Below, piece after piece: positions 1 to 64,000 of a DNA stretch of 64,000 bases. A program made the position numbers and the translations under genes. The DNA comes from Fodinicola acaciae. GTDB lineage: Bacteria; Actinomycetota; Actinomycetes; Mycobacteriales; HKI-0501. The stretch is taken from contig NZ_WOTN01000003.1 of NCBI RefSeq assembly GCF_010993745.1, positions 310,001 to 374,000 on the forward strand, given 5' to 3'. The notes under the pieces are model-generated. The model was not told where the DNA came from. It saw only the letters and a list, made by a program, of their open reading frames with translations, and searched no databases. How positions within the stretch are numbered: position 1 is the stretch's first letter; every line of letters starts with the position of its first letter.

Positions 1-481
1 TGGTCCCTTTCACCAGGATAGCGTTGACCGAGTCGCCACGTCCGACCGTACACTGCCGCGCGGCGGTGCCGTAGCCGGACGCGCCATTTCCGCGACCGGT
101 CTCGAAGGCCTGATATGCGTACGGCAGGCCGAGATTCCGCAGCCCGGCGGCGATCGCCACCACGTCGGCACGGCAGCCTTCGCTGATGGTGACCGCGTCC
201 GGTTGGAAGTCCCGCACCCGCGAGATGACCGACTGCCGCTTCGCCTCGGCCATCTGGGTTTCCGCCGGCTCGTAGCCGGCATCGCCAGGATGAAACTGGT
301 TGGGGAAACAGCTGTCCGCCGGATGGGCGGGGTTGTAGATGTTCGAACCCCACATGCACATGTTCAGCTGGAAAACCCGGACGTGAGCCGGCGTGGCCGC
401 CACGGCGGCCACGCCGGAAATCGACGTCAACAGTGCGGCGCCGATAATTCCGGCAATCGGCGCGTACCTTCGGACGAACAT
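1..481 (-). CDS. Secreted endonuclease/exonuclease/phosphatase-fold protein (3' end cut off by window edge)
   Basis: Reading the minus strand from the ATG at 481 gives an open frame that runs off the window start, 160 codons so far. It opens with a Sec signal peptide: Arg-Arg at residues 4-5, a hydrophobic run to about residue 29, and an AVAATPA cleavage region. The mature part then has VRVFQLNMCMWG, the usual first strand of the EEP (DNase I / exonuclease III) fold with its metal-site Asn, and about 70 residues later PDAVTISEGC, where EEP enzymes carry the catalytic Glu. The catalytic His and Asp regions would lie beyond the edge. Members of this fold cleave phosphodiester bonds in DNA, phosphoinositides or sphingolipids, and the substrate here cannot be told. 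It is transcribed divergently from the next gene across 165 bp. Confidence 0.8.
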   Translation of the reverse strand, partial: MFVRRYAPIAGIIGAALLTSISGVAAVAATPAHVRVFQLNMCMWGSNIYNPAHPADSCFPNQFHPGDAGYEPAETQMAEAKRQSVISRVRDFQPDAVTISEGCRADVVAIAAGLRNLGLPYAYQAFETGRGNGASGYGTAARQCTVGRGDSVNAILVKGT

Positions 482-646
482 TCACTCCTCCTCGTGCGAC
501 AGATGCGTGGACGGCTGCGGACGTTACGTCCGGAGGCGATCGCCGGTCAGCATCTTTCAGGCTCAGCCAAAACGCTCGCGGATTCTTGACATGGAACGCC
601 GTGTCGTTTTCCCTTGCTGCGGGGATCAGCGGAGAGGACATTGGTG

Positions 647-2578
647 ATGGCTCACCGAAAAGGCCGGCTGGCGCTGCTCATGGCTCTGTTGCTGGCAGGA
701 ATGACGGCGAGCCCGCCGGCGGTCGCCGAGCCCGCCGGCGATCCGATCGTCGCGGCCGACGGCAACATTGTCGCCAATGGCGGCTTCGACGCGGGCGATC
801 CGGCCGGACGGCCATCGCGGTGGATTCTCGGCGCCGCGCCGAGCCTGCAGAGCGCGAAACTGTCGACGACGGTCCACTCCGGACACGCGTCGTTGCAGAT
901 CTCGGACAACGCGACCGACAACAACATCACCGTACGCAGCGAAAAACGCCTCGCCACCGCCGGCACGACCTACGCGGCAACGGCGTGGGTTCTCGGTGGC
1001 AGCGGCACGACCGCCTGGTTCTACCTGGAGTTCTGGGACGTGACCGGCGCCAGGTTGATCGCGGTCGACAAGCAGCCGGCGTTTTCCACCAGCTGGCAGA
1101 AAGTGCAGCTCAGCGCGACCGCACCGGCCGGCACCACACACGTGACCGTGGCAATATACGGCGCACAGGCGACTACTGGCGTTTCCTATTACGACGACGT
1201 GTCGCTTGTCGCGCAACGCGCGTACGATCCGCGGATCGGCGTCAACCGCGAGCTTTTCGTCGACGGCTACCGGATCGACTCGATGAGCGACGTCGGCCGC
1301 GTCGTCCATGCCGGCACCACCGGAAAACCGGTCATCAAAGCCGACCGGCCGTGGGAGAAAACCGTCTACATCTACGGCACGGTCGTGCAGGACGCGTCGA
1401 CGTACAAGATGTGGTACATGTGTTTCTCGCCGGCAGGTACGTACAACCTGTGTTATGCCACCAGCGCGGACGGCATCACCTGGACCAAGCCTGTCCTCGA
1501 CATCGTCGACTACGACGGATCCACGGCCAACAACATCGTCCTTCCCGGCGGCGGCACCGTCGTCTACGACCCGGACGCCACGGATGCCAACCGCCGCTAC
1601 AAGGCGATGAACTATGTCGCCAAGCCGCAGGGATATGACGTCTATTTCTCGCCGGACGGCCTGCACTGGACGGCGTCGACGGCAAATCCGGTCCTGCCGT
1701 ACGGCGATGTGTCCAATGTGGCCTATGACCGCGTCAACCACCAGTTTGTCGCCACCACGAAACAGCGTATGTTTCTCAGCCAGACACCCGGCACCAACGA
1801 CCGCGCCGCTTTCGTCTCGACCAGCAAGGATTTCGAGCACTGGACGACACCGACGCTGGCGGTGGAAGGCGACGCCGCCGACACCGCCGCGGCGGTTTCG
1901 CACGGCTCCATCGAAACGCAGATCTACGGCATGCCGGTGATCCCGTACGCCGGCACCTACCTCGGCCTGCCGTGGAGGTTCGAGATCAACAACTACGCCG
2001 ACGGACCGTCCGGACCGGGCTATGGCGACGGCCCCGTCGACGTCGGCATCGCCGCATCGCGTGACCTGACCACCTGGAGCAGCCCCGACCGTGACCCGGT
2101 CCTTCCGGTCGGGACACCGGGCAGCTGGAACGACGGCACGATCTACACGGCGACGACCATGCAGGTGACGGACAACGAGTTTCGGCTCTACTACGGCGGT
2201 TTCAACGTCGGTCATGGTGGCGGTGACGACCAGCGCGCCAGCATCGGAATCGCCAGCTGGCGCCGCGACGGTTTCGTATCCCTCACCAACGGCGGCGACG
2301 ACCCCGGCACCGTCACCACCAAACCGATCACCGTCCCGTCCGGCGGTCTTCATGTCAACGCCAAACTGCAGGCCGGCGGAAGCCTGTCGGTCGAGGTACT
2401 GGACGCGTCCGGCGCTCCGGTCAGTGGCTTCGAGCACGGCAATCCGATCAGCGGCGACCAGCTTTCCGCGACCGTCTCGTGGAAATCCGGCAGCACGATC
2501 GACTCGCTGGCAGGCAAACAGGTGCGCCTGCGTTTCCATCTCGACGGCGGAGACCTGTATTCGTACTGGTTCGCCTGA
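647..2578 (+). CDS. Secreted sugar-binding, GH32/GH43-like five-bladed beta-propeller protein
   Basis: A 643-aa exported protein. The ATG at 647 is chosen because GGAGAGG lies 9 bases upstream and a signal peptide follows at once (MAHRKGR, then a Leu/Ala-rich core to about residue 28). Residues about 38-190 look like a jelly-roll carbohydrate-binding module (NIVANGGFD near the start, SYYDDVSLV at its end), as in CBM4/9-type domains. From FVDGYRIDSM on, repeated KMWYMCF, YATSADGITW and YFSPDGLHW motifs mark the blades of a propeller related to glycoside hydrolase clans F/J. The C-terminal 90 residues form a beta-sandwich ending LYSYWF. It probably binds or cuts an extracellular polysaccharide. 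The catalytic acids are not assigned, so hydrolase activity is an inference. It reads convergently towards the next gene. Confidence 0.75.
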   Translation: MAHRKGRLALLMALLLAGMTASPPAVAEPAGDPIVAADGNIVANGGFDAGDPAGRPSRWILGAAPSLQSAKLSTTVHSGHASLQISDNATDNNITVRSEKRLATAGTTYAATAWVLGGSGTTAWFYLEFWDVTGARLIAVDKQPAFSTSWQKVQLSATAPAGTTHVTVAIYGAQATTGVSYYDDVSLVAQRAYDPRIGVNRELFVDGYRIDSMSDVGRVVHAGTTGKPVIKADRPWEKTVYIYGTVVQDASTYKMWYMCFSPAGTYNLCYATSADGITWTKPVLDIVDYDGSTANNIVLPGGGTVVYDPDATDANRRYKAMNYVAKPQGYDVYFSPDGLHWTASTANPVLPYGDVSNVAYDRVNHQFVATTKQRMFLSQTPGTNDRAAFVSTSKDFEHWTTPTLAVEGDAADTAAAVSHGSIETQIYGMPVIPYAGTYLGLPWRFEINNYADGPSGPGYGDGPVDVGIAASRDLTTWSSPDRDPVLPVGTPGSWNDGTIYTATTMQVTDNEFRLYYGGFNVGHGGGDDQRASIGIASWRRDGFVSLTNGGDDPGTVTTKPITVPSGGLHVNAKLQAGGSLSVEVLDASGAPVSGFEHGNPISGDQLSATVSWKSGSTIDSLAGKQVRLRFHLDGGDLYSYWFA

Positions 2579-2602
2579 CCACCGATCACCGCCGGCTCAC
2601 GG

Positions 2603-3292
2603 TCAGCCGCCGCTGAGCAGCCAGTTGCGCCAACTCTTACGGGTCAGCGGGCGGCCCGGGTGGGCGGCGACGTACAGCACGAATCGCGCACGCGCGGCGA
2701 CCGGCGGATCGGTCTCGTGGACAAGTCTGCCCACACGCGCGCGAAAAGTCGCGTCGACGACGTGATCGACCAACCGCGCATACAACCAGTCCTTGCATCG
2801 GTACGGCCGGCGGATCGCGGCGAGGACGAGGCCTGCGGCGGTCGGGCGCAACGAGTCGGGGACGCCGACCTTTCCGAGCCTGGCCAGCACGAGCTCCTTG
2901 GTCGTCCAGGGCGACCACAGGTTGACCTCGGGCGTTCGCCACTCCTGCGGAAATTCGGCTTCCCAACGCAGAAAGAGCAGCGCGTACGTGGTGGAGTCGA
3001 GCTCGGGCTCGGATCGCAGGAAGGCCACGATCGGCCCGGTGAAACCGCGCCGCTCGTGCCAGTGATAGTCCGTTTCGGCCTGGTCCCACTCGGCGTGCAG
3101 ATGTGGCGGCGCTGCCGGCGCGGGCCGGCCGGCCCGCCGCCACACCCGGTTGGACCACTGCCGCGCCTGGACAGCGGCCGCGACGTAGGCGCGTTGACGG
3201 TCCAGCGCCCGCGCACGTACGCGCTCGTCGGGATCGACCAGATCGTGCAGCCACGTGTGGTCCAGCGCGTCGGGACGATCGCCGATGCTCAT
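2603..3292 (-). CDS. Hypothetical cytoplasmic protein, 229 aa
   Basis: I do not recognise the family. The ATG at 3292 (MSIGDRPDALDHTW) is preferred over the far upstream start because GGGAGGGA lies 5-12 bases before it and the upstream reading lacks coding-like composition. The product has no signal peptide or membrane span. It is rich in Trp and Arg (WLHDLVDPDERVRARA, DYHWHERRGFTGP, EWRTPEVNLWSPW) and looks alpha-helical, possibly HEAT-like, because of recurring LxxRLV/ALLFLRW segments. It stands alone, with 178 bp of non-coding DNA upstream. Function is unknown. Confidence 0.6.
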   Translation of the reverse strand: MSIGDRPDALDHTWLHDLVDPDERVRARALDRQRAYVAAAVQARQWSNRVWRRAGRPAPAAPPHLHAEWDQAETDYHWHERRGFTGPIVAFLRSEPELDSTTYALLFLRWEAEFPQEWRTPEVNLWSPWTTKELVLARLGKVGVPDSLRPTAAGLVLAAIRRPYRCKDWLYARLVDHVVDATFRARVGRLVHETDPPVAARARFVLYVAAHPGRPLTRKSWRNWLLSGG

Positions 3293-3471
3293 CGCGTCCC
3301 TCCCGCCGGTCCACCTGACCGTACGACAGCCGCGGGAGGGGTGTAAGAGCCGTTGACGCAAAAGCGCCGTTCCCGTGGCTTCGGCGGCAAGCCTGTCTTG
3401 AAGAGAGACAGAGGTGACGGCAGAAGTTTCGGCGATCGTTGCACTTTTCATGCCAGCGGCGCCCTAAGAGA

Positions 3472-3966
3472 CTAAAGGATCTCGGTAACGTGGTAGGCGA
3501 CTCCACCATCGACCAGATATCCGGATCCGACCGAGACAATGTCGTTGAGCCACGCGTATTCATTGGCGCCGGTCTCGAACAGCGGGTTGGTCCGGAAGTA
3601 GTATTCCGACGGGTCGATCTGATATCGCCCGACCGGGTCCGCCATGTCGGCACGCAGCGAGGTTGGCACGGTCCAGCGTCCGCTGTAGGTCATGCGCACC
3701 AACGCCTCGTCGTGCGTACGCAGAGTCAGCCGGACGTCCAAGGTCATCGTGCCGTCCGGACGAAACAGTGCCCAGTCGCCGCCGCCAGGCAGCACTTCAC
3801 CTCTGAGCTTGGGGCCCTGGAACGAACCGCCGGCGGCACCGAAAAGAACGCGTCGACCGTACGGCCCCTGACCGATGTCCAGCCGTGGCTGCAAATCGAC
3901 CACGATGTCAAACAGATGTGCCGTCTTGATCGCGCCAACGTCGCGTACTCGCGCGTCAACGGTCAT
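3472..3966 (-). CDS. DUF3237 family protein
   Basis: A 164-aa protein starting at ATG 3966, whose first four bases (ATGA) overlap the stop of the upstream SnoaL gene, so the two are translationally coupled. The pattern matches DUF3237 (UPF0311-like) beta-barrel proteins: LFDIVVDLQPRLDIGQGPYGRR near the N-terminus, GGDWALFRPDGTMTLDVR in the middle, and YYFRTNPLFETGANEYAWLN with VAYHV at the end. The family has no established reaction but often sits in small catabolic or secondary-metabolite operons. The longer upstream reading (MCSVGG...) is rejected because it lies inside the SnoaL gene. Confidence 0.8.
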   Translation of the reverse strand: MTVDARVRDVGAIKTAHLFDIVVDLQPRLDIGQGPYGRRVLFGAAGGSFQGPKLRGEVLPGGGDWALFRPDGTMTLDVRLTLRTHDEALVRMTYSGRWTVPTSLRADMADPVGRYQIDPSEYYFRTNPLFETGANEYAWLNDIVSVGSGYLVDGGVAYHVTEIL

Positions 3967-4412
3967 GCCGCCGCTCCGAAGATGTGTCGACGTACGGCAT
4001 CGGTGGACACCCCCGACTGAGCACACAGCTCGGAGAGGTCGAAATGAAACCGTTCGCCGGCAATCAGGTCGTCGTTGAACGAGAACTGGATGAACACCGG
4101 CAGCTCGACGCGCCGGCCGTTGGGGACAACGCCGAACCGGTCACCGGTCATCGTCATCCGCGCGCGGCCCCAGCAGACCAGCGTCTCCCCATCGCTGGCG
4201 TGTCCCTCCAGCGCGACGTCGTAATCAGGAAAGGTCGAAAAGAATCCGGTCAGCACCCTGGCGTTCGCGGCCCGGCCGCTTGCCTGGGTCCCGAACGCCG
4301 GAGTCACCAACACCATGTCGTCATGCATCAATCGGACCGCCGCCGACACGTCCCCTCTGCTCTTGGCGACCGCCAACGCCTGGGCCAGTTCGAACATTCG
4401 CTCGATGTCCAT
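3963..4412 (-). CDS. SnoaL-like / NTF2-fold protein
   Basis: 149 aa, about the length of a single NTF2/SnoaL cone-shaped alpha+beta domain. It begins with a helix (MDIERMFELAQALAVAKSRGD), followed by MHDDMVLVTPAFG, TGFFSTFPDYDVALEGHASDGETLVCWGRARMT and a closing IQFSFNDDLIAGERFHFD. The FPDYDV and GRARMT segments are characteristic of SnoaL polyketide-cyclase and ester-cyclase relatives, which act on small hydrophobic substrates. It is the first gene of a two-gene operon with the DUF3237 protein. Its promoter contains an 18-bp palindrome shared with the divergent TetR gene, so it is very probably the repressor's target. The substrate is unknown. Confidence 0.8.
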   Translation of the reverse strand: MDIERMFELAQALAVAKSRGDVSAAVRLMHDDMVLVTPAFGTQASGRAANARVLTGFFSTFPDYDVALEGHASDGETLVCWGRARMTMTGDRFGVVPNGRRVELPVFIQFSFNDDLIAGERFHFDLSELCAQSGVSTDAVRRHIFGAAA

Positions 4413-4446
4413 GCATTCCTCGTCTCATCAGCTCCACCTGACACAA

Positions 4447-4475
4447 AACATACGATCGATCGTATGGTTTGACAA
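4447..4475 (-). promoter_or_regulatory. Predicted sigma-70-type promoter of the SnoaL/DUF3237 operon
   Basis: On the minus strand TTGTCA (4475-4470), a 17-base spacer and TATGTT (4452-4447) form a good -35/-10 pair ending about 35 bases before the SnoaL ATG. The spacer is filled by the palindrome at 4449-4466, which also overlaps the -10 element, so a bound repressor would exclude RNA polymerase. Confidence 0.6.
4449..4466. promoter_or_regulatory. TetR operator O1 (18-bp perfect palindrome)
   Basis: CATACGATCGATCGTATG is a perfect 18-bp inverted repeat inside the SnoaL promoter spacer. Its core TACGATCGATCGTA recurs 55 bp away, next to the tetR start. Position and symmetry fit a dimeric TetR-family repressor binding its own divergent intergenic region. 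Confidence 0.7.
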
Positions 4476-4504
4476 TCGGTGTGACGGGCGAGACGCGCGG
4501 AAGT

Positions 4505-4520
4505 GTACGATCGATCGTAC
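4505..4520. promoter_or_regulatory. TetR operator O2 (16-bp perfect palindrome)
   Basis: GTACGATCGATCGTAC shares the 14-bp core of O1. Its centre is 55 bp from the centre of O1, about five helical turns, so both sites face the same side of the DNA. It lies 40 bp before the tetR ATG, as expected for autoregulation. Confidence 0.7.
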
Positions 4521-4560
4521 GTATAGGCTGTCCGCTCACACAGACGAGGGAGGATGCGGG

Positions 4561-5190
4561 ATGGAGTCGGATGCGGCTGTCACCGACCAGCGACGCGTAC
4601 GCGGCGCGAGGACCAGGCACGCGGTCGCGCGCCGAGCGGTCGACGTGGCCTCGGTCGACGGTCTGAGTGGCCTCAGTATCGGTCAGTTGGCCGCCGACCT
4701 GGGATTGAGCAAGAGCGGGGTGCAGACCCTGTTCGGCACCAAGGAACAGTTGCAGCTTGCCACCATCGAGTGCGCGCGGAGCATGTTCGCCGAGGCGGTC
4801 ATCGAGCCTGCGCTGAGCGCCGACCCTGGCATGGCCCGACTTCGCGCACTGATCGAGCGCTGGCTGGCGTACGCGCAGACCCCACTGTTTCCGGGTGGAT
4901 GTTTCTGGGTGGCCAACTACGCCGACTTCGACAGTCGACCCGGACCGGTCCGCGACACCCTCTTTCGCCAGCAGGCACACTGGCGCGCACTCCTCGCTGC
5001 CGAACTGCGCCACCTGCAAGAAGAGAAAAAGGTCGCCAACCTCGATCCCGAGCTGGCCGCGTTCCAGATCGACGCCGCGCTGTGCGCGACGAACATCGGA
5101 CTACGAATCGACGACAAGAACGCTGTCGGCAACGCTCGCCGGACGATCGAGCAAATACTACAAACCGCCGACAGGACCTTCAACGTATGA
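4561..5190 (+). CDS. TetR-family transcriptional repressor
   Basis: 209 aa from ATG 4561, which has GAGGGAGG 6 bases upstream. The N-terminal helix-turn-helix is clear: RHAVARRAVDVASVDGLSGL, then IGQLAADLGLSKSGVQTLFG with the recognition helix SKSGVQTLF, then TKEQLQLATIE. The C-terminal two-thirds is the ligand-binding/dimer region, ending LRIDDKNAVGNARRTIEQIL. The FPGGCFWVANYADFDSRPGPVRD segment is typical of the group with a TetR_C YobS-like domain. It is divergent from the SnoaL/DUF3237 operon, and both promoters carry the same palindromic core, so it most likely represses that operon and itself. The inducer is unknown. Confidence 0.9.
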   Translation: MESDAAVTDQRRVRGARTRHAVARRAVDVASVDGLSGLSIGQLAADLGLSKSGVQTLFGTKEQLQLATIECARSMFAEAVIEPALSADPGMARLRALIERWLAYAQTPLFPGGCFWVANYADFDSRPGPVRDTLFRQQAHWRALLAAELRHLQEEKKVANLDPELAAFQIDAALCATNIGLRIDDKNAVGNARRTIEQILQTADRTFNV

Positions 5191-5195
5191 CATCC

Positions 5196-5225
5196 TCCGC
5201 CATCGACGATTGTCCGGATGGCGGA
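5196..5225. terminator. Hairpin between convergent tetR and SARP genes
   Basis: TCCGCCATC (5196-5204) pairs perfectly with GATGGCGGA (5217-5225) across a 12-base loop, starting 6 bases after the tetR stop. It has no T-run, so it is an actinobacterial-style stem-only terminator candidate that may serve both strands. Confidence 0.5.
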
Positions 5226-5287
5226 TCCGAGCGGTGATCAGCGCGGCCAGGCTGTCGACGGTCGAGGTTGCAACAGCTAGCCGTCCG

Positions 5288-8041
5288 TCAATGTTTGGCT
5301 TGGGTGAGGGTGGCGAGGGTCGCGCGGATCTGGCCGGCGTCGGGATGGTTGAGTTCGGTGAGAATGACCAGAGCTGTTCGGTACGCGTTGATGGCGCTCG
5401 GATCGTCGCCGACGGCGTGCTGGGCGTCGGCGAGGCGGGTCCAGGTGGCGGCCATGCCGTGCCGGTCGCCGAGTTGGCGGAACATGCCGATGGCCCGCCG
5501 ATAGCTGTCGATGGCGGCGTCATGGTCTCCCAGGCGGTGGTGGATGAACCCCAGGCTGTCCCAGGTGTGTGCCAGACCATCGCGGTTGCCGAGTCGTTCG
5601 TGGAGGGCCAGCGCTTGTTGGCAAGCGGTACGAGCTTGCCGGTCGTGACCAAGTTGCGCGTGGTGCCAGCCGATCGCGTTGAGGTCATCGGCCTGTCCGA
5701 CCAGGTGACCGGTGGCCTCGTGGAGCAGGAGTGCTTGTTCGGCGTGCTTGAGGGCTTGAGCGTGGTGGTTCTGTCGACCCCAGACGAACGCGAGTGTGTA
5801 GTGGATGCCTGCCTGGCCGGTCAGGTCGTCGATGCTCTCGTACAGAACTCGCGCTTGCTCGAGTTCGGCGTGCGCCGACGGATACAGCGTCAGTTCGGTA
5901 TAGGCAGCGGCAAGGTTTCGATGGGTCCGTGCCTGCACGGCTGGGTCGCCCAGTCGATCGGCGGCGGTGACGGCGAGGTGGCTGGTGGTGACCCAGTCGT
6001 TCCACAGACCACGCCGGTCCAGATAGCTGAGCAGTGTCCAGGCCAGTTGCCAGGCGTGTGTGTCGTGACCGGTGGCCACGGCGTGCTCGACGGCCGCGAC
6101 CAACACGGGGTGTTCTGCGTTGAACCACACCAAAGCGTGATCCGGGTCGACAACCCGTTCGGGGACCACGTCCGATCGAGCTCCAGCTAAGGCGATCGGG
6201 TCCCGGGTGGGATGGAGCATGCGCTCAGCGGCGTACGCGGTGTGCAGGTAATGGTCGAGCATTCGGTGGCTGGCCTCGGGGTCGTCGCCGGTCAGCTCCA
6301 TGGCGTAGGCACGGAGCAGATCATGGAAGGCATAGCGCCCGTGCCGATGCTCGACGATCAGGTTGGCGTTGCTCAGCTCGGTCAATGACTGGCGTGCGGC
6401 GGTGACTGCCATACCGGCGAGGCTGGCGGCGGCCGGTGCCGAGATGTCCGGGCCGGGGTGCAGGCCGAGCAATCGGAACAGTCTCGCCGTCGGCGGCGTC
6501 AACGCCTGGTACGACCAGGAGAAGACCGCGCGCAGGTCCGAGTGCTCATCGTCGCCGGCCAGCAGGTCGAAGCGGTGGTCTTCCAGTTCGGCGGCGAGGA
6601 CGTGCAGCGGCAAGTGCGGCCGCAGGGCAGCGCGCGCGGCGACCACCGCCAAGGCCAGCGGCAGCCGCGCGCAGCGGGTGACGATGTCCGCGACCGCCGC
6701 CGGCTCCGTCTGGACGCGGCCCTGACCAAGACGATTGGTCAACAGCCGCCTGGCATCCGGCTCGGACAGCAGGTCCAGCGACAGCGGACGGGCACCGTCC
6801 ACCGCGACCAGGCCGGTGAGTTGGTTGCGGCTGGTCACCAGCACGAGGCAGGACGGCGTACCGGGCAGGAGCGGCCGAACCTGTCGGCTGTCGCGCGCGT
6901 TGTCCAACAGGATCAGCATCCGCCGCCCGGACAGTTCGCTGCGATATCGGGCCGACTGCTCGTCGAGTCCGAGCGGCATCCGTTGTGATGTGACACCGAG
7001 CGCCTCCAGGAAGCCTCGGATCGCCTCGGCTGGATCGAGTGGTCCGGCCGGATCGAATCCACGGAGGTTCACATACAGCTGACCATCCGGGAATCGCTCG
7101 GCGATCCGATGGGCCCAGTACACCGCCAACGCGGTTTTGCCGACCCCGGCGGTGCCTTCGATTGCCGAGATCACCACCGTGCCGGCCAGGTGCGCCTGGC
7201 TGGTCAACGCGTCCAGCTCAGCACGTCTGCCGGCGAACTGCGGCACCGCCGGCGGCAGCTGGCGTGGTCCGGTCGGCGCGCTGGCCAGCGATACGGTTGG
7301 CGCCGATCCCGACTGGCCGCGCAGGATCCGCTGGTGTGCCGCTCGCAGCTCGGCACCGGGGTCAGTGCCCAGCTCGCCGACGAGCCGCTGCCGTACGGTC
7401 GCGTACAGGTTCAGTGCGTCGGCAGTTCGTCCGGTCGCGCTGAGTGCCTCCATCAACGCCGCGCTCACTGACTCGGCCAACGGAAACTCGCCAGCCAGTT
7501 CGCTCAGCGGGCCGACCACCACGGCCGGGTCGCCGACCCGTACCTCGGCCAATCCCCAGGCGACCATCGCGTCCACGTACTGCTGGCGTAAGGCCAGCCG
7601 GGTGCTGGCAACCCACGAGCCGGACAGGCCGGTCAACGGCTCACCTCGCCAGAGCGCCACCGCCTCGCGCAATAGGCCAAGTCGTTCGACGTCGGTGGAC
7701 TGCGGGATACGGGCCCGATTCACGAGTTGTCGCATTCGCAACGCATCGACTCTCGCGGGGTCGATGTCCAAGAGGTACCCGCCGGATTGGTGAGCCAAAT
7801 GGGTTCCGCTTCCGACGTCGGCCAGGATCCGACGAATACGGGATAAATGTGCGTTCAGGCTGCCGCGCGCGTCCCGCGGAGGTGCCTCACCCCACACCCG
7901 ATCGACCAGGCCCTGGACGGAGACGACTCGACCGGCATCGATGAGCAGGGCGGCCAGGACGGTGCGCTGCCGTGGCTGCCCGGCGTCCGCGCGCCGCCCG
8001 GCAGCCCAGATCTCCACCGGTCCCAGCAGCCGAAACTCCAT
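5288..8041 (-). CDS. AfsR/SARP-type regulator: OmpR-like DNA binding, BTAD, NB-ARC ATPase, TPR
   Basis: 917 aa with the classical large-SARP layout. Residues 1-95 form a winged-helix DNA-binding domain (MEFRLLGPVEIW, RTVLAALLIDAG, VDRVWGEAPP, LNAHLSRIRRIL). Residues about 100-245 are the bacterial transcriptional activator domain ending ELRAAHQRIL. An NB-ARC ATPase follows, with Walker A GTAGVGKT at 296-303 and Walker B RMLILLDNA. From about 640 to the end come tetratricopeptide repeats (AGIHYTLAFVWGRQ, DLNAIGWHHAQLGHDRQA, DSLGFIHHRLGDHDAAI). The family senses a signal through the TPR/ATPase parts and activates exoenzyme or secondary-metabolite genes. The only adjacent candidate target is the divergent secreted protein at 8177; there is no biosynthetic cluster in this window. 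Confidence 0.93.
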   Translation of the reverse strand: MEFRLLGPVEIWAAGRRADAGQPRQRTVLAALLIDAGRVVSVQGLVDRVWGEAPPRDARGSLNAHLSRIRRILADVGSGTHLAHQSGGYLLDIDPARVDALRMRQLVNRARIPQSTDVERLGLLREAVALWRGEPLTGLSGSWVASTRLALRQQYVDAMVAWGLAEVRVGDPAVVVGPLSELAGEFPLAESVSAALMEALSATGRTADALNLYATVRQRLVGELGTDPGAELRAAHQRILRGQSGSAPTVSLASAPTGPRQLPPAVPQFAGRRAELDALTSQAHLAGTVVISAIEGTAGVGKTALAVYWAHRIAERFPDGQLYVNLRGFDPAGPLDPAEAIRGFLEALGVTSQRMPLGLDEQSARYRSELSGRRMLILLDNARDSRQVRPLLPGTPSCLVLVTSRNQLTGLVAVDGARPLSLDLLSEPDARRLLTNRLGQGRVQTEPAAVADIVTRCARLPLALAVVAARAALRPHLPLHVLAAELEDHRFDLLAGDDEHSDLRAVFSWSYQALTPPTARLFRLLGLHPGPDISAPAAASLAGMAVTAARQSLTELSNANLIVEHRHGRYAFHDLLRAYAMELTGDDPEASHRMLDHYLHTAYAAERMLHPTRDPIALAGARSDVVPERVVDPDHALVWFNAEHPVLVAAVEHAVATGHDTHAWQLAWTLLSYLDRRGLWNDWVTTSHLAVTAADRLGDPAVQARTHRNLAAAYTELTLYPSAHAELEQARVLYESIDDLTGQAGIHYTLAFVWGRQNHHAQALKHAEQALLLHEATGHLVGQADDLNAIGWHHAQLGHDRQARTACQQALALHERLGNRDGLAHTWDSLGFIHHRLGDHDAAIDSYRRAIGMFRQLGDRHGMAATWTRLADAQHAVGDDPSAINAYRTALVILTELNHPDAGQIRATLATLTQAKH

Positions 8042-8176
8042 CGCGTGCCCCCGTCACCACCGCATCTACCAGCATCGCAAGGATTCCACAACCGCGCCAA
8101 CCATCGGCTGCCGCGATCCTGCTCTGGTCACAGCCGGCTGGTCAGCAAAAAAACGTTGTCTAACGGGAGGAAGTCA

Positions 8177-8818
8177 ATGAACAAGACCAAATTGGCGATG
8201 TTCGGGACCGTCCTTGCGGCCGCCGCGATCCTCGGCGCCGCCGGCGCGGGTCCGGCGCAGGCGCAAGAGTCGAGCGCCGCCCACAGCGGTCTCGCGATCG
8301 CGCGGACCGTCTTCGCCTCGTCAGATCCGGCGAGCTCTTACGCCAGACTCTCGGCTTCGGACCGCGCCGCTTTCGACGCCGTAGAAAAACCGACCACCGA
8401 GTTCACCGACACGACGATTCTCAAGCACCAGACAAACACCGGCGCATGGGTGCGTACCGACGCGGCCGCCGCGCCGGCCGCGACCGGATGCTGGGACGCC
8501 TGGGTCCGCTACGGCTGGAAAGCCGCGGCCGGAAACACCGTCTACACGGCATGGCAGGGTTTGACCTGGTGCAGCCGCTCAGGGACCGTCTACGGCTGGC
8601 GTGTCTACGATCGCGGCGGGGAGACGAACACGCCCGGCTGGAGCTATCGAGGACACGACGGACAGGGAATTCGTAGCGTCGGATGGGAAGTCCGCTCCTA
8701 CACCAAGGAAAAATTCCACTTCGGCGCCGGCCCGATCGGATTCGACAATTCACGTTGCGTCCAGATCCGCGGCGGGCAAGGCCTGTACTCGTCGCGCGCA
8801 TCCTGCACCCTTGCCTAG
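8177..8818 (+). CDS. Small secreted Cys-containing protein of unknown function
   Basis: 213 aa. The ATG at 8177 follows a strong GGGAGGAAG and opens a Sec signal peptide (MNKTKLAMFG, an Ala/Gly-rich core, then AGPAQAQ cleaved near residue 31). The mature protein has a helical N-terminal part rich in Ser/Ala (SSYARLSASDRAAFDAVE) and a C-terminal aromatic beta-rich domain of about 110 residues. That domain has four cysteines (GCWDAWVRYGW, LTWCSRSG, SRCVQIR, ASCTLA), which could form two disulfides. I do not recognise the family. It is divergent from the SARP regulator, so it may be one of its targets, and it ends in a strong hairpin. Confidence 0.8.
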   Translation: MNKTKLAMFGTVLAAAAILGAAGAGPAQAQESSAAHSGLAIARTVFASSDPASSYARLSASDRAAFDAVEKPTTEFTDTTILKHQTNTGAWVRTDAAAAPAATGCWDAWVRYGWKAAAGNTVYTAWQGLTWCSRSGTVYGWRVYDRGGETNTPGWSYRGHDGQGIRSVGWEVRSYTKEKFHFGAGPIGFDNSRCVQIRGGQGLYSSRASCTLA

Positions 8819-8852
8819 CCTGCTGGCTCGAGGGCAGTGGCTTTGAATGAAT

Positions 8853-8885
8853 GATTGCCCTCGCCGCGGGTCGGCGAGGGCAATC
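8853..8885. terminator. Strong hairpin terminator after the small secreted protein
   Basis: GATTGCCCTCGCCG (8853-8866) pairs perfectly with CGGCGAGGGCAATC (8872-8885) around a 5-base loop. It lies 35 bp after the stop at 8818 and 64 bp before the end of the convergent glycosidase, so it can end transcription from either side. Confidence 0.75.
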
Positions 8886-8949
8886 AGCGTGGAGCGCGCA
8901 TGAGTATTCGCCTACTCAGATGCGGCATCGGCTCCTTCCCGCGGTGTCG

Positions 8950-11454
8950 TCATCGCAGCGACAGAGCGAGAATTCCGGCGCCAGGTACGGTCGCCTCGAG
9001 GCCACGGCCGGTTTGTGTCAGCGTCGCCCGCACGGGTTTGCCGTTCAACGTGGCCGATATCAGCGTCGTGCCGGCTGGCAGGACGGCACCGATGGTCATC
9101 TTGAGTGGGCCGGAGGCGGTGACGGTGAGCGTACGCGCGGAAAGAACGGCGCTCACCGAGACCTCGCCGGGCCCGACCCGGATGTGCCCGCCGGCGATGC
9201 GTTGCTGGCCGGTCGGGATCTGTGGCACGACACGGACGCGGCCGTCGCCGGCGTCCGGGTCGACGCCGAGTTGCTGGTGCACGACCGGCCACAGGATGCC
9301 GTAGGCACCCCACGCCTGCAACACCATCGACCTCTCGATGAGCTTCTTGTCGATGTTGGCACCGAAATCCGGACTCGGCGAGATCTCCGGCATGGCACCG
9401 GGCATCTCCCACACCGACGGATCCAACTGCACACGCGCGTTACCGGTCGTGTACGCCCGCGCCGAACGACCGTAGTTTCCCTCCGCCACCGCGATAATCG
9501 ACGTGTTCAACGTGAACACCGAACGCTCCGACGGCACACTCGACACCGCGGAATCACACGCGGGCCCCGGATTGGACGGACCCGTGCCCGTGTGGAACAA
9601 CCCAAACTCACCCGTGTAACACGGCTTCTCATGCTGCACCAACGTCGCCACACCATGCTCCGGCGACGCCAACGGCACATTGCCCGGCAACTCGACCTCC
9701 GCCGGCGTCAACCCGATCCAGTGCCGCTGGAACACCTTGGCATTGGCGTCAGTCAACGAATCCGCATACGAAGCCGTATCGCCACCAAACCACCACGCAT
9801 CCTCAAACCGCTTCCGCACATCCGCCGCTTTCGCCGCCGCCCAACCAGCCGTCACCCGGTCACCCTTCGCGACCGCCAAATCGGCCAGATCCGCGTAACC
9901 ACGGATCGCATACACGGCGTTGTCCAGCTTCTCCGGGCCCATCCCCGGCCGCTCGACATTGCCCAGCCCCTCCGGCCAGCCATCATGGTCGGCGTCCAAA
10001 GTGGACACGTAACGCATCGCGCGTACGGACGCGTCATACATGTCGTTCAGGAACCGCCGATCCCCACTCCACCGCCACAACAACGCCACCGCACTCGGAA
10101 ACTTCGCCGTCTCGTCCGTGTTACCGGGATCGGAATTCGCACCGAAATACACCTGACCATCCGGCGTCACCTCGTGCACGATCTTGCCGCTGCGTTTGTT
10201 CACCTTGTCACTGATGTCGCGCAGCGTACGCAAATGCGCCGCCACATCCTCGAACTGACCAGCGGCCACCGCCGCAAACGCGGTGTACTCACCATCCGTG
10301 CCGAAAATCCAACTGTAGTCAGGAAAACCCGCGCCATACCAACGTGCGGTGTCCAACGTGCCGACCGGCGGTGGATAAACCGTGCCGGCCGCCGTCGGCC
10401 GCAGCCGCAGATTGTGCGCCTCCTGCACCGAATCCGCCAGATTCTGCTTCGTCCACGCCACACTCCGCGCGAGAAGCGGATCACCAGGCAGATCCACCAC
10501 CGTACGACCGGCAACCGCCTGCCGCGCACGAATCTTCGCCGCCAACAACCCCGCCGGATCCTTCAACACCCGACCCAACGTCGACTGCGCCGCAGCCGGA
10601 CCAGTGTCCGAACCAGCCACACCAAACCACACGTTCACCGGCTTCCACGCCGGCAACATCACGCTGTACGCCAACTGACCACCAGCACCCTTGCCATATG
10701 CACTGTCGTCACACCGAGCCGGCGGGTCCGGCGTGCCAGGACCAGACGCCGGACAGATCACCGGCGGATCCTGCGGACCACGAAAATCCTTTCCCACAGC
10801 CGAAGAAGAAGGCTTCAAGGACGTACCAACCGCAGCGGCCCAGTCATGCCGCACCTGATTCTCCCCCGGCGGCGTCCCCACATCACGGAACAACAAAGAA
10901 CTCCCGGAAACACTGGCCGTGTCCGGGAGATTCACCGTCGACTGCGAAGGTTTCGTCTCGCCCCACGGATACATCCCCATGAGCTCGGAATGCGCGTCAG
11001 CAGCCAACTTGATCGTACGCGTGTGGTCGCTGACCAAGGTCAGGCCGATGAGACCGGCGCGTTCACCGTCCGGCGAGAAATCCGTACGCGTGACCCGCAA
11101 GCCGCTGGATGCCGGATATTCCGTGCGTGCGTAGCCCCAACCGGATCGCATCCGGTTCGCCGCCGGCAGCCATTGTCCATCGACACCGAACCACAGGCCG
11201 TCGAGGACTTTGATGGGTGGCGCGAAGAATCCACCCATTTCTCCGCGGGTGTGCCAGCCGGCCGCCGGAAAACGGCCATCGGCGGTGCCGAGTGACCAGA
11301 ACCGGTCACCGGTCACCACCACTCGGCGGTCGGCCAGCCGCGTCGTCACGGACAATTCCGGACTGCGCGCGGCAGCCACCATTACCGGCGGTGGAGCCAA
11401 AATCGCCAGGACGACAAGGACGACGAGACCTGCGTAGCGCTTCGCGACGGCCAT
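8950..11454 (-). CDS. Secreted six-hairpin (alpha/alpha)6-barrel glycosidase
   Basis: 834 aa with an N-terminal signal peptide or anchor (MAVAKRYAGLVVLVVLAIL, Pro/Val/Ala-rich end at about residue 29). The first 290 residues form a beta-sandwich (LSVTTRLADRRVVVTGDRFWSLG, GMYPWGETKPSQSTVNLPDT). The rest has the helical-toroid look of GH15/GH63/GH116-type enzymes: WYGAGFPDYSWIFGTDGEYTA, DGQVYFGANSDPGNTDETAKF, LDADHDGWPEGLGNVE, YGILWPVVHQQLG. The DYSWIFGTDGEY segment and the DHDGWPEG segment probably supply catalytic acids. It would release sugars from an external glycan, substrate unknown. Codon choice changes inside the gene: about 9440-10980 uses many G- and T-ending codons (TTG, GGT, GAT, GTG), unlike the C-ending flanks, which suggests a mosaic origin. 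Confidence 0.8.
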   Translation of the reverse strand: MAVAKRYAGLVVLVVLAILAPPPVMVAAARSPELSVTTRLADRRVVVTGDRFWSLGTADGRFPAAGWHTRGEMGGFFAPPIKVLDGLWFGVDGQWLPAANRMRSGWGYARTEYPASSGLRVTRTDFSPDGERAGLIGLTLVSDHTRTIKLAADAHSELMGMYPWGETKPSQSTVNLPDTASVSGSSLLFRDVGTPPGENQVRHDWAAAVGTSLKPSSSAVGKDFRGPQDPPVICPASGPGTPDPPARCDDSAYGKGAGGQLAYSVMLPAWKPVNVWFGVAGSDTGPAAAQSTLGRVLKDPAGLLAAKIRARQAVAGRTVVDLPGDPLLARSVAWTKQNLADSVQEAHNLRLRPTAAGTVYPPPVGTLDTARWYGAGFPDYSWIFGTDGEYTAFAAVAAGQFEDVAAHLRTLRDISDKVNKRSGKIVHEVTPDGQVYFGANSDPGNTDETAKFPSAVALLWRWSGDRRFLNDMYDASVRAMRYVSTLDADHDGWPEGLGNVERPGMGPEKLDNAVYAIRGYADLADLAVAKGDRVTAGWAAAKAADVRKRFEDAWWFGGDTASYADSLTDANAKVFQRHWIGLTPAEVELPGNVPLASPEHGVATLVQHEKPCYTGEFGLFHTGTGPSNPGPACDSAVSSVPSERSVFTLNTSIIAVAEGNYGRSARAYTTGNARVQLDPSVWEMPGAMPEISPSPDFGANIDKKLIERSMVLQAWGAYGILWPVVHQQLGVDPDAGDGRVRVVPQIPTGQQRIAGGHIRVGPGEVSVSAVLSARTLTVTASGPLKMTIGAVLPAGTTLISATLNGKPVRATLTQTGRGLEATVPGAGILALSLR

Positions 11455-11499
11455 GACTCCGGGACTTTACCCGCGCGCAGCCGGATCCGCTCGCCCACG

Positions 11500-12891
11500 T
11501 CAGCGGTGAATACGCGGAAAAGGCCGAGCCTCCTCCAGCGCGTACGCCGTCTCCAGCAGCGTCCGTTCGTCACCGTACGCGGCGGAAAGCTGCACACCGA
11601 TCGGCAGGCCGTCGTCGGTCAGACCCATCGGCAGCGACATCGCCGGACTGCCGGCAACGTTGTTCAACGGCGTGAATCCGACGTACGCGAGCAGCCGCTC
11701 GAGCAGCTCCCCAAACGGTACGGTCGGGCTCAGGTGGCCGAGTTTCGGTGTGGTGTGCGCCAAAACCGGCGACAGAACCAGCTCGTGATGGGCGAACATC
11801 CGCGCGTACGCGTGTTTCGTGCGGGTCAGCCGATAGATCGCCGCGGGTGTGTCGCGGATGTTGCGCAGATAGTGCTGGCGCAGCCCGAGCGTGAGACCGT
11901 CCAACGCCCGCCGGTCGTACGCGCGATCCTGCAGCTTGCCGGTGCTCACCGCGAGCGCGGCCAGCATTCCCCAGTAGAGAACGAAATCCCGCGCGAACCG
12001 CGGGCCGACCGGCGCGGCGATCGGGTCGATGACGTGGCCCTGGCGCTCCAACAGGCCGGCGGTGGCCTCCAACGCGGCTTTGGTCTGCGGATCTGTCTGC
12101 GAGCCGGTGACACCGTCGACGATGAGGCCGACGCGCAGCCGCCGCCGCGCCGGCCCGGTGACCAGGCCGATCGGCGGCAGCGCCGGATTGCGCCAGCGGT
12201 CCTCCGCCGCGGCAAGGTATGCGGCGGTGTCGCGCACCGACCTGGTCAGTACGCCCTCGGAGATCACGTTGAGCGGCATCGCGCGCGCCGTCGGACCGTC
12301 GACGTGCCGGCCTTTGCTCGGCTTGAGGCCGACCAGGCCGGCGCACGCGGCCGGGATGCGGATCGAGCCACCGCCGTCGTTGGCGTGCGCGATCGGCACC
12401 ACGCCGGCCGCGACCAGCGCGGCGGCACCGCCGGACGACGCGCCGACCGAATAGTCGGTGTGCCACGGATTGCGCACTGGCTCTCGCGTCATGAACTCGG
12501 TGGTCGCGTTGAAGCCGTATTCCGGCATCGCGGTCTTGCCGAGCACGGTCAGGCCGGTGCCGATGAACTGCCGCGCGTACGGTCCGTCGACCTTCGCCGG
12601 CGGCGCCACGTACGCGGCGGTGCCGTGGTTGGTCGGCATGCCGGCGACATCGGTGTTGTCCTTGACATAACTCGGCACGCCGAAGAGCGGCACCGCCGGA
12701 TCGCGACCGAACCTCGGCTGGTCGGTGTGGACGACGGCGTTCAGCGCGGCGACCTCGGCGGCGCGCTCAACGGCGGCGGCCGCCACCTCCTCCGTGCTCA
12801 GCTCGCCCTTGCGTACCAGCTGCGCGATCCGGACCGCGTCGTGATCACTCAGGGCGTCGTCGCCGAAAGCGTGTAAGCGCATGTCAGCCAT
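11500..12891 (-). CDS. Amidase (amidase-signature family)
   Basis: About 463 aa of a Ser-cisSer-Lys amidase. The catalytic Lys is in VPSYVKDNTD. The glycine/serine-rich signature SVGASSGGAAALVAAGVVP is followed by HANDGGGSIRIPAACAGLVG, which carries the cis-Ser and nucleophilic Ser, and GLKPSKGRHVDGP follows as in 6-aminohexanoate-cyclic-dimer-hydrolase-like members. It hydrolyses a carboxamide, substrate not predictable. Three start codons lie close together (12894, 12891, 12882) with no clear ribosome site, and 12891 is chosen. The longer reading to 13095 has no family similarity and is not used. It follows the membrane-protein gene at 13148 on the same strand after 256 bp. Confidence 0.9.
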   Translation of the reverse strand: MADMRLHAFGDDALSDHDAVRIAQLVRKGELSTEEVAAAAVERAAEVAALNAVVHTDQPRFGRDPAVPLFGVPSYVKDNTDVAGMPTNHGTAAYVAPPAKVDGPYARQFIGTGLTVLGKTAMPEYGFNATTEFMTREPVRNPWHTDYSVGASSGGAAALVAAGVVPIAHANDGGGSIRIPAACAGLVGLKPSKGRHVDGPTARAMPLNVISEGVLTRSVRDTAAYLAAAEDRWRNPALPPIGLVTGPARRRLRVGLIVDGVTGSQTDPQTKAALEATAGLLERQGHVIDPIAAPVGPRFARDFVLYWGMLAALAVSTGKLQDRAYDRRALDGLTLGLRQHYLRNIRDTPAAIYRLTRTKHAYARMFAHHELVLSPVLAHTTPKLGHLSPTVPFGELLERLLAYVGFTPLNNVAGSPAMSLPMGLTDDGLPIGVQLSAAYGDERTLLETAYALEEARPFPRIHR

Positions 12892-13138
12892 CATCACCCG
12901 CGGCGACGCGGGCGTCAGCGAGCAGGCCCTCCAGTGTGTCGTGGACGACTTTGGGCTGCCGGCCGATCGCGGCCACGCCCGTCTCGGTCTGCTGATCGAG
13001 CTGCACACCTCAGCGGAGGTCCTGTCCGTCGACGTCGGCCGCAAGGAGCGGCTGGCCGGACCCGAGTCGCGGAAAGCCTCGATCGCACGCGACAAAGGCT
13101 ATGGCAAGGCCCACGGTGAAAAACGCCGCGGACCTTGA
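12881..13138 (+). CDS. Possible small hypothetical protein opposite the amidase start
   Basis: An 85-codon frame filling almost all of the gap upstream of the amidase. Its third codon positions are about 80-85% G/C, as in real genes here, and it reads as a plausible soluble protein (VVDDFGLPADRGHARLGLLI, then a basic tail GYGKAHGEKRRGP). There is no ribosome site before the ATG and the start overlaps the amidase start on the other strand. I do not recognise it. It may be a gene remnant. Confidence 0.3.
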   Translation: MSAIITRGDAGVSEQALQCVVDDFGLPADRGHARLGLLIELHTSAEVLSVDVGRKERLAGPESRKASIARDKGYGKAHGEKRRGP

Positions 13139-13147
13139 CCCGACTTT

Positions 13148-13831
13148 CTAACCGCGAGCGCGCGACTTCGGCAGGACGAAGCCGACGTACGTCAGCCAGA
13201 TCAGGCTGCCAAACCTGGCCACCGGCAACAGGAAATACAGCGGCGACCAGACCATCCCGACCAGCGCGAGCGCATCCACCGCCGCCAGCACGAAGCCGAT
13301 CTGCAGCACAATGCCAGGAACAATGCCGGTGTGACGTGCCGGACCGGCGACACCGAGCAGGATCACCCCGAGAAAGAAGGCAAAACCGAAGCCGCCACTG
13401 GCAAACGCGAGCACCTGCAACGCGCGTACGACCACCAGGTCACCGACGATCTCCGGACGTGTCAACGTCCACAGGAAAAACCCCGACAGCACCGTCAGGA
13501 TCACCGCGCCGGCGCCACCGATCTGCACCAGTCCGGCGCCGCCGCGGGTGATGCCGAGCAACCGGAGCCGAGAGGCCAGCGCACCAGCGAAAATCGCCAG
13601 GAACGCCGAGGCGGCCAACGCGAACGCGCTGGTGACGAGTACGGCGGTGGAATGCTGCGAGAAGTAGGTCCTGACCACGTCGTCGGGCGAGGTCGGCGAC
13701 GGGATCACCCCACCGGCGATCGCACTGGCGGCGACGCCGGCGACGAACATCAGGGTCGACAACAAAGCGAGCGCACCGGTCGGCGGGCCGACCTGCGGAC
13801 CACTCGTCCGGCGTACGACGGTTTCGGTCAT
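13148..13831 (-). CDS. Six-span integral membrane protein, unknown function
   Basis: 227 aa from ATG 13831, one base after the stop of the SnoaL-like gene (TGACATG) with GGGAGG upstream, so the two are an operon. It has about six hydrophobic spans: LALLSTLMFVAGVAASAIAG, VTSAFALAASAFLAIFAGAL, AVILTVLSGFFLWTL, GGFGFAFFLGVILLGVA, GIVLQIGFVLAAVDALALVG and SLIWLTYVGFVL. A segment between spans 1 and 2 (SPDDVVRTYFSQHSTA) resembles the DUF4386-like families of actinobacteria. No transport or catalytic motif is visible. The divergent NB-ARC-LuxR regulator may control the pair. Confidence 0.8.
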   Translation of the reverse strand: MTETVVRRTSGPQVGPPTGALALLSTLMFVAGVAASAIAGGVIPSPTSPDDVVRTYFSQHSTAVLVTSAFALAASAFLAIFAGALASRLRLLGITRGGAGLVQIGGAGAVILTVLSGFFLWTLTRPEIVGDLVVVRALQVLAFASGGFGFAFFLGVILLGVAGPARHTGIVPGIVLQIGFVLAAVDALALVGMVWSPLYFLLPVARFGSLIWLTYVGFVLPKSRARG

Positions 13832-13832
13832 G

Positions 13833-14222
13833 TCAGCCTCCCGCTGCCGGTGAGATGGCGGTGTACTGCGTCGCGGCGAGCTGCCAGCCGCTGGTCGTAC
13901 GCAGCCAGACGCTGAGCACCCGGTAAAGGCCGCCGATCCGCTCGCCTTGGAAGACGCACGCCGACCGCTGCATGTCGCTGCGGATCGCCGTGTCGCCGTG
14001 GTCGATGACCTCGGACTCCACCGTCTCCAGACGCACCTGCTCGTACACACCGCTCGCGTGTACGTCGATCCACTCGTCGGTGGCGACCATGAACCCCTTC
14101 GGTCCGATGATCCGGCAGTCGTCGGCCACCAGCTCGCGCAACGCCGCCGAGTCGCCGTCGACAAGTGCCTGGTTGAGCCGGATTTGGACCAGCTCGATGG
14201 TGTCCGTGACAGTCGCTGTCAT
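13833..14222 (-). CDS. NTF2-like (SnoaL_3-type) protein
   Basis: 129 aa from ATG 14222, with GGGGA 8 bases upstream. The features of a nuclear-transport-factor-2-like domain are in order: an N-terminal helix (ELVQIRLNQALVDGDSAALRELV), DDCRIIGPKGFMVATDEWID, a YEQVRLETVESEVIDHGDTAI strand pair, and WLRTTSGWQLAATQYT, the usual C-terminal strand of DUF4440/SnoaL_3 proteins. Such domains serve as small-molecule enzymes or stress-associated binding proteins, and which applies here cannot be told. It is first in an operon with the membrane protein and divergent from the LuxR-type regulator. Confidence 0.85.
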   Translation of the reverse strand: MTATVTDTIELVQIRLNQALVDGDSAALRELVADDCRIIGPKGFMVATDEWIDVHASGVYEQVRLETVESEVIDHGDTAIRSDMQRSACVFQGERIGGLYRVLSVWLRTTSGWQLAATQYTAISPAAGG

Positions 14223-14364
14223 TCCGGTCCCCTTTCTCCCGTGCTTTCGGTCCGGCGCCGACCCGCCTGCGCCGAGCCTGCCGGCCGCGGCCAGCCGAAA
14301 CATTGACCAGCTGGTTGATCCGCAACGCCGAGGTGGCTATTTGTCTGCCGATACGATCCCCGGC

Positions 14365-16953
14365 ATGACGGCGCACAACCTCCCGGTCGAGCTGACGCGG
14401 TTCGTCGGCCGCGCCGAGGAGCTGGCCGACATCGAGCGGCTGCTCGCCGACCGGCGGCTGGTGACGCTGGCCGGTGTCGGCGGCGGCGGCAAGACCCGGC
14501 TCGCCGTCCAGGTCGCCAGCCGTCAGCTGGACCACTGGCCGGGCGGCGTCTGGCTGGTCGACCTGGGCCCGGTGACGGACCCGGATCAGGTGGCGCGCCA
14601 GGCCGCGACGGCCCTCGGTGTGCTCATCGAGCCTGGTGGCGACCCGGTTCAGGCGCTCGCGAGCCAGCTGCGGCAGCGCCGGCTGTTGCTCTGCCTGGAC
14701 ACCTGCGAGCACCTGCTGGACGCGGCCGCCGCGCTGGCCGAGACCGTGCTGCGCGGCTGCCCTGAGGTGTCCGTGCTGGCCACCAGCCGCGAGCCGCTCG
14801 GCGTGCCGGGCGAGACGGTGTGGCGTACGCCGTCGCTCAAGGAGGACGAGGCGGTCGAGCTTTTCGCGGATCGGGCAAACCTGGTGGCGCCGGGCTTCGA
14901 CATCCGTGCCGCGCAGACGGACGTACGCGCCGTGTGCTCGCGGGTCGACAACATCCCGCTGGCCGTCGAGCTCGCCGCCGCCTGGGTCCGCGCGTTGTCG
15001 CCGGCGCAGATCGCCGCCGGCCTCGACGACCGCTTCCGGCTGCTGGCCGGCGGCGCGCGGCGCGCGGTGCCGCGCCACCAGACGCTGCAGGCGTCGATGG
15101 CCTGGAGCCACGCGCTCCTCGACGCCGACGAGCAGACGGTGTTCCGGCGGATGGCGGTCTTCTCCGGCAACTTCCCACTCGCCGCGGTGGAGGCGGTGTG
15201 CGGCGGCACGCTCGCGATCGTCGGCCGGCTGGTCGACAAGTCGTTGGTGACCGTACGCGAAACCGCCGGCCGCGCACACTATCGGCTGCTCGACACGGTC
15301 AGGCAGTATGCCGCGGAGCGGCTCGCCGAGGCGGCGGAGACGACCGAGACCCGCAGCCGACATCTGGATTTCTACCTTGCCAGCGTGGAAAAAGCCGAGC
15401 CGGGGCTGGATGTACAGCGGGACAACGTCAACGCCGCGCTGGACTGGGGACTGTCCACATCGGACGGTCGTGGCCGGCAGCTGGCCGCGGCGATGGCGCG
15501 CCGCTGGTTCGTCGACGGTCAGGTGCACGCCGGCCTCGGTTTTCTGCGCCGCGCTCTGGATCCCGACGACCGCTCGGCGCTGCAGGCGCAGCTGCTGGCC
15601 GGCATCGCGATGCTGCAGACGATCAGCGGCCGGCTGTCCACCGCGGAAGCGACCGCACGACGCGCGCTCGAGCTCGCCGACGAAAACGGTGACGAGATCG
15701 CGCGCGGCCGCAGCCTGGCCGCACTCACCTTCTGCCATTTCTTCACCGATTTCGAGCTGTGCCAGGACACCGCACGCGAGGCACAACGCGTCGCCACGGA
15801 GCCGTTTTTCCATGACTGGGCCGCGATCATCGAGGGATACTCGCTGACCACGCGCAACCGGCACGAGGAGGCCACCGCGATCGCGCGCCGCGTGTACGAG
15901 CGCGGCGACCGGTTTTGCATGGCGTTCGCGCTCGGCATCCAGCAGTGGGCCGCGCTGGAGACCGGCCGGCTGCGCGAGGCGGCCGAGATCGGCGAGGAAC
16001 AGCTGGAGATCGTGACCGCGATCGGCGACTATTTCGCGGTCGGCACGCTGGTCAGCCCGATCGCGCTGGTCAGCGGCATGACCGGGCACCTCGCGGTCGG
16101 CCGCAAGATGATGGACGCGGTCGTACGCTCCATTGACGAAATGCCGGACGCCGACGCCGTCGGCTTCGAGCACACCATGGGATGGCTGCACCTGTGGGAC
16201 GGCGACCTGGACAACGCCGTGCGGTGGTTCGGCCGCGGCATCGACCGGATGGCCGGCAACACCCGCGAATGGACCGCCGCGCGGTGCCTGCCCGGCATGA
16301 CCGCGGCGCTGCGGCACCTCGGCCGCCTCGACGAGGCGTGGACCCAGGCCGAGCGCGCCGCGGAGATCGCCACCGCGTACGGCGCGCCGTATCTGCTGGC
16401 CGAGGCGCTCGACGAGCAGGCCCTGCTGATCGCCGCCCGCGACCCCGGCCGCGCTCGCGACCTGTGCCACGAGGCGCTGGCGCTGCGCCGCGACAACGGC
16501 CTGCGCACGTATCTGCTGAAAAGCCTCGACGTGCTGATCAAGCTGGAGCTCGACGCCGGCAACGAGGCCGAGGCCGCGCGGCTGCTGGCCGCCGCGAAAG
16601 CCGCTCGCGCCGAGATCGGCTATCCGTGGCCACCGCTGGAAAATCCGCCGGAGCTGGACACCGACACGATCGACCCGCCGTCACTGGACGACATTCTCGC
16701 CGTGGTGACGCGCGGCCGCGGTCCGCGCAACCGGCCGCAGGTCGGCTGGTCGAGCCTGACGCCGGCCGAGCTGGAGGTCGTACGGCTCATCCGCGAGGGA
16801 CTGTCCAATCCGGACATCGCCGCCCGGCTGTACGTGAGCCGCGCGACCGTCAAGGCGCATCTGACGCACATCTACGCGAAGCTGAGCGTCGCCAACCGCA
16901 CCGAGCTGGCGACCGTCGCCGCCGACCGGGAAAACCGGCTACCGCCGGCCTGA
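14365..16953 (+). CDS. NB-ARC/TPR LuxR-family transcriptional regulator (LAL-like)
   Basis: 862 aa from ATG 14365. The N-terminus is an AAA/NB-ARC module: FVGRAEELADIERLLADRR, Walker A GVGGGGKT at 37-44, RRLLLCLDTCEHLLDAA as Walker B, SVLATSREPLGVPGE and VDNIPLAVELAAAWVRALS. Residues about 380-760 are helical, TPR-like repeats. The C-terminus is a LuxR helix-turn-helix (LTPAELEVVRLIREGLSNPD, then VSRATVKAHLTHIYAKL). Upstream frames extend to 13972 but overlap the divergent gene. It most likely activates the divergent NTF2-like/membrane-protein operon in response to an unknown ligand. Its 3' end overlaps the convergent membrane-protein gene by 15 bp. Confidence 0.92.
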   Translation: MTAHNLPVELTRFVGRAEELADIERLLADRRLVTLAGVGGGGKTRLAVQVASRQLDHWPGGVWLVDLGPVTDPDQVARQAATALGVLIEPGGDPVQALASQLRQRRLLLCLDTCEHLLDAAAALAETVLRGCPEVSVLATSREPLGVPGETVWRTPSLKEDEAVELFADRANLVAPGFDIRAAQTDVRAVCSRVDNIPLAVELAAAWVRALSPAQIAAGLDDRFRLLAGGARRAVPRHQTLQASMAWSHALLDADEQTVFRRMAVFSGNFPLAAVEAVCGGTLAIVGRLVDKSLVTVRETAGRAHYRLLDTVRQYAAERLAEAAETTETRSRHLDFYLASVEKAEPGLDVQRDNVNAALDWGLSTSDGRGRQLAAAMARRWFVDGQVHAGLGFLRRALDPDDRSALQAQLLAGIAMLQTISGRLSTAEATARRALELADENGDEIARGRSLAALTFCHFFTDFELCQDTAREAQRVATEPFFHDWAAIIEGYSLTTRNRHEEATAIARRVYERGDRFCMAFALGIQQWAALETGRLREAAEIGEEQLEIVTAIGDYFAVGTLVSPIALVSGMTGHLAVGRKMMDAVVRSIDEMPDADAVGFEHTMGWLHLWDGDLDNAVRWFGRGIDRMAGNTREWTAARCLPGMTAALRHLGRLDEAWTQAERAAEIATAYGAPYLLAEALDEQALLIAARDPGRARDLCHEALALRRDNGLRTYLLKSLDVLIKLELDAGNEAEAARLLAAAKAARAEIGYPWPPLENPPELDTDTIDPPSLDDILAVVTRGRGPRNRPQVGWSSLTPAELEVVRLIREGLSNPDIAARLYVSRATVKAHLTHIYAKLSVANRTELATVAADRENRLPPA

Positions 16954-17400
16954 CCGGCGAAACGTACGCGCGTTGCGAGCCGTCGTGGTGATCAGCACCG
17001 AGACCACGACCCCCATCACCAGGTCCATCGACGCGGTCGCGACGCGGCTGTTGAACCCGACGTCGAGGGTCAGCGGCGCGAGCGTACCGATCAGCGTCGC
17101 GACCCCGACCAGCCAGCCGAAATACCAGGTCGGCCGGGGCACGACGACGGACAGCAGCTGCAGAATGCCGGCGGCGATCAGCGTCAGGATCGCCGCCGCC
17201 AGCGCGTACGCGCCGGTGTTCACGCTCCCCCACGCGCCGGCGGCCGTCGGCGCGAGCAGCGGCACGCCGAACGCCGAACGAGCGATCAGGATGCCGGCGA
17301 CCGCGACCAGCGCGGCGATGACCGCGCTCACCACCGCACCGGCCCACAGCCGGCGCGGATCCAGCCGCGAGTCGTCGCCGCCATAGCCACCGTCGCTCAT
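16939..17400 (-). CDS. DUF6069-like four-span membrane protein
   Basis: 153 aa with an Asp/Gly-rich cytoplasmic N-terminus and about four membrane spans (LWAGAVVSAVIAALVAVAGI, AYALAAAILTLIAAGILQL, YFGWLVGVATLIGTLAPLTL, STDLVMG-like ATASMDLVMGVVVSVLI). The GVATLIGTLAPLTLD segment and overall size fit the actinobacterial DUF6069 group, whose role is unknown. AAGGGG lies 6 bases before the ATG. A 25-codon frame overlaps this start by ATGA, and the tandem array lies directly upstream, so its transcripts may have to cross the array. The C-terminus is strongly basic (TFRRSGRR). Confidence 0.75.
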   Translation of the reverse strand: MSDGGYGGDDSRLDPRRLWAGAVVSAVIAALVAVAGILIARSAFGVPLLAPTAAGAWGSVNTGAYALAAAILTLIAAGILQLLSVVVPRPTWYFGWLVGVATLIGTLAPLTLDVGFNSRVATASMDLVMGVVVSVLITTTARNARTFRRSGRR

Positions 17401-17474
17401 CCGGGCCCCTTCGCCGCCAGTTCCCCCAGAATCGTAGCGAAACGGCGGTCGTGGAGCAGGTCAGCGGTAGCCAT
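17397..17474 (-). CDS. Possible 25-aa upstream frame coupled to the DUF6069-like gene
   Basis: ATG at 17474 opens MATADLLHDRRFATILGELA and ends in an ATGA overlap with the DUF6069-like start. The composition is unlike the adjoining repeats and looks coding. The same frame is open upstream through the array, so this may be the surviving end of a gene displaced by repeat growth, or chance. Confidence 0.25.
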   Translation of the reverse strand: MATADLLHDRRFATILGELAAKGPG

Positions 17475-17515
17475 GCCGCACGCGGCGCCAACGCCGCCAA
17501 AAACACGACACTCAC

Positions 17516-18005
17516 CGAACGCCGCGATCCTGACGACGCTCGCCGAACGCCGCACCTCCCGCAGCCGCCACCGAACGCCGCACTTCAGGAGACACCCGAC
17601 CGCCGGCGCCGCCAAAACCCGACACACACCGAACGCCGCACCTCCCGCAGCCGCCACCGAACGCCGCACTTCAGGAGACACCCGACCACCGGCGCCGCCA
17701 AAAACCCGACACACACCGAACGCCGCACCTCCCGCGGCCGCCACCGAACGCCGCGCTTTTGCCGACATTGGACCGCCGACGCCACCAAAAACCCGACACT
17801 CACCGAACGCCGCACTTCCCGCGGCCGCCACCGAACGCCGCGCTTTTGCCGACATTGGACCGCCGACGCCACCAAAAACCCGACACTCACCGAACGCCGC
17901 ACTTCTCGCGGCTGCCACCGAACGCCGCACTTCTCACGGCACGCACCGAACGCCGCACTTCAGGCGACACTCGACCGCCAACGGCACCTAAACCGCGGCG
18001 CTCGC
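17516..18005. repeat. Tandem array with 86/87-bp higher-order period (non-coding stretch 17401-18090)
   Basis: The core CGAACGCCGC occurs at 17516, 17544, 17572, 17630, 17658, 17717, 17745, 17804, 17832, 17891, 17919 and 17947, with a variant (CGAGCGCCGC) at 18006. Spacings alternate 28 and 58/59, giving higher-order units 17544-17629 (86 bp), 17630-17716, 17717-17803 and 17804-17890 (87 bp each), then a partial copy. Units 1 and 2 differ by one substitution and one indel. Units 3 and 4 differ by one substitution, while 1/2 and 3/4 differ clearly (TTCAGGAGACACC against TTTTGCCGACATTGG), so the array grew by pairwise duplication. Because 87 is divisible by 3, long frames stay open on both strands, but no family match or start signal supports a protein. 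It lies between cimA and the DUF6069-like gene. Confidence 0.9.
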
Positions 18006-18025
18006 CGAGCGCCGCGGTTTAGGTG
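17985..18025. terminator. 20-bp perfect palindrome closing the array
   Basis: CACCTAAACCGCGGCGCTCG (17985-18004) and its exact complement (18006-18025) are separated by one base. The right arm is a variant of the array unit (CGAGCGCCGCGGTTTAGGTG against CGAACGCCGCACTTCAGG), so the palindrome is an array unit joined to its own inverse. It lies 66 bp past the cimA stop and would form a very stable terminator hairpin. Confidence 0.7.
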
Positions 18026-18090
18026 ACAGTCGGTGCGACGGGCCTACATCTGGTACGCGGCCGAGGCGGACACACCGAGGCTCGCGGCGG

Positions 18091-19662
18091 CTACCTTCGC
18101 AGGCCGTACGTCAACGCGTCGACCATCGCGCGCCAGGACGCCTCGACGATGTTTCCGTGTACGCCAACGGTCGTCCAGTCACGCTCGGCGTCGGTCGTCT
18201 CCAACAAAACGCGCGTGACCGCGTCCGTGCCGGGGCGGCCTTCCAGGATCCGCACCTTGTAGTCGGACAGCTCCATGCCGGACAGGCTCGGATAGCGGCT
18301 CACCAGGCCTTCGCGCAGCGCCTGGTCCAGTGCGTTGATCGGACCGTTGCCCTCCGCGGTGGCGATGATCCTTTCGTTGCCCACCAACAGTTTCACCGTC
18401 GCCTCACAGGCGACCCTGCCGTCGTCGCGGTGCTCGATCAACACGCGATAGGACTCCAGGGTGAAATAGCTCGGCTTGCGACCGTCCAGCTCCGAGCGTA
18501 CGAGCAGCTCGAAGGAGGCGTCCGCGGCCTCGAACGACCAGCCTTCGGCCTCCAGGTCCTTGACTTTCTCGACCACCCGTCCGGCCGCCTCCGGATGACC
18601 GGCCAGGTCGACACCGAGCTCGCGACTCTTCAGCTCGATGGAGGCCCGGCCGGCCATCTCGGTGACGAGAATGCGCATGTCATTTCCGACGGTGGCCGGC
18701 TCCATGTGGTTGTAGAGCTCCGGACTCACCTTGATCGCGCTCGCGTGCAACCCCGCCTTGTGGGCGAAAGCGCTGGACCCGACGTAGGCCTGGTGGGTGT
18801 CGGGTGCGATGTTGGCGATTTCGGCGATGGCGTGTGACACCCTCACCAGCTCGGTCAGGCATCCGTCTGGGAGCACCGACCGACCCATTTTCGTCACCAG
18901 ACCGGCGACGACGGGGAAAAGGTCGGCGTTGCCGGCCCTTTCCCCGTAGCCGTTGGCGGTGCACTGGACGTGTGTGACACCGGCCTCGACGGCGGCCAGC
19001 GTGTTGGCGACGGCGCAGGCGGTGTCGTCCTGGCAGTGGATGCCGAGCCGGAATCCGCCGCGTTCCAGCACTTCCCCGACGACCTTGCCCAGACCCATCG
19101 GCAGCATTCCACCGTTGGTGTCGCACAGCACGCCGACGCTCGCGCCGGCCTCGAAAGCCGCTTCGAGTACGCGCAGGCCGTAATCGCGATCGTGTTCATA
19201 GCCGTCGAAAAAGTGTTCGCAGTCGAGGAAAACCCGGCGGCCTTCGGCGACCAGGAACGAGACCGTGTCCCGCACCATTTCCAGGTTTTCCTCCAGTGTC
19301 GTACGCAACGCGCGCTCCACGTGGCGTACGTCGGATTTCGCGACCAGCGTGACCACCTCGGTCTGCGCGTCGCGCAGCGCCAGCACCTGCTTGTCCTGGC
19401 TGGCTTTCGTGCCGGCTTTCCTGGTCGAGCCGAAGGCGACGAGCTTGGCGTGCTTGAGGACCAGCTCGCCTTTGGCCGCACGAGCGAAAAACTCGGTGTC
19501 CTTCGGCATCGCGCCGGGCCAGCCGCCTTCGACGAACCCGACGCCCATCTCGTCGAGCAGCCGCGCCACCGCGAGTTTGTCGTTCACCGAGTAGGTGATG
19601 CCTTCCCGCTGCGCACCATCTCGCAGGGTGGTGTCGAAGACGTGGAAGCTGTCGTCCATCAC
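18091..19662 (-). CDS. cimA: (R)-citramalate synthase
   Basis: 523 aa of the citramalate synthase type of the LeuA/NifV/HCS family, which condenses pyruvate and acetyl-CoA to (R)-citramalate, giving a threonine-independent route to 2-oxobutyrate and isoleucine. The HMGL-like barrel shows FDTTLRDGAQREGI (metal and substrate site), FLDCEHFFDGYEHD, GVLCDTNGGMLP and LGIHCQDDTACAVANTLAAV, with the metal-ligand pair in IHCQDD, and then CTANGYGERAGNADLF. The C-terminal LeuA allosteric domain follows (PSYFTLESYRVLIEHRDDG to DALTYGL), so feedback by isoleucine is expected. GTG 19662 and ATG 19659 both follow GGAAAGGAC; GTG is kept. A leader peptide and attenuator hairpin sit directly upstream, so it is attenuated by branched-chain amino-acid supply. 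Confidence 0.95.
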   Translation of the reverse strand: MMDDSFHVFDTTLRDGAQREGITYSVNDKLAVARLLDEMGVGFVEGGWPGAMPKDTEFFARAAKGELVLKHAKLVAFGSTRKAGTKASQDKQVLALRDAQTEVVTLVAKSDVRHVERALRTTLEENLEMVRDTVSFLVAEGRRVFLDCEHFFDGYEHDRDYGLRVLEAAFEAGASVGVLCDTNGGMLPMGLGKVVGEVLERGGFRLGIHCQDDTACAVANTLAAVEAGVTHVQCTANGYGERAGNADLFPVVAGLVTKMGRSVLPDGCLTELVRVSHAIAEIANIAPDTHQAYVGSSAFAHKAGLHASAIKVSPELYNHMEPATVGNDMRILVTEMAGRASIELKSRELGVDLAGHPEAAGRVVEKVKDLEAEGWSFEAADASFELLVRSELDGRKPSYFTLESYRVLIEHRDDGRVACEATVKLLVGNERIIATAEGNGPINALDQALREGLVSRYPSLSGMELSDYKVRILEGRPGTDAVTRVLLETTDAERDWTTVGVHGNIVEASWRAMVDALTYGLRR

Positions 19663-19700
19663 GGGACTGGTGTCCTTTCCAAAGGATTATCCGGCCCAAC

Positions 19701-19730
19701 GAAAAAGACCCCCCACGGTGTGGGAGGTCT
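19701..19730 (-). terminator. Attenuator (rho-independent terminator) of cimA
   Basis: Read on the minus strand, AGACCTCCCAC pairs with GTGGGGGGTCT (one U-G wobble, 3-base loop) and is followed by TTTTTC. It lies 29 bp after the leader stop codon and 38 bp before the cimA start, the place of an attenuator in a leader-peptide system. Confidence 0.85.
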
Positions 19731-19758
19731 GCGCGTACGCGGTGCGGCTGCGTGCGCG

Positions 19759-19791
19759 CTAGGTGCTAATAATCAGTCGGCCGATGTGCAT
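19759..19791 (-). CDS. cimA leader peptide MHIGRLIIST
   Basis: A 10-codon frame ATG...TAG encoding MHIGRLIIST, with Ile at 3, Leu at 6 and Ile-Ile at 7-8. There is no Shine-Dalgarno sequence, so translation is probably leaderless. Ribosome stalling at the Ile/Leu codons when charged tRNA is scarce would let transcription pass the hairpin at 19701-19730. Comparable short peptides precede ilvB and leuA genes in actinobacteria. Confidence 0.8.
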   Translation of the reverse strand: MHIGRLIIST

Positions 19792-19837
19792 GGAGGCGAG
19801 TCTGCCACGCCAACCGCGTGACGAGAAATTCTTCTCA

Positions 19838-20824
19838 CTATGTGAGATCCGCACGCGCACGGAATGCGCGGCGATAGGCGGCCGGCGAGGTCCTGGCGTG
19901 TTTGGCGAAATGTTGCCGCATGGTCATCGAGGTGCCGAAACCGCTCTGTTGCGCCACCGTTTCGATCGCCAGGTCGGTGGTCTCCAGCAGCTCCTGCGCG
20001 TACGACAGGCGTTGCTGCAGGATCCACTGCAGCGGCGTTTTCCCGGTCTGGTCGCGAAACCAGCGATAGAGCGTCCGTTCGCTGACGCCGACGTGGTCGG
20101 CGATGCGGTCGGAGGTGATGACCTCGGCGAGGCGTTCGCGGATCCACCGCATCGTCGGCTCCAGCGAGCCGTCGCCGTCGCCGGGATCCCGATGCCGGAT
20201 GAACTGCGCCTGGCCGCCTTCGCGCTGCGGCGGCACCACCATGTGCCTGGCCGTCTCAGCGGCGATCGCCGAGCCGTAGTCGCAACGGATCATGTGCAGG
20301 CACAGGTCGAGGCCGCTCGCGGCACCGGCCGAAGTGAGCACGTCGCCGTCGTCGACGTACAGCACGCCGTCGTCCATCTCGACGCCGGGGAAACGCTCCG
20401 CGATCGACGCGGTGGAGGTCCAGTGCGCGGTCGCGCGCCGTCCGTCGAGCAGTCCCGCGGCGGCCAGGATCACCGCGCCGCCACAGATCGACGCCACCCT
20501 GATGCCTCGTTCGCGCGCCTCGCGGAGCACGGCGATGATCTCGTCCTGCGGCTGATGAGAACCCGAGCCCGGGACGATGATCGTGTCGGCGGTCAAGGCG
20601 TCGGCGAGCGGATGCGCCGGCGTGTAGCGATACATCTCGACCTGGCCGACACCGACCGCTCGCAGGTCACGGCCGTCGCCGCACACCATGACGCGATAGA
20701 GCGGCTCGCCCAGATTGGAGTCCGACGACGGGTCCAGCGAGTGCGCCGTCGTGAACACCTGCAGTGGCGTGGCCATGTCGAAACTGTGGACGCAGTCCAG
20801 TGCGAGTACGGCGATGACGTGCAT
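19838..20824 (-). CDS. GlxA-family AraC-type transcriptional regulator
   Basis: 328 aa in two parts. Residues 1-190 form a DJ-1/PfpI-like (class I glutamine amidotransferase-like) domain, MHVIAVLALDCVHSFDMATP, VPGSGSHQP and VASICGGAVILAAAGLLDGR with Cys at the nucleophile elbow. Residues about 220-325 form the AraC DNA-binding domain: ERLAEVITSDRIADHVGVSE, RTLYRWFRDQTGKTPLQWIL and a second helix-turn-helix AIETVAQQSGFGTSMTMRQH. Several characterised relatives (GbdR, CdhR, SouR) sense glycine betaine, carnitine or sarcosine. It is divergent from the SolA-like oxidase and amino-acid ABC genes across 193 bp, which makes that operon its likely target. Confidence 0.9.
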   Translation of the reverse strand: MHVIAVLALDCVHSFDMATPLQVFTTAHSLDPSSDSNLGEPLYRVMVCGDGRDLRAVGVGQVEMYRYTPAHPLADALTADTIIVPGSGSHQPQDEIIAVLREARERGIRVASICGGAVILAAAGLLDGRRATAHWTSTASIAERFPGVEMDDGVLYVDDGDVLTSAGAASGLDLCLHMIRCDYGSAIAAETARHMVVPPQREGGQAQFIRHRDPGDGDGSLEPTMRWIRERLAEVITSDRIADHVGVSERTLYRWFRDQTGKTPLQWILQQRLSYAQELLETTDLAIETVAQQSGFGTSMTMRQHFAKHARTSPAAYRRAFRARADLT

Positions 20825-21017
20825 GGCGGTAATCTATCGCAACTGGGCATTCCCGCCACTGGTCCCGCGATGGCCACCCATGGACGATCGTCGATGTGTT
20901 GACATTCCTGAATCTCGTCGCCGCACTGGCGGGCCTCGTTCTGTTGGTTTTCGTTGGCTGGCTTACCGATCGACTGTTTCGTTCGGAGCGCACCCGGATC
21001 GAGTGTTATGGTCAAGC

Positions 21018-22157
21018 ATGCATACAGGCTTGGATGCAGAAGTCGCGGTCGTTGGTGTCGGCACGATGGGCTCGATGGCGTTATGGCGGCTCGCCAAGGC
21101 CGGCGTCGCGGTCATCGGACTGGAGCGATATGCGCCCGGCCACGACCGTGGAGCGGCCGGTGGCGACACCCGGATCTTCCGCACCGCCTACCACGAAGGC
21201 GCCGACTACGTCCCACTGCTACGCCGCGCGTACGACCTCTGGCGGGCGCTGGAGGCCGAGGCCGGGCGGGAGATCCTCACGATCACCGGCGGCCTGATGA
21301 TCGCGCCGCCGGACCATCCCTCGACGCTGACCGTGCTCGAGTGCGTACGCCGTTTTGGCCTGGCACATGAGATCCTGAGCACCGCCGAGCTCGCCGAGCG
21401 CTATCCGCAGCACGCCGGCCTCACCAACGAAACCGTCGTGCTGGATCGCTATGCCGGTGTGCTGCGGTCGAATGTGGCGACGTTGACCGCCGCCGAGCGT
21501 GCCGTCGCGGCCGGTGCGACGCTGCGGACCTACACGCGAGTGACCGAGGTCGTGCCGGACGCGCACGGCGTGACCGTACGCACCAGCGACGGCGATCTCC
21601 GGGTGGCGAAAGCGATCGTGGCCGGTGGACCGTGGAGCGGACAGCTGGATCCGTGGCTGGACAAGCGAATCTATCCACGCCGGCTGGTCAGTGCGTGGTT
21701 TTTGCCGCGGGAGCCGGCCGAGTTCGGACCCGACCGGTTTCCGATCGCATTACGCCGCGGCGCTGTCGACACCAGCGTGCTGCCGGCGGTCGACGGCGGT
21801 TTCGTCAAAGTCAACGGATACACACCACAAGGCGAGGATCTGCATCGCCAGGACGCGGATTCCATCGACTACACGGTCGAGGCATCGGATTACCAGCCGC
21901 ATCGGCTGGTGACGCGGTTTCTGCCGGGACTTTTTCCTGAGCCCGTACGCGTCGGTGTCTATCGCGACGGTTACACCGCCGACGGCCAGTCGCTGGTCGG
22001 TTGGCTGCCGACCAGCGACCGCGTCCTGTCGCTCAGCGGATTTTCCGGCCACGGCTTCAAACTCGCACCGGTGTTCGGCGAGATCGCCGCCGCGCTGGTC
22101 ACCGAGGGCCGCACGGACCTGCCGATCGGCCACCTCGATCCCGGCCGGGTCCAATGA
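21018..22157 (+). CDS. solA: N-methyl amino-acid oxidase (SolA / monomeric sarcosine oxidase-like)
   Basis: 379 aa, a typical length for monomeric sarcosine or N-methyltryptophan oxidase. It opens with the FAD dinucleotide motif VAVVGVGTMGSMALWRLA. ERYAPGHDRGAAGGDTRIFR follows, the conserved G-x-S/D-R-I-x-R stretch of the DAO superfamily, and the FAD end motif FSGHGFKLAPVFGEIAA. The family removes N-methyl groups oxidatively, giving amine, formaldehyde and hydrogen peroxide; its covalent flavin is usually on a Cys near the C-terminal FSG..K region, which I cannot see here (FSGHGFKL), so the flavin may be non-covalent or the substrate different. The ATG at 21018 has no ribosome site but a TATGGT -10-like box five bases upstream, suggesting a leaderless message. 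Its stop overlaps the next gene (ATGA). Confidence 0.8.
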   Translation: MHTGLDAEVAVVGVGTMGSMALWRLAKAGVAVIGLERYAPGHDRGAAGGDTRIFRTAYHEGADYVPLLRRAYDLWRALEAEAGREILTITGGLMIAPPDHPSTLTVLECVRRFGLAHEILSTAELAERYPQHAGLTNETVVLDRYAGVLRSNVATLTAAERAVAAGATLRTYTRVTEVVPDAHGVTVRTSDGDLRVAKAIVAGGPWSGQLDPWLDKRIYPRRLVSAWFLPREPAEFGPDRFPIALRRGAVDTSVLPAVDGGFVKVNGYTPQGEDLHRQDADSIDYTVEASDYQPHRLVTRFLPGLFPEPVRVGVYRDGYTADGQSLVGWLPTSDRVLSLSGFSGHGFKLAPVFGEIAAALVTEGRTDLPIGHLDPGRVQ

Positions 22158-23014
22158 GGACAGTCGGACTTTTTCTCGTCCTGCTGGTGGTCGCCGGCTG
22201 CAGCTCGCCGGCGATCGATCCGAACGCTCAGGTCATCACCGCGGCACCGGTCGCCTCGGTGCAGCGGCTCGTGCCGCCAGGCACGCGGACGATCAACGCG
22301 GTGATGAGCATCGGAAACGCGCCGCTGCACTATCCCGCGCCGGACGGTTCCGGTGACATGCTCGGCGTCGATCCGGATCTGGCCAAGGCGCTCGGCGGCG
22401 TGATGGGCGTAGGTGTCAACGTCGTCGGCGTCACCTTCGACCAGATCATTCCGGGGTTGCAGAGCGGTCGCTATGACCTGTCGGTGAGCCAGATGGGGAT
22501 CACCGACGAACGGCTCAAGGTGCTGGATTTCGTGGAATACTTCAATTCCGGCACCGGCATCGGCACGCGCGCCGGCAATCCGTTGCACCTGACGGTGAAT
22601 TCGCTGTGCGGCCACCAGGTCGCGGTGTCCAACGGATCCATTCAACAGGCGAAATATCTGCCTCTGCTGTCCACGCAGTGCGTACGCGCCGGCCGCGCGC
22701 CGATCGCCATCCGTGGCTTTCCGGACCAGCAGAAAGGCGTACTGGCGCTGGTCAGTGGCCGGATCGATGCGGTGATGGTGGACCTGCCGGTGCTGCAGTA
22801 TGCGGTGCGTAACGTGCCGGACATCGTGGTCGCCGACACCTACGACGCCGGCAGTCCGGTCGGGATCGGCCTGGACAAAGGTAACAAGCTGGCGCCGGCC
22901 GTGCAGGCGGCGCTGGTGGAGCTGCGGCGCAGCGGAATCTATCAGAAGATCCTGGCCAAATGGGCCGTACAAGGCAACGCACTGTCCACTTTCGCCGTGA
23001 GGACCGGCAAATGA
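22154..23014 (+). CDS. Polar amino-acid ABC transporter substrate-binding lipoprotein
   Basis: 286 aa with a lipoprotein signal (LLVVAGC, Cys about residue 16). The body is a family-3 solute-binding protein: [64 protein letters not shown] and [22 protein letters not shown]. The ATG overlaps the stop of the oxidase gene by ATGA and the permease start overlaps its own stop, so the oxidase and importer are co-translated. It captures the substrate outside the membrane, probably an N-methylated or basic amino acid judging by the oxidase. Confidence 0.92.
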
Positions 23015-23820
23015 CCGAGCTTCGTGTGGTGCCGCGACGGCGGCCGTACCTGTGGGTCAGCTATGCCGTGCTGGCCGTCGTCGTGGTCGCTTTTCTCTAT
23101 TCGGCCGCGGTCAATCCGCGGTTCGGCTGGGACGTGGTCGGCACGTACTTCCTGTCCGGCGCGATCCTGCACGGCCTGCTGACGACGATCGGCCTGACGG
23201 TCGTCAGCATGCTGCTCGGCATCGTCCTCGGTGTGGTGCTGGCCCTCATGCGTACGTCCGGCAGCCGTGTGCTGTCCGGAGTTTCTCAGCTGTACGTGTG
23301 GTTTTTCCGTGGCGTACCGCTGCTGGTGCAGATCCTGTTCTGGTTCAACCTCGCCGCGCTCTATCCGAAGCTCGGACTCGGCGCGTTTTCCGTCAACGCC
23401 AACGAAGTCATCAGTCCGTTCGCGGCAGCCGTGCTGGCGCTGGCACTGCACGAGGCGGCGTACATGGCCGAAATCGTCCGGTCTGGCGTGATCGGCGTCG
23501 ACCGCGGCCAACGGCAAGCGGCGCTCGCGTTAGGCATGCGGCCGGCTCGGGTGATGCGGCGAATAGTGCTGCCGCAGGCGATGCGTATGATCATCCCGCC
23601 GACCGGAAACCAGACGATCTCGATGCTGAAGACCTCGTCTTTGGTCAGCGTCATCGCGTTGAGCGATCTGCTCTACACGGCCCAAAGCATTTACGGCATC
23701 AACTACCGGGTCATTCCGTTGCTGTTGGTCGCCAGCACCTGGTATCTGATCGTGGTCTCGATCCTGTCGGTCGGACAGGCGTTTCTGGAGCGCCGCTATG
23801 GACGGGGTGCGTTGCTGTGA
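23011..23820 (+). CDS. Amino-acid ABC transporter permease (HisM/GlnP type)
   Basis: 269 aa with about five membrane spans after a short basic N-terminus (RRRPYLW). The coupling-loop EAA motif is [20 protein letters not shown] followed by [20 protein letters not shown], and the domain closes with [24 protein letters not shown], diagnostic of the His/Glu/Gln/Arg/opine permease family. A single permease gene implies a homodimer. The start overlaps the upstream stop (ATGA) and the stop overlaps the ATPase start (GTGA). Confidence 0.95.
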
Positions 23821-24578
23821 CGCCGATGGTGGAGATCCGGGACGTACGCAGGAGTTACGGACCGCTGGAGGCGTTGCGCGGTGTCAGCCTGGACGTGCGT
23901 CACGGCGAGGTGGTCTGCCTGATCGGCCCGTCCGGATCGGGGAAAAGTACGCTTCTGCGGTGCGTCAACCATCTGGACACCGTGGATTCCGGGTCGATCC
24001 TGGTCGATGGCGAGCTGGTCGGATATCGGCAGCACGGCAACCGGCTTTTCGAGCTGTCCGCCAAGGAAGCCGCCCGCCGGCGCGCGTCGATCGGCATGGT
24101 CTTCCAGCAGTTCCACCTGTTTCCGCACATGACCGTACGACAGAACATCATCGAGGCACCGGTCGGCGTGCTGCGGCAGCCGATGCCGGCAGCCGTCGAG
24201 CGCGCGCGGGACCTGCTGGCCCAGGTTGGCTTGGCGGACAAGGAAAACGCTTATCCGGCCGAGTTGTCTGGCGGTCAACAGCAGCGGGTCGCGATCGCGC
24301 GTGCGCTGGCCATGAGTCCGAAGTTGATGCTTTTCGACGAGCCGACGTCGGCGCTGGATCCCGAGCTGGTGGGTGAGGTGCTGGCCGTTATGCGCGATCT
24401 CGCCGCTGATGGCATGACGATGCTTGTGGTGACACACGAAATGGCTTTCGCGCGGGATGTGGCCAGCCGGGTGGTGTTCATGGATCGCGGTCAGGTGGTC
24501 GAGACCGGCACTCCAGACCAGCTTTTCCGCGCACCGGCACACGATCGTACGCGCGCATTCCTCTCCCGCATCCTCTAG
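23817..24578 (+). CDS. Amino-acid ABC transporter ATP-binding protein (GlnQ type)
   Basis: 253 aa from GTG 23817, overlapping the permease stop. It has Walker [11 protein letters not shown]-loop [14 protein letters not shown], signature LSGGQQQR, Walker [16 protein letters not shown] and switch His VVTHEM. The [14 protein letters not shown] pattern is that of the polar amino-acid uptake family. An ATG at 23826 is an alternative start. It closes the four-gene oxidase-importer operon. Confidence 0.95.
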
Positions 24579-24664
24579 ACCCACCCTGCCGTCGAGGAAT
24601 ATTTGTGTGTCCACGCCGAAAGTCAGCACCGGAATTGTCGGTGCAGCGGCGTACAATTAGCGGC

Positions 24665-24982
24665 ATGGGAGTAAACTTGGGGAAGCCGTCGTCGACTGCG
24701 ACGACGTCGGCGGCATCGGGATCCGCGGTTCGCGTTGGATTTCTGTGATGCGCCGCCAGATGCCGACACCGTGCGCCGGCTGTTGGGGCTGGATCTGAGC
24801 CAGGCCGACCGGTATGAGTGCCTGGCCGTGCTGGAGGTGACCAACCGGCTGATCGCCGCGATGCAGGGAATCCAGCTCACCGTGATGGGTCGGTTCATCA
24901 CGCAGTACGACCCGTTGATGCGGCGGCATGCCACTGCCGAGGCGGCGGCCCTGAAATGGAGCCAGCAGGCCGCCGCCAAGCC
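24665..24982 (+). pseudogene. Truncated, frameshifted DUF222 / HNH-endonuclease fragment
   Basis: Around 24735-24980 the plus strand encodes the N-terminal helix region of a DUF222 (13E12-repeat-like) protein: RRLLGLDLSQADRYECLAVL, EVTNRLIAAMQGIQLTVMGR, ATAEAAALKWSQQAAA. The natural ATG at 24665 is in another frame, which hits a stop at about 24747, so a frameshift separates start and body. Similarity ends abruptly at about 24982, where a truncated gene on the opposite strand begins. The HNH nuclease part is gone. Such multicopy DUF222 genes are known recombination partners in actinobacteria. Confidence 0.65.
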
Positions 24983-25252
24983 GGTGTCACTGCCGGAGAA
25001 GATCCAGTTGAACGACGCGTAGTGGTGCTTGATCGACTTCAGTGTGCCGCCGACGTCGCCGAAAAGCCGGCCGATCTCCGCTTTTCCGTCCGCCAGGCCC
25101 CATTTCGGGAAATACACCTGCGCGTCGTCGGCGAACAGGTCGAGGATGCCCGCGCCGGTGCTGGTGACGCCGCCGTTGTCGAATGCCTTCAGATATTCCA
25201 AAGCCACCGATTTACGCTGCTCGTCGGTCATCGTCTGGGTCGTGAGCGCCAT
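24983..25252 (-). pseudogene. C-terminally truncated NTF2/SnoaL-like gene
   Basis: The first 90 codons from ATG 25252 are a good NTF2-like N-terminal half: MTDEQRKSVALEYLKAFDNG, FADDAQVYFPKWGLADGKAE, FGDVGGTLKSIKHHYASFNW, IFSGSDT. At 24983 the family pattern stops and the frame runs on into antisense of the DUF222 fragment, giving an Arg-rich tail to 24623. About 40-50 residues of the fold, including its last strands, are missing. It was co-transcribed with the CGNR regulator, whose stop lies 3 bases before this start. Confidence 0.7.
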
Positions 25253-25255
25253 CGG

Positions 25256-25789
25256 TCAAGCAAACCGCATCCGCGCGCGGTGAGCACGGGCTTTCTCCCG
25301 GTTTCCGCATCGGGCCATCGAGCACCACTGCCGACGGCCGGCCTGCGACCGGTCGACGAACCGCAGACCACAGTCGGCGCTGCCACAAATTCGCAGGCCA
25401 CCGCGCTCCTCGCCGCTGAGCAGGTCGACGGCGTCGGCGGCGATCTCGGCCAGCGCCGCGGCGACCGGATCTGCCGGCGGCTCGGTCTCGGCTGAGCCGT
25501 CCGGATGCAGCCGTACGATCACCGGCCGCCGGCGCGCGGCCCACTGGTTGATGAGGTCGACGGCAGGCAACCGCTCGCCGTCGATCGCAGCCGTGACGCA
25601 GTCGTTGATCGCCTCGCGCAGCTCGATCGCCTGCCGCAGGCGAGTGGCCGAAACCTCCGGCAACGCCAGCCATTCGGCCAGGTCGGCGGGCGTACGCAGC
25701 AGCTCGCGGCCACCGGTCTTGCGGTCGCGGTAGGTGTTCACCAGATCCACCGACGGCCGCCCGCCGTCCCACACCCAGTCCGTCGCCAT
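25256..25789 (-). CDS. CGNR zinc-finger / ABATE-domain transcriptional regulator
   Basis: 177 aa. The N-terminal 110 residues form the ABATE stress-response domain (RPSVDLVNTYRDR, LAEWLALPEVSATRLRQAIE, LREAINDCVTAAIDGERLPA). The last 45 residues are the CGNR zinc finger: ICGSADCGLRFVDRSQAGRR, then WCSMARCGNREKARAHRAR, with four Cys as C-x4-C...C-x4-C. The family is thought to bind DNA. Its ATG is leaderless: on the minus strand TATCAT (25801-25796) is a -10 six bases before the ATG, with TTCAAC 18 bases further up. An inverted repeat in that spacer is shared with the divergent hydrolase gene, so autorepression and control of the hydrolase are likely. Confidence 0.9.
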   Translation of the reverse strand: MATDWVWDGGRPSVDLVNTYRDRKTGGRELLRTPADLAEWLALPEVSATRLRQAIELREAINDCVTAAIDGERLPAVDLINQWAARRRPVIVRLHPDGSAETEPPADPVAAALAEIAADAVDLLSGEERGGLRICGSADCGLRFVDRSQAGRRQWCSMARCGNREKARAHRARMRFA

Positions 25790-25802
25790 AACCCCATGAT
25801 AC

Positions 25803-25818
25803 AGTTACGCACGTAACT
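25803..25818. promoter_or_regulatory. Operator between CGNR regulator and hydrolase
   Basis: AGTTACG-CA-CGTAACT is a 7+7 inverted repeat with a 2-base centre. It lies between the -35 (TTCAAC) and -10 (TATCAT) of the CGNR gene and 30 bp before the hydrolase ATG, so one dimer could control both directions. Confidence 0.6.
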
Positions 25819-25847
25819 CGTTGAACAGGTTATGGAGGCGATCACGG

Positions 25848-26687
25848 ATGGGTCGTACGGCCAAGGTCAACGGCATCACGCTGCATTACGAGAAGGCGGG
25901 CAGCGGTCCGACGATGGTGCTGCTGCACGGCTGGCCACAGAACAGCCACTGCTGGCGGCGGGTGATCGGACCACTGAGCGAGACGCACACGGTGATCGCG
26001 CCGGACCTGCGCGGCTATGGGCTGAGCGACAAAGCACCGACCGGCTATGACAAGCGTACGATGGCCGCCGACATTCGCGCGCTGGTAAGGGAAATCACCG
26101 ACGACTCCGCCATCACGCTGGTCGGCCACGACCGCGGCGCGCGCGTGGCACACCGATATGCCTTGGACAACCCGGAAAACGTCGCCAGGCTTGTCGTACT
26201 GGACATCGTGCCGAGTCGCGAGGCCTGGCGCGGCGTCGACAGGCAAACCGGGCTGACCGCGGTGCCCTGGCACTGGCAGTTCCACCTGCAGCGCGACCTG
26301 CCGGAGCTGCTGGTCGGCCAGAACATCCGCGGTTATCTGGAGTATTTCTTCGAACGCTGGACCCACCAACGCGCCGGCCTCGACCCCGCGGCCGTCGACG
26401 AATACGTACGCGCGTTCTCACGGCCCGGCGCACTGCGTGCCGGTTTCGACGACTATCGAGCGTCTTTCCCGTACGACGACGACCTCGACAACGCCGACTT
26501 CGCCGCCGGCAAACGCCTGACCATGCCGACACTGGCCCTCTGGGGCGACACCGGCATCCCGTCGCAACTCGACGTCCTGGACGCCTGGCGCCCGTACGCC
26601 AAAGACCTCCGCGGCGAACCCATCCCCAACTGCGGCCACTTCATCCCCGAAGAGGCCCCCGAGGCGCTGCTCACCTTCCTGAGGTGA
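25848..26687 (+). CDS. Alpha/beta hydrolase (haloacetate dehalogenase / epoxide hydrolase-like)
   Basis: 279 aa from ATG 25848, with GGAGG 9 bases upstream. It is an alpha/beta hydrolase with oxyanion motif LLHGWPQNSHCWRRV, a DLRGYGLSDKAPTGYDKRTM strand, nucleophile elbow VGHDRGARVAHRYALD (Asp nucleophile, not Ser), and NCGHFIPEEAPEALL with the catalytic His. The Asp nucleophile and the RGYGDS-like segment place it with soluble epoxide hydrolases and fluoro/haloacetate dehalogenases; HWQFHLQRDLPELLV resembles the latter's lid. The exact substrate is uncertain. It shares an operator with the divergent CGNR gene. Confidence 0.88.
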   Translation: MGRTAKVNGITLHYEKAGSGPTMVLLHGWPQNSHCWRRVIGPLSETHTVIAPDLRGYGLSDKAPTGYDKRTMAADIRALVREITDDSAITLVGHDRGARVAHRYALDNPENVARLVVLDIVPSREAWRGVDRQTGLTAVPWHWQFHLQRDLPELLVGQNIRGYLEYFFERWTHQRAGLDPAAVDEYVRAFSRPGALRAGFDDYRASFPYDDDLDNADFAAGKRLTMPTLALWGDTGIPSQLDVLDAWRPYAKDLRGEPIPNCGHFIPEEAPEALLTFLR

Positions 26688-26691
26688 AAAT

Positions 26692-26741
26692 GCCGCGACG
26701 CCTCGTTACTGGCGGACCTGCCAGTAACGAGGCGCCGCGGC
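26692..26741. terminator. Bidirectional terminator between hydrolase and glgP
   Basis: CGCCTCGTTACTGGC (26699-26713) pairs perfectly with GCCAGTAACGAGGCG (26720-26734) over a 6-base loop. GCCGCG and CCGCGGC extend the stem outward past a bulge. It lies 4 bp after the hydrolase stop and 2 bp before the glgP end. Confidence 0.8.
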
Positions 26742-26743
26742 AG

Positions 26744-29272
26744 TCAGGACGCGAGGACGACCAGGCCCGGCTCGGAGGACGACGACAGGAGCTCGTGCCG
26801 CGGCAGCACGCGTACGGTGTAGCCGAAAGCACCGGCGCGCTGCAGCGGCACGTCACCCTCGAACAACTCGAACTCGCCGCCGTTGTCCGAGTGCGTCATG
26901 TCGACGCACATCACGTCGTGCAGCTCCTCCGTCGCGTCGACCCGGCCGTAACACGCCTGTACGGTCACGTCCGACGGCGACAGCGACCCGAGCACGATCT
27001 CGGCACGCAGGTGCAGCGAGGCCCCCAGCTCCGGCGTGTCACCGATGCCGGACGCGTCGACGTGCGCCACGCGTACGGAGTCCCAGCCGCCGCGGATCCG
27101 CGCATACCAGGCGGCCAGCTCGCGAGCGCCGTCGTACGAGCCGCCGAGCCGCCGAGCGGACACGGCGGCCGGGGCGTACAGCTCCTCGACATAGTCGCGC
27201 ACCATCCGCGTCGCCTGCACCAGCGGCCCGAGCGACTTGAGCGTGTGGCGGACCATGTCGATCCAGCTCTTCGGCACGCCGTCGGCCGCGCGGTCGTAGA
27301 AGCGCGCGCGTACGTGCTGCTCGACCAGCTCGTAGAAGGCGGCGGCCTCCAGGTCGTCGCGGCGGTCCGGGTCGGTGACGCCGTCGGCGGTCGGGATGGC
27401 CCAACCGTTGCCGCCGTCGTACATCTCGTCCCACCAGCCGTCCCGGATGGACAGGTTCAGGCCGCCGTTCAGCGCGGCCTTCATGCCGGACGTGCCACAG
27501 GCCTCCAACGGCCGCAGCGGGTTGTTCAGCCACACGTCACAACCGGCGTAAAGGAACTGCGCCATGCCGATGTCGTAGTCCGGCAGGAACACGATCCGAT
27601 GCCGTACGGCCGGGTCGTCGGCGAACTGCACCATCTGCTGGATCAGGTGCTTGCCACCCTCGTCGGCCGGATGCGACTTGCCGGCGATGACGATCTGGAT
27701 CGGTCGCTCCGGGTCGGTCAGCAGCGCACGCAGCCGCTCCGGGTCGCGCAGCATCATGGTGAGCCGCTTGTACGACGGCACCCGCCGCGCGAAGCCGATG
27801 GTCAGGATGTCCGGATCGAAGACGTTCTGGACCCACCCCAGCTCCGCCTCGGTGTGACCGCGGTGCAGCATCGACAGCCGTACGCGCCGGCGCACCTCGT
27901 CCACCAGCCGCGACCGCAGCTCGCGACGGATGCTCCACAGCTGGTCGCCCGGCAGGTCGCCGACGACCTCCCAGGTGGAGTCCGGACCGACGCCGAGCAG
28001 GCCGGTGATCTCGCGCGCGACCCACGACGGCGCGTGTACGCCGTTGGTCACCGAGCTGATCGGCACGTCGACCGACCCGAACCCCGGCCACAGGCCGGCG
28101 AACATCTCCCGCGACACGTGACCGTGCAGCTTCGACACGCCGTTGGCGCGCTGGCCCAGCCGCAGGCCCATGTGCGCCATGTTGAAGACGCCGGGGTCGT
28201 CCTCGGCGCCGAGCGCCAGCACGCGGTCCACCGGCACGCCAGGAGCCTCGTTGTCGCCGCCGAACGTGTGCTCGATCAACGCGCGCGGAAAGCGGTCGAT
28301 GCCGGCCGGAACCGGCGTGTGTGTGGTGAAGACCGTGCCGGCGCGTACGGCCTGCAGCGCCTCGTCGAAGGACAGTCCGGCACCTGCGACCAGCTCGCGG
28401 ATCCGCTCCAGGCCCTGGAAGCCGGCGTGGCCCTCGTTGGTGTGGTAGACCTCCGGCTCGGCCGCGCCGGTCAGCTTGCAGTACGCGCGTACGGCCCGGA
28501 CGCCGCCGATGCCCAGCAGCAGCTCCTGCCGCAGCCGGTGCTCGGCGCCACCGCCGTACAACCGGTCGGTGATGGCACGGATCTCCGGGTCGTTGGACTC
28601 GATGTCGGCGTCCATCAGCAGCAGCGGTACGCGGCCGACCTGTGCCTGCCAGATCTGCGCGCCGAGCGTCTTGCCGTCCGGCAGGCCGACGGTGATCTCC
28701 AGCGGCGACCCGTCCGCGTCGCGCAGCAGCGCCAGCGGCAGGCCGTTGGGGTCGAGCGAGGGATAGTGCTCCTCCTGCCAGCCGTCCGGCGACAGGGACT
28801 GCGAGAAGTAGCCGGCGTGGTAGAGCAGGCCGACGCCGAGGATCGGTACGCCGAGGTCGCTGGCGGCCTTGAGGTGGTCGCCGGCCAGGATGCCGAGGCC
28901 GCCGGAGTACTGCGGCAGCACCTCGGTGATGCCGAACTCCGGCGAGAAGTACGCGATCTGCCGCGGAGCGTCGGTCAGCGACTGATACCAGCGCGGCTCG
29001 CTCAGATAGCGCGCCAGGTCGGCGTGTACGCCGCCCAGCTGCGCCAGGAAGGCCGGGTCGCGGGCCAGCTCGTCCAGCCGCTCGGCGCTCACCTCACCCA
29101 GCAGCCGGACCGGGTCGCCGTCGACGGCCCGCCACAGCTGCGGGTCGACGGCGGCGAACAGGTCGGTGGTCTCGGTGTGCCAGGCCCAGCGCAGGTTCAT
29201 CACCAGCTCGGACAGCGGTGCGAGCGGCGCCGGCAGAGAGGCACGGACGGTGAATCGGCGTAGTGCTTTCAC
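26744..29272 (-). CDS. glgP: Alpha-glucan (glycogen) phosphorylase
   Basis: 842 aa if started at GTG 29272 (VKALRRFTVRASLPAPLAPL), where family similarity begins; the frame is open to 29437 but that part looks non-coding. It belongs to the actinobacterial/archaeal-type alpha-glucan phosphorylases (DUF3417 N-terminal domain LAPLSELVMNLRWAWH). Key stretches are AYFSPEFGITEVLPQYSGGLGILAGDHLKAASDLG, HTNEGHAGF, TTHTPVPAGIDRF, ARRVPSYKR and the pyridoxal-phosphate lysine region PLEACGTSGMKAALNGGLNLS. It releases alpha-glucose-1-phosphate from alpha-1,4-glucan ends with phosphate. It is divergent from glgE over 230 bp, so degradation and synthesis are read from one intergenic region. In such actinobacteria it can also act on GlgE-made glucan. 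Confidence 0.95.
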   Translation of the reverse strand: MKALRRFTVRASLPAPLAPLSELVMNLRWAWHTETTDLFAAVDPQLWRAVDGDPVRLLGEVSAERLDELARDPAFLAQLGGVHADLARYLSEPRWYQSLTDAPRQIAYFSPEFGITEVLPQYSGGLGILAGDHLKAASDLGVPILGVGLLYHAGYFSQSLSPDGWQEEHYPSLDPNGLPLALLRDADGSPLEITVGLPDGKTLGAQIWQAQVGRVPLLLMDADIESNDPEIRAITDRLYGGGAEHRLRQELLLGIGGVRAVRAYCKLTGAAEPEVYHTNEGHAGFQGLERIRELVAGAGLSFDEALQAVRAGTVFTTHTPVPAGIDRFPRALIEHTFGGDNEAPGVPVDRVLALGAEDDPGVFNMAHMGLRLGQRANGVSKLHGHVSREMFAGLWPGFGSVDVPISSVTNGVHAPSWVAREITGLLGVGPDSTWEVVGDLPGDQLWSIRRELRSRLVDEVRRRVRLSMLHRGHTEAELGWVQNVFDPDILTIGFARRVPSYKRLTMMLRDPERLRALLTDPERPIQIVIAGKSHPADEGGKHLIQQMVQFADDPAVRHRIVFLPDYDIGMAQFLYAGCDVWLNNPLRPLEACGTSGMKAALNGGLNLSIRDGWWDEMYDGGNGWAIPTADGVTDPDRRDDLEAAAFYELVEQHVRARFYDRAADGVPKSWIDMVRHTLKSLGPLVQATRMVRDYVEELYAPAAVSARRLGGSYDGARELAAWYARIRGGWDSVRVAHVDASGIGDTPELGASLHLRAEIVLGSLSPSDVTVQACYGRVDATEELHDVMCVDMTHSDNGGEFELFEGDVPLQRAGAFGYTVRVLPRHELLSSSSEPGLVVLAS

Positions 29273-29502
29273 GCCGGCGAAGATACCGAGAGCGACAAGC
29301 GGTCCGGTCACTGACCGGTCGACTGTCCAGATTTGTCCGTACGAGATCATCGCGCGATGCGAGGTCACGCACGCCGGGTTACCATCGAAGTTGTTCTTGA
29401 TCGACCAAGGAATCCCGGCGTCCGGGAGCGCCGCCACGGACAGGTCGAACAGGTGGTGTCTGCTTCCAGGCCGACGTTGGCATACAGCTACGGTGGCGTG
29501 CG

Positions 29503-31506
29503 ATGAGCGGACGAATTCCCATCGAAGACATCTCCCCCTCCGTCGCGTGCGGCCGTTACCCCGCGCGCGCGGTGGTCGGTGAGTACGTACCCGTCGCCGC
29601 GACCGTCTACCGCGAGGGTCACGACGCCGTCGGCGCCAACGTCGTCTGGAAGGGCCCGGACGGCCGGCGCAGACGGTTCGTCCGGATGGAGCAGGGGCCG
29701 GCCTGGACCTCGCGCTGGTACGCCGGCGTGATTCCGGACGAACCCGGCAGGTGGACCTTCGCGATCGAGGCGTGGTCGGACCCGTACGCGACCTGGCGGC
29801 ACGCCGTCGAGGTCAAGATGGAGGCCGGCCAGGGATCCATCGAGCTGGCCAACGACCTGGCCGAGGGCGTGTCGCTGATGCAGCGTGCGTCGCAGAGCAT
29901 CATCCGGATCGGCGGTGACCTGGCACGCGACCACCGCGGCGCGCTGGCCGACGCGGCGCGCTCGCTGGCCGACACCTCGCTGTCGCTGGAACAGCGGGTC
30001 AAGCAGGCGCTCGACCTCGGTCCGCTGCTGCACGAGATCCCGTTGCGCGAGCTGATCACGCGGTCGGCCACGCACACCATCTGGGTCGACCGGCAGCGCG
30101 CGCTCTACGGCTCCTGGTACGAGTTCTTCCCCCGCTCCGAGGGCGCGCTCGTGCCCGACCCGACGCATCCGGAGTCCATCCAGACGCCGGTGCACGGCAC
30201 GCTGCGTACGGCCGCCGAGCGGCTGCCGGCGATCGCCGACATGGGTTTCGACGTGGTCTACCTGCCGCCGATCCATCCGATCGGCGAGGTCAACCGCAAG
30301 GGACCCAACAACACGCTGCACGCCGGCCCCGACGACGTCGGCTCGCCGTGGGCCATCGGCTCCAAGGACGGCGGCCACGACGCGATCCATCCGCGGCTGG
30401 GCACGTTCGACGACTTCGACGCCTTCGTCGCGCGTACGCACGAGCTCGGCATGGAGGTCGCGCTCGACCTGGCGCTGCAGTGCGCGCCGGACCATCCGTG
30501 GGTCACCGAGCACCCACAGTGGTTCACCACCAAGGCCGACGGCACCATCGCGTACGCGGAGAACCCGCCGAAGAAATACCAGGACATCTATCCGCTCAAC
30601 TTCGACAACGACCCGGACGGCATCTACCAGGCGGTGCTTGCCGTCGTACGCAAATGGATCTCGCACGGGGTGAAGATCTTCCGGGTCGACAACCCGCATA
30701 CCAAGCCGGTCAACTTCTGGCACTGGCTGATCGCCGAGGTCAAGTCGACCGACCCGGACGTGCTGTTCCTGGCCGAGGCGTTCACCAGGTCGGCGATGAT
30801 GCACGGCCTGGCCAAGATCGGCTTCACCCAGTCCTACACCTACTTCACCTGGCGCACCGGCAAACAGGAGCTCATCGACTACGCCAACGAGCTGGTCGCC
30901 GCCGCCGACTACATGCGGCCCAACTTTTTCGTCAACACGCCGGACATCTTGCACGATTCACTGCAATACGGCGGCCCGCCGATGTTTAAGATCCGCGCCG
31001 TGCTGGGAAGTCTGCTGTCACCGAGCTGGGGGGTCTACTCCGGCTACGAGCTCTACGAGCACGTGGCCGTACGACCCGGCAGCGAGGAATACCTGGACAG
31101 CGAGAAATACCAGCTGCGGCCACGGGACTGGGCGCGTGCCGCGGCCGAACACCGTACGCTCGCGCCATACCTGAAGATCCTCAACGAGTTCCGGCGTGAG
31201 CATCCGGCGACGCACTGGTTGCGGAACCTGCGTTTCCACCAGATCGACAACGATGTCATCATGTGTTGGTCCAAAGTGGACCATGCCACCGGTGACACCG
31301 TCCTGGTCGTGGTTTCGTTGGATCCGCACGATGTCCAGTGGGGGAACACCGCTCTGGACATGCCCGCGCTCGGCCTCGACTGGAATGACCGCTTCCGGGT
31401 CGTGGACCGGGTGACCGGCGCGGAGTACGACTGGGGGCAGTTCAACGCCGTCCGCCTCGACCCGCACGACCAACCGGCACATCTTTTCGCCGTGCACAAG
31501 TACTGA
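29503..31506 (+). CDS. glgE: Alpha-1,4-glucan:maltose-1-phosphate maltosyltransferase
   Basis: 667 aa of GH13_3. An N-terminal beta-sandwich ([36 protein letters not shown]) is followed by the TIM barrel. [20 protein letters not shown] is the GlgE-specific region [15 protein letters not shown] carries the nucleophile Asp396 and [11 protein letters not shown] the acid Glu425, close to Asp394 and Glu423 of the studied Streptomyces enzyme. GlgE transfers maltosyl units from maltose-1-phosphate to alpha-1,4-glucan. It opens the glgE-treS-mak-glgB cluster, whose genes supply its donor and branch its product. Confidence 0.97.
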
Positions 31507-31535
31507 CCCAAACTTCCCCGTACCCAGAGGTAAAA

Positions 31536-33422
31536 ATGAGCTCCATTCCAGCCGCGGTGTCCCCTCCGGCCGTCGTCGCCGAGGACTTAGCGGTCGATAC
31601 GCGGCCGGAGCAGGTGACCGAGCAGACCCAGCCCGATCACGTGGAGCACACCGGCGACGCGCAGATGCCGGACGGCACGTTGCTGGAGCCGTTGGCCGAG
31701 GACTTCGCGCACGCGCGGCCGGCCCGCGAGGAACCCGAGTGGTACAAGACCGCGGTGTTCTACGAGGTGCTGGTCCGCGCGTTCCGCGACTCCAACGGCG
31801 ACGGCACCGGCGACCTGCGCGGCCTGACCGAGCAGCTGGACTACCTGTCCTGGCTCGGCGTCGACTGCCTGTGGCTGCCGCCGTTCTACGCCTCGCCGCT
31901 GCGCGACGGCGGTTACGACATCAGCGACTTTCGTGCCGTGCTGCCGGAGTTTGGCACCGTCGACGACTTCGTCCGGCTGCTGGACGCGGCGCACAAGCGC
32001 GGCATCCGGATCATCACCGACCTGGTGATGAACCACACCTCCGACCAGCACCCGTGGTTCCAGGAGTCGCGCCGCGACCCGGAGGGCCCGTACGGCGACT
32101 TCTACATGTGGAACGACGACGACCAGAAATATCCGGAAGCGCGGATCATCTTCGTCGACACCGAAAGCTCCAACTGGACCTACGACCCGGTCCGCGGCCA
32201 GTTCTACTGGCACCGGTTCTTCAGCCACCAGCCGGATCTCAACTACGACAACCCCGACGTCTGCGACGCGATGATCGACGTCCTGCGCTTCTGGCTGGAC
32301 CTGGGCATCGACGGCTTCCGGCTGGACGCGGTGCCCTACCTGTACGCCAGGGAAGGCACCAACTGCGAGAACCTGCCGGAGACGCACACGTTTCTCAAGC
32401 GCTGCCGCAAAGTCGTCGAGGACGAGTATCCCGGCCGGGTGCTGCTGGCCGAGGCCAACCAGTGGCCGGCCGACGTCGTCGAGTACTTCGGCGACCCCAA
32501 CACCGGCGGCGACGAGTGCCACATGGCCTTCCACTTCCCTTTGATGCCACGGATCTTCATGGCCGTACGGCGGGAGAGCCGGTTCCCGATCTCGGAGATC
32601 CTGGCGCAGACACCGGACATCCCCTCGCGTGCCCAGTGGGGGATCTTCCTGCGCAACCACGACGAGCTGACGCTCGAGATGGTCACCGACGAAGAGCGCG
32701 ACTACATGTATGCCGAATACGCGACGGATCCGCGGATGCGCGCCAACGTCGGCATCCGGCGCCGGCTCGCGCCACTGCTCAACAACGACCGCAACCAGAT
32801 CGAGCTGTTCACCTCGTTGCTGCTTTCGCTGCCGGGGTCACCGATCCTGTACTACGGTGACGAGATCGGCATGGGAGACAACATCTGGCTCGGCGACCGC
32901 GACGCCGTGCGTACGCCAATGCAGTGGACGCCCGACCGCAACGCGGGTTTCTCCACCGCCGACCCGGGCCGGCTCTATCTGCCGCCGCTGATGGACACGC
33001 TCTACGGTTTCCAGTCGATCAACGTCGAGGCGCAGTCCAACGACACCTCCTCGCTGCTGCACTGGACCCGGCGGATGATCGAGGTCCGCAAGCAGCACCC
33101 CAGCTTCGGTCTCGGCACGTTCACCGACCTCGGCTCGTCCAACCCGTCGGTGCTCGCGTACGTGCGCGACTGGGAGGACAAGGTGCCGAGCGAGGACGGC
33201 ACCGTTATGGTCGAACACAGGGATCGGGTGGTCTGCGTGAGCAACCTGTCCCGATTCCCGCAACCGGTGCAGCTGGACCTGTCCGCGTATGCCGGCGAGG
33301 CGTTGCGCGAGCTCACCGGTGGCGCCCTGTTCCCGCGGATCGGCGACCTGCCGTATCTGCTGACCCTGCCGGGCCACGGTTTCTACTGGTTCCAGATCGT
33401 GCCGGCCGAGGACGAACTGTGA
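31536..33422 (+). CDS. treS: Trehalose synthase (maltose alpha-D-glucosyltransferase)
   Basis: 628 aa of GH13_16, interconverting trehalose and maltose. A 65-residue acidic, low-complexity N-terminal extension precedes the conserved start [20 protein letters not shown]. The nucleophile Asp264 is in [20 protein letters not shown], the acid/base Glu306 in [10 protein letters not shown], and Asp376 in [20 protein letters not shown]. It lies 29 bp after glgE, and its stop overlaps the maltokinase start by GTGA, so TreS and maltokinase are made together, as their products form a known complex in mycobacteria. No maltokinase fusion is present. Confidence 0.97.
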
Positions 33423-34845
33423 CCGCTTCCGAACCGGCGAAAAACCCGTCCTCCGATCGTCTCTGCGACGATCTGGCCGAGCAGCTGGCCGGGCCACTGG
33501 CCGGCTGGCTGCCTGGACAACGCTGGTTCGGCAGCAAGGGCCAGAAAATCCTCGGCGTCCGGCCGGTCAGCGCGTACACGCTGCAGGACGCCGAGCCGCA
33601 GCTCGACCACGTGCTGGTCGCGGTGGACAGCCAGGACGGCGAGCAGCTCTACCAACTCCTGCTCGGCGTACGCCGAAACCTGCCGGAATACCTGGAACAC
33701 GGCCGGATCGGCTCGGTGCGGGGACCGCATGGCGAGGCGGTCGCGTACGACGCCGTGCTCGACCCCGACCTGGCCGGCCGGCTGGTCGAGCTGATGGCGG
33801 CCGGCGCGCACGCCGACGGCCTGTCCTTCGCCGCCGAGCCGGGCGTCGAGCTGGAAACCGGCCTGTCCAGCCGGCCGGTGACCGTCGAGCAGAGCAACAC
33901 CTCGCTGATCTTCGGCAACCTCTACATCCTCAAGCTGTTCCGCCGGATCACCGCCGGCCTGTCCGCCGACGTCGAGCTGCACCGCGCGTTGCGCGACATG
34001 GACAGCTCGCACATCGCGCGGCCGCTCGGCACGATTTCCGGACAGCTGGACGGAAAACCGGTCACCTACGGGATGTTGCAGGAGTTCCTGGACAACACCT
34101 CGGACGGCTGGGCGATGGCCGAGACCAGCATGCGCGACCTGATCGCCGAGGCCGACCTGCACGCCGACGAGGTCGGCGGCGACTTCGCGTCGGAGGCCTT
34201 CCGGCTCGGCGAGGCCGTCGCGTCCGTCCACCAGGATTTGGCGCGAGCGCTGGGATCCTCGCGGCTGGACCGGTCCGGACTGGAGCGTACGGTCCGGCTG
34301 ATGCACGAGAAACTGGACGCCGTCGCGCGGTCGGTCGAGGAGGTCGCGCAGTATGCCGAGTCGCTGCACCGCGCGTACGACGATCTGCTGGCGATCGAGC
34401 ATCCCGTCGCGGTGCAACGGATCCACGGCGACCTGCACCTCGGCCAGGTGCTGCGTACCGTCAACGGCTGGATCCTGATCGACTTCGAGGGCGAGCCGGC
34501 GCGGCCGCTGGCCGAGCGCAGCGCGTACATGTCGCCGCTGCAGGACGTGGCCGGCATGCTGCGGTCTTTCGACTACGCGGCACGGCATCTGCTGGTCGGC
34601 AACGACCCTGACCCGCAGCTGGACTATCGCGCCAACGAGTGGGCCAGCCGCAACCGCGGCGCGTTCTGCGACGGTTACGCGACAGTCGGCCCCGATCCGC
34701 GTGACCAGCCGGTTTTGTTGCGCGCGCTGGAGTTGGACAAGGCCGTCTACGAGGTCGCGTACGAGCACAACAACCGGCCGACCTGGCTGCCGATCCCGCT
34801 CGGCTCGGTGGCGCGGCTGGCCACCGAAGGAGCGGATCTGTCCCG

Positions 34846-34849
<4 letters not shown>
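33419..34849 (+). CDS. mak: Maltokinase (Pep2/Mak)
   Basis: 476 aa from GTG 33419, which has GAGGA upstream. It phosphorylates maltose at C1 with ATP to give the GlgE donor. The N-terminal cap carries [15 protein letters not shown], a hallmark of this family, with [15 protein letters not shown] in the middle. The aminoglycoside-phosphotransferase-like lobe has the catalytic loop [11 protein letters not shown] and metal-binding [16 protein letters not shown]. The end [19 protein letters not shown] is also typical. It overlaps both neighbours (GTGA with treS, ATGA with glgB). Confidence 0.96.
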
Positions 34850-37050
<2,201 letters not shown>

Positions 37051-37284
37051 ATGAGCAGCAGTCACTCACCGGTTGGACAGACCGGCGTACTCACGTTGGG
37101 GACGCGCGGAGCCGACGGGGCCGGTGAGGTGCTGGTGCGGATCCGCGGCGGCACCGAGACGTTCATCGCTTGGTCGGACGAGCCCTTGCCAAAGGGTGTA
37201 AGAGTCTTAGTTGTCGAATCACGCGGAGCTCGGACGGTTCACGTGGTGGAGTGGTCCCCACACGATCCGAGCGAGGTGGTTTAG
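37051..37284 (+). CDS. Small NfeD-like OB-fold protein
   Basis: 77 aa starting immediately after the glgB stop. The sequence GVLTLGTRGADGAGEVLVRI, then FIAWSDEPLPKGVRVLVVES and VHVVEW, matches the C-terminal OB-fold of NfeD proteins (G..G-.a-v---G--w.A......i.kG..V.Vv...G..l.V) without the membrane part. Free OB-fold NfeD partners commonly sit next to SPFH/flotillin genes, as here, 17 bp upstream of one. Family call from pattern only. Confidence 0.65.
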   Translation: MSSSHSPVGQTGVLTLGTRGADGAGEVLVRIRGGTETFIAWSDEPLPKGVRVLVVESRGARTVHVVEWSPHDPSEVV

Positions 37285-37301
37285 AGAGAAGGTCGACACA
37301 G

Positions 37302-38426
37302 ATGTTCGGCTATCACGTTCCTCGGCCAGACCAGGCAATGTTGATATCCGGCGGCCGCAGCCGGCGCTCCGGCACCCCGTTTCGGGTGGTGACCGGTCAC
37401 GGCGCCTTCGCGATGCCGATGTTCCGTAAGGTTCGCTATCTGACGCTTTCCATGAACGAGGCGGAAATCACCGAGAACTGCGTGACCAAGCAGGGCATCA
37501 TCCTGCAGGTCCGCGCGGTGATCGCCTTCAAGGTCGGCAACGACGACGAGAGCATCGTCAACGCCGCGCAGCGTTTCCTGTCCGACCAGGACCAGATGTC
37601 GGTGCTGACCGGCCGGATTTTCGCCGGTCACCTGCGGTCGATCGTCGGCTCGATGACCGTCGAGGAGATCATCCGCGAGCGCCAGCGCCTGGCCACCGAG
37701 GTGCTGGACGGATCGACCGCGGAGATGGCGAAGATCGGCCTCACCGTCGACTCGCTGCAGATCCGTTCGATCGACGACATGAAGCTCGGCTACATCGCCG
37801 CGATGGCCGCGCCGCACAACGCCGCGATCCAGCAGCAGGCCAAGATCGCGCAGGCGCAGGCCAACCAGCTGGCCGCCGAGGCTGAGCAGGAGGCGCAGCG
37901 TAAGCAGGCCGAGTACGCGCGGCAGACCGCGATCCTGCAGGCGCAGTACAAGGCCGAGATCGACCGCGCGCAGGCCGAGTCGGCGCAGGCCGGCCCGCTC
38001 GCGCAGGCACAGGCGCAGCGCGAGGTGCTGTCCATGCAGACCGAGCTGGCCGAGCGCGCCGCCGAGCTGCGCCAGCAGCAGCTGGTCGCCGAGGTGGTCA
38101 AGCCGGCGGAGGCCGACGCCGAGCGCGTACGCATCCTGGCTCAGGCCGAGGCCGAGCGGATCCGCATCCAGGCCGAGGCGGCCGCGTCCAACAACCGGGT
38201 GGCGCTCGACCGGATGCTGATCGACCAGCTGCCGGCGCTCGTACGCGAGGCCGCCGGTGGCCTCGCCAACGCGAACATCAACGTACTCAACGGATCCGAC
38301 GGGCTGAGCGAGATCGCCGCCGGCCTGGTCGGTCAGGGCCTGGCCATCCTGGAGTCGGTCAAGAACGGCCTGCCCGCCGCCAAGGAGACGACCCGCAACC
38401 TGGAAGCCGTCAAAGAACAGCAGTGA
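37302..38426 (+). CDS. SPFH / band-7 (flotillin-like) protein
   Basis: 374 aa. The SPFH domain covers residues about 5-170 (FGYHVPRPDQAMLISGGRSR, ITENCVTKQGIILQVRAVIA, FLSDQDQMSVLTGRIFAGHL, VGSMTVEEIIRERQRLATEV). It is followed by a long Ala/Gln/Glu-rich coiled coil (residues about 185-315, QAKIAQAQANQLAAEAEQEA) and a C-terminal hydrophobic oligomerisation segment (LSEIAAGLVGQGLAILESV). Flotillins scaffold membrane microdomains. No strong N-terminal membrane span is seen, so attachment would be peripheral. AGAGAAGG precedes the ATG. The location behind glgB and an NfeD-like gene suggests co-transcription with the GlgE operon. Confidence 0.9.
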   Translation: MFGYHVPRPDQAMLISGGRSRRSGTPFRVVTGHGAFAMPMFRKVRYLTLSMNEAEITENCVTKQGIILQVRAVIAFKVGNDDESIVNAAQRFLSDQDQMSVLTGRIFAGHLRSIVGSMTVEEIIRERQRLATEVLDGSTAEMAKIGLTVDSLQIRSIDDMKLGYIAAMAAPHNAAIQQQAKIAQAQANQLAAEAEQEAQRKQAEYARQTAILQAQYKAEIDRAQAESAQAGPLAQAQAQREVLSMQTELAERAAELRQQQLVAEVVKPAEADAERVRILAQAEAERIRIQAEAAASNNRVALDRMLIDQLPALVREAAGGLANANINVLNGSDGLSEIAAGLVGQGLAILESVKNGLPAAKETTRNLEAVKEQQ

Positions 38427-38442
38427 CCCGTGTGCATCCCTT

Positions 38443-38508
38443 TTCGCGAACTTGACGTTTTGGTGGTCGACACGCCGGTAACGACCACCAAAACGTCGAG
38501 TTCGCGAA
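38443..38508. terminator. Very long (27-bp) inverted repeat terminator
   Basis: TTCGCGAACTTGACGTTTTG... (38443-38469) and its complement (38482-38508) pair over 27 bp with one mismatch around a 12-base loop. It separates the convergent SPFH and MFS genes, 17 and 27 bp from their stops, and would end transcription both ways. The length is unusual for a simple terminator. Confidence 0.8.
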
Positions 38509-38534
38509 CTAGGCGGTTGCCGATATCAAAGGGT

Positions 38535-39806
38535 TTACGCGACCTCGGCTGCCGACTCGAGGTTGGCGTCGCGGCTGGCGAGGGTGCGCTGCCGGGCCGC
38601 GGTGGCGGCCGGCGTACGCGGCCGGGCCAGCACCAGCTGCACGGTCAGCGACAGCAGCGTCAGCGCGGCGATGAAGCCGGCCATCGGGATCGCGGTCGCG
38701 CTGCCACCCAGACCCATCAGCGCGGTCACCGCGCCACCGAGCACGAACTGGTTGGCACCGATCAGCGCCGCGCCGGTGCCGGCCGCCTTCGGATAGTCGT
38801 TGAGCGCCATCGCCATGCCGTTTGGCATCACCAGGCCGATGCTGGCCACCATCAGGAACAGCGGCACCGCGATCCACCAGACGCTGGCCGGCCGGGTGAA
38901 GGCGATCGCCAGCAGCAGCACACCCCAGGTGGCCGCGCTGACCAGGCCGGTGATCAGCAGCCGACGGGGGTGGAAGAAGCTGACCAGCCGCCCGTTGAGC
39001 TGCGTCATCGCCACCATGCCGAGCGCGTTGACGCCGGCCACGATCCCGTACTGCTGCGGGGTCATGTGGTAGATCCCCTGGTAGACGAACGAGGCGGCCG
39101 CGACGTAACCGAACACCGCGCCGAACATCAGGCCGTTGGTCAGCGCATAGCCGACGTAGACGCGGTCGGTCACCAGCGTCCGATAGCTGCGCAGCGCGGC
39201 GCGTACGCCACCGACGGTCCGCCGCTCGGCGGTCAGCGTCTCCGGAATCGCGAAGTACGCGGTGGCCAGCAGGCCGGCGGCGACCAGCGCCAGGAACCAG
39301 AACATGCCGCGCCAGTCGACGAACCGCAGCAGCTGACCGCCGACCATCGGCGCCAGGATCGGGCCGAGGCCGGTCACCAGCATCATCGTCGACAGCAGCC
39401 GCGCCGCGGCGGCACCGGCGGCCAGGTCGCGCACCATCCCCATCGCGACCGCGACGCCGAACGCGCCGGCCACACCCTGCAGGAACCGCGCGCCGATCAG
39501 GATCTCGATGTTGGGCGCGACGGCCAGCACGACCGACATCGCCACGAACACGCTCAGGCCGATCAGCATCGGCCGCCGCCGGCCGATCGCGTCGGACAGC
39601 GGACCGGAGATCGGCTGGCCGAGCGCCAGGCCGACCAGGAAGCCGGTCAACGTCAGCTGCACCGCCGCCTCGCTCGCGCCGAGCTCGTGCTCGATGGTCG
39701 GAAACGCCGGCAGATACAGGTCGATCGACAGCGGCCCCAGGATCGTGATCGCGCCGAGCAGCAACACCAGCCCCACCCGCGGTCGACCCGTCTCGACTGA
39801 ACTCAC
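38535..39806 (-). CDS. Bcr/CflA-type MFS drug-efflux transporter
   Basis: 423 aa with twelve membrane spans, from GTG 39806 behind GGAGAGGGG. The DHA1 Bcr/CflA signature GPLSIDLYLPAFPTIEHELG sits in span 1, motif A-like GPLSDAIGRRRPMLIG follows span 2, and FLQGVAGAFGVAVAMGMVRD is the Bcr-specific motif. The family exports bicyclomycin, chloramphenicol-like drugs or sulfonamides using protons. Substrate here unknown. A TGAATCGATTCA palindrome lies 80 bp upstream. A second family member occurs at 57954. Confidence 0.93.
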   Translation of the reverse strand: MSSVETGRPRVGLVLLLGAITILGPLSIDLYLPAFPTIEHELGASEAAVQLTLTGFLVGLALGQPISGPLSDAIGRRRPMLIGLSVFVAMSVVLAVAPNIEILIGARFLQGVAGAFGVAVAMGMVRDLAAGAAAARLLSTMMLVTGLGPILAPMVGGQLLRFVDWRGMFWFLALVAAGLLATAYFAIPETLTAERRTVGGVRAALRSYRTLVTDRVYVGYALTNGLMFGAVFGYVAAASFVYQGIYHMTPQQYGIVAGVNALGMVAMTQLNGRLVSFFHPRRLLITGLVSAATWGVLLLAIAFTRPASVWWIAVPLFLMVASIGLVMPNGMAMALNDYPKAAGTGAALIGANQFVLGGAVTALMGLGGSATAIPMAGFIAALTLLSLTVQLVLARPRTPAATAARQRTLASRDANLESAAEVA

Positions 39807-39886
39807 CGTCGTGTCCCCTCTCCTGCTCGCCCTACCGACCGTCTCACGGGGGTACGACAAAACCGCCGTGCCTTGATCCTTCCGGT

Positions 39887-39898
39887 TGAATCGATTCA
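39887..39898. promoter_or_regulatory. LacI-type operator candidate upstream of the MFS gene
   Basis: TGAATCGATTCA is a perfect 12-bp palindrome with the central CG typical of LacI-family operators, flanked by T on the left (TTGAATCGATTCAC). It is 80 bp before the MFS start, in the 200-bp gap after the gamma-glutamyltransferase gene. No LacI gene lies in the window. Confidence 0.4.
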
Positions 39899-40006
39899 CG
39901 GCCATGGGTTATTCCGCCTTAGAAATGGTGACCTGCATTACGTGTCATGAGCTGTACGCCAATACGGACCACCATCGCGGCCAAAACTCATCGCGCCGCG
40001 GCAAGC

Positions 40007-41818
40007 TCAACGGCCGACGGCATAACCCTGCGCGCCTCGGGGGTTGGCGGCGCCGCGCAGGAAGCCATCGCCGGGGAAGTCGGCGTCGCGCGCGACCGCG
40101 GACAGCCGGCCAAGCGTCCACGGACCGTCGACGGTGACCTCGTGACCGCGCCGCCGCAGCTCCGCGACCACGTCGTCGCCGATCCGCTCCTCCACCACCA
40201 TCGCTCCCGGCTGGGCCGTACGCGGATAGAAGGAGCTGGGGAAATGCACGCTGTGGAAGGCCGGCGCGTCGATCGCCTCCTGCAGGCCGAGTCCGCGGTG
40301 CACCACGGACAGGAACAGCTGCAGGCTCCACTGGTCCTGCTGGTCGCCACCCGGCGTGCCGAACGCGAGCCACGGTTTGCCGTCCCGCAAGGCAAAAGAC
40401 GGCGACAAGGTGGTGCGCGGACGTGACCTCGGTCGCAGCGCCGCCGGCAGGTCCTCCTCCAACCGGAACATCTGTCCGCGCGTACCAAGGCAAAAACCGA
40501 GCGACGGGATCACCGGCGAGCTCTGCAGCCAGCCACCGCTCGGCGTCGCCGACACCATGTTGCCGAACCGGTCGGCCACATCCAGGTGGCAGGTGTCGCC
40601 GCGTACCTGCCCGTCGCTCTGCAACGTCGGCTCCCCCACGCCGTCCGGCATCGGCGCGTCGCTCATGCCGCGGCTCGCGTCGGCGACCAGGTCCCGCCGC
40701 ACCGCCGGCAACACCGGCTCGCGCCCGTCCGGCCGTCCTGGCCGCAGCTCGGCGCTGGCGGACTCACCGACCAGCGCGACCCGCGATCGCGCGTATTCCT
40801 CGGAAAGCAGCGCCTTCAGTGGTACGTCGACAAAGTCCGGATCGCCGTAAAACGCCTCGCGGTCGGCAAAGGCCAGCTTCGAGCACTCGACAACAGTGTG
40901 TACGTAATCGGCCGGATCCATCGCGGACAGGTCGAAGCCGCGCAACAATGCCAGCTGCTGCAGGAAAACCGGACCCTGTCCCCACGGGCCGGTCTTGCAC
41001 ACCGTGTAGCCGTGATAGTCCAATGTGGACGGTTCCTCCACGGTCGCCGACCACGCCCCCAGGTCGTCCAGCGTCAGCAAGCCGCCGTGCACCTCGCCGG
41101 AGGTGTCGCGCCACGAGGTTTGCGCACAGAACCTGGCAATCTCCTCCGCGACGAACCCGCGATACCAGGCGTCCAACGCGGCCTGGATCTGGCCGTCGCG
41201 GTCGCTCGAGGCCGCCTCGGCGTGCGCCAGGACACGACCGTAGGTCTGAGCCAGCGCGGGATTGCGCAGCCGCGCACCGATCGCCGGCACGCCGCCGCCA
41301 GGCAGCCACAGCTCGGCCGAGGTCGGCCACTCGGCGGCCAGCATCTCGGCGACGACGCCGATCGTGTTGACGATCCCGTTGACCGCCGGAAAACCGTGCT
41401 CCGCGTACGCGATCGCCGGCTCCAGCACGTCGCGCAGCGACCAGGTGCCGTGCTCGGCCAACATTCGCAGCCAGCCACCGAAGGCACCTGGCACGGTGGC
41501 CGCCAGCAACCCGGTCCCCGGCATGATGTCGACGCCGAGATCGGTCATTTTCTCGATCGTCGCGGCCGCCGGCGCCACGCCCTGGCCGCAGATCACCGAC
41601 ACGCGCGCGTCGGCCTCACTCCACAGCAGGATCGGCACCTCACCGCCCGGCCCGTTCAGGTGCGGTTCGACGACCTGCAGCACGAAACCGGCCGCCACCG
41701 CCGCGTCGAAGGCGTTGCCGCCGCGCTCCAACACGCTCATGCCGGCGCCGGAGGCGAGCCAGTGCGTACTGGCCACCATTCCGTGGTCACCGGTCAACTC
41801 AGGACGAGTGGTGAACAA
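40007..41818 (-). CDS. Gamma-glutamyltransferase-family hydrolase (Ntn hydrolase)
   Basis: 603 aa. The TTG at 41818 (FTTRPELTGDHGMVASTHWL) is chosen because GAGGAG lies 7 bases before it and the family starts this way; the GTG at 41833 lies within that ribosome site. The proenzyme has NGPGGEVPILLW and GGNAFDAAVAAGFVLQVVEPH in the large subunit. Autocleavage should occur before the nucleophile Thr in RGDTCHLDVADRFGNMVSATPSGG, leaving the small subunit with FGTPGGDQQDQWSLQ. It lacks a signal peptide, so it acts in the cytoplasm on gamma-glutamyl compounds such as glutathione or similar peptides; some relatives are cephalosporin acylases. A five-gene peptide-type importer lies 1.6 kb away. Confidence 0.9.
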   Translation of the reverse strand: MFTTRPELTGDHGMVASTHWLASGAGMSVLERGGNAFDAAVAAGFVLQVVEPHLNGPGGEVPILLWSEADARVSVICGQGVAPAAATIEKMTDLGVDIMPGTGLLAATVPGAFGGWLRMLAEHGTWSLRDVLEPAIAYAEHGFPAVNGIVNTIGVVAEMLAAEWPTSAELWLPGGGVPAIGARLRNPALAQTYGRVLAHAEAASSDRDGQIQAALDAWYRGFVAEEIARFCAQTSWRDTSGEVHGGLLTLDDLGAWSATVEEPSTLDYHGYTVCKTGPWGQGPVFLQQLALLRGFDLSAMDPADYVHTVVECSKLAFADREAFYGDPDFVDVPLKALLSEEYARSRVALVGESASAELRPGRPDGREPVLPAVRRDLVADASRGMSDAPMPDGVGEPTLQSDGQVRGDTCHLDVADRFGNMVSATPSGGWLQSSPVIPSLGFCLGTRGQMFRLEEDLPAALRPRSRPRTTLSPSFALRDGKPWLAFGTPGGDQQDQWSLQLFLSVVHRGLGLQEAIDAPAFHSVHFPSSFYPRTAQPGAMVVEERIGDDVVAELRRRGHEVTVDGPWTLGRLSAVARDADFPGDGFLRGAANPRGAQGYAVGR

Positions 41819-41930
41819 AGTCCGACTCCTCACCTAAATAATCTCTCCGTTACCCGCATCAACCGGCCAAACTATGGAATAAGCGCCGCGACTCTGGTAC
41901 GCCTATATCAATCAACCGACGGGAGTTCGT

Positions 41931-43394
41931 ATGCGCCGCCGGGCCTTCCTCGCCGCCTCGGCCTCGGTGCTGGCCGGCACCGTGCCGCCGGTCGGCGGCC
42001 TGCTGGACGCCTCGGTGGCCGTCGACCCGCGGACGAGCTGGGGAAGCTGGGACGGGTGGGGCACCTCCCTGTGCTGGTGGGCCAAGGCGTTCGGCACCGA
42101 CGACACGCTCGCCGATCTGTTCTTCAGCCAGAAAACCACGACATACCAGGGCAAACAATACCCCGGCCTGGCGATGACGGTGGTCCGCTACAACGCCGGT
42201 GCCTGTACGTCCGTGCCGGCCAACGGCGAGTCGATGGTGGTGTCGCCGAACATCCGGCCGAGCCGGCAGATGGACGGCTTCTGGCTCGACTGGAACAGCG
42301 CGGATCCGGCGTCGGCGAGCTGGAACTGGCAGGTCGACGCCAACCAACGCGCGATGTTGGCCAAGGCGAAACAGCGCGGGGCCAACCGCTTCGAACTGTT
42401 CTCCAACTCGCCGATGTGGTGGATGTGCTACAACCACAACCCGTCCGGCTCGCCGGTCGGCATCACCGACAACCTGCAGTCGTGGAACTACAACCAGCAC
42501 GCCGTCTATCTGGCCACGGTGGCGAAGTACGCGCACGACCACTGGGGGATCGACTTCGAGTCAGTGGAGCCGTTCAACGAGCCGGCCTCGCCGTGGTGGA
42601 CCGCCGGCGGCACCCAGGAAGGCTGTCATTTCGACGGCAGCACACAGCAGACCGTGGTCACCAACCTGCGTAACGAGCTCAACGTCCGCGGCCTCACCAA
42701 CACGATCGTGGCCGCCTCCGACGAGAACACCTACGACCAGGCGCGCGCGACCTGGGGCTCGTTTTCCGCGCAGACACGCGGAAACGTCGGCCGCATCAAC
42801 GTGCACGGCTACCAGCAGGGCAACGGCCGCCGCGACCTGCTCTACCAGGCCGCGGTGCGGGACGGCAAGAAACTGTGGAACTCCGAGTACGGCGAAAACG
42901 ACCCGTCCGGGCTGACCATGGCCAGCAACCTCAACCTCGACATGTACTGGCTGCATCCGACCGCCTGGGTTTACTGGCAGGTGCTGGACGGATCCAACTG
43001 GGGCCTGGTCGATGCCGACAACGACGCCGGCACCACCGGCCTCGTCCAGCCGAAGTTTTTCGTGCTGGCGCAGTACAGCAGGCACATCCGGCCCGGCATG
43101 CGGATCCTGCGCAGCACCGACGTCAACACCGTCGCCGCCTACGATCCGGTGGCCCGTCGGCTGGTGCTGGTCGCCACCAACTACAGCAGCGCGCAGCGGA
43201 TTTCCTATGACCTGTCGGCATTCAGCACGGTCGGCGGCGGCCCCGGCGGCCTGGTCCGGCGGTGGACCACCCAGACCGGTGGCGGCGACGCGTACACACC
43301 GCACGACGACATCACCTTGGACGGCAAGCAGTTCACCGCCTGGTTCACGCAGAACACCGTGCAGACGTTCGAAATCGACAACGTCGTCATATGA
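41931..43394 (+). CDS. Secreted GH30-type glycosidase (endo-beta-1,6-galactanase-like)
   Basis: 487 aa with GGGAG before ATG 41931 and an RRRAF signal peptide that may use the Tat or Sec route (cleavage near residue 30). The GH30 barrel begins WDGWGTSLCWWAKAFG. Glu217 in FESVEPFNEPASPWW fits the acid/base and Glu319 in KLWNSEYGEND the nucleophile. AGACTSVP and MWWMCYNHNP are typical of subfamily 5 endo-beta-1,6-galactanases. The C-terminal 110 residues form the GH30 side beta-domain (LVLVATNYSSAQRISYDLSA). It would degrade arabinogalactan side chains in plant debris. Its end overlaps the convergent ABC ATPase gene by 8 bp. Confidence 0.88.
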   Translation: MRRRAFLAASASVLAGTVPPVGGLLDASVAVDPRTSWGSWDGWGTSLCWWAKAFGTDDTLADLFFSQKTTTYQGKQYPGLAMTVVRYNAGACTSVPANGESMVVSPNIRPSRQMDGFWLDWNSADPASASWNWQVDANQRAMLAKAKQRGANRFELFSNSPMWWMCYNHNPSGSPVGITDNLQSWNYNQHAVYLATVAKYAHDHWGIDFESVEPFNEPASPWWTAGGTQEGCHFDGSTQQTVVTNLRNELNVRGLTNTIVAASDENTYDQARATWGSFSAQTRGNVGRINVHGYQQGNGRRDLLYQAAVRDGKKLWNSEYGENDPSGLTMASNLNLDMYWLHPTAWVYWQVLDGSNWGLVDADNDAGTTGLVQPKFFVLAQYSRHIRPGMRILRSTDVNTVAAYDPVARRLVLVATNYSSAQRISYDLSAFSTVGGGPGGLVRRWTTQTGGGDAYTPHDDITLDGKQFTAWFTQNTVQTFEIDNVVI

Positions 43395-44361
43395 CATTCG
43401 GGACGCTGACCTTCGTCACCAGATGACAGGCCGCCAGATGTCGGGGCGTACGCTCGTCGGTCAACGCCGGTTCCTTCGTGCGGCATTTCTCGATCGCGAC
43501 CGGGCAGCGCGTGTGAAACCGGCATCCCGACGGCGGCGCGACCGGTGACGGCACGTCCGAGCTGAGGACGACGCGGCGGCGCTGCCGTTGTACGGCCGGG
43601 TCCGGCACCGGCGCGGCGGACAGCAACGCCTGGGTGTAAGGATGTTGCGGCGCCTGGAAGATCTGCTCACGCGGGCCGTACTCGACGATCTGGCCGAGAT
43701 ACATCACCGCGATCCGGTCGGCCAGAAACTCCACCACCGACAGGTCGTGCGTGATGAACAGGCAGGAAAACCCCATCTCCGCCTGCAGATCGGTGATCAG
43801 GTTGAGCACCGCGGCCTGCACCGAGACGTCCAATGCCGACACCGGTTCGTCGGCGATCACCAGCGCCGGCTCCAAAACGAGCGCGCGAGCCAGCCCGACG
43901 CGTTGCCGCTGGCCGCCGGACAGCTCGTGCGGATAGCGGTTCCGTACGCTGGAAGGCAAACCGACCCGCTCCAGCATCCGCACGACCCGGTTGTCCAGCT
44001 CCGCTCCGGACGCCAGTCGGTGCCGGCGGACCGGCTCGGCGACGATCTGTCCGACGGTGAACCGCGGATTCAACGAGGAATACGGATCCTGGAAGACGAT
44101 GTGGATGTCCCGGCGGATCGGCCGCATCGTCCGGCGCGAGGCACGGCTGATGTCGCGGTTGATGTCACGGCATTGCAACCGGATCGTGCCGGCGGTCGGC
44201 TCGGTGAGCCGCACCAGGCAGCGGCCCACGGTCGACTTTCCGCTGCCTGACTCGCCAACCAGGCCGAGCACCTCGCCGGGACCGATGTCGAAGGACACTC
44301 CGTCGACGGCACGTACGCGGCCGTAATGCTTGACCAGGTCTCGCACCTCCAGCACGGTCAT
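43387..44361 (-). CDS. Oligopeptide-type ABC transporter ATP-binding protein (OppF/DppF)
   Basis: 324 aa, last gene of a five-gene operon. It has Walker [11 protein letters not shown]-loop [20 protein letters not shown], signature LSGGQRQR, Walker [16 protein letters not shown] and [20 protein letters not shown]. The C-terminal oligopeptide-transporter extension has [20 protein letters not shown] with its Cys cluster, which in relatives can hold an iron-sulfur centre. ATG 44361 overlaps the stop of the partner ATPase (ATGA). Confidence 0.95.
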
Positions 44362-45332
44362 GAGGCCACCTTGTCCCGCTCTGGATGGAAACACGCGAAC
44401 TCGTGCTCCGGACGGTCCACTGTGGACAGTGCCGGTCTGGCCGCCACACAGTCGGCCTCGCGCAGGTGACAGCGCGCGGCGAAGGCACAGCTGTCCGGAT
44501 CGCCGCGCGGATCCGGCAGCGTGCCGGGAATTTCGGCCAGCCGGCCGCGTTTTCGAGCTGCCGGCAGCGCACCGAGCAGGCCGACCGTGTACGGATGCCG
44601 TGGATGCGCGAACAGTTCGGTCACCTCGGCGCGCTCGACCACTCGTCCGGCGTACATCACCGCGACCTGGTCGGCGACCGCGGCCACCACGCCGAGATCG
44701 TGCGTGATGAGGACGATCGCGGTGCCGAGCCTGGTTGCCAGATCGCGGAAAATCTCCAGCACGCCGGCCTGGATCGTCACGTCCAGCGCGGTGGTCGGCT
44801 CGTCGGCGATCAGTACGCGCGGCGAACACGCGACCGCCATCGCGATCATCACGCGTTGCCGCATGCCGCCGGACAGCTGGTGCGGATATTCCCCGCAGCG
44901 CCGCCGCGGATCGGCCACGCCGACCGAGTCGAGCAGCTCGACCGAGCGCGCACGTGCCTGCCGCCGCGTCATCTTTTCGTGCTTGCGAAGGACTTCGTCG
45001 ATCTGGAAGCCGACGGTGAACGACGGGTTGAGCGAGGTCATCGGCTCCTGGAAGACCATCGAGACGTCCTTGCCGCGCACCTGCCGCAGTTCCCTGTCCG
45101 GCAGCGTGGTCAGCTCGCGGCCGTCCAGCATCACCGAGCCGGACACCGTCGCGGACGGCGGCAACAACCGGTTGACCGCCATCGCGGTGACCGACTTACC
45201 GCAGCCGGATTCCCCGCACAGAGCCAGAATCTCGCCGGCGCGTACGCTCAACGACACGTCCTTCACGGCCAGCACGTCACCGTCCTCGGTGCCAAACCGT
45301 ACGGCCAGCCGCGACACCTCGAGCGCGGTCAT
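44358..45332 (-). CDS. Oligopeptide-type ABC transporter ATP-binding protein (OppD/DppD)
   Basis: 324 aa. It has Walker A GESGCGKSV, Q-loop VSMVFQEPMTSLNPSFTVGF, signature LSGGMRQR, Walker B RVLIADEPTTALDVT and LITHDLGVVAAVADQVAVMY, and the C-terminal CAFAARCHLREADC cluster. It pairs with the preceding entry to give the heterodimeric motor usual for Dpp/Opp/Gsi importers. ATG 45332 overlaps the permease stop by ATGA. Confidence 0.95.
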   Translation of the reverse strand: MTALEVSRLAVRFGTEDGDVLAVKDVSLSVRAGEILALCGESGCGKSVTAMAVNRLLPPSATVSGSVMLDGRELTTLPDRELRQVRGKDVSMVFQEPMTSLNPSFTVGFQIDEVLRKHEKMTRRQARARSVELLDSVGVADPRRRCGEYPHQLSGGMRQRVMIAMAVACSPRVLIADEPTTALDVTIQAGVLEIFRDLATRLGTAIVLITHDLGVVAAVADQVAVMYAGRVVERAEVTELFAHPRHPYTVGLLGALPAARKRGRLAEIPGTLPDPRGDPDSCAFAARCHLREADCVAARPALSTVDRPEHEFACFHPERDKVAS

Positions 45333-46207
45333 CGCGCCTCCCGCGGATCGAGTACGTCGCGCAACCCGTCGCCGAGCAGGTTGAATCCGAGCGTCGCCAA
45401 CGCGATCATCACGCCTGGCCACACCGCCAGCCACGGCGCCTGGCTGAGAAACTGCTGCGCGTCGGTCAGCATCACACCCCACGACGGCGTCGGCGGTTGG
45501 ACACCGAGTCCGAGAAAGGAAAGGGTGGCCTCGCCGATGATCGCCACCGGAATCGCCACGGTGGCCTGCACGATCAGCGCGTTGGCCGCGTTTGGCAGGA
45601 TATAGCGGAAAAGGATCACGCCGTCACCGGCACCGTCGGCCACCGCGCCGGCGACGAAATCCTCCTCGCGCAGAGCCAGCGTCTCGCCGCGCGCGATCCG
45701 TACGACTCCGGGGATCTGCGAGATTCCGAGCGCCAGCACGACATTGCGCAACGACGGCCCGAGGATCGCGGCCAGTCCGACCGCGAAGACCAGGAACGGA
45801 AACGCCAGCACGACGTCGACACCACGCATCAGGATCGGATCGACCCAGCGGCGGTAATAGCCGGCGACGAGTCCGATCGGCACGCCGATGACCATCGCGA
45901 GCAGCGTGGAAAGTACGCCGGCCGTCAACGAAATCCGCGCGCCGCTGGCCAGCCTCGCCAGCGCGTCGCGGCCAAGATCGTCGGTGCCGAACCAGTGCGC
46001 GAGCGACGGCGGCGCGAGCACGTTGTCGAAGTCGGTGGCGGCCGGGTCGGCGGTCACCATCGGACCGACGATCGCCAGCAACAGGAAGAAAACGACGAGC
46101 ACCAGGCCGGTCAGCGGCAACGGACGACGGCGAAACCGGCGCCACAGGCGCGACCACTGGCGTTGCCGCGCCAACGGCGTTGCCGGCAGGGCGATCTGTT
46201 CAGCCAT
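45329..46207 (-). CDS. Oligopeptide-type ABC transporter permease (DppC type)
   Basis: 292 aa with an N-terminal span (PLTGLVLVVFFLLLAIVGPM), the DDLGRDALARLASGARISLT motif diagnostic of DppC/OppC, five further spans, and the EAA loop VVRIARGETLALREEDFVAG. ATG 46207 overlaps the end of the other permease by 8 bases (ATGGCTGA). Confidence 0.94.
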   Translation of the reverse strand: MAEQIALPATPLARQRQWSRLWRRFRRRPLPLTGLVLVVFFLLLAIVGPMVTADPAATDFDNVLAPPSLAHWFGTDDLGRDALARLASGARISLTAGVLSTLLAMVIGVPIGLVAGYYRRWVDPILMRGVDVVLAFPFLVFAVGLAAILGPSLRNVVLALGISQIPGVVRIARGETLALREEDFVAGAVADGAGDGVILFRYILPNAANALIVQATVAIPVAIIGEATLSFLGLGVQPPTPSWGVMLTDAQQFLSQAPWLAVWPGVMIALATLGFNLLGDGLRDVLDPREAR

Positions 46208-47159
46208 TGGCGCTCGCCACCAACCGCGTACGCGGATTGAGCGCGGCATAGGCCACGTCGACCAGGAAGTTGACGACGACATAGCCGACGACCGTGACCA
46301 GCACGACGCCTTGGATCACCGGATAGTTGCGCGCCAGCACCGCGTCCACCGTGAGTTTTCCGAAGCCTGGGATGACAAAGATCTGCTCGGTGACCACCGC
46401 ACCACTGATCAGCGCGCCGAGCTGCAGGCCGAGGACGGTCACCACGGTCGTCAGGCTGTTACGGAGTGCGTGCAGGCCCACGACGCGCGACTCGGCCATT
46501 CCTTTGGCGCGCGCGGTGCGTACGTAGTCGGCAGACAGCGACGTGAGCATCGCCGACCGCGTCTGTCTCATCAGGACGGCCGCGAATCCGGTGCCGAGCA
46601 CCAGGGCCGGCAGGATCATCCGCCGCAGGTTGTCCAACGGGTCGGTGGTGAACGCCACGAACCCGGACGCCGGCAGGATCCCCCAGCCGACCGCGAAGAC
46701 CAGGATCGCCAACAATCCCAGCCAGAAATGCGGCACCGACAGGCCGATCAGGCCAAAGGCGTTGGCCACGTAGTCGGCCGGTTTGCCGCGCCGTACGGCC
46801 GCGATCGTGCCGGCGCCGACGCCGACCAGCACCGCCACCAGGATCGCCAGCGCGGCCAGCTCCAGGGTGATCGGCAGCCGTTCGCCGATGATCTGCGTGA
46901 CCGGCAGCTTGTCCTGTGTGGACACTCCCAGGTTTCCGCGGAACAGCTGCGAAACATAGTCGAAGTATTGCACCGGCAGCGGGTTGTTGAGGCCATACTG
47001 CACGCGTACGGCCTCGATCAGCTGCGGGCTGGCCTCCTCACCGGCCAGCGCCACCGCCGGATCGCCTGGAAGTGCACGTACGCCGAGGAAAACCAGGATG
47101 CTCGCGACGAAGATGACCAGGACCGCGGCCCCGGCGCGACGCAGCAGATACCAACCCAT
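46200..47159 (-). CDS. Oligopeptide-type ABC transporter permease (DppB type)
   Basis: 319 aa. DppB features are the first span LLRRAGAAVLVIFVASILVF, GDPAVALAG, LRRGNLGVS-like LFRGNLGVSTQDKLPVTQII, EAA loop RQTRSAMLTSLSADYVRTARAKG and GLQLGALISGAVVTEQIFVIPGFG. The start shares one base with the stop of the binding-protein gene (TGATG), so translation is coupled. Confidence 0.94.
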   Translation of the reverse strand: MGWYLLRRAGAAVLVIFVASILVFLGVRALPGDPAVALAGEEASPQLIEAVRVQYGLNNPLPVQYFDYVSQLFRGNLGVSTQDKLPVTQIIGERLPITLELAALAILVAVLVGVGAGTIAAVRRGKPADYVANAFGLIGLSVPHFWLGLLAILVFAVGWGILPASGFVAFTTDPLDNLRRMILPALVLGTGFAAVLMRQTRSAMLTSLSADYVRTARAKGMAESRVVGLHALRNSLTTVVTVLGLQLGALISGAVVTEQIFVIPGFGKLTVDAVLARNYPVIQGVVLVTVVGYVVVNFLVDVAYAALNPRTRLVASANG

Positions 47160-48793
47160 CACGTGTCCGCCTTCGCATAGCCGGCGGTGGTGAGCCGCGG
47201 CAGGCCGTCGGCGTAGTAGCGGATGCCGGCGACTTTGTCCGAGACACCGAGGAAATATCGCTCGTGATAGAGATAGATGTTGCCGTCGATGGCCATCAGC
47301 CGGTCGACGACTTTCTTGTACAGCGCCTGCCGTTGCGCCACGTCGGCGGTCGCGGCCGCGGCCTTGATGCCGTTGTCGACCTCCGGGTCGTGGATCAGAC
47401 CGTAATTGGTGGTGGCACCGGTGTTCACCTGGCCGTTGAGATTGCCGTCCGGATCCACCCGCCCGGACCAGCCGACCTGGATCGCGTCGAAGTTGCCGGC
47501 TTTGGCCAGTGCCAACGACGTCACGAACTCGGTCGGCACGATCGTGACGTCGAAACCGGCGTCCTTGGCCATCCCCTGGATCACCGCGCCGAGCCGCTCG
47601 TTGATCGGCGTCGCGGTCACCAGCATCCGCACCGGCACCGGCGTAGGCGCGCCGGTGCTGGCGACCAGAGCCTTCGCCCTGGCCACGTCGCGGGTCGTAC
47701 ATTTCCGGGCCGGATCACGGAAAACGCTCTTGCGCGGCAGCGGCGAGCAGTCGGGGTCGTACAGTCCGTTGAAGACGACCCGGTTGATGACCTGGCGGTC
47801 CAGCGACAGCTCGAACGCCTGGCGCAGCCGCACGTCACGGGCCAGCGGTGTGTTGACCACACCGGGTTTTGCCGTGGAACCCTTGACATTGGCCAGGTTG
47901 ATGGTGATCGCCTGGTAACCGATCGTGCCACCGGACAGCACCTTGACCTTGCCGTCGGCGACCAGCAGCGGCACGTCGCTCGGCGCGACCCGCTCGGCCA
48001 GCTGCACGTCGCCGGACTTCAGGTTGGCCGCGCGTACGTTGGCGTCGGTGATGACCGTGTAGACGAGCTTTTCGAGCCTGACTTTCGCCTTGTCGTAATA
48101 GAACGCCGACCTGGTCAGCACGATCTGGCTGCCGGAGACCCTGCTGGCGAAGGCAAACGGGCCGACGCACACCGGGTGAGCGCCGAAGTTGTCGCCGTAG
48201 CGGTCCAGCGCGGCCGGCGACATGATCATCCCGGCCCGGTCGGCCAGTTGTGCGGTCAGCGGCGCGAACGGCCGCGACAGGTGCAGCCGTACGGTCAGCG
48301 GGTCGACCACGTCCACCGACTCGACCGCACCGAGCTCCTTGCTGCGCGCCGAGTCTTTCTTGCTGCGATGGCGATCCAGCGAGCGTTTGACGGCCGCGGC
48401 GGTGAGCGGTGTGCCGTCGTTGAACAGCACACCCGACCGCAGCCGGATGGTCGCTGTCTTCTGGTCCGCCGACATTTCCGGCAAAGCGCTTGCCAACTGC
48501 GGCACGATCGCCAGCTTGCCGTCGACGTCGTACAGCTTTTCGCACATATTGATGAAAACTTCGCGGCCGACGAAGGTCGTGCTGGTGGTCGGGTCCAGCG
48601 CGTCGGCGTCGGAGGTGATCGCCACCGCGAGCGTGCCGCCGCTGGCGACCGGCCGCGAGTCGTACGGCGCGTCCGCCGGAATCGACACCGCCGCACCGGT
48701 GCGGCCGGCGCATCCGGCCGCCAGCGCCATCACACAGAGGATCGCCACCACCTGGCGGGTGGCTGACCAAGTGCCGGAGGCCTGAGCGCGCAT
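47159..48793 (-). CDS. Family-5 solute-binding lipoprotein (peptide/nickel type)
   Basis: 544 aa with lipobox LAAGC (Cys at about residue 28). The SBP_bac_5 fold shows LAVAITSDADALDPTTSTTF, LRSGVLFNDGTPLTAAAVKR, LSRPFAPLTAQLADRAGMIM and RQAFELSLDRQVINRVVFNG. It is first in the operon and sets substrate choice, probably a short peptide; glutathione-type peptides are one possibility given the nearby gamma-glutamyltransferase. No ribosome site precedes ATG 48793. An imperfect dyad (ATACCGTATATGGCAT, 48801-48816) lies 8-23 bases upstream and could be a GntR-type operator. Confidence 0.92.
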   Translation of the reverse strand: MRAQASGTWSATRQVVAILCVMALAAGCAGRTGAAVSIPADAPYDSRPVASGGTLAVAITSDADALDPTTSTTFVGREVFINMCEKLYDVDGKLAIVPQLASALPEMSADQKTATIRLRSGVLFNDGTPLTAAAVKRSLDRHRSKKDSARSKELGAVESVDVVDPLTVRLHLSRPFAPLTAQLADRAGMIMSPAALDRYGDNFGAHPVCVGPFAFASRVSGSQIVLTRSAFYYDKAKVRLEKLVYTVITDANVRAANLKSGDVQLAERVAPSDVPLLVADGKVKVLSGGTIGYQAITINLANVKGSTAKPGVVNTPLARDVRLRQAFELSLDRQVINRVVFNGLYDPDCSPLPRKSVFRDPARKCTTRDVARAKALVASTGAPTPVPVRMLVTATPINERLGAVIQGMAKDAGFDVTIVPTEFVTSLALAKAGNFDAIQVGWSGRVDPDGNLNGQVNTGATTNYGLIHDPEVDNGIKAAAATADVAQRQALYKKVVDRLMAIDGNIYLYHERYFLGVSDKVAGIRYYADGLPRLTTAGYAKADT

Positions 48794-48875
48794 CGTGTGG
48801 ATACCGTATATGGCATTCCCTGTCGCTGAAAGGTCCGGAAATCCTCCGATGCGCTCCGGTGGCCGGCACCGGCCA

Positions 48876-49089
48876 TCAACGCACCTCCAGCACCGCCTTT
48901 CCGCGTACCCGCCGGTCCAGCAGCGCCGCGATGACCTCCGGCGCGCGGGTCCACTCGCCCCGCCAGCCGATCTGCGGATCGAGCTTGCCGGCCGCCACCG
49001 CGCAGCCGCTCGGCCTCGACATCGATGGTGAGCGCGCAGCTCGGCCCAGCCGGCTTTCCCGCCAAATCCGACGATTCTGGCGCCGTCAT
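48876..49089 (-). pseudogene. C-terminal remnant of a zinc-type quinone reductase / alcohol dehydrogenase
   Basis: On the minus strand the last 41 codons before TGA (48878-48876) read AVAAGKLDPQIGWRGEWTRA, PEVIAALLDRRVRGKAVLEV, the C-terminus of MDR-family quinone oxidoreductases. The piece upstream (CALTIDVEAERLR) continues the family pattern, but in another frame, so a single-base shift lies at about 49000. The NADPH-binding and catalytic domains (about 270 residues) are absent. The ATG at 49089 overlaps the stop of the LLM gene by ATGA, so an intact gene was once coupled to it. Confidence 0.65.
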
Positions 49090-49904
49090 CGGATCGTCTC
49101 GGTCAGCACCTTGTCGACCGCGTCGACGCCGTCCAATCCCATCGTGTGCACCAGAAACTGGTCGACAAGTCCGTCGTACGCGGACACGTCCAGCGTTCGT
49201 TCGAACGGCATGTAGATGATGTCCAGCGGTCCCAGCCATTGCGGCCGCTCCACCTGGTCGGCGGCCTGCCGCAGCCCGGCGAGGTGTTCGCGCAGGTCGT
49301 CGATCGTGTTCCCGTTGCCAAACCAGCCGTGAGCCCGCGACACGGCTCTGCGGAAGGCGCCCGGACTGTTGCCGCCGACGATGACCGGCGGCCCGGACAA
49401 TGGCTTCGGATAGGCGTCGACACCGGCCACTGAGACGAAGTTTCCTTCGTACGACGGCGTTTCCGTGCTCCACAGCGCACGCATGGCGTCGATGTATTCG
49501 TCCGTACGCGCGCCGCGCTCCGACATTTTCACGCCAAACGCGGCAAGTTCGGGTTCGAGCCAGCCGACGCCCACCCCGAGCCTGAGCCGGCCGCCGCTGA
49601 TCACGTCCAGGCTCGCCGCCTGTTTGGCCAGCACCAACGGATCGCGCTGCGGCAGGATCAGCACACCGGTGCCGAGCTCGATCCGCTCGGTCACCGCCGC
49701 GACGGAAGCCAGGTGCACCAACGGATCCAGGACCGGCATGGTCGGTTCGTAGTTGACCTGCGGCGGTTTCGGGCTCGGCAGGACGACGTGGTCGGCCGCC
49801 CACCACGAGGCATATCCCAACTCCTCGGCACGCCGCGCCAGCGCCAGGCCGTCCGCCGCGCTGAGAGTCGGGTTGATGTTGATCGGATGTACGCCAAGTT
49901 TCAT
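49086..49904 (-). CDS. LLM-class (luciferase-like, probably F420-dependent) oxidoreductase
   Basis: 272 aa, the usual length for TIGR03619-like LLM proteins. Landmarks are ALARRAEELGYASWWAADHV, LDPLVHLASVAAVTERIELG, TGVLILPQRDPLVLAKQAAS, LDVISGGRLRLGVGVGWLEP, ELAAFGVKMSERGARTDEYI and PVIVGGNSPGAFRRAVSRAH. The family uses F420 or FMN in a TIM barrel to reduce or oxidise small organics. Substrate unknown. It is divergent from the LysR regulator, whose promoter is 55 bp away, so it is the probable target. Confidence 0.9.
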   Translation of the reverse strand: MKLGVHPININPTLSAADGLALARRAEELGYASWWAADHVVLPSPKPPQVNYEPTMPVLDPLVHLASVAAVTERIELGTGVLILPQRDPLVLAKQAASLDVISGGRLRLGVGVGWLEPELAAFGVKMSERGARTDEYIDAMRALWSTETPSYEGNFVSVAGVDAYPKPLSGPPVIVGGNSPGAFRRAVSRAHGWFGNGNTIDDLREHLAGLRQAADQVERPQWLGPLDIIYMPFERTLDVSAYDGLVDQFLVHTMGLDGVDAVDKVLTETIR

Positions 49905-49965
49905 GTGGCCATCGTTCGGCGCGCGCACTGGCCGCGTCCAAGACCCGTTGTTATAACCGATGGCT

Positions 49966-50847
49966 ATGGACGTACACGTGCGGGACCTCCGGTATTTCGT
50001 CGCGGTCGCCGAGGAACTCAGCTTCACGCGAGCCGCGGCCGAACGGTTGTTCGTCTCGCAACCCGCGCTGAGCAAGCAGATCCGCCAGCTCGAGCGCACG
50101 CTCCGCACGCCACTTTTCCGCCGCGACCGCCGATCCGTCGAGCTGACCGCGGCCGGCCGTGAGCTGCTGCCGCGCGCCAGGAAAATGATCCAGGAGTGGG
50201 AAGGCGCGACCAGAGCGGTCGCCGCGGCGGGATGTTCGTGCCTGGTGGTCGGTTTCCAGACCCGGATCGGCCGCGGCCTGATCCCGGCGGTGAGGCGACG
50301 GATGGCCGAGCTGCTGCCGGACTGGACACTGTTCTTCCGGCAGGTGCCGTGGGAGGACCCGACGGCCGGCCTCGCCAGCCGGCAAAGCGACGTGGCGGTC
50401 GCCTGGCTGCCGGTGCCGGACGGATACGCGTACAAGGTGGTCGCCGTCGAGCAACGCTGGGTCGCGTTGCCGGCCGGTCATCGATTGGCAGCCGAGGAAG
50501 CGGTAGATTTCAGTACTATTGCTGATGAACCGTACATCGCGCTGCCACTGTCGGCCGGTCCGCTGCGTGATTTCTGGCTCGCCGCCGACCATCGGCAACG
50601 GCCGGCGCGAGTGATCGCCGCGGCGCGTACGGCCGACGAGATCTTCGAAGCGGTCGCCTCCGGGCTCGGCATCACGCTGTTGTCCGCCGGAAACGCGGAC
50701 ATCTACCGCCGCGACGACATCGCCTTCCGGCCGGTGCACGGACTCTCACCGAGCCAGTTGGCCGTGGTGTGGCGGCCGGACGACGACCGCGAGGCGGTGC
50801 AGATCTTCGCCGAGTCCTGCGCGGCCTGCCTGTGCGTGCCGTCCTGA
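49966..50847 (+). CDS. LysR-family transcriptional regulator
   Basis: 293 aa. The winged helix is VRDLRYFVAVAEELSFTRAA, then AERLFVSQPALSKQIRQLER and TPLFRRDRRSVELTAAGREL. The C-terminal co-inducer domain follows (VGFQTRIGRGLIPAVRRRMA, SDVAVAWLPV, ALPAGHRLAAEEAV, FEAVASGLGITLLS). TATAAC at 49952-49957 is a good -10 box 8 bases before ATG 49966, so the message is probably leaderless; ATG 49960 is an alternative. The dyad ATAACCgatGGCTAT around the start could be its own binding site. It is divergent from the LLM oxidoreductase. Confidence 0.92.
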   Translation: MDVHVRDLRYFVAVAEELSFTRAAAERLFVSQPALSKQIRQLERTLRTPLFRRDRRSVELTAAGRELLPRARKMIQEWEGATRAVAAAGCSCLVVGFQTRIGRGLIPAVRRRMAELLPDWTLFFRQVPWEDPTAGLASRQSDVAVAWLPVPDGYAYKVVAVEQRWVALPAGHRLAAEEAVDFSTIADEPYIALPLSAGPLRDFWLAADHRQRPARVIAAARTADEIFEAVASGLGITLLSAGNADIYRRDDIAFRPVHGLSPSQLAVVWRPDDDREAVQIFAESCAACLCVPS

Positions 50848-50929
50848 TGAAGACAGGCACCTTGTTTCGGAGCTAAATTTTTGCTTCGTTATAAGTCGGC
50901 AGAGACGCTGACCTAACAAGGGACCCCAG

Positions 50930-52417
50930 ATGTCCAGACACACGCGCGTACGAGGATTGCTGGCCGCCACCGGCATCGCGGTCGCGGTCGCGATGACCAG
51001 CGCCGGAGCGCAGGCGTTGCCGGCGACCGCTCCGCCGGCCACCGAGGCGGCGTCGACCGCGGTCGACGCCTGGATCACCATGCCCGGCGTGACGACTCCG
51101 ACCGAGGCGCAACTGCCCTTCCGGTCATCGTCTGCGCAGGGCCCGGTCGTCGTCGGCGTCGAGCCGCAGGTGCGTTTCCAGAGGGTCACCGGATTCGGCG
51201 CCGCGATCACCGACTCGTCCGCACACGTCCTTTACTGGCTTTCGCAGCAACAACGCGACGATGTCATGCGCAAGCTGTTCGACCCGGTCGCCGGCGCCGG
51301 CATCAGCTTCCTGCGGCAGCCGATCGGCGCCTCGGATTTCGTCGCGGACAAGGCATACAGCTACGACGACATGCCGGCGGGCCAGAAAGACTATGCGCTG
51401 CGCCATTTCAGCATCGCGCACGACGAGGCGCAGATCCTGCCGCTGTTGCGCCAGGCCAAGAAACTCAACCCCGCGCTGAAGATCGTGGCCAGCCCGTGGA
51501 GTCCGCCAGGCTGGATGAAGGACGGCGACTCGATGATCGACGGCAAGGTCATCGACTCGCCGGCGATCTATCGCGCGTACGCCGGATATCTGGTCAAGTT
51601 TGTGCAGGCATACCGGAAAGCCGGCATCAAGGTCGACTATCTCACCGTGCAGAACGAGCCGCAGGCGTTGCGGCGTAAGGACTATCCCGGCACCGACCTG
51701 CCGTGGTGGCAGGAGGCGCGGATCGTCGACCAGCTCGGTCCGGCGCTGCGGGCCGCCGACCTGGACACCAAGATCCTTGGATTCGACCACAACTGGGGCC
51801 TGCATCCCGGCGATGTCACGTCTTATCAGGCGGTCCATGAGGACCCGATGTACAGCTATCCGTACGATCTGATGTCCACCGGCGCCGCGCGCTGGATGCC
51901 AGGCACGGCGTATCACTGCTATTACGCCGACGCGAGCGCGCAGACCGCGCTCAAGGCCTCTTTCCCCGGCAAAGACGTGATGATGACCGAGTGCGAAGGC
52001 GCGTACGTCGAGACATTCCTGTCGGTGATGCAAAACTGGGGAACCGGCGCGATCGCCTGGAACATCGCGCTCGACCAGAACCACGGGCCGCACGTCGGCG
52101 GCTGCGGCACCTGCAACGGCACCATCACGGTCAACTCCACGACGAAAGCCGTGACCTACAACGACCAGTATCGGGACATCGCGCATTTCGCGAAGTTCGT
52201 GCCGGCCGGTTCGGTGCGGATCGCCAGCACGTTCCGGGACACCACCTACGGACCGGATCCGGTGCGTACGGTGGCGTTCGCGACACCTGATCACCGGACG
52301 GTCGTCGTGGCGTGGAACCCTGGCAAGTCAGCGAAAACGTTCACCGTCGTGAGCGGCGACCGTGCTTTCGACAGCACGCTCGCACCAGGCGCGGTCGCCA
52401 CCTACCACTGGCGCTAA
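50930..52417 (+). CDS. Secreted GH30 glycosidase (glucosylceramidase / beta-1,6-glucanase-like)
   Basis: 495 aa with a signal peptide (RGLLAATGIAVAVAMTSAGA, ending AQALPATA) after AAGGGACC. The GH30_1-type barrel shows RFQRVTGFGAAITDSSAHVL, GISFLRQPIGASDF, KIVASPWSPPGWMKDG and Glu243 in YLTVQNEPQ as acid/base. Glu354 in VMMTECEGAYVE is the nucleophile, with AIAWNIALDQNHGPHVGGCG thereafter. The C-terminal 90 residues form the attached beta-domain (RTVVVAWNPGKSAKTFTVVS). Likely activity is on beta-glucosides, beta-1,6-glucan or glucosylceramide outside the cell. It ends overlapping the convergent VOC gene by 3 bases. Confidence 0.9.
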   Translation: MSRHTRVRGLLAATGIAVAVAMTSAGAQALPATAPPATEAASTAVDAWITMPGVTTPTEAQLPFRSSSAQGPVVVGVEPQVRFQRVTGFGAAITDSSAHVLYWLSQQQRDDVMRKLFDPVAGAGISFLRQPIGASDFVADKAYSYDDMPAGQKDYALRHFSIAHDEAQILPLLRQAKKLNPALKIVASPWSPPGWMKDGDSMIDGKVIDSPAIYRAYAGYLVKFVQAYRKAGIKVDYLTVQNEPQALRRKDYPGTDLPWWQEARIVDQLGPALRAADLDTKILGFDHNWGLHPGDVTSYQAVHEDPMYSYPYDLMSTGAARWMPGTAYHCYYADASAQTALKASFPGKDVMMTECEGAYVETFLSVMQNWGTGAIAWNIALDQNHGPHVGGCGTCNGTITVNSTTKAVTYNDQYRDIAHFAKFVPAGSVRIASTFRDTTYGPDPVRTVAFATPDHRTVVVAWNPGKSAKTFTVVSGDRAFDSTLAPGAVATYHWR

Positions 52418-52848
52418 TCGAGGCAGAACTCGTTGCCTTCGATGTCCTGCATGTTGATGCACGACTCGTTGAAACCGTCGGCGAGCAGCACCTGCGTGCA
52501 CACCGCTCCGAGCGCGACCAGCCGGTCGCGCTCGGCCTCGAGTTTGGCCAGCCGCTCGTCACCGACCAGGCCGGTGCCGACGCGTACGTCCAGATGTTGC
52601 CGGTTCTTGACCACCTTGCCTTCCGGGACGCGCTGGAAGAACAGCCGTGGTCCGACACCGGTGGGATCGACGCACGCGAACGCCGTTCCCTGTCGCTCCG
52701 GCGGCAGGGAACGGTTGAAATCGGCCCAGCTGTCGAATCCTTTCGGTGGCGGCGGGACGACATATCCCAACACCTCACACCAGAAACGGGCGACGCGCTC
52801 GGGATCGGCACAGTCGAAGGTGACCTGGAACTGCTTGACCGCTGTCAT
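52414..52848 (-). CDS. VOC (glyoxalase-like) family protein
   Basis: 144 aa from ATG 52848. Two VOC beta-alpha-beta-beta-beta repeats can be seen: FQVTFDCADPERVARFWCEV, then RLFFQRVPEGKVVKNRQHLD, and DVRVG with FNESCINMQDIEGNEFCLD, the strong Glyoxalase_6-type ending that carries a metal-ligand Glu. Members include resistance proteins, dioxygenases and many of unknown role. Nothing nearby specifies a substrate. Confidence 0.88.
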   Translation of the reverse strand: MTAVKQFQVTFDCADPERVARFWCEVLGYVVPPPPKGFDSWADFNRSLPPERQGTAFACVDPTGVGPRLFFQRVPEGKVVKNRQHLDVRVGTGLVGDERLAKLEAERDRLVALGAVCTQVLLADGFNESCINMQDIEGNEFCLD

Positions 52849-52880
52849 GGCTCCACCATAGCCGCGACACCGGTTGCCGC

Positions 52881-53594
52881 TCACTCGCTTTCGTTGAGGG
52901 TGAGCGAGCGCAGCCGCTGTCCGGCATACCAGGTGGTCGCCACGACCGCGACGACCAGCAACGGGATCCCGGCCGCCGGCGCCACCACCGACGGCCCGCC
53001 GGAACCGGTGACCAGGTCGGTGACCGACAGGGCCCACCGCTGGATGCTCAGCACCTGCGCGCCGGAGATGAAGTTGCCGACCAGGCTTTCCCAGATCAGC
53101 GCGTAGAGCAGCCCGACCACCACGGCGTGTTTGGTGAGGATCGCGAGCAGAAGAAAAAGCGCGCAGTATGCGATGCCGGCGAGCAACGCGCCGATCGAAT
53201 AGCCGACCGCGAGACCTCCGTGGGTGCCGGCCAGGATGAGCCCGGCGACGAACACCGGGATCTCCGCGAAAACCACCACACAACCGACCGCGACCGCGAG
53301 CTTGCTCACCACGATCGTGGACCGGCGCACCGGTTTGGCGAGCAGATAGACGATCGAGCCGTCGTCGATCTCCGGACCGATCACCCCGGTGCCGATGATC
53401 AGGCCGAGCAGCGGCACCACCGTACCGATCGCGAAGGTGGCCAGGAAAGTCGTGGCGACCTCGGCGTTGACACCGGCGACGGCGCGTACGCCGGCCGCGA
53501 GCAACACCAGGATGACCGGCAGGATCAACAGGAACAATCCGCGGCGGCGGCCCAGCAGGACCCGCGCCGTGAGTGAGACAACCGTCAGATTCAC
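52881..53594 (-). CDS. ABC-2-type transporter permease
   Basis: 237 aa with six spans (LFLLILPVILVLLAAGVRAV, ATFAIGTVVPLLGLIIGTGV, LAVAVGCVVVFAEIPVFVAG and others). The ABC-2 hallmark DDGSIVYLLAKPVRRSTIV, the coupling region after span 2, is present. GTG 53594 is chosen since GAGGTGGG lies just upstream. It is the last gene of a four-gene operon with two ATPases and two permeases. Confidence 0.88.
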   Translation of the reverse strand: MNLTVVSLTARVLLGRRRGLFLLILPVILVLLAAGVRAVAGVNAEVATTFLATFAIGTVVPLLGLIIGTGVIGPEIDDGSIVYLLAKPVRRSTIVVSKLAVAVGCVVVFAEIPVFVAGLILAGTHGGLAVGYSIGALLAGIAYCALFLLLAILTKHAVVVGLLYALIWESLVGNFISGAQVLSIQRWALSVTDLVTGSGGPSVVAPAAGIPLLVVAVVATTWYAGQRLRSLTLNESE

Positions 53595-53604
53595 CGTGCC
53601 CACC

Positions 53605-54519
53605 TCATGCCTTGACCAGATAGGAAAAGACGCTGCCGAGCGACTCGTCGGCCGGCGACACCTCATAGAGCCGGATGCCGGCCGCAGCCGCCAGTCGCGG
53701 CAGTTTCCGGCTGAACTGGCCGAAATCCACCGCCTGCACCTGCAGGCCGGCCTTCTCGTCCAGCTGGACTCCGGAGCTGGAGCCGTCCGCGATGAGCGCG
53801 GCGGCGAGCGCGCGGTCGTCGCTGGAGCGGATCGAATAGCGGTGCGGCCGGTCGGTCATCAGCCGGCGGATCTTGCGGAAATCGCCGGATGCCGCGTGCC
53901 GGCCGGAAACGACGACCTCGATGTGGCTGGCGACCCGCTCGACCTCCTCCAGGATGTGTGAGCTGAACAGGACCGTACGGCCGTCGGCCCCCATCCGCCG
54001 GATGAGCTCCATCAGATGCAGCCGCTGCCGCGGATCCATGCCGTTGAACGGCTCGTCCAGCAGCAGCACGGCCGGGTCGTGCACGAGCGCGGACGCCATC
54101 TTTATCCGCTGTTTCATGCCTTTCGAGTACGTGCCGACCGGCCGTTCGGCGGCCTCGATGAGGTCGACGATCGCCAGCGCGCGATCGGCCGCCTCGCCGG
54201 GTGCCTCCAGGCCGTGCAGTTTCGCGTTGGCCTCGATGAACCTGCGCCCGGACAGCGTGTCGTACAACGCCTCGCGCTCGGGCACCAGACCGATCTTGCG
54301 ATAGATCTGCTCGTTGTGCCAGATCCGTTCGCCGTCGAGTGTCACGGATCCGGTCGACGGCGCCAAAAACCCGGACATCAGATGGATGAGCGTGGACTTG
54401 CCCGCACCGTTTGGTCCCAGCAGGCCGGTCACGCCGGGGCCGATCTTCATCGTCACGTCGTTGACCGCGACGACGTTTCCGTACCAGCGCGAGACACCGT
54501 CGATGCTGATCTCGGTCAT
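53605..54519 (-). CDS. ABC transporter ATP-binding protein
   Basis: 304 aa with Walker A GPNGAGKST, Q-loop IGLVPEREALYDTLSGRRF, signature TYSKGMKQR, Walker B AVLLLDEPFNGMDPR and switch His FSSHILEEV. The C-terminal 90 residues are the extension usual in ABC-2 exporters. ATG 54519 overlaps the stop of the upstream permease (ATGA). It probably drives the permease at 52881. Confidence 0.94.
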   Translation of the reverse strand: MTEISIDGVSRWYGNVVAVNDVTMKIGPGVTGLLGPNGAGKSTLIHLMSGFLAPSTGSVTLDGERIWHNEQIYRKIGLVPEREALYDTLSGRRFIEANAKLHGLEAPGEAADRALAIVDLIEAAERPVGTYSKGMKQRIKMASALVHDPAVLLLDEPFNGMDPRQRLHLMELIRRMGADGRTVLFSSHILEEVERVASHIEVVVSGRHAASGDFRKIRRLMTDRPHRYSIRSSDDRALAAALIADGSSSGVQLDEKAGLQVQAVDFGQFSRKLPRLAAAAGIRLYEVSPADESLGSVFSYLVKA

Positions 54520-55406
54520 GCCGCCACCACCTTCCGGTAACGGGCCAGCAGGAGACCGAAACTCGCGGCGATCACCGCGACCGCCACCAGCGCGAAGACG
54601 ACGCCGCCGGCGAGTCCCGGACTCGCGGAGTCGCCGAACGGCTGGGCGCCGAGCAGTCCGGTCTGGATGCCGTCGACGAGCGTGAACGGCGAGAAAAGTC
54701 CCGCGTACGTGCCGACCGCGGCGGCACCGAGGTGCGCAGCCAGGCCCTGCACGACCGTCGCGCCAGCGGAGCTGATGAGCAACAGCGCGATGATGATGGC
54801 GACGCCAAGGCCGCGGCGCGGAGTCAGAGATGCCAGCAACAGAGCCAAAACCGAAAGCACCAGCGAGAACAGCAGCACGCCGGCCAGACCGGTGAGCAGG
54901 CCGACGGCCTGGTCGCCGACCGGCAGCTTGGACAGCAGCGCGCCGGCGAAGAGCACCAGCAGCGGTGCGGCCATCAGGACGAAGAGCGCACTCACCATCG
55001 CGCCGAGTTTGGCCACCACGTAGTCGAACCTGGTGAGCGGCCGGGAGAAATAGAGCGTGGTGGTGCGAAACCGCAGGTCTCGCGACACCAGCTGTGGTGC
55101 CTGCGCCGCAACGAAAATCGACACGACCGTCTGCATGACGATGGCATAGGCCGTGTATGGGATCGGCAGCTTCTGCAGGTGTGCGATGTTCATGACGGCG
55201 ACGATCACGACCGCCGGCAGGAGCATCAGCGCCAGAATGCCGGCCGGCAGGATCTTCGACTTCATCGAGCGACCCAGGCCGTACGCGGATCGCAGGCTCT
55301 GCACGAAAAGCGAGCGTCGCACATAGCCGCGGCCGAGCCGCGTGCCGGCATAGTGGCGATAGCCGATGTTGTGAATGACGTCGGTGCGTACGGCCGAGTC
55401 AGACAA
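54516..55406 (-). CDS. ABC-2-type transporter permease
   Basis: 296 aa with a cytoplasmic N-terminus (YRHYAGTRLGRGYVRRSLFV) typical of ABC permeases paired with NatA-like ATPases. Spans include AGILALMLLPAVVIVAVMNI and TAYAIVMQTVVSIFVAAQAP. RDLRFRTTTLYFSRPLTRFD is the ABC-2 coupling motif. Its first 8 bases overlap the end of the upstream ATPase gene (ATGTCTGA). Confidence 0.9.
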   Translation of the reverse strand: MSDSAVRTDVIHNIGYRHYAGTRLGRGYVRRSLFVQSLRSAYGLGRSMKSKILPAGILALMLLPAVVIVAVMNIAHLQKLPIPYTAYAIVMQTVVSIFVAAQAPQLVSRDLRFRTTTLYFSRPLTRFDYVVAKLGAMVSALFVLMAAPLLVLFAGALLSKLPVGDQAVGLLTGLAGVLLFSLVLSVLALLLASLTPRRGLGVAIIIALLLISSAGATVVQGLAAHLGAAAVGTYAGLFSPFTLVDGIQTGLLGAQPFGDSASPGLAGGVVFALVAVAVIAASFGLLLARYRKVVAA

Positions 55407-56310
55407 GGGTGGCCTCCTCGGTCCGGAACACGTCCTCGATGCGGTGGCGCCGTTGCTGCATCCGCACCAGGCCGAGGTCGAGGCCGATCACGGTGTCGCG
55501 CACCTGGTCGTAGGTGCGGTCGTCGTCGATGTCGACGGCGACCAGCCGGCCGTCCGAGTGGATCCGCAGGCCGGCGGTTTTCAGTGCTCTGGCAAGGGTT
55601 TCGGTGCCGTCCAACACCTCAACGACGAGCGTACGCGTCGCCTTGGTCAGGTCACCGATGTCCGAGGACCGCAGGAGTTTTCCGGCGTCCAGCACGACGA
55701 CGTGGTCGCAGATCTGTTCCAGCTCGCCCAACAGGTGTGAGGTCACCAAAACCGTGATGCCGAAGTCGGCACCGATCCGGCGGACCAGGTCGAGCATCGC
55801 GTCGCGGCCGGCCGGGTCGAGGCCGTTTGTCGGCTCGTCCAGGAAGACCAGATCCGGATCGTGCACCAGCGCCTGCGCCAGCTTCACCCGCTGCCGCATT
55901 CCGGTGGAATATCCACCGATCTGCCGATAACGCTCCTCGTGCAGGCCGACATGGCGCAGTGTGTCGGCGGCACGCTCGCGTGCGGCGGTCGCCGGCAGCC
56001 CCGACATTCGCGCCAGATGCACGACAAGCTCGGTCGCGGACACGTCCGGCGGCAGGCAGTCGTGCTCGGGCATGTAGCCGACCCGCGCGCGTACGGCCTC
56101 GCCTTCGGCCACCACGTCATGGCCGAGGACCTTGGCCGCGCCGAAGCTGGCCGGCTGCAGGCCGAGCAGGATCTTTATCAGCGTCGACTTTCCGGCGCCG
56201 TTGGCGCCGACCAGCCCGGTCACGCCGGTCCCCACGTCGAGGGTCAGCTGGTCCAGTGCGGTGACCCGCGGAAACCTTTTGGTGAGGTTTCTGACTTCTA
56301 TGATGCTCAC
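55399..56310 (-). CDS. ABC transporter ATP-binding protein
   Basis: 303 aa from GTG 56310 (VSIIEVRNLTKRFPRVTALD). It has Walker A GANGAGKST, VGYMPEHDCLPPDVSATELV, signature GYSTGMRQR, Walker B DLVFLDEPTNGLDP and TSHLLGELEQICD. It is the first gene of the exporter operon and by overlap is paired with the permease at 54516. Two ATPase/permease couples in one operon suggest a heteromeric exporter for a drug, lipid or peptide. The substrate cannot be inferred. Confidence 0.94.
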   Translation of the reverse strand: MSIIEVRNLTKRFPRVTALDQLTLDVGTGVTGLVGANGAGKSTLIKILLGLQPASFGAAKVLGHDVVAEGEAVRARVGYMPEHDCLPPDVSATELVVHLARMSGLPATAARERAADTLRHVGLHEERYRQIGGYSTGMRQRVKLAQALVHDPDLVFLDEPTNGLDPAGRDAMLDLVRRIGADFGITVLVTSHLLGELEQICDHVVVLDAGKLLRSSDIGDLTKATRTLVVEVLDGTETLARALKTAGLRIHSDGRLVAVDIDDDRTYDQVRDTVIGLDLGLVRMQQRRHRIEDVFRTEEATLV

Positions 56311-56399
56311 GGTCCGACCGTACGAGCCATCGCGGCCGGCCGCGTCCGTCCGCGGTCGCATGGCCGGCACCTCTCCCGTAGGGGGTTGGCCCTAGGCGG

Positions 56400-57023
56400 C
56401 TAATTCTCGCGTATGGCGGTGAACACGTCCAAGTCCGCGAGCTGATCTCTGGTCACCGCGCCGAACCGGTCGCGGATCGCCGACCCGATCCGGTCGAGAT
56501 GGTCGGCCGGCAGCGCCAGGCTCCTGGCGATCCGGCCGGCCGAATGTCCGCCATGCCAACAAATCACCGCGCGACCACCGATGCGCAGGACGCGGTGGAT
56601 CTCGCCAATGCCGGCCTCAAGATCGGGCCAGATCGCGACATTGTTGACCGACACGGCACAGTCGACGCTCTCCCCCGGCAGGCCGATGTCATCCGCCGCG
56701 CCAATCCGCAGCGTCACCCGGCCGGCGGCGACCGCGGCGGCGTTGAGTTTGCCAGCGGCATCGACCATTTCCGCGGACGGATCGACGCCGTAGATGTGAT
56801 CGGCGTCGGTTTTCTCCGCCAGCAGCCGGATCAGTCCACCGGGTCCATGGCCGATCTCCAGCACGTCGTCCCCGGCATTGACCCGGAGAACGTCGAGCAA
56901 CTCGTCCTGTTTGTTGGTCAGCAGCATGAACCGTCCGGCCAGCCGACCGGAAAGGCCGCGCGGCGCGGCGAACGGCGATGTGACGGGTTTGCCGGTCGTC
57001 CAGGAACGCTGCGTCTGTCGCAT
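56400..57023 (-). CDS. SAM-dependent class I methyltransferase
   Basis: 207 aa. The SAM-binding fold starts DDVLEIGHGPGGLIRLLAEK (motif I), then DHIYGVDPSAEMVDAA (acidic end of strand 2), RIGAADDIGLPGESVDCAVS (motif II) and IHRVLRIGGRAVICWHGG (motif IV). It resembles Methyltransf_11 small-molecule enzymes of the ubiE type. Target unknown. The ATG at 57023 is 7 bases after a -10-like element, so the message is probably leaderless. The promoter carries a palindrome in a 19-bp spacer. Confidence 0.9.
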   Translation of the reverse strand: MRQTQRSWTTGKPVTSPFAAPRGLSGRLAGRFMLLTNKQDELLDVLRVNAGDDVLEIGHGPGGLIRLLAEKTDADHIYGVDPSAEMVDAAGKLNAAAVAAGRVTLRIGAADDIGLPGESVDCAVSVNNVAIWPDLEAGIGEIHRVLRIGGRAVICWHGGHSAGRIARSLALPADHLDRIGSAIRDRFGAVTRDQLADLDVFTAIREN

Positions 57024-57029
57024 ACGTCC

Positions 57030-57060
57030 AGCCTCGCACCTCAGGTCGACCTGAAGTCAA
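57030..57060 (-). promoter_or_regulatory. Promoter with MerR/SoxR-type geometry before the methyltransferase
   Basis: On the minus strand TTGACT (57060-57055), a 19-bp spacer and GAGGCT (57035-57030). The spacer opens with the perfect palindrome TCAGGTCGACCTGA (57054-57041). An over-long spacer filled by a dyad is the arrangement that MerR-family activators, including SoxR, correct by twisting the DNA. Confidence 0.5.
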
Positions 57061-57188
57061 CTCGTACCGGCAAAAATCAGGGTTATCCCCTACGACCCGC
57101 TCGGATCCCCTCCGGGAGAAATTCGACACAGCCCACCGTTCAACCGACACCACAGGCACTTCTCACCGTGGCGCGCCGTGACAAATGG

Positions 57189-57677
57189 CTAAATGTCGAC
57201 ACTGTCGCTACCTACAAATGAATCCTTTTGGGAACCCCCAGTACCCACCGACCACGAAGAGCACATCCGGACCATTGCCCGATCGCCACCACCAACGTCG
57301 GCGGCGAACCCGCGACCGGTCCAAGTGCGGCTGCCGCGCATACCACGGCCATGTCGTACGCCGATCCCGCGCGAACTGCCACCGGACACAGCCGGGCTGG
57401 CTCGCCTGGTCACCAGGCCGTCCCGTTCCAGTCGGCCCACGGCATGCGTGATCCGACTGGGCGCCGACCTGGTGCCACGGGCCAGGTCGGTCAACCGCAT
57501 CCTGTTGCTCGGCGCTTCGCCAACCACGAACAGGACCTCGTAGTAGGTACGCGGGATCCCGACCTCCCGCTTGAGATCGCAATCGAAATGGTTGAACAAC
57601 TCCCTACTCATCGTGGAAAAGTCGCTGTAGACCCGTTGCTCATCTTCGGTGAGCCAGTCGAGCTCGGTCATCGGCAC
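57189..57677 (-). pseudogene. MarR-family regulator with degenerate C-terminus
   Basis: The first 80 codons (ATG 57671, AAGGTG upstream) are a sound MarR N-terminal half: WLTEDEQRVYSDFSTMSREL, GIPRTYYEVLFVVGEAPSNR, MRLTDLARGTRSAPSRITHA and VGRLERDGLVTR. Past about 57430 the expected wing and dimer helices (G-R-x-...-LT-x-x-G) are missing in all frames: the reading turns into Gly/Ser/Arg-rich text with odd codons (TCATTTGTAGGTAGC). The gene is probably broken by a frameshift or deletion. Two operator-like dyads remain directly upstream. Confidence 0.6.
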
Positions 57678-57690
57678 ACCTTGACATGTT

Positions 57691-57706
57691 ACTTCAACAC
57701 TGAACT
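57691..57706. promoter_or_regulatory. MarR-type operator copy 1
   Basis: ACTTCAACACTGAACT contains the dyad TTCA-N4-TGAA. It starts 20 bp upstream of the marR ATG, within a 276-bp gap that holds no gene. Confidence 0.45.
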
Positions 57707-57711
57707 ATTCT

Positions 57712-57727
57712 ACTTCAAGACTTAACT
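57712..57727. promoter_or_regulatory. MarR-type operator copy 2
   Basis: ACTTCAAGACTTAACT matches copy 1 at 13 of 16 positions and follows it by 21 bp, exactly two helical turns, so two dimers could bind side by side on the same face of the DNA. Confidence 0.45.
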
Positions 57728-57953
57728 ATCTGCGATGATCGGTTGAGCCACCGCGTGGATGCCCCACCTGGGAAGCAGCTGACGGCACGTACGTAGCGCT
57801 AATACGACGTTGCGTCGACGGATGTTTTACGGCAGTACGCGACACTGCACGTCGGCCAGCAGTCCAGTGCGACCGATATGCAACGGCGTCAGCTGGACGT
57901 GTTTGTCGACGGCGCGTTCGCGCCAGTGGTAGGCGTGGTTCAGGTCGGGCGGA

Positions 57954-59246
57954 TCAGATCGGGGGTTCGTTTCTGGTTGCTCGGCGCTGTGGTTTGGTGA
58001 GGACGGCGAGCAGCAGGGTGGCGGCGATGAGGCCGGTGGTGCAGATGGCCGACATGGCTGTCGCGGTGTTCCCCAGCAGACCGACCAGGGGCGAGACCAG
58101 TCCGGCGGCGCCCCACCGTACGGCTCCGAGCAACCCGGCTGTGGTGCCGGCCGTTTCGCCGTGTGCGTCCAGTACGACGGCTGGTGCGTTGGGCATGAGC
58201 AGGCCGGCGAAGAACAGCATGGTCCACAACGTGGCCAGGAGGCCGAACAGTCCGCCGGCACCTGTTGCTGCAACGGTCAGCATCGCGATCCCGGCTATGC
58301 TGGCGCCGGCCCCGGCGCCGATGAGCACCTGCAACGGCTGGTAGCGGCGCAGCAGCCAGGTGTTGAGCTGGCTCGCGAGGAACAGCCACGCGACGCTGAC
58401 ACCGAACAGCACACCGAACTGGCGCTGGTCCAGGTGATACTGATGCTGGAACACGAATGGCGCGCCGGAGACGAAGCCGAACGGTCCGACCACGGTCAGG
58501 CCCGCGACGACGAGCAGACCGATGAATCGGTAGTCACGGAGCAGGCGTGCGTGGACGGCGACGGTGTCCCTGAGATGCAGCGGCACGCGGCCGGTCACGG
58601 GACTGGTCTCCGGCAGCAGGACGACGGTGAGCACGGTGAGCAGCAGACCCAGTGCGGCCAGGATCGCGAACAGCCAGCGCCATCCCATCGCGCCGAGCAG
58701 TGCGGTGCCGATCGACGGTGCCAGGATCGGGGACACGCTCATCACCAGGATCATCCGGGACAGCGTTTTCGCCAACGCCCTGCCAGCGTAAAGGTCGCGT
58801 ACGACGGCAAGGCCAAGGACCGCGCCGGCGGAGGCGCCAAGTCCCTGCAGGATGCGCGCCAGGTCCAGGACAGCCACGTTCGGCGCGAGAAAACACGCCA
58901 ACGAAGCGGCGGCATGTAGAGCGCTGCCGGCGATCAACGGCGTACGCCGGCCGATCGCGTCGGAGACCGGCCCGACCAACACTTGGCCGACGGCCAGGCC
59001 GATCAGCATGCCGGTCAGGGTGAACTGGATGTCCGCTTCGGTCGCGCGTAGAGAGTGCGCGATCACCGGCAGCGCGGGCAGGTAGAGGTCGATGGACAGC
59101 GGACCGAGTGCGGTCAAGCCGCCGAGCAGGATGATCAGGACCGCTCCGCCTCGCCGGTCGAGACGTCCGCGGAACGCCGAGGTGTCGGCGCTGGAGGTGG
59201 CTGTACGGTGTGGCGGTCTGGACGTTGCGCAGTCTGTTGATGACAC
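57954..59246 (-). CDS. Bcr/CflA-type MFS drug-efflux transporter
   Basis: 430 aa, twelve spans, GTG 59246 with AGAGGA upstream. GPLSIDLYLPALPVIAHSLR, GPVSDAIGRRTPLIAG and LQGLGASAGAVLGLAVVRDL mark the Bcr/CflA group. It is a paralogue of the transporter at 38535. It follows the serine hydrolase gene by 45 bp and is probably the last gene of a LysR-linked operon, exporting a drug or hydrolysis product. Confidence 0.93.
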   Translation of the reverse strand: MSSTDCATSRPPHRTATSSADTSAFRGRLDRRGGAVLIILLGGLTALGPLSIDLYLPALPVIAHSLRATEADIQFTLTGMLIGLAVGQVLVGPVSDAIGRRTPLIAGSALHAAASLACFLAPNVAVLDLARILQGLGASAGAVLGLAVVRDLYAGRALAKTLSRMILVMSVSPILAPSIGTALLGAMGWRWLFAILAALGLLLTVLTVVLLPETSPVTGRVPLHLRDTVAVHARLLRDYRFIGLLVVAGLTVVGPFGFVSGAPFVFQHQYHLDQRQFGVLFGVSVAWLFLASQLNTWLLRRYQPLQVLIGAGAGASIAGIAMLTVAATGAGGLFGLLATLWTMLFFAGLLMPNAPAVVLDAHGETAGTTAGLLGAVRWGAAGLVSPLVGLLGNTATAMSAICTTGLIAATLLLAVLTKPQRRATRNEPPI

Positions 59247-59291
59247 GTCTATCCTCTCGCTCCGGCCGGGAACGGTCCGGGCGTCAGTGGT

Positions 59292-60428
59292 TTAGAAATG
59301 AGCGGCATAGGTCCAGAAGTCGGTCAGCCAGGCGGGTGTCGTGCCGGGACCGGTCGCGCCGCGTTGGGTGAGCAACACGGCGGTGGTGGAGGTGGACGGG
59401 ATGATGTGGGCCGTGGTGCCGGTGCCGCCGACCCATCCGTACCGGCCTGGAATCCGCCACGGCTCGGTGGCCTCGACGTCGACGGAACCGCCGAAGCCCC
59501 AGCCTTGGCCGTCCAGGAACAGCCTGCCGCCGTCGCGCTGGGCCGGGCTGAGATGGTTGGTCGTCAGCTGGCGTACCGACTCCGCGGACAGCAACCGGCG
59601 GCCGCCACTTACCAGCATCCCGGCGAAGGCGGCCCAGTCGAGCACGGTGGACACCAGCCCGCCGTGACCGAGCGGGAACGCCGGCGGTGTGCTCCACTGT
59701 CCGTCCGGGCCGTCGGCGAGCTGCAGCCGGCCCGCGGAGTCAGGCTGGTAGTAACTGGTCATCCGGTCCCGTTTGGTTGCCGGTACGTGAAATCCGGTGT
59801 CGGCCATGGCCAGCGGCCCGAACAGCCGCTCGGCCAGAAAGTCGGACAGGGACTGGCCGGTGACCCGCGATATCAGCACCCCCTGCAGGGTGGAGCAGGT
59901 GTCATACAGCCATGCCTCGCCCGGCTGGTGCAGCGCCGGGACCGTGGCCAGCTCGGCCATCCACTCGTCCTGGGTCGGGTAGGTCCGTGGCTGCCGGCCA
60001 TCGCGCTGGACGGGGAACAACGCCTGCACCGCCGGATAGGTGAACTCCGACGGCCATCCGTACCCGGCGCGTGAGCTGAGCAGGTCTTCGACCGTGATCG
60101 CACGGCGGGCCGGCACGACGTCCTCGACCGGGCTCTGCGGAGTGCGTACGACATTGGGCCGCGCGATCTCCGGCAACCACGCCTCGACGGTGTCCTCCAA
60201 CGCCAGACGCCCGTCCTCGACCAGCATCATGACCGCGGCGGCCACGACCGTCTTGGTGATCGAGGCGACACGGAAGATCGAGTCCGGCCGCATCGGCGCA
60301 CCGTTCTCAACGTCGAGCGATCCCACCGCGGCCACCTCGACCTGGTCACCACGCCCCACCAGTGCCACCGCTCCGGGAAACACCTGCTCCGCGACGTACT
60401 TGCCCAGCAGCTTCTCAAGCCTGTTCAA
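59292..60428 (-). CDS. Serine hydrolase of the beta-lactamase/class C-like family
   Basis: 378 aa without a signal peptide. The active-site SxxK is ASITKTVVAAAVMMLV (Ser about residue 56), a Tyr follows in WLYDTCSTLQGVLISR at the YxN place, and HGGLVSTVLDWAAFAGMLVS matches the family's third box. GYGWPSEFTYPAVQALFPVQ and WGFGGSVDVEATEPW are typical of esterase-like beta-lactamase homologues (EstB/LovD type) rather than true beta-lactamases. ATG 60428 overlaps the upstream stop by ATGA. Confidence 0.9.
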   Translation of the reverse strand: MNRLEKLLGKYVAEQVFPGAVALVGRGDQVEVAAVGSLDVENGAPMRPDSIFRVASITKTVVAAAVMMLVEDGRLALEDTVEAWLPEIARPNVVRTPQSPVEDVVPARRAITVEDLLSSRAGYGWPSEFTYPAVQALFPVQRDGRQPRTYPTQDEWMAELATVPALHQPGEAWLYDTCSTLQGVLISRVTGQSLSDFLAERLFGPLAMADTGFHVPATKRDRMTSYYQPDSAGRLQLADGPDGQWSTPPAFPLGHGGLVSTVLDWAAFAGMLVSGGRRLLSAESVRQLTTNHLSPAQRDGGRLFLDGQGWGFGGSVDVEATEPWRIPGRYGWVGGTGTTAHIIPSTSTTAVLLTQRGATGPGTTPAWLTDFWTYAAHF

Positions 60429-61303
60429 CGTGCTGCTCCATCTCTAGTCGTTGCGCTGTTCCTCATCGTGCTGTTCCTCGTCTCGCGCTTTAGTCGATGT
60501 GGCGATCCGGTTCTTGACATCGCCGCGCACCATGCCGCCGCGAAATCCTCTGGATGGGTCGTGATCGCGTTGTGGTCGCCGGGGAAGCCGACGACCGGTT
60601 CCCGGTGCCAACGAGCAAGCTCGACCGTGGCCCGGTGGCACGGCAAGCCGCTGGAGGCCGAACCCGTGGCCCACACGACAGGAACACCGGTCGCCCGCAG
60701 CGCGTCCATGTCAGGAATGTGCGCGAAATGGGTGAACTGGTATTCGAAGAAGAACCTCAGGTTGCGGCGCGACCGTCGCGCGGCTGCATCGGTGTTCACC
60801 TCGCATTTCGCGCCAGGATCCAGACCGGTCAGCTCTCTCAGCGCGGTGGCCGCCGCGAACGGACCCTCGCGGTGGTAGGTGGCGACGATGTCGTCGTAAC
60901 ACCTGCGCCAGCTGGCCGCGTCGTCCAGGACATCCATCACCGGGGGCTCGTACGCCAGCAGCGTGCGCACCTGTCTCGGGTGGCGGATCGCCAACTCGAT
61001 CCCGGTCAGGGCTCCGCCGCCGATGCCGATGACATGCGCGGGTTCGGCGGTGAGCGCGGCAAGAAGCCGATGCGCGTCGTCACCATGTGTGCCAACGTGC
61101 TGCTCGACCGGTCCGTTCGCGAGTTTGCTCCGCGTGTAACCGCGCGGGTCGTACGTGACGACGGTGTGACGACGCGCGAGGACCGGTGCGATGGCGGCGA
61201 ACTGGGTCGCGTCCGCCGGCGCACCGGCCACCAGCAGGACCAGCGGACCCGAACCGGTCACCTGGTAGTAAAGCTCGGCCGCTGGAACCGCTAAAACCGG
61301 CAT
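60425..61303 (-). CDS. Alpha/beta-hydrolase-fold protein lacking the nucleophile Ser
   Basis: 292 aa. The fold is clear: LVLLVAGAPADATQFAAIAP, VVTYDPRGYTRSKL, FPGDHNAITTHPEDFAAAWC with the catalytic His. The nucleophile elbow reads HVIGIGGGALTGIELAIRHP, with Gly (GGC) where the GxSxG Ser (AGC) should be, so classical esterase activity is unlikely unless another residue serves. The last 26 residues (HRLKRETRNSTMRN...) are an odd basic tail beyond the fold. First gene of the operon, divergent from the LysR gene at 61424. Confidence 0.85.
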   Translation of the reverse strand: MPVLAVPAAELYYQVTGSGPLVLLVAGAPADATQFAAIAPVLARRHTVVTYDPRGYTRSKLANGPVEQHVGTHGDDAHRLLAALTAEPAHVIGIGGGALTGIELAIRHPRQVRTLLAYEPPVMDVLDDAASWRRCYDDIVATYHREGPFAAATALRELTGLDPGAKCEVNTDAAARRSRRNLRFFFEYQFTHFAHIPDMDALRATGVPVVWATGSASSGLPCHRATVELARWHREPVVGFPGDHNAITTHPEDFAAAWCAAMSRTGSPHRLKRETRNSTMRNSATTRDGAAR

Positions 61304-61423
61304 TCTATGATCCTTTGTCGTTTATCTCTGCGAACTGGCCTCGGTGTGGCCTGGCCTCATCGTTTCCCCGGCACGTCACCGTGATCAACGACGATCTTTT
61401 TAGCGCTCGCATTAGTGGGAGTT

Positions 61424-62455
61424 ATGGATCGGTACGATCAGCTGATGGAGATGCGCGAGATAGAGATCTTCCTGACACTCGCGGATGAGTTGCACTTTGG
61501 TCGAACGGCGCAGCGGCTCTATCTCACCCAGGCGCGGGTCAGCCAGACCATCCGCGCACTGGAAGAACGGTTCGGCGGCCAGCTGTTCGAACGGACCAGC
61601 CGACGCGTACGACTAACCCCCATCGGAGAGCGACTACGCGAAGAACTGCGGCCCAGCTACGAACAGATCCAACACGCCATCGCGCTGGTGACCGAGCTGG
61701 CCGCAGACGTCACCGGCGTCCTGCGCGTCTGTGTCCCCACGTACTCAATGGCCGGACCCTCCTTCACCGCGATAGCCCGAACGTTCCAGGATCGCTACCC
61801 CGGCTGCCGGCTGATCGTCAGCGAGGAGTTCCCCGGCGACTTCGACCGGCTCCGCAAAGGAGCATGGGACATCATGTGCCACCGCCACCCGATCCGCGAT
61901 CCCGACCTGACCATCGGCCCAACATTGAGCACCGAGGAGCGTGTCCTGCTCGTCCGAGTCGGACACCCCCTGGACAAGCGCGGATTCGCCACCACAGAAG
62001 ACCTCGCCGACAACGCCGTCATCCAACGCAGCGGCATCCCGTCGGAACAATACGAAGAGTTCTTTCCCACCCACACACCCACCGGCCGGCCGATCCCGCG
62101 AGGGCCACAGATCACCGTCACCAGCGAAGTCCTGCAGCTCGTCGCTCGCGGCGAAATCGTGCATCCGACCGTGGCATCATTCCTGGTTTACTACCGCCAC
62201 CCAGAAGTCACCGCGATACCGCTGCGCGGCCACCCGCCCATCCAAAGCGCACTCGTCTGGGTGACCAGCCGGGAAAACACCGCCATCCGCGCATTCGCTC
62301 AAACCGCGGCGGAAACAATCACCGCGAGCACATCCAAGAAAATAGAACAACCGTCGCACACCAGGGCACGACAAGCGTCCGCGTCTACCAATCAAACCAG
62401 CGGACCATCCGCTCATGTCACTGATCGGGGAGATCAAATCGCGAGCGGCGAGTAG
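61424..62455 (+). CDS. LysR-family transcriptional regulator
   Basis: 343 aa from ATG 61424; an ATG at 61445 (MEMREIEIFLTLADEL) is equally plausible, as neither has a good ribosome site. The winged helix is MREIEIFLTLADELHFGRTA, then QRLYLTQARVSQTIRALEER and QLFERTSRRVRLTPIGERLR. The effector domain runs from GVLRVCVPTYSMAGPSFTAI to VSRENT-like VTSRENTAIRAFAQTAAE. About 45 Ser/Thr/Gln-rich residues follow the normal LysR end, perhaps read-through of a lost stop. It is divergent, by 120 bp, from the alpha/beta-hydrolase operon, its likely target. Confidence 0.92.
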   Translation: MDRYDQLMEMREIEIFLTLADELHFGRTAQRLYLTQARVSQTIRALEERFGGQLFERTSRRVRLTPIGERLREELRPSYEQIQHAIALVTELAADVTGVLRVCVPTYSMAGPSFTAIARTFQDRYPGCRLIVSEEFPGDFDRLRKGAWDIMCHRHPIRDPDLTIGPTLSTEERVLLVRVGHPLDKRGFATTEDLADNAVIQRSGIPSEQYEEFFPTHTPTGRPIPRGPQITVTSEVLQLVARGEIVHPTVASFLVYYRHPEVTAIPLRGHPPIQSALVWVTSRENTAIRAFAQTAAETITASTSKKIEQPSHTRARQASASTNQTSGPSAHVTDRGDQIASGE

Positions 62456-62683
62456 GCAAGGAAATTCCCCCACTTCCCTACTTCCTGCCACCCGCCTACA
62501 TCACCCAACCCGCACACCCATACGCCACAATCCTGCCTGATGACAGCGCACCTACGCTTCGGCTCGGAAAGCCGACCCTTCGCGTCGGTCGAACGAACCG
62601 GTCGACCAGTTGGCACCATGGCCGCACAGCCCTACGGCGTGGTGTGTTTCTGAAATGAGATGCCGGGTCCGGTGATCACGCCA

Positions 62684-63805
62684 CTAGGGCAAGGGCAGGA
62701 GAACGACTTCGCCGTCGGGTTCGACTACGGCGAGCGCGTCGGCCAATGCCAGCCCCCGCAACATGGCACTTCCGCCGTGCGCGACACCTCGGGCCACGCC
62801 GTCGCGGACCTGCACCGGCACCAACCGGGTACGCGACGGGTGTGCCGCCAGGTCTGGTGCGGCTACGGTTTCCAAGGCAGGTAACGGGAGTCCGCGCATC
62901 GCGGCGCAGACCGGCACGGCGAGCGTCAGGTAGGCGACCACCGCCGCCAGCGGATTTCCCGGCAAGCCAACCAGAAGCCGGCCGTCACCGAGCCGTGCCA
63001 GGCTCTGCGGATGGCCGGGGCGGCAGTCGACCCGCTCGACCAGCATCGTGCCACCGAGACCGTGCAACACGCGGCGCAGCAGATCGGCCGGACCGACCGA
63101 TGATGAGCCGGAAACCAAAAGGAGCTCGCCAGGCGAGGAATCCAGGGCACGGATCAGGTCTTTTTCGGTGTCCGCGGCGAACTCGGTCTCGATCAGCGTG
63201 CCACCGGACCAGGCGACGAAACCCGGCAGGAGCGGACCGATGGCGTCGCGTACGCAGCCGTCCTCCGGCAGGCCACGCGTACGCACCTCGTCGCCGGTGA
63301 TGACGGCACCGATCCGCGGCATTGGACGGACCCACAGCTGGTCGTGACCGACGGCGGCCGCCAATCCCTGCACCTGCGCGGAAACCACCGTGCCGGCGGC
63401 CAACAACTCCTCGCCGCGGCGGCATTCCTCACCGGCGCGGCGGATGTGTTCGCCGGCCGACACCGGTCCGCTCACCGACGTGCCAGCGACTCGCGCGTAT
63501 TCGTAAGGGAGGACAGCGAAACAGCCGGCCGGCACGGCCGCACCGGTGGCGATTTCGTACGCCTGGCCGGATGTCAGCGGCGACGGTGCCGGCTGACCGG
63601 CCAGCTGCCGGCCGCGTATGGTCCACGGCCCGGCGCCGCAGACCGCGTAACCGTCCATCGCCGACCGGTCAAACGATGGCAGCGAGGTCAGCGCAGTCAA
63701 CGGTTTTGTCAGCACTGACCCCAAAGCTTCGGCCACCGGCACGGCACACGGCGGGATCGGCGCGGCGGCCGCGTACGCCGCCTCACGCGCCTGCCGCCAC
63801 CGCAT
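62684..63805 (-). CDS. moeA: MoeA-like molybdopterin molybdenumtransferase
   Basis: 373 aa, short for the family. MoeA landmarks are LPSFDRSAMDGYAVCG, IATGAAVPAGCFAVLPYEYA, GAVITGDEVRT and GLPGNPLAAVVAYLTL, with the C-terminal domain IV ending LALADALAVVEPDGEVVLLP. The usual GGVS.G.YD loop reads SGSSSVGPADLL, so it is a divergent member. MoeA inserts molybdate into adenylylated molybdopterin. Its ATG shares one base with the stop of the formate dehydrogenase delta gene (TGATG), tying cofactor maturation to that enzyme. Confidence 0.88.
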   Translation of the reverse strand: MRWRQAREAAYAAAAPIPPCAVPVAEALGSVLTKPLTALTSLPSFDRSAMDGYAVCGAGPWTIRGRQLAGQPAPSPLTSGQAYEIATGAAVPAGCFAVLPYEYARVAGTSVSGPVSAGEHIRRAGEECRRGEELLAAGTVVSAQVQGLAAAVGHDQLWVRPMPRIGAVITGDEVRTRGLPEDGCVRDAIGPLLPGFVAWSGGTLIETEFAADTEKDLIRALDSSPGELLLVSGSSSVGPADLLRRVLHGLGGTMLVERVDCRPGHPQSLARLGDGRLLVGLPGNPLAAVVAYLTLAVPVCAAMRGLPLPALETVAAPDLAAHPSRTRLVPVQVRDGVARGVAHGGSAMLRGLALADALAVVEPDGEVVLLPLP

Positions 63806-64000
63806 CAGTGCACCGTTTGCTTCTGCAGGATCTGCGCCGCGGCGGTCGCGATCGGATGCAGGCCGTGACCACCGGCGACGACGTGCGCGAGCAGCTGTGT
63901 CCGCATCCGCGGCTCCCAGAAACGGCGGATGTGCTTGGCAACCTCGGCCGCGGCCTCCTCCATCGGCAGATGGGTGAACTGCACCGCGATGTCGTTGGCC
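63805..64000 (-). CDS. fdsD: Formate dehydrogenase delta subunit (5' end cut off)
   Basis: The minus-strand frame ending TGA at 63807-63805 gives 64 residues: ANDIAVQFTHLPMEEAAAEV, AKHIRRFWEPRMRTQLLAHV, VAGGHGLHPIATAAAQIL and so on. The HIRRFWEPRMR motif is the signature of FdsD, the small delta chain of soluble NAD-dependent, molybdenum-containing formate dehydrogenases, often encoded last in the fds cluster. The start lies just beyond the window. The order fdsD-moeA suggests the fds genes continue to the right. Confidence 0.85.
   Translation of the reverse strand, partial: ANDIAVQFTHLPMEEAAAEVAKHIRRFWEPRMRTQLLAHVVAGGHGLHPIATAAAQILQKQTVH

Follow-up and report, generated by a model that had tools for sequence, protein, structure and literature searches.

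Between a cimA-like gene and a DUF6069 gene of the soil actinomycete Fodinicola acaciae lies a tandem array, which raises the question of what kind of repeat it is, how it grew, and at which level, DNA, RNA or protein, it might act. The array was analysed within a 64,000-nucleotide stretch of the genome, referred to here as the window (G000:C3:310001-374000; F. acaciae genome G000, 8,860,993 bases, 4 contigs). It begins ~68 bp past the stop codon of the cimA-like gene (citramalate/homocitrate-synthase-like, with HMGL and LeuA dimer domains according to Pfam; 18091..19662, - strand), and ~106 bp separate it from the start codon of the DUF6069 gene located downstream (16939..17400, - strand).

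Units and higher-order repeats of the window array

The array occupies positions 17506 to 18024 approximately (- strand), with degenerate units at either end; a preliminary description had correctly recognised it, albeit within limits that were too narrow. TRF assigned it a period of 87 bp (4.5 copies, 93% match, score 572), far above any other repeat of the window. The core CGAACGCCGC is present in 12 exact copies at 17516-17956, with a one-mismatch copy at 18006, and its spacings are, in order, 28, 28, 58, 28, 59, 28, 59, 28, 59, 28, 28 and 59, as expected from the 28 and 58/59 bp first reported. Matches to CCGAACGCCGC with <=1 mismatch numbered 20, against 9.2 expected, a count reached in 0/100 shuffles.

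Read on the - strand, which is the sense strand of both neighbouring genes, the array resolves into 28-bp units (S) and 31-bp units (L), arranged in + order as S S (S L) S (S L) S (S L) S (S L) S S (S L) S, so that the 87-bp repeat corresponds to S+S+L. Subunits had indeed been noticed before, but with a single size of ~29 bp. The five L units lie, all on the - strand, at 17580..17609 (30 bp, one base short), 17666..17696, 17753..17783, 17840..17870 and 17955..17985 (31 bp each). At the higher level, the order A A B B holds: the two A copies (86 + 87 bp; 17544..17716, - strand) are 97.7% identical and the two B copies (87 + 87 bp; 17717..17890, - strand) 98.9%, while A and B share 84-85% identity, with their divergence concentrated in the 31-bp L unit, at 71%.

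Recent growth in an intergenic region, by the unequal exchange originally proposed or by slippage of the 87-bp unit, is borne out by the 98-99% identity of sister copies and by the array-free site of the congener. The same features are those of an ordinary neutral minisatellite (VNTR), in which a functionless hairpin between genes would have expanded by slippage. Variation in copy number between isolates defines a VNTR. As an account of a single locus, this explanation was refuted by the finding of ~13 further arrays in the genome.

A genome-wide family with near-fixed unit lengths

The initial view of a single locus thus proved incomplete: searching the genome with the unit revealed about 13 other such arrays, of 286-743 bp each (own-genome blastn and an S-S dimer pattern), and the window array is 1 of about 14 long intergenic arrays of F. 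acaciae. Together they hold ~233 recognised units, an approximate count since the scanning profile was trained on the same arrays and weak units may escape it; the genome-wide counts rest on pattern and blastn searches. The S-S dimer pattern gave 177 strand-hits at ~14 arrays and 0 with the reversed control. When restricted to the CGAGTGCCG form, it gave 0 matches even in F. acaciae, because the units vary.

The conserved positions of the units form a dyad, CGNCGNTCGNCGANCGNCG, which in the 28-bp S unit is combined with a ~9-nt A/T-richer spacer. The 31-bp L unit is common to all arrays alongside S. Units run head-to-tail, up to ~25 per array. Across the 14 arrays, 212 of 219 unit spacings fit 28a+31b (166x28, 31x31 and 15x59), leaving 7 of other lengths. 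The letters are far less constant, with a mean of ~8.3 differences from the consensus per 28 positions (drift of about 30%) and a mean unit identity of 58% between arrays. There are thus ~260 sequence differences per length deviation, whereas bacterial non-coding DNA drifts with roughly one indel per 5-20 substitutions, and unit length therefore appears to be constrained or under selection. Conversion between arrays may contribute to this fixed length, and the strict spacing could partly derive from a small number of founding units combined with such conversion, instead of from selection.

The best self-match lag is 87 bp in the window array, and 115, 143, 171, 199, 230, 258 or 286 bp in others, all of the form 28a+31b (ten of 14 arrays), while it equals 28 in four arrays (L216, L219b, L220 and, weakly, L219). 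For 176 of 232 units the most similar unit belongs to the same array, which points to local amplification. The recurrence of the same units next to unrelated genes, each time arranged by the 28/31 grammar, together with only 7/219 deviating spacings where neutral drift at ~8 substitutions per unit should have generated many length variants, makes us regard a neutral minisatellite as unlikely.

These lags also bear on coding potential. The array is crossed by open reading frames of 177 and 191 aa, and an 87-bp period would fit a gene for a repeat protein with a 29-codon repeat; it had accordingly been suggested that this period keeps reading frames open. This does not hold, as periods of 115, 143 and 199 bp are not multiples of 3 and carry the unit through all frames; 87 is divisible by 3 only because the higher-order repeat of the window has three units. 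Pfam matched no family to the open reading frames of the window array, and the array is missing in the congener, so that the probability of a repeat-protein gene is negligible.

All 14 arrays are intergenic and situated at gene 3' ends, 7 in convergent gaps, 7 in co-directional gaps and 0 in divergent gaps. Among 55 background gaps of 80-1200 bp at the examined loci, 9 were convergent, 31 co-directional and 15 divergent (Fisher P = 0.014 for convergent and P = 0.03 for divergent gaps). Flanking genes were checked with Pfam, the remaining gene calls coming from a simple codon-bias script, and the convergent calls at L213 and L220 depend on a left open reading frame without Pfam match.

Three arrays or elements have conspicuous neighbours. 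At L222 (contig C3, about 1442.8-1443.0 kb), an inverted repeat of about 30 bp (GATCTTGTTTTTCTTGTCTACCCAAACC ... GGTTTTGGGTAGACAAGAAAAACAAGATC) with a MITE-like look adjoins a short S element of two to three units between convergent genes. A hexamer-like GGCACC/GGCAGC low-complexity run abuts the array at L269:5210-5360 (contig C1, about 93.3 kb), and a GCGTCGGTCGGCGGGC satellite run lies on the right edge of the array at L221 (contig C3, about 1304.8 kb).

Sister species and known repeat families

Six arrays could be placed, with both flanks located in synteny, in F. feengrottensis (G001), the comparison involving one genome per species and a G001 assembly that is 74% complete by the tool's estimate. 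S-unit arrays were found at 0/6 of these orthologous sites, the window site included. At five sites about 84-230 bp, free of any array, separate the flanks, and the sixth (aldehyde dehydrogenase/DUF3145) contains 1.85 kb of other DNA. The arrays expanded in F. acaciae and not in its sister species, and the array-free sites of the congener support a recent expansion. Intergenic flanks of the two species are highly diverged, too far for target-site duplications to be judged.

F. feengrottensis instead harbors a dispersed hairpin, CGAGTGCGGGA-N5-TCCCGCACTCG (113 strand-hits), often as doublets with a 31-bp period; the pattern search found none in G000 or G002. When the hairpin was compared, at 15 loci, with the L profile of F. 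acaciae, its score was reached by 0-3/60 shuffles at each locus and by 0/60 at 11 of them. Two of the six sites where F. acaciae has arrays are shared, that of recN carrying a doublet in F. feengrottensis and that of ctaD a partial element. Judging by the short motif and the period, the hairpin doublets and the arrays likely belong to one ancestral family of the genus, with dyad centres of 1 nt (S) and 4 nt (L). Since one sister species has hairpin doublets and the other long arrays, growth, spread and length constraint are directly testable between them.

Within 120 relatives, the S-S dimer pattern had few matches and, among the matches listed, most were 7-bp satellites. The palindrome and dimer matches listed for other genomes were considered as members of the S/L family and rejected, being isolated singles or satellites of 7 bp, such as (CGGCGAT)n, without S/L grammar, and phage and plasmid records gave no match. 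The seven-base satellites (CGGCGAT)n, (CGGCGGT)n and (CGTCGCT)n occur in several genomes of order relatives (L230, L233, L236 and L238); 28, the length of the S unit, is four times 7. In F. feengrottensis, three doublets (L306, L315 and L323) share an extra flank (GCGCGCGCTTACTTACGTAATAAAA...CCCGCCACCC) that may represent another dispersed family, and a long perfect inverted repeat (L290:2090-2170), with arms about 25-28 bp long around a 9-nt loop, sits between P450 and hydrolase genes, where F. acaciae has an S/L array.

With a probability of roughly 60%, we favour a palindromic family of the REP/BIME kind, present at the level of the genus, which local unequal exchange built up in one species into satellite-like arrays, under a constraint on length and probably acting at the DNA level. 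An ancestral family of short intergenic palindromic repeats would have given rise in F. acaciae, at the 3' end of about 14 genes, to long arrays resembling satellites, each a run of 28-bp S units interrupted at intervals by 31-bp L units. Local duplication of blocks of units, through unequal crossing-over or replication slippage, would have produced higher-order repeats specific to each array, unit length being held near-fixed while the letters drifted. The dyads would then represent putative DNA sites at set spacing, either recognised by a protein or exerting an effect at the ends or meeting points of transcription units.

The likeness to REPs and BIMEs lies in short palindromic, high-copy, intergenic and regularly spaced units, in mosaics of two unit kinds, and in a position after genes, in convergent or co-directional gaps (PMC2817692, PMC3733652). 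REPs have been reported 3' of genes, between convergent or co-directional ones (PMC3733652), the same placement as that of the F. acaciae arrays. In the broad sense the arrays are thus REP/BIME-like, with ~233 high-copy palindromic extragenic units in 14 arrays at gene 3' ends and none in divergent gaps; in the strict sense, in which BIME units alternate in orientation, they are not, as all units lie head-to-tail. The BIME-2 class is characterised by the binding of DNA gyrase. They further differ from BIMEs and REPs by arrays of one orientation with up to ~25 units, strict 28/31-bp spacing and higher-order repeats, and by the lack of a tag tetranucleotide and of a RAYT. Formally, they are distinct through their satellite-like organisation.

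Genuine REP/REPIN elements, which owe their mobility to a RAYT (Y1 tyrosine) transposase whose gene the repeats usually flank, would likewise be palindromic, high in copy number, intergenic and located 3' of convergent or co-directional genes (PMC3733652). Such an origin is nonetheless highly improbable, because Y1_Tnp (PF01797) was detected in 0/3 genomes (F. acaciae, F. feengrottensis and G002) as opposed to 5/14 control genomes, the GTAG tag is absent from the S and L consensus, and units do not alternate. The congener doublet resembles the CGTC-tagged REPs (Di Nocera 2013, PMC3733652) in starting with CGTCGAG and in forming a stem-loop with a 5-nt loop, but its CGTC is paired with GACG inside the stem and is not an unpaired tag, and a CCA tail was not seen; CGTC repeats are listed for five phyla, Actinobacteria not among them (PMC3733652). 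The GTAG-23 clusters of Thermomicrobium roseum differ in being GTAG-tagged, and the text consulted mentions no 28/31 grammar.

We found no published description of such arrays in a literature search that fell short of most subscription journals. As a rule, repeats in bacteria occur as single palindromes or as alternating mosaics, while the F. acaciae family shows a satellite-like higher-order organisation. Eukaryotic alpha-satellite DNA consists of diverged monomers in array-specific higher-order repeats that are homogenised locally, and by analogy, as regards organisation only, the F. acaciae arrays may be likened to it; they differ in spanning hundreds of bp and not megabases, in being intergenic and dispersed, and in having no link to a centromere.

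DNA-level and RNA-level readings

A near-fixed unit length despite sequence drift suggests that the dyads are probably DNA sites, not RNA hairpins or protein. In addition, no covariation was detected between opposing variable positions of the dyad. The main competing proposal is a structured RNA, in which arrays of hairpins would be transcribed as 3' UTRs or sRNAs with their stems under selection. For the - strand of the window array, which is the sense strand of cimA, folding is far stronger than in shuffles (z = -6.9, versus -1.6 for the + strand), and this strand contains four terminator-like hairpin + U-run matches, against 1.6 expected, features that leave room for an RNA-level role, although a near-palindromic repeat with a G-U bias would yield such folding and such matches in any case. 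The imbalance on one strand is G-U, not A-C; however, pairing between the two arms of one unit is slightly poorer than when arms are exchanged within the same array, and this asymmetry was therefore dropped as a sign of RNA. Moreover, array orientation matches that of co-directional genes in only 5/7 cases, and Rfam returned nothing above cut-off and just two chance mir-193 matches at E<=1. We consequently hold a structured RNA to be quite unlikely. Since covariation is absent and folding is expected from the palindrome, a DNA-level role is favoured as the more probable one.

A bolder version of the DNA-level reading is possible, if doubtful: the arrays could be length-locked ladders of sites for a putative DNA-binding protein that forms oligomers and, in the genus, serves to mark or insulate the 3' ends of genes, the protein setting the 28/31-bp spacing and L serving as register-shifting punctuation. 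If true, this would amount to a lineage-specific chromosome-organising or transcription-insulating system made of satellite-like higher-order repeats. With its fixed 28/31-bp units, the family gives a search for a binding protein something definite to aim at.

The cimA end of the window array is occupied by an inverted repeat of 45 bp that is near-perfect (17983..18027), built on the last S dyad and forming a strong hairpin of 21 pairs (one mismatch allowed) with a 3-nt loop, GCC, which we infer to be a candidate cimA terminator.
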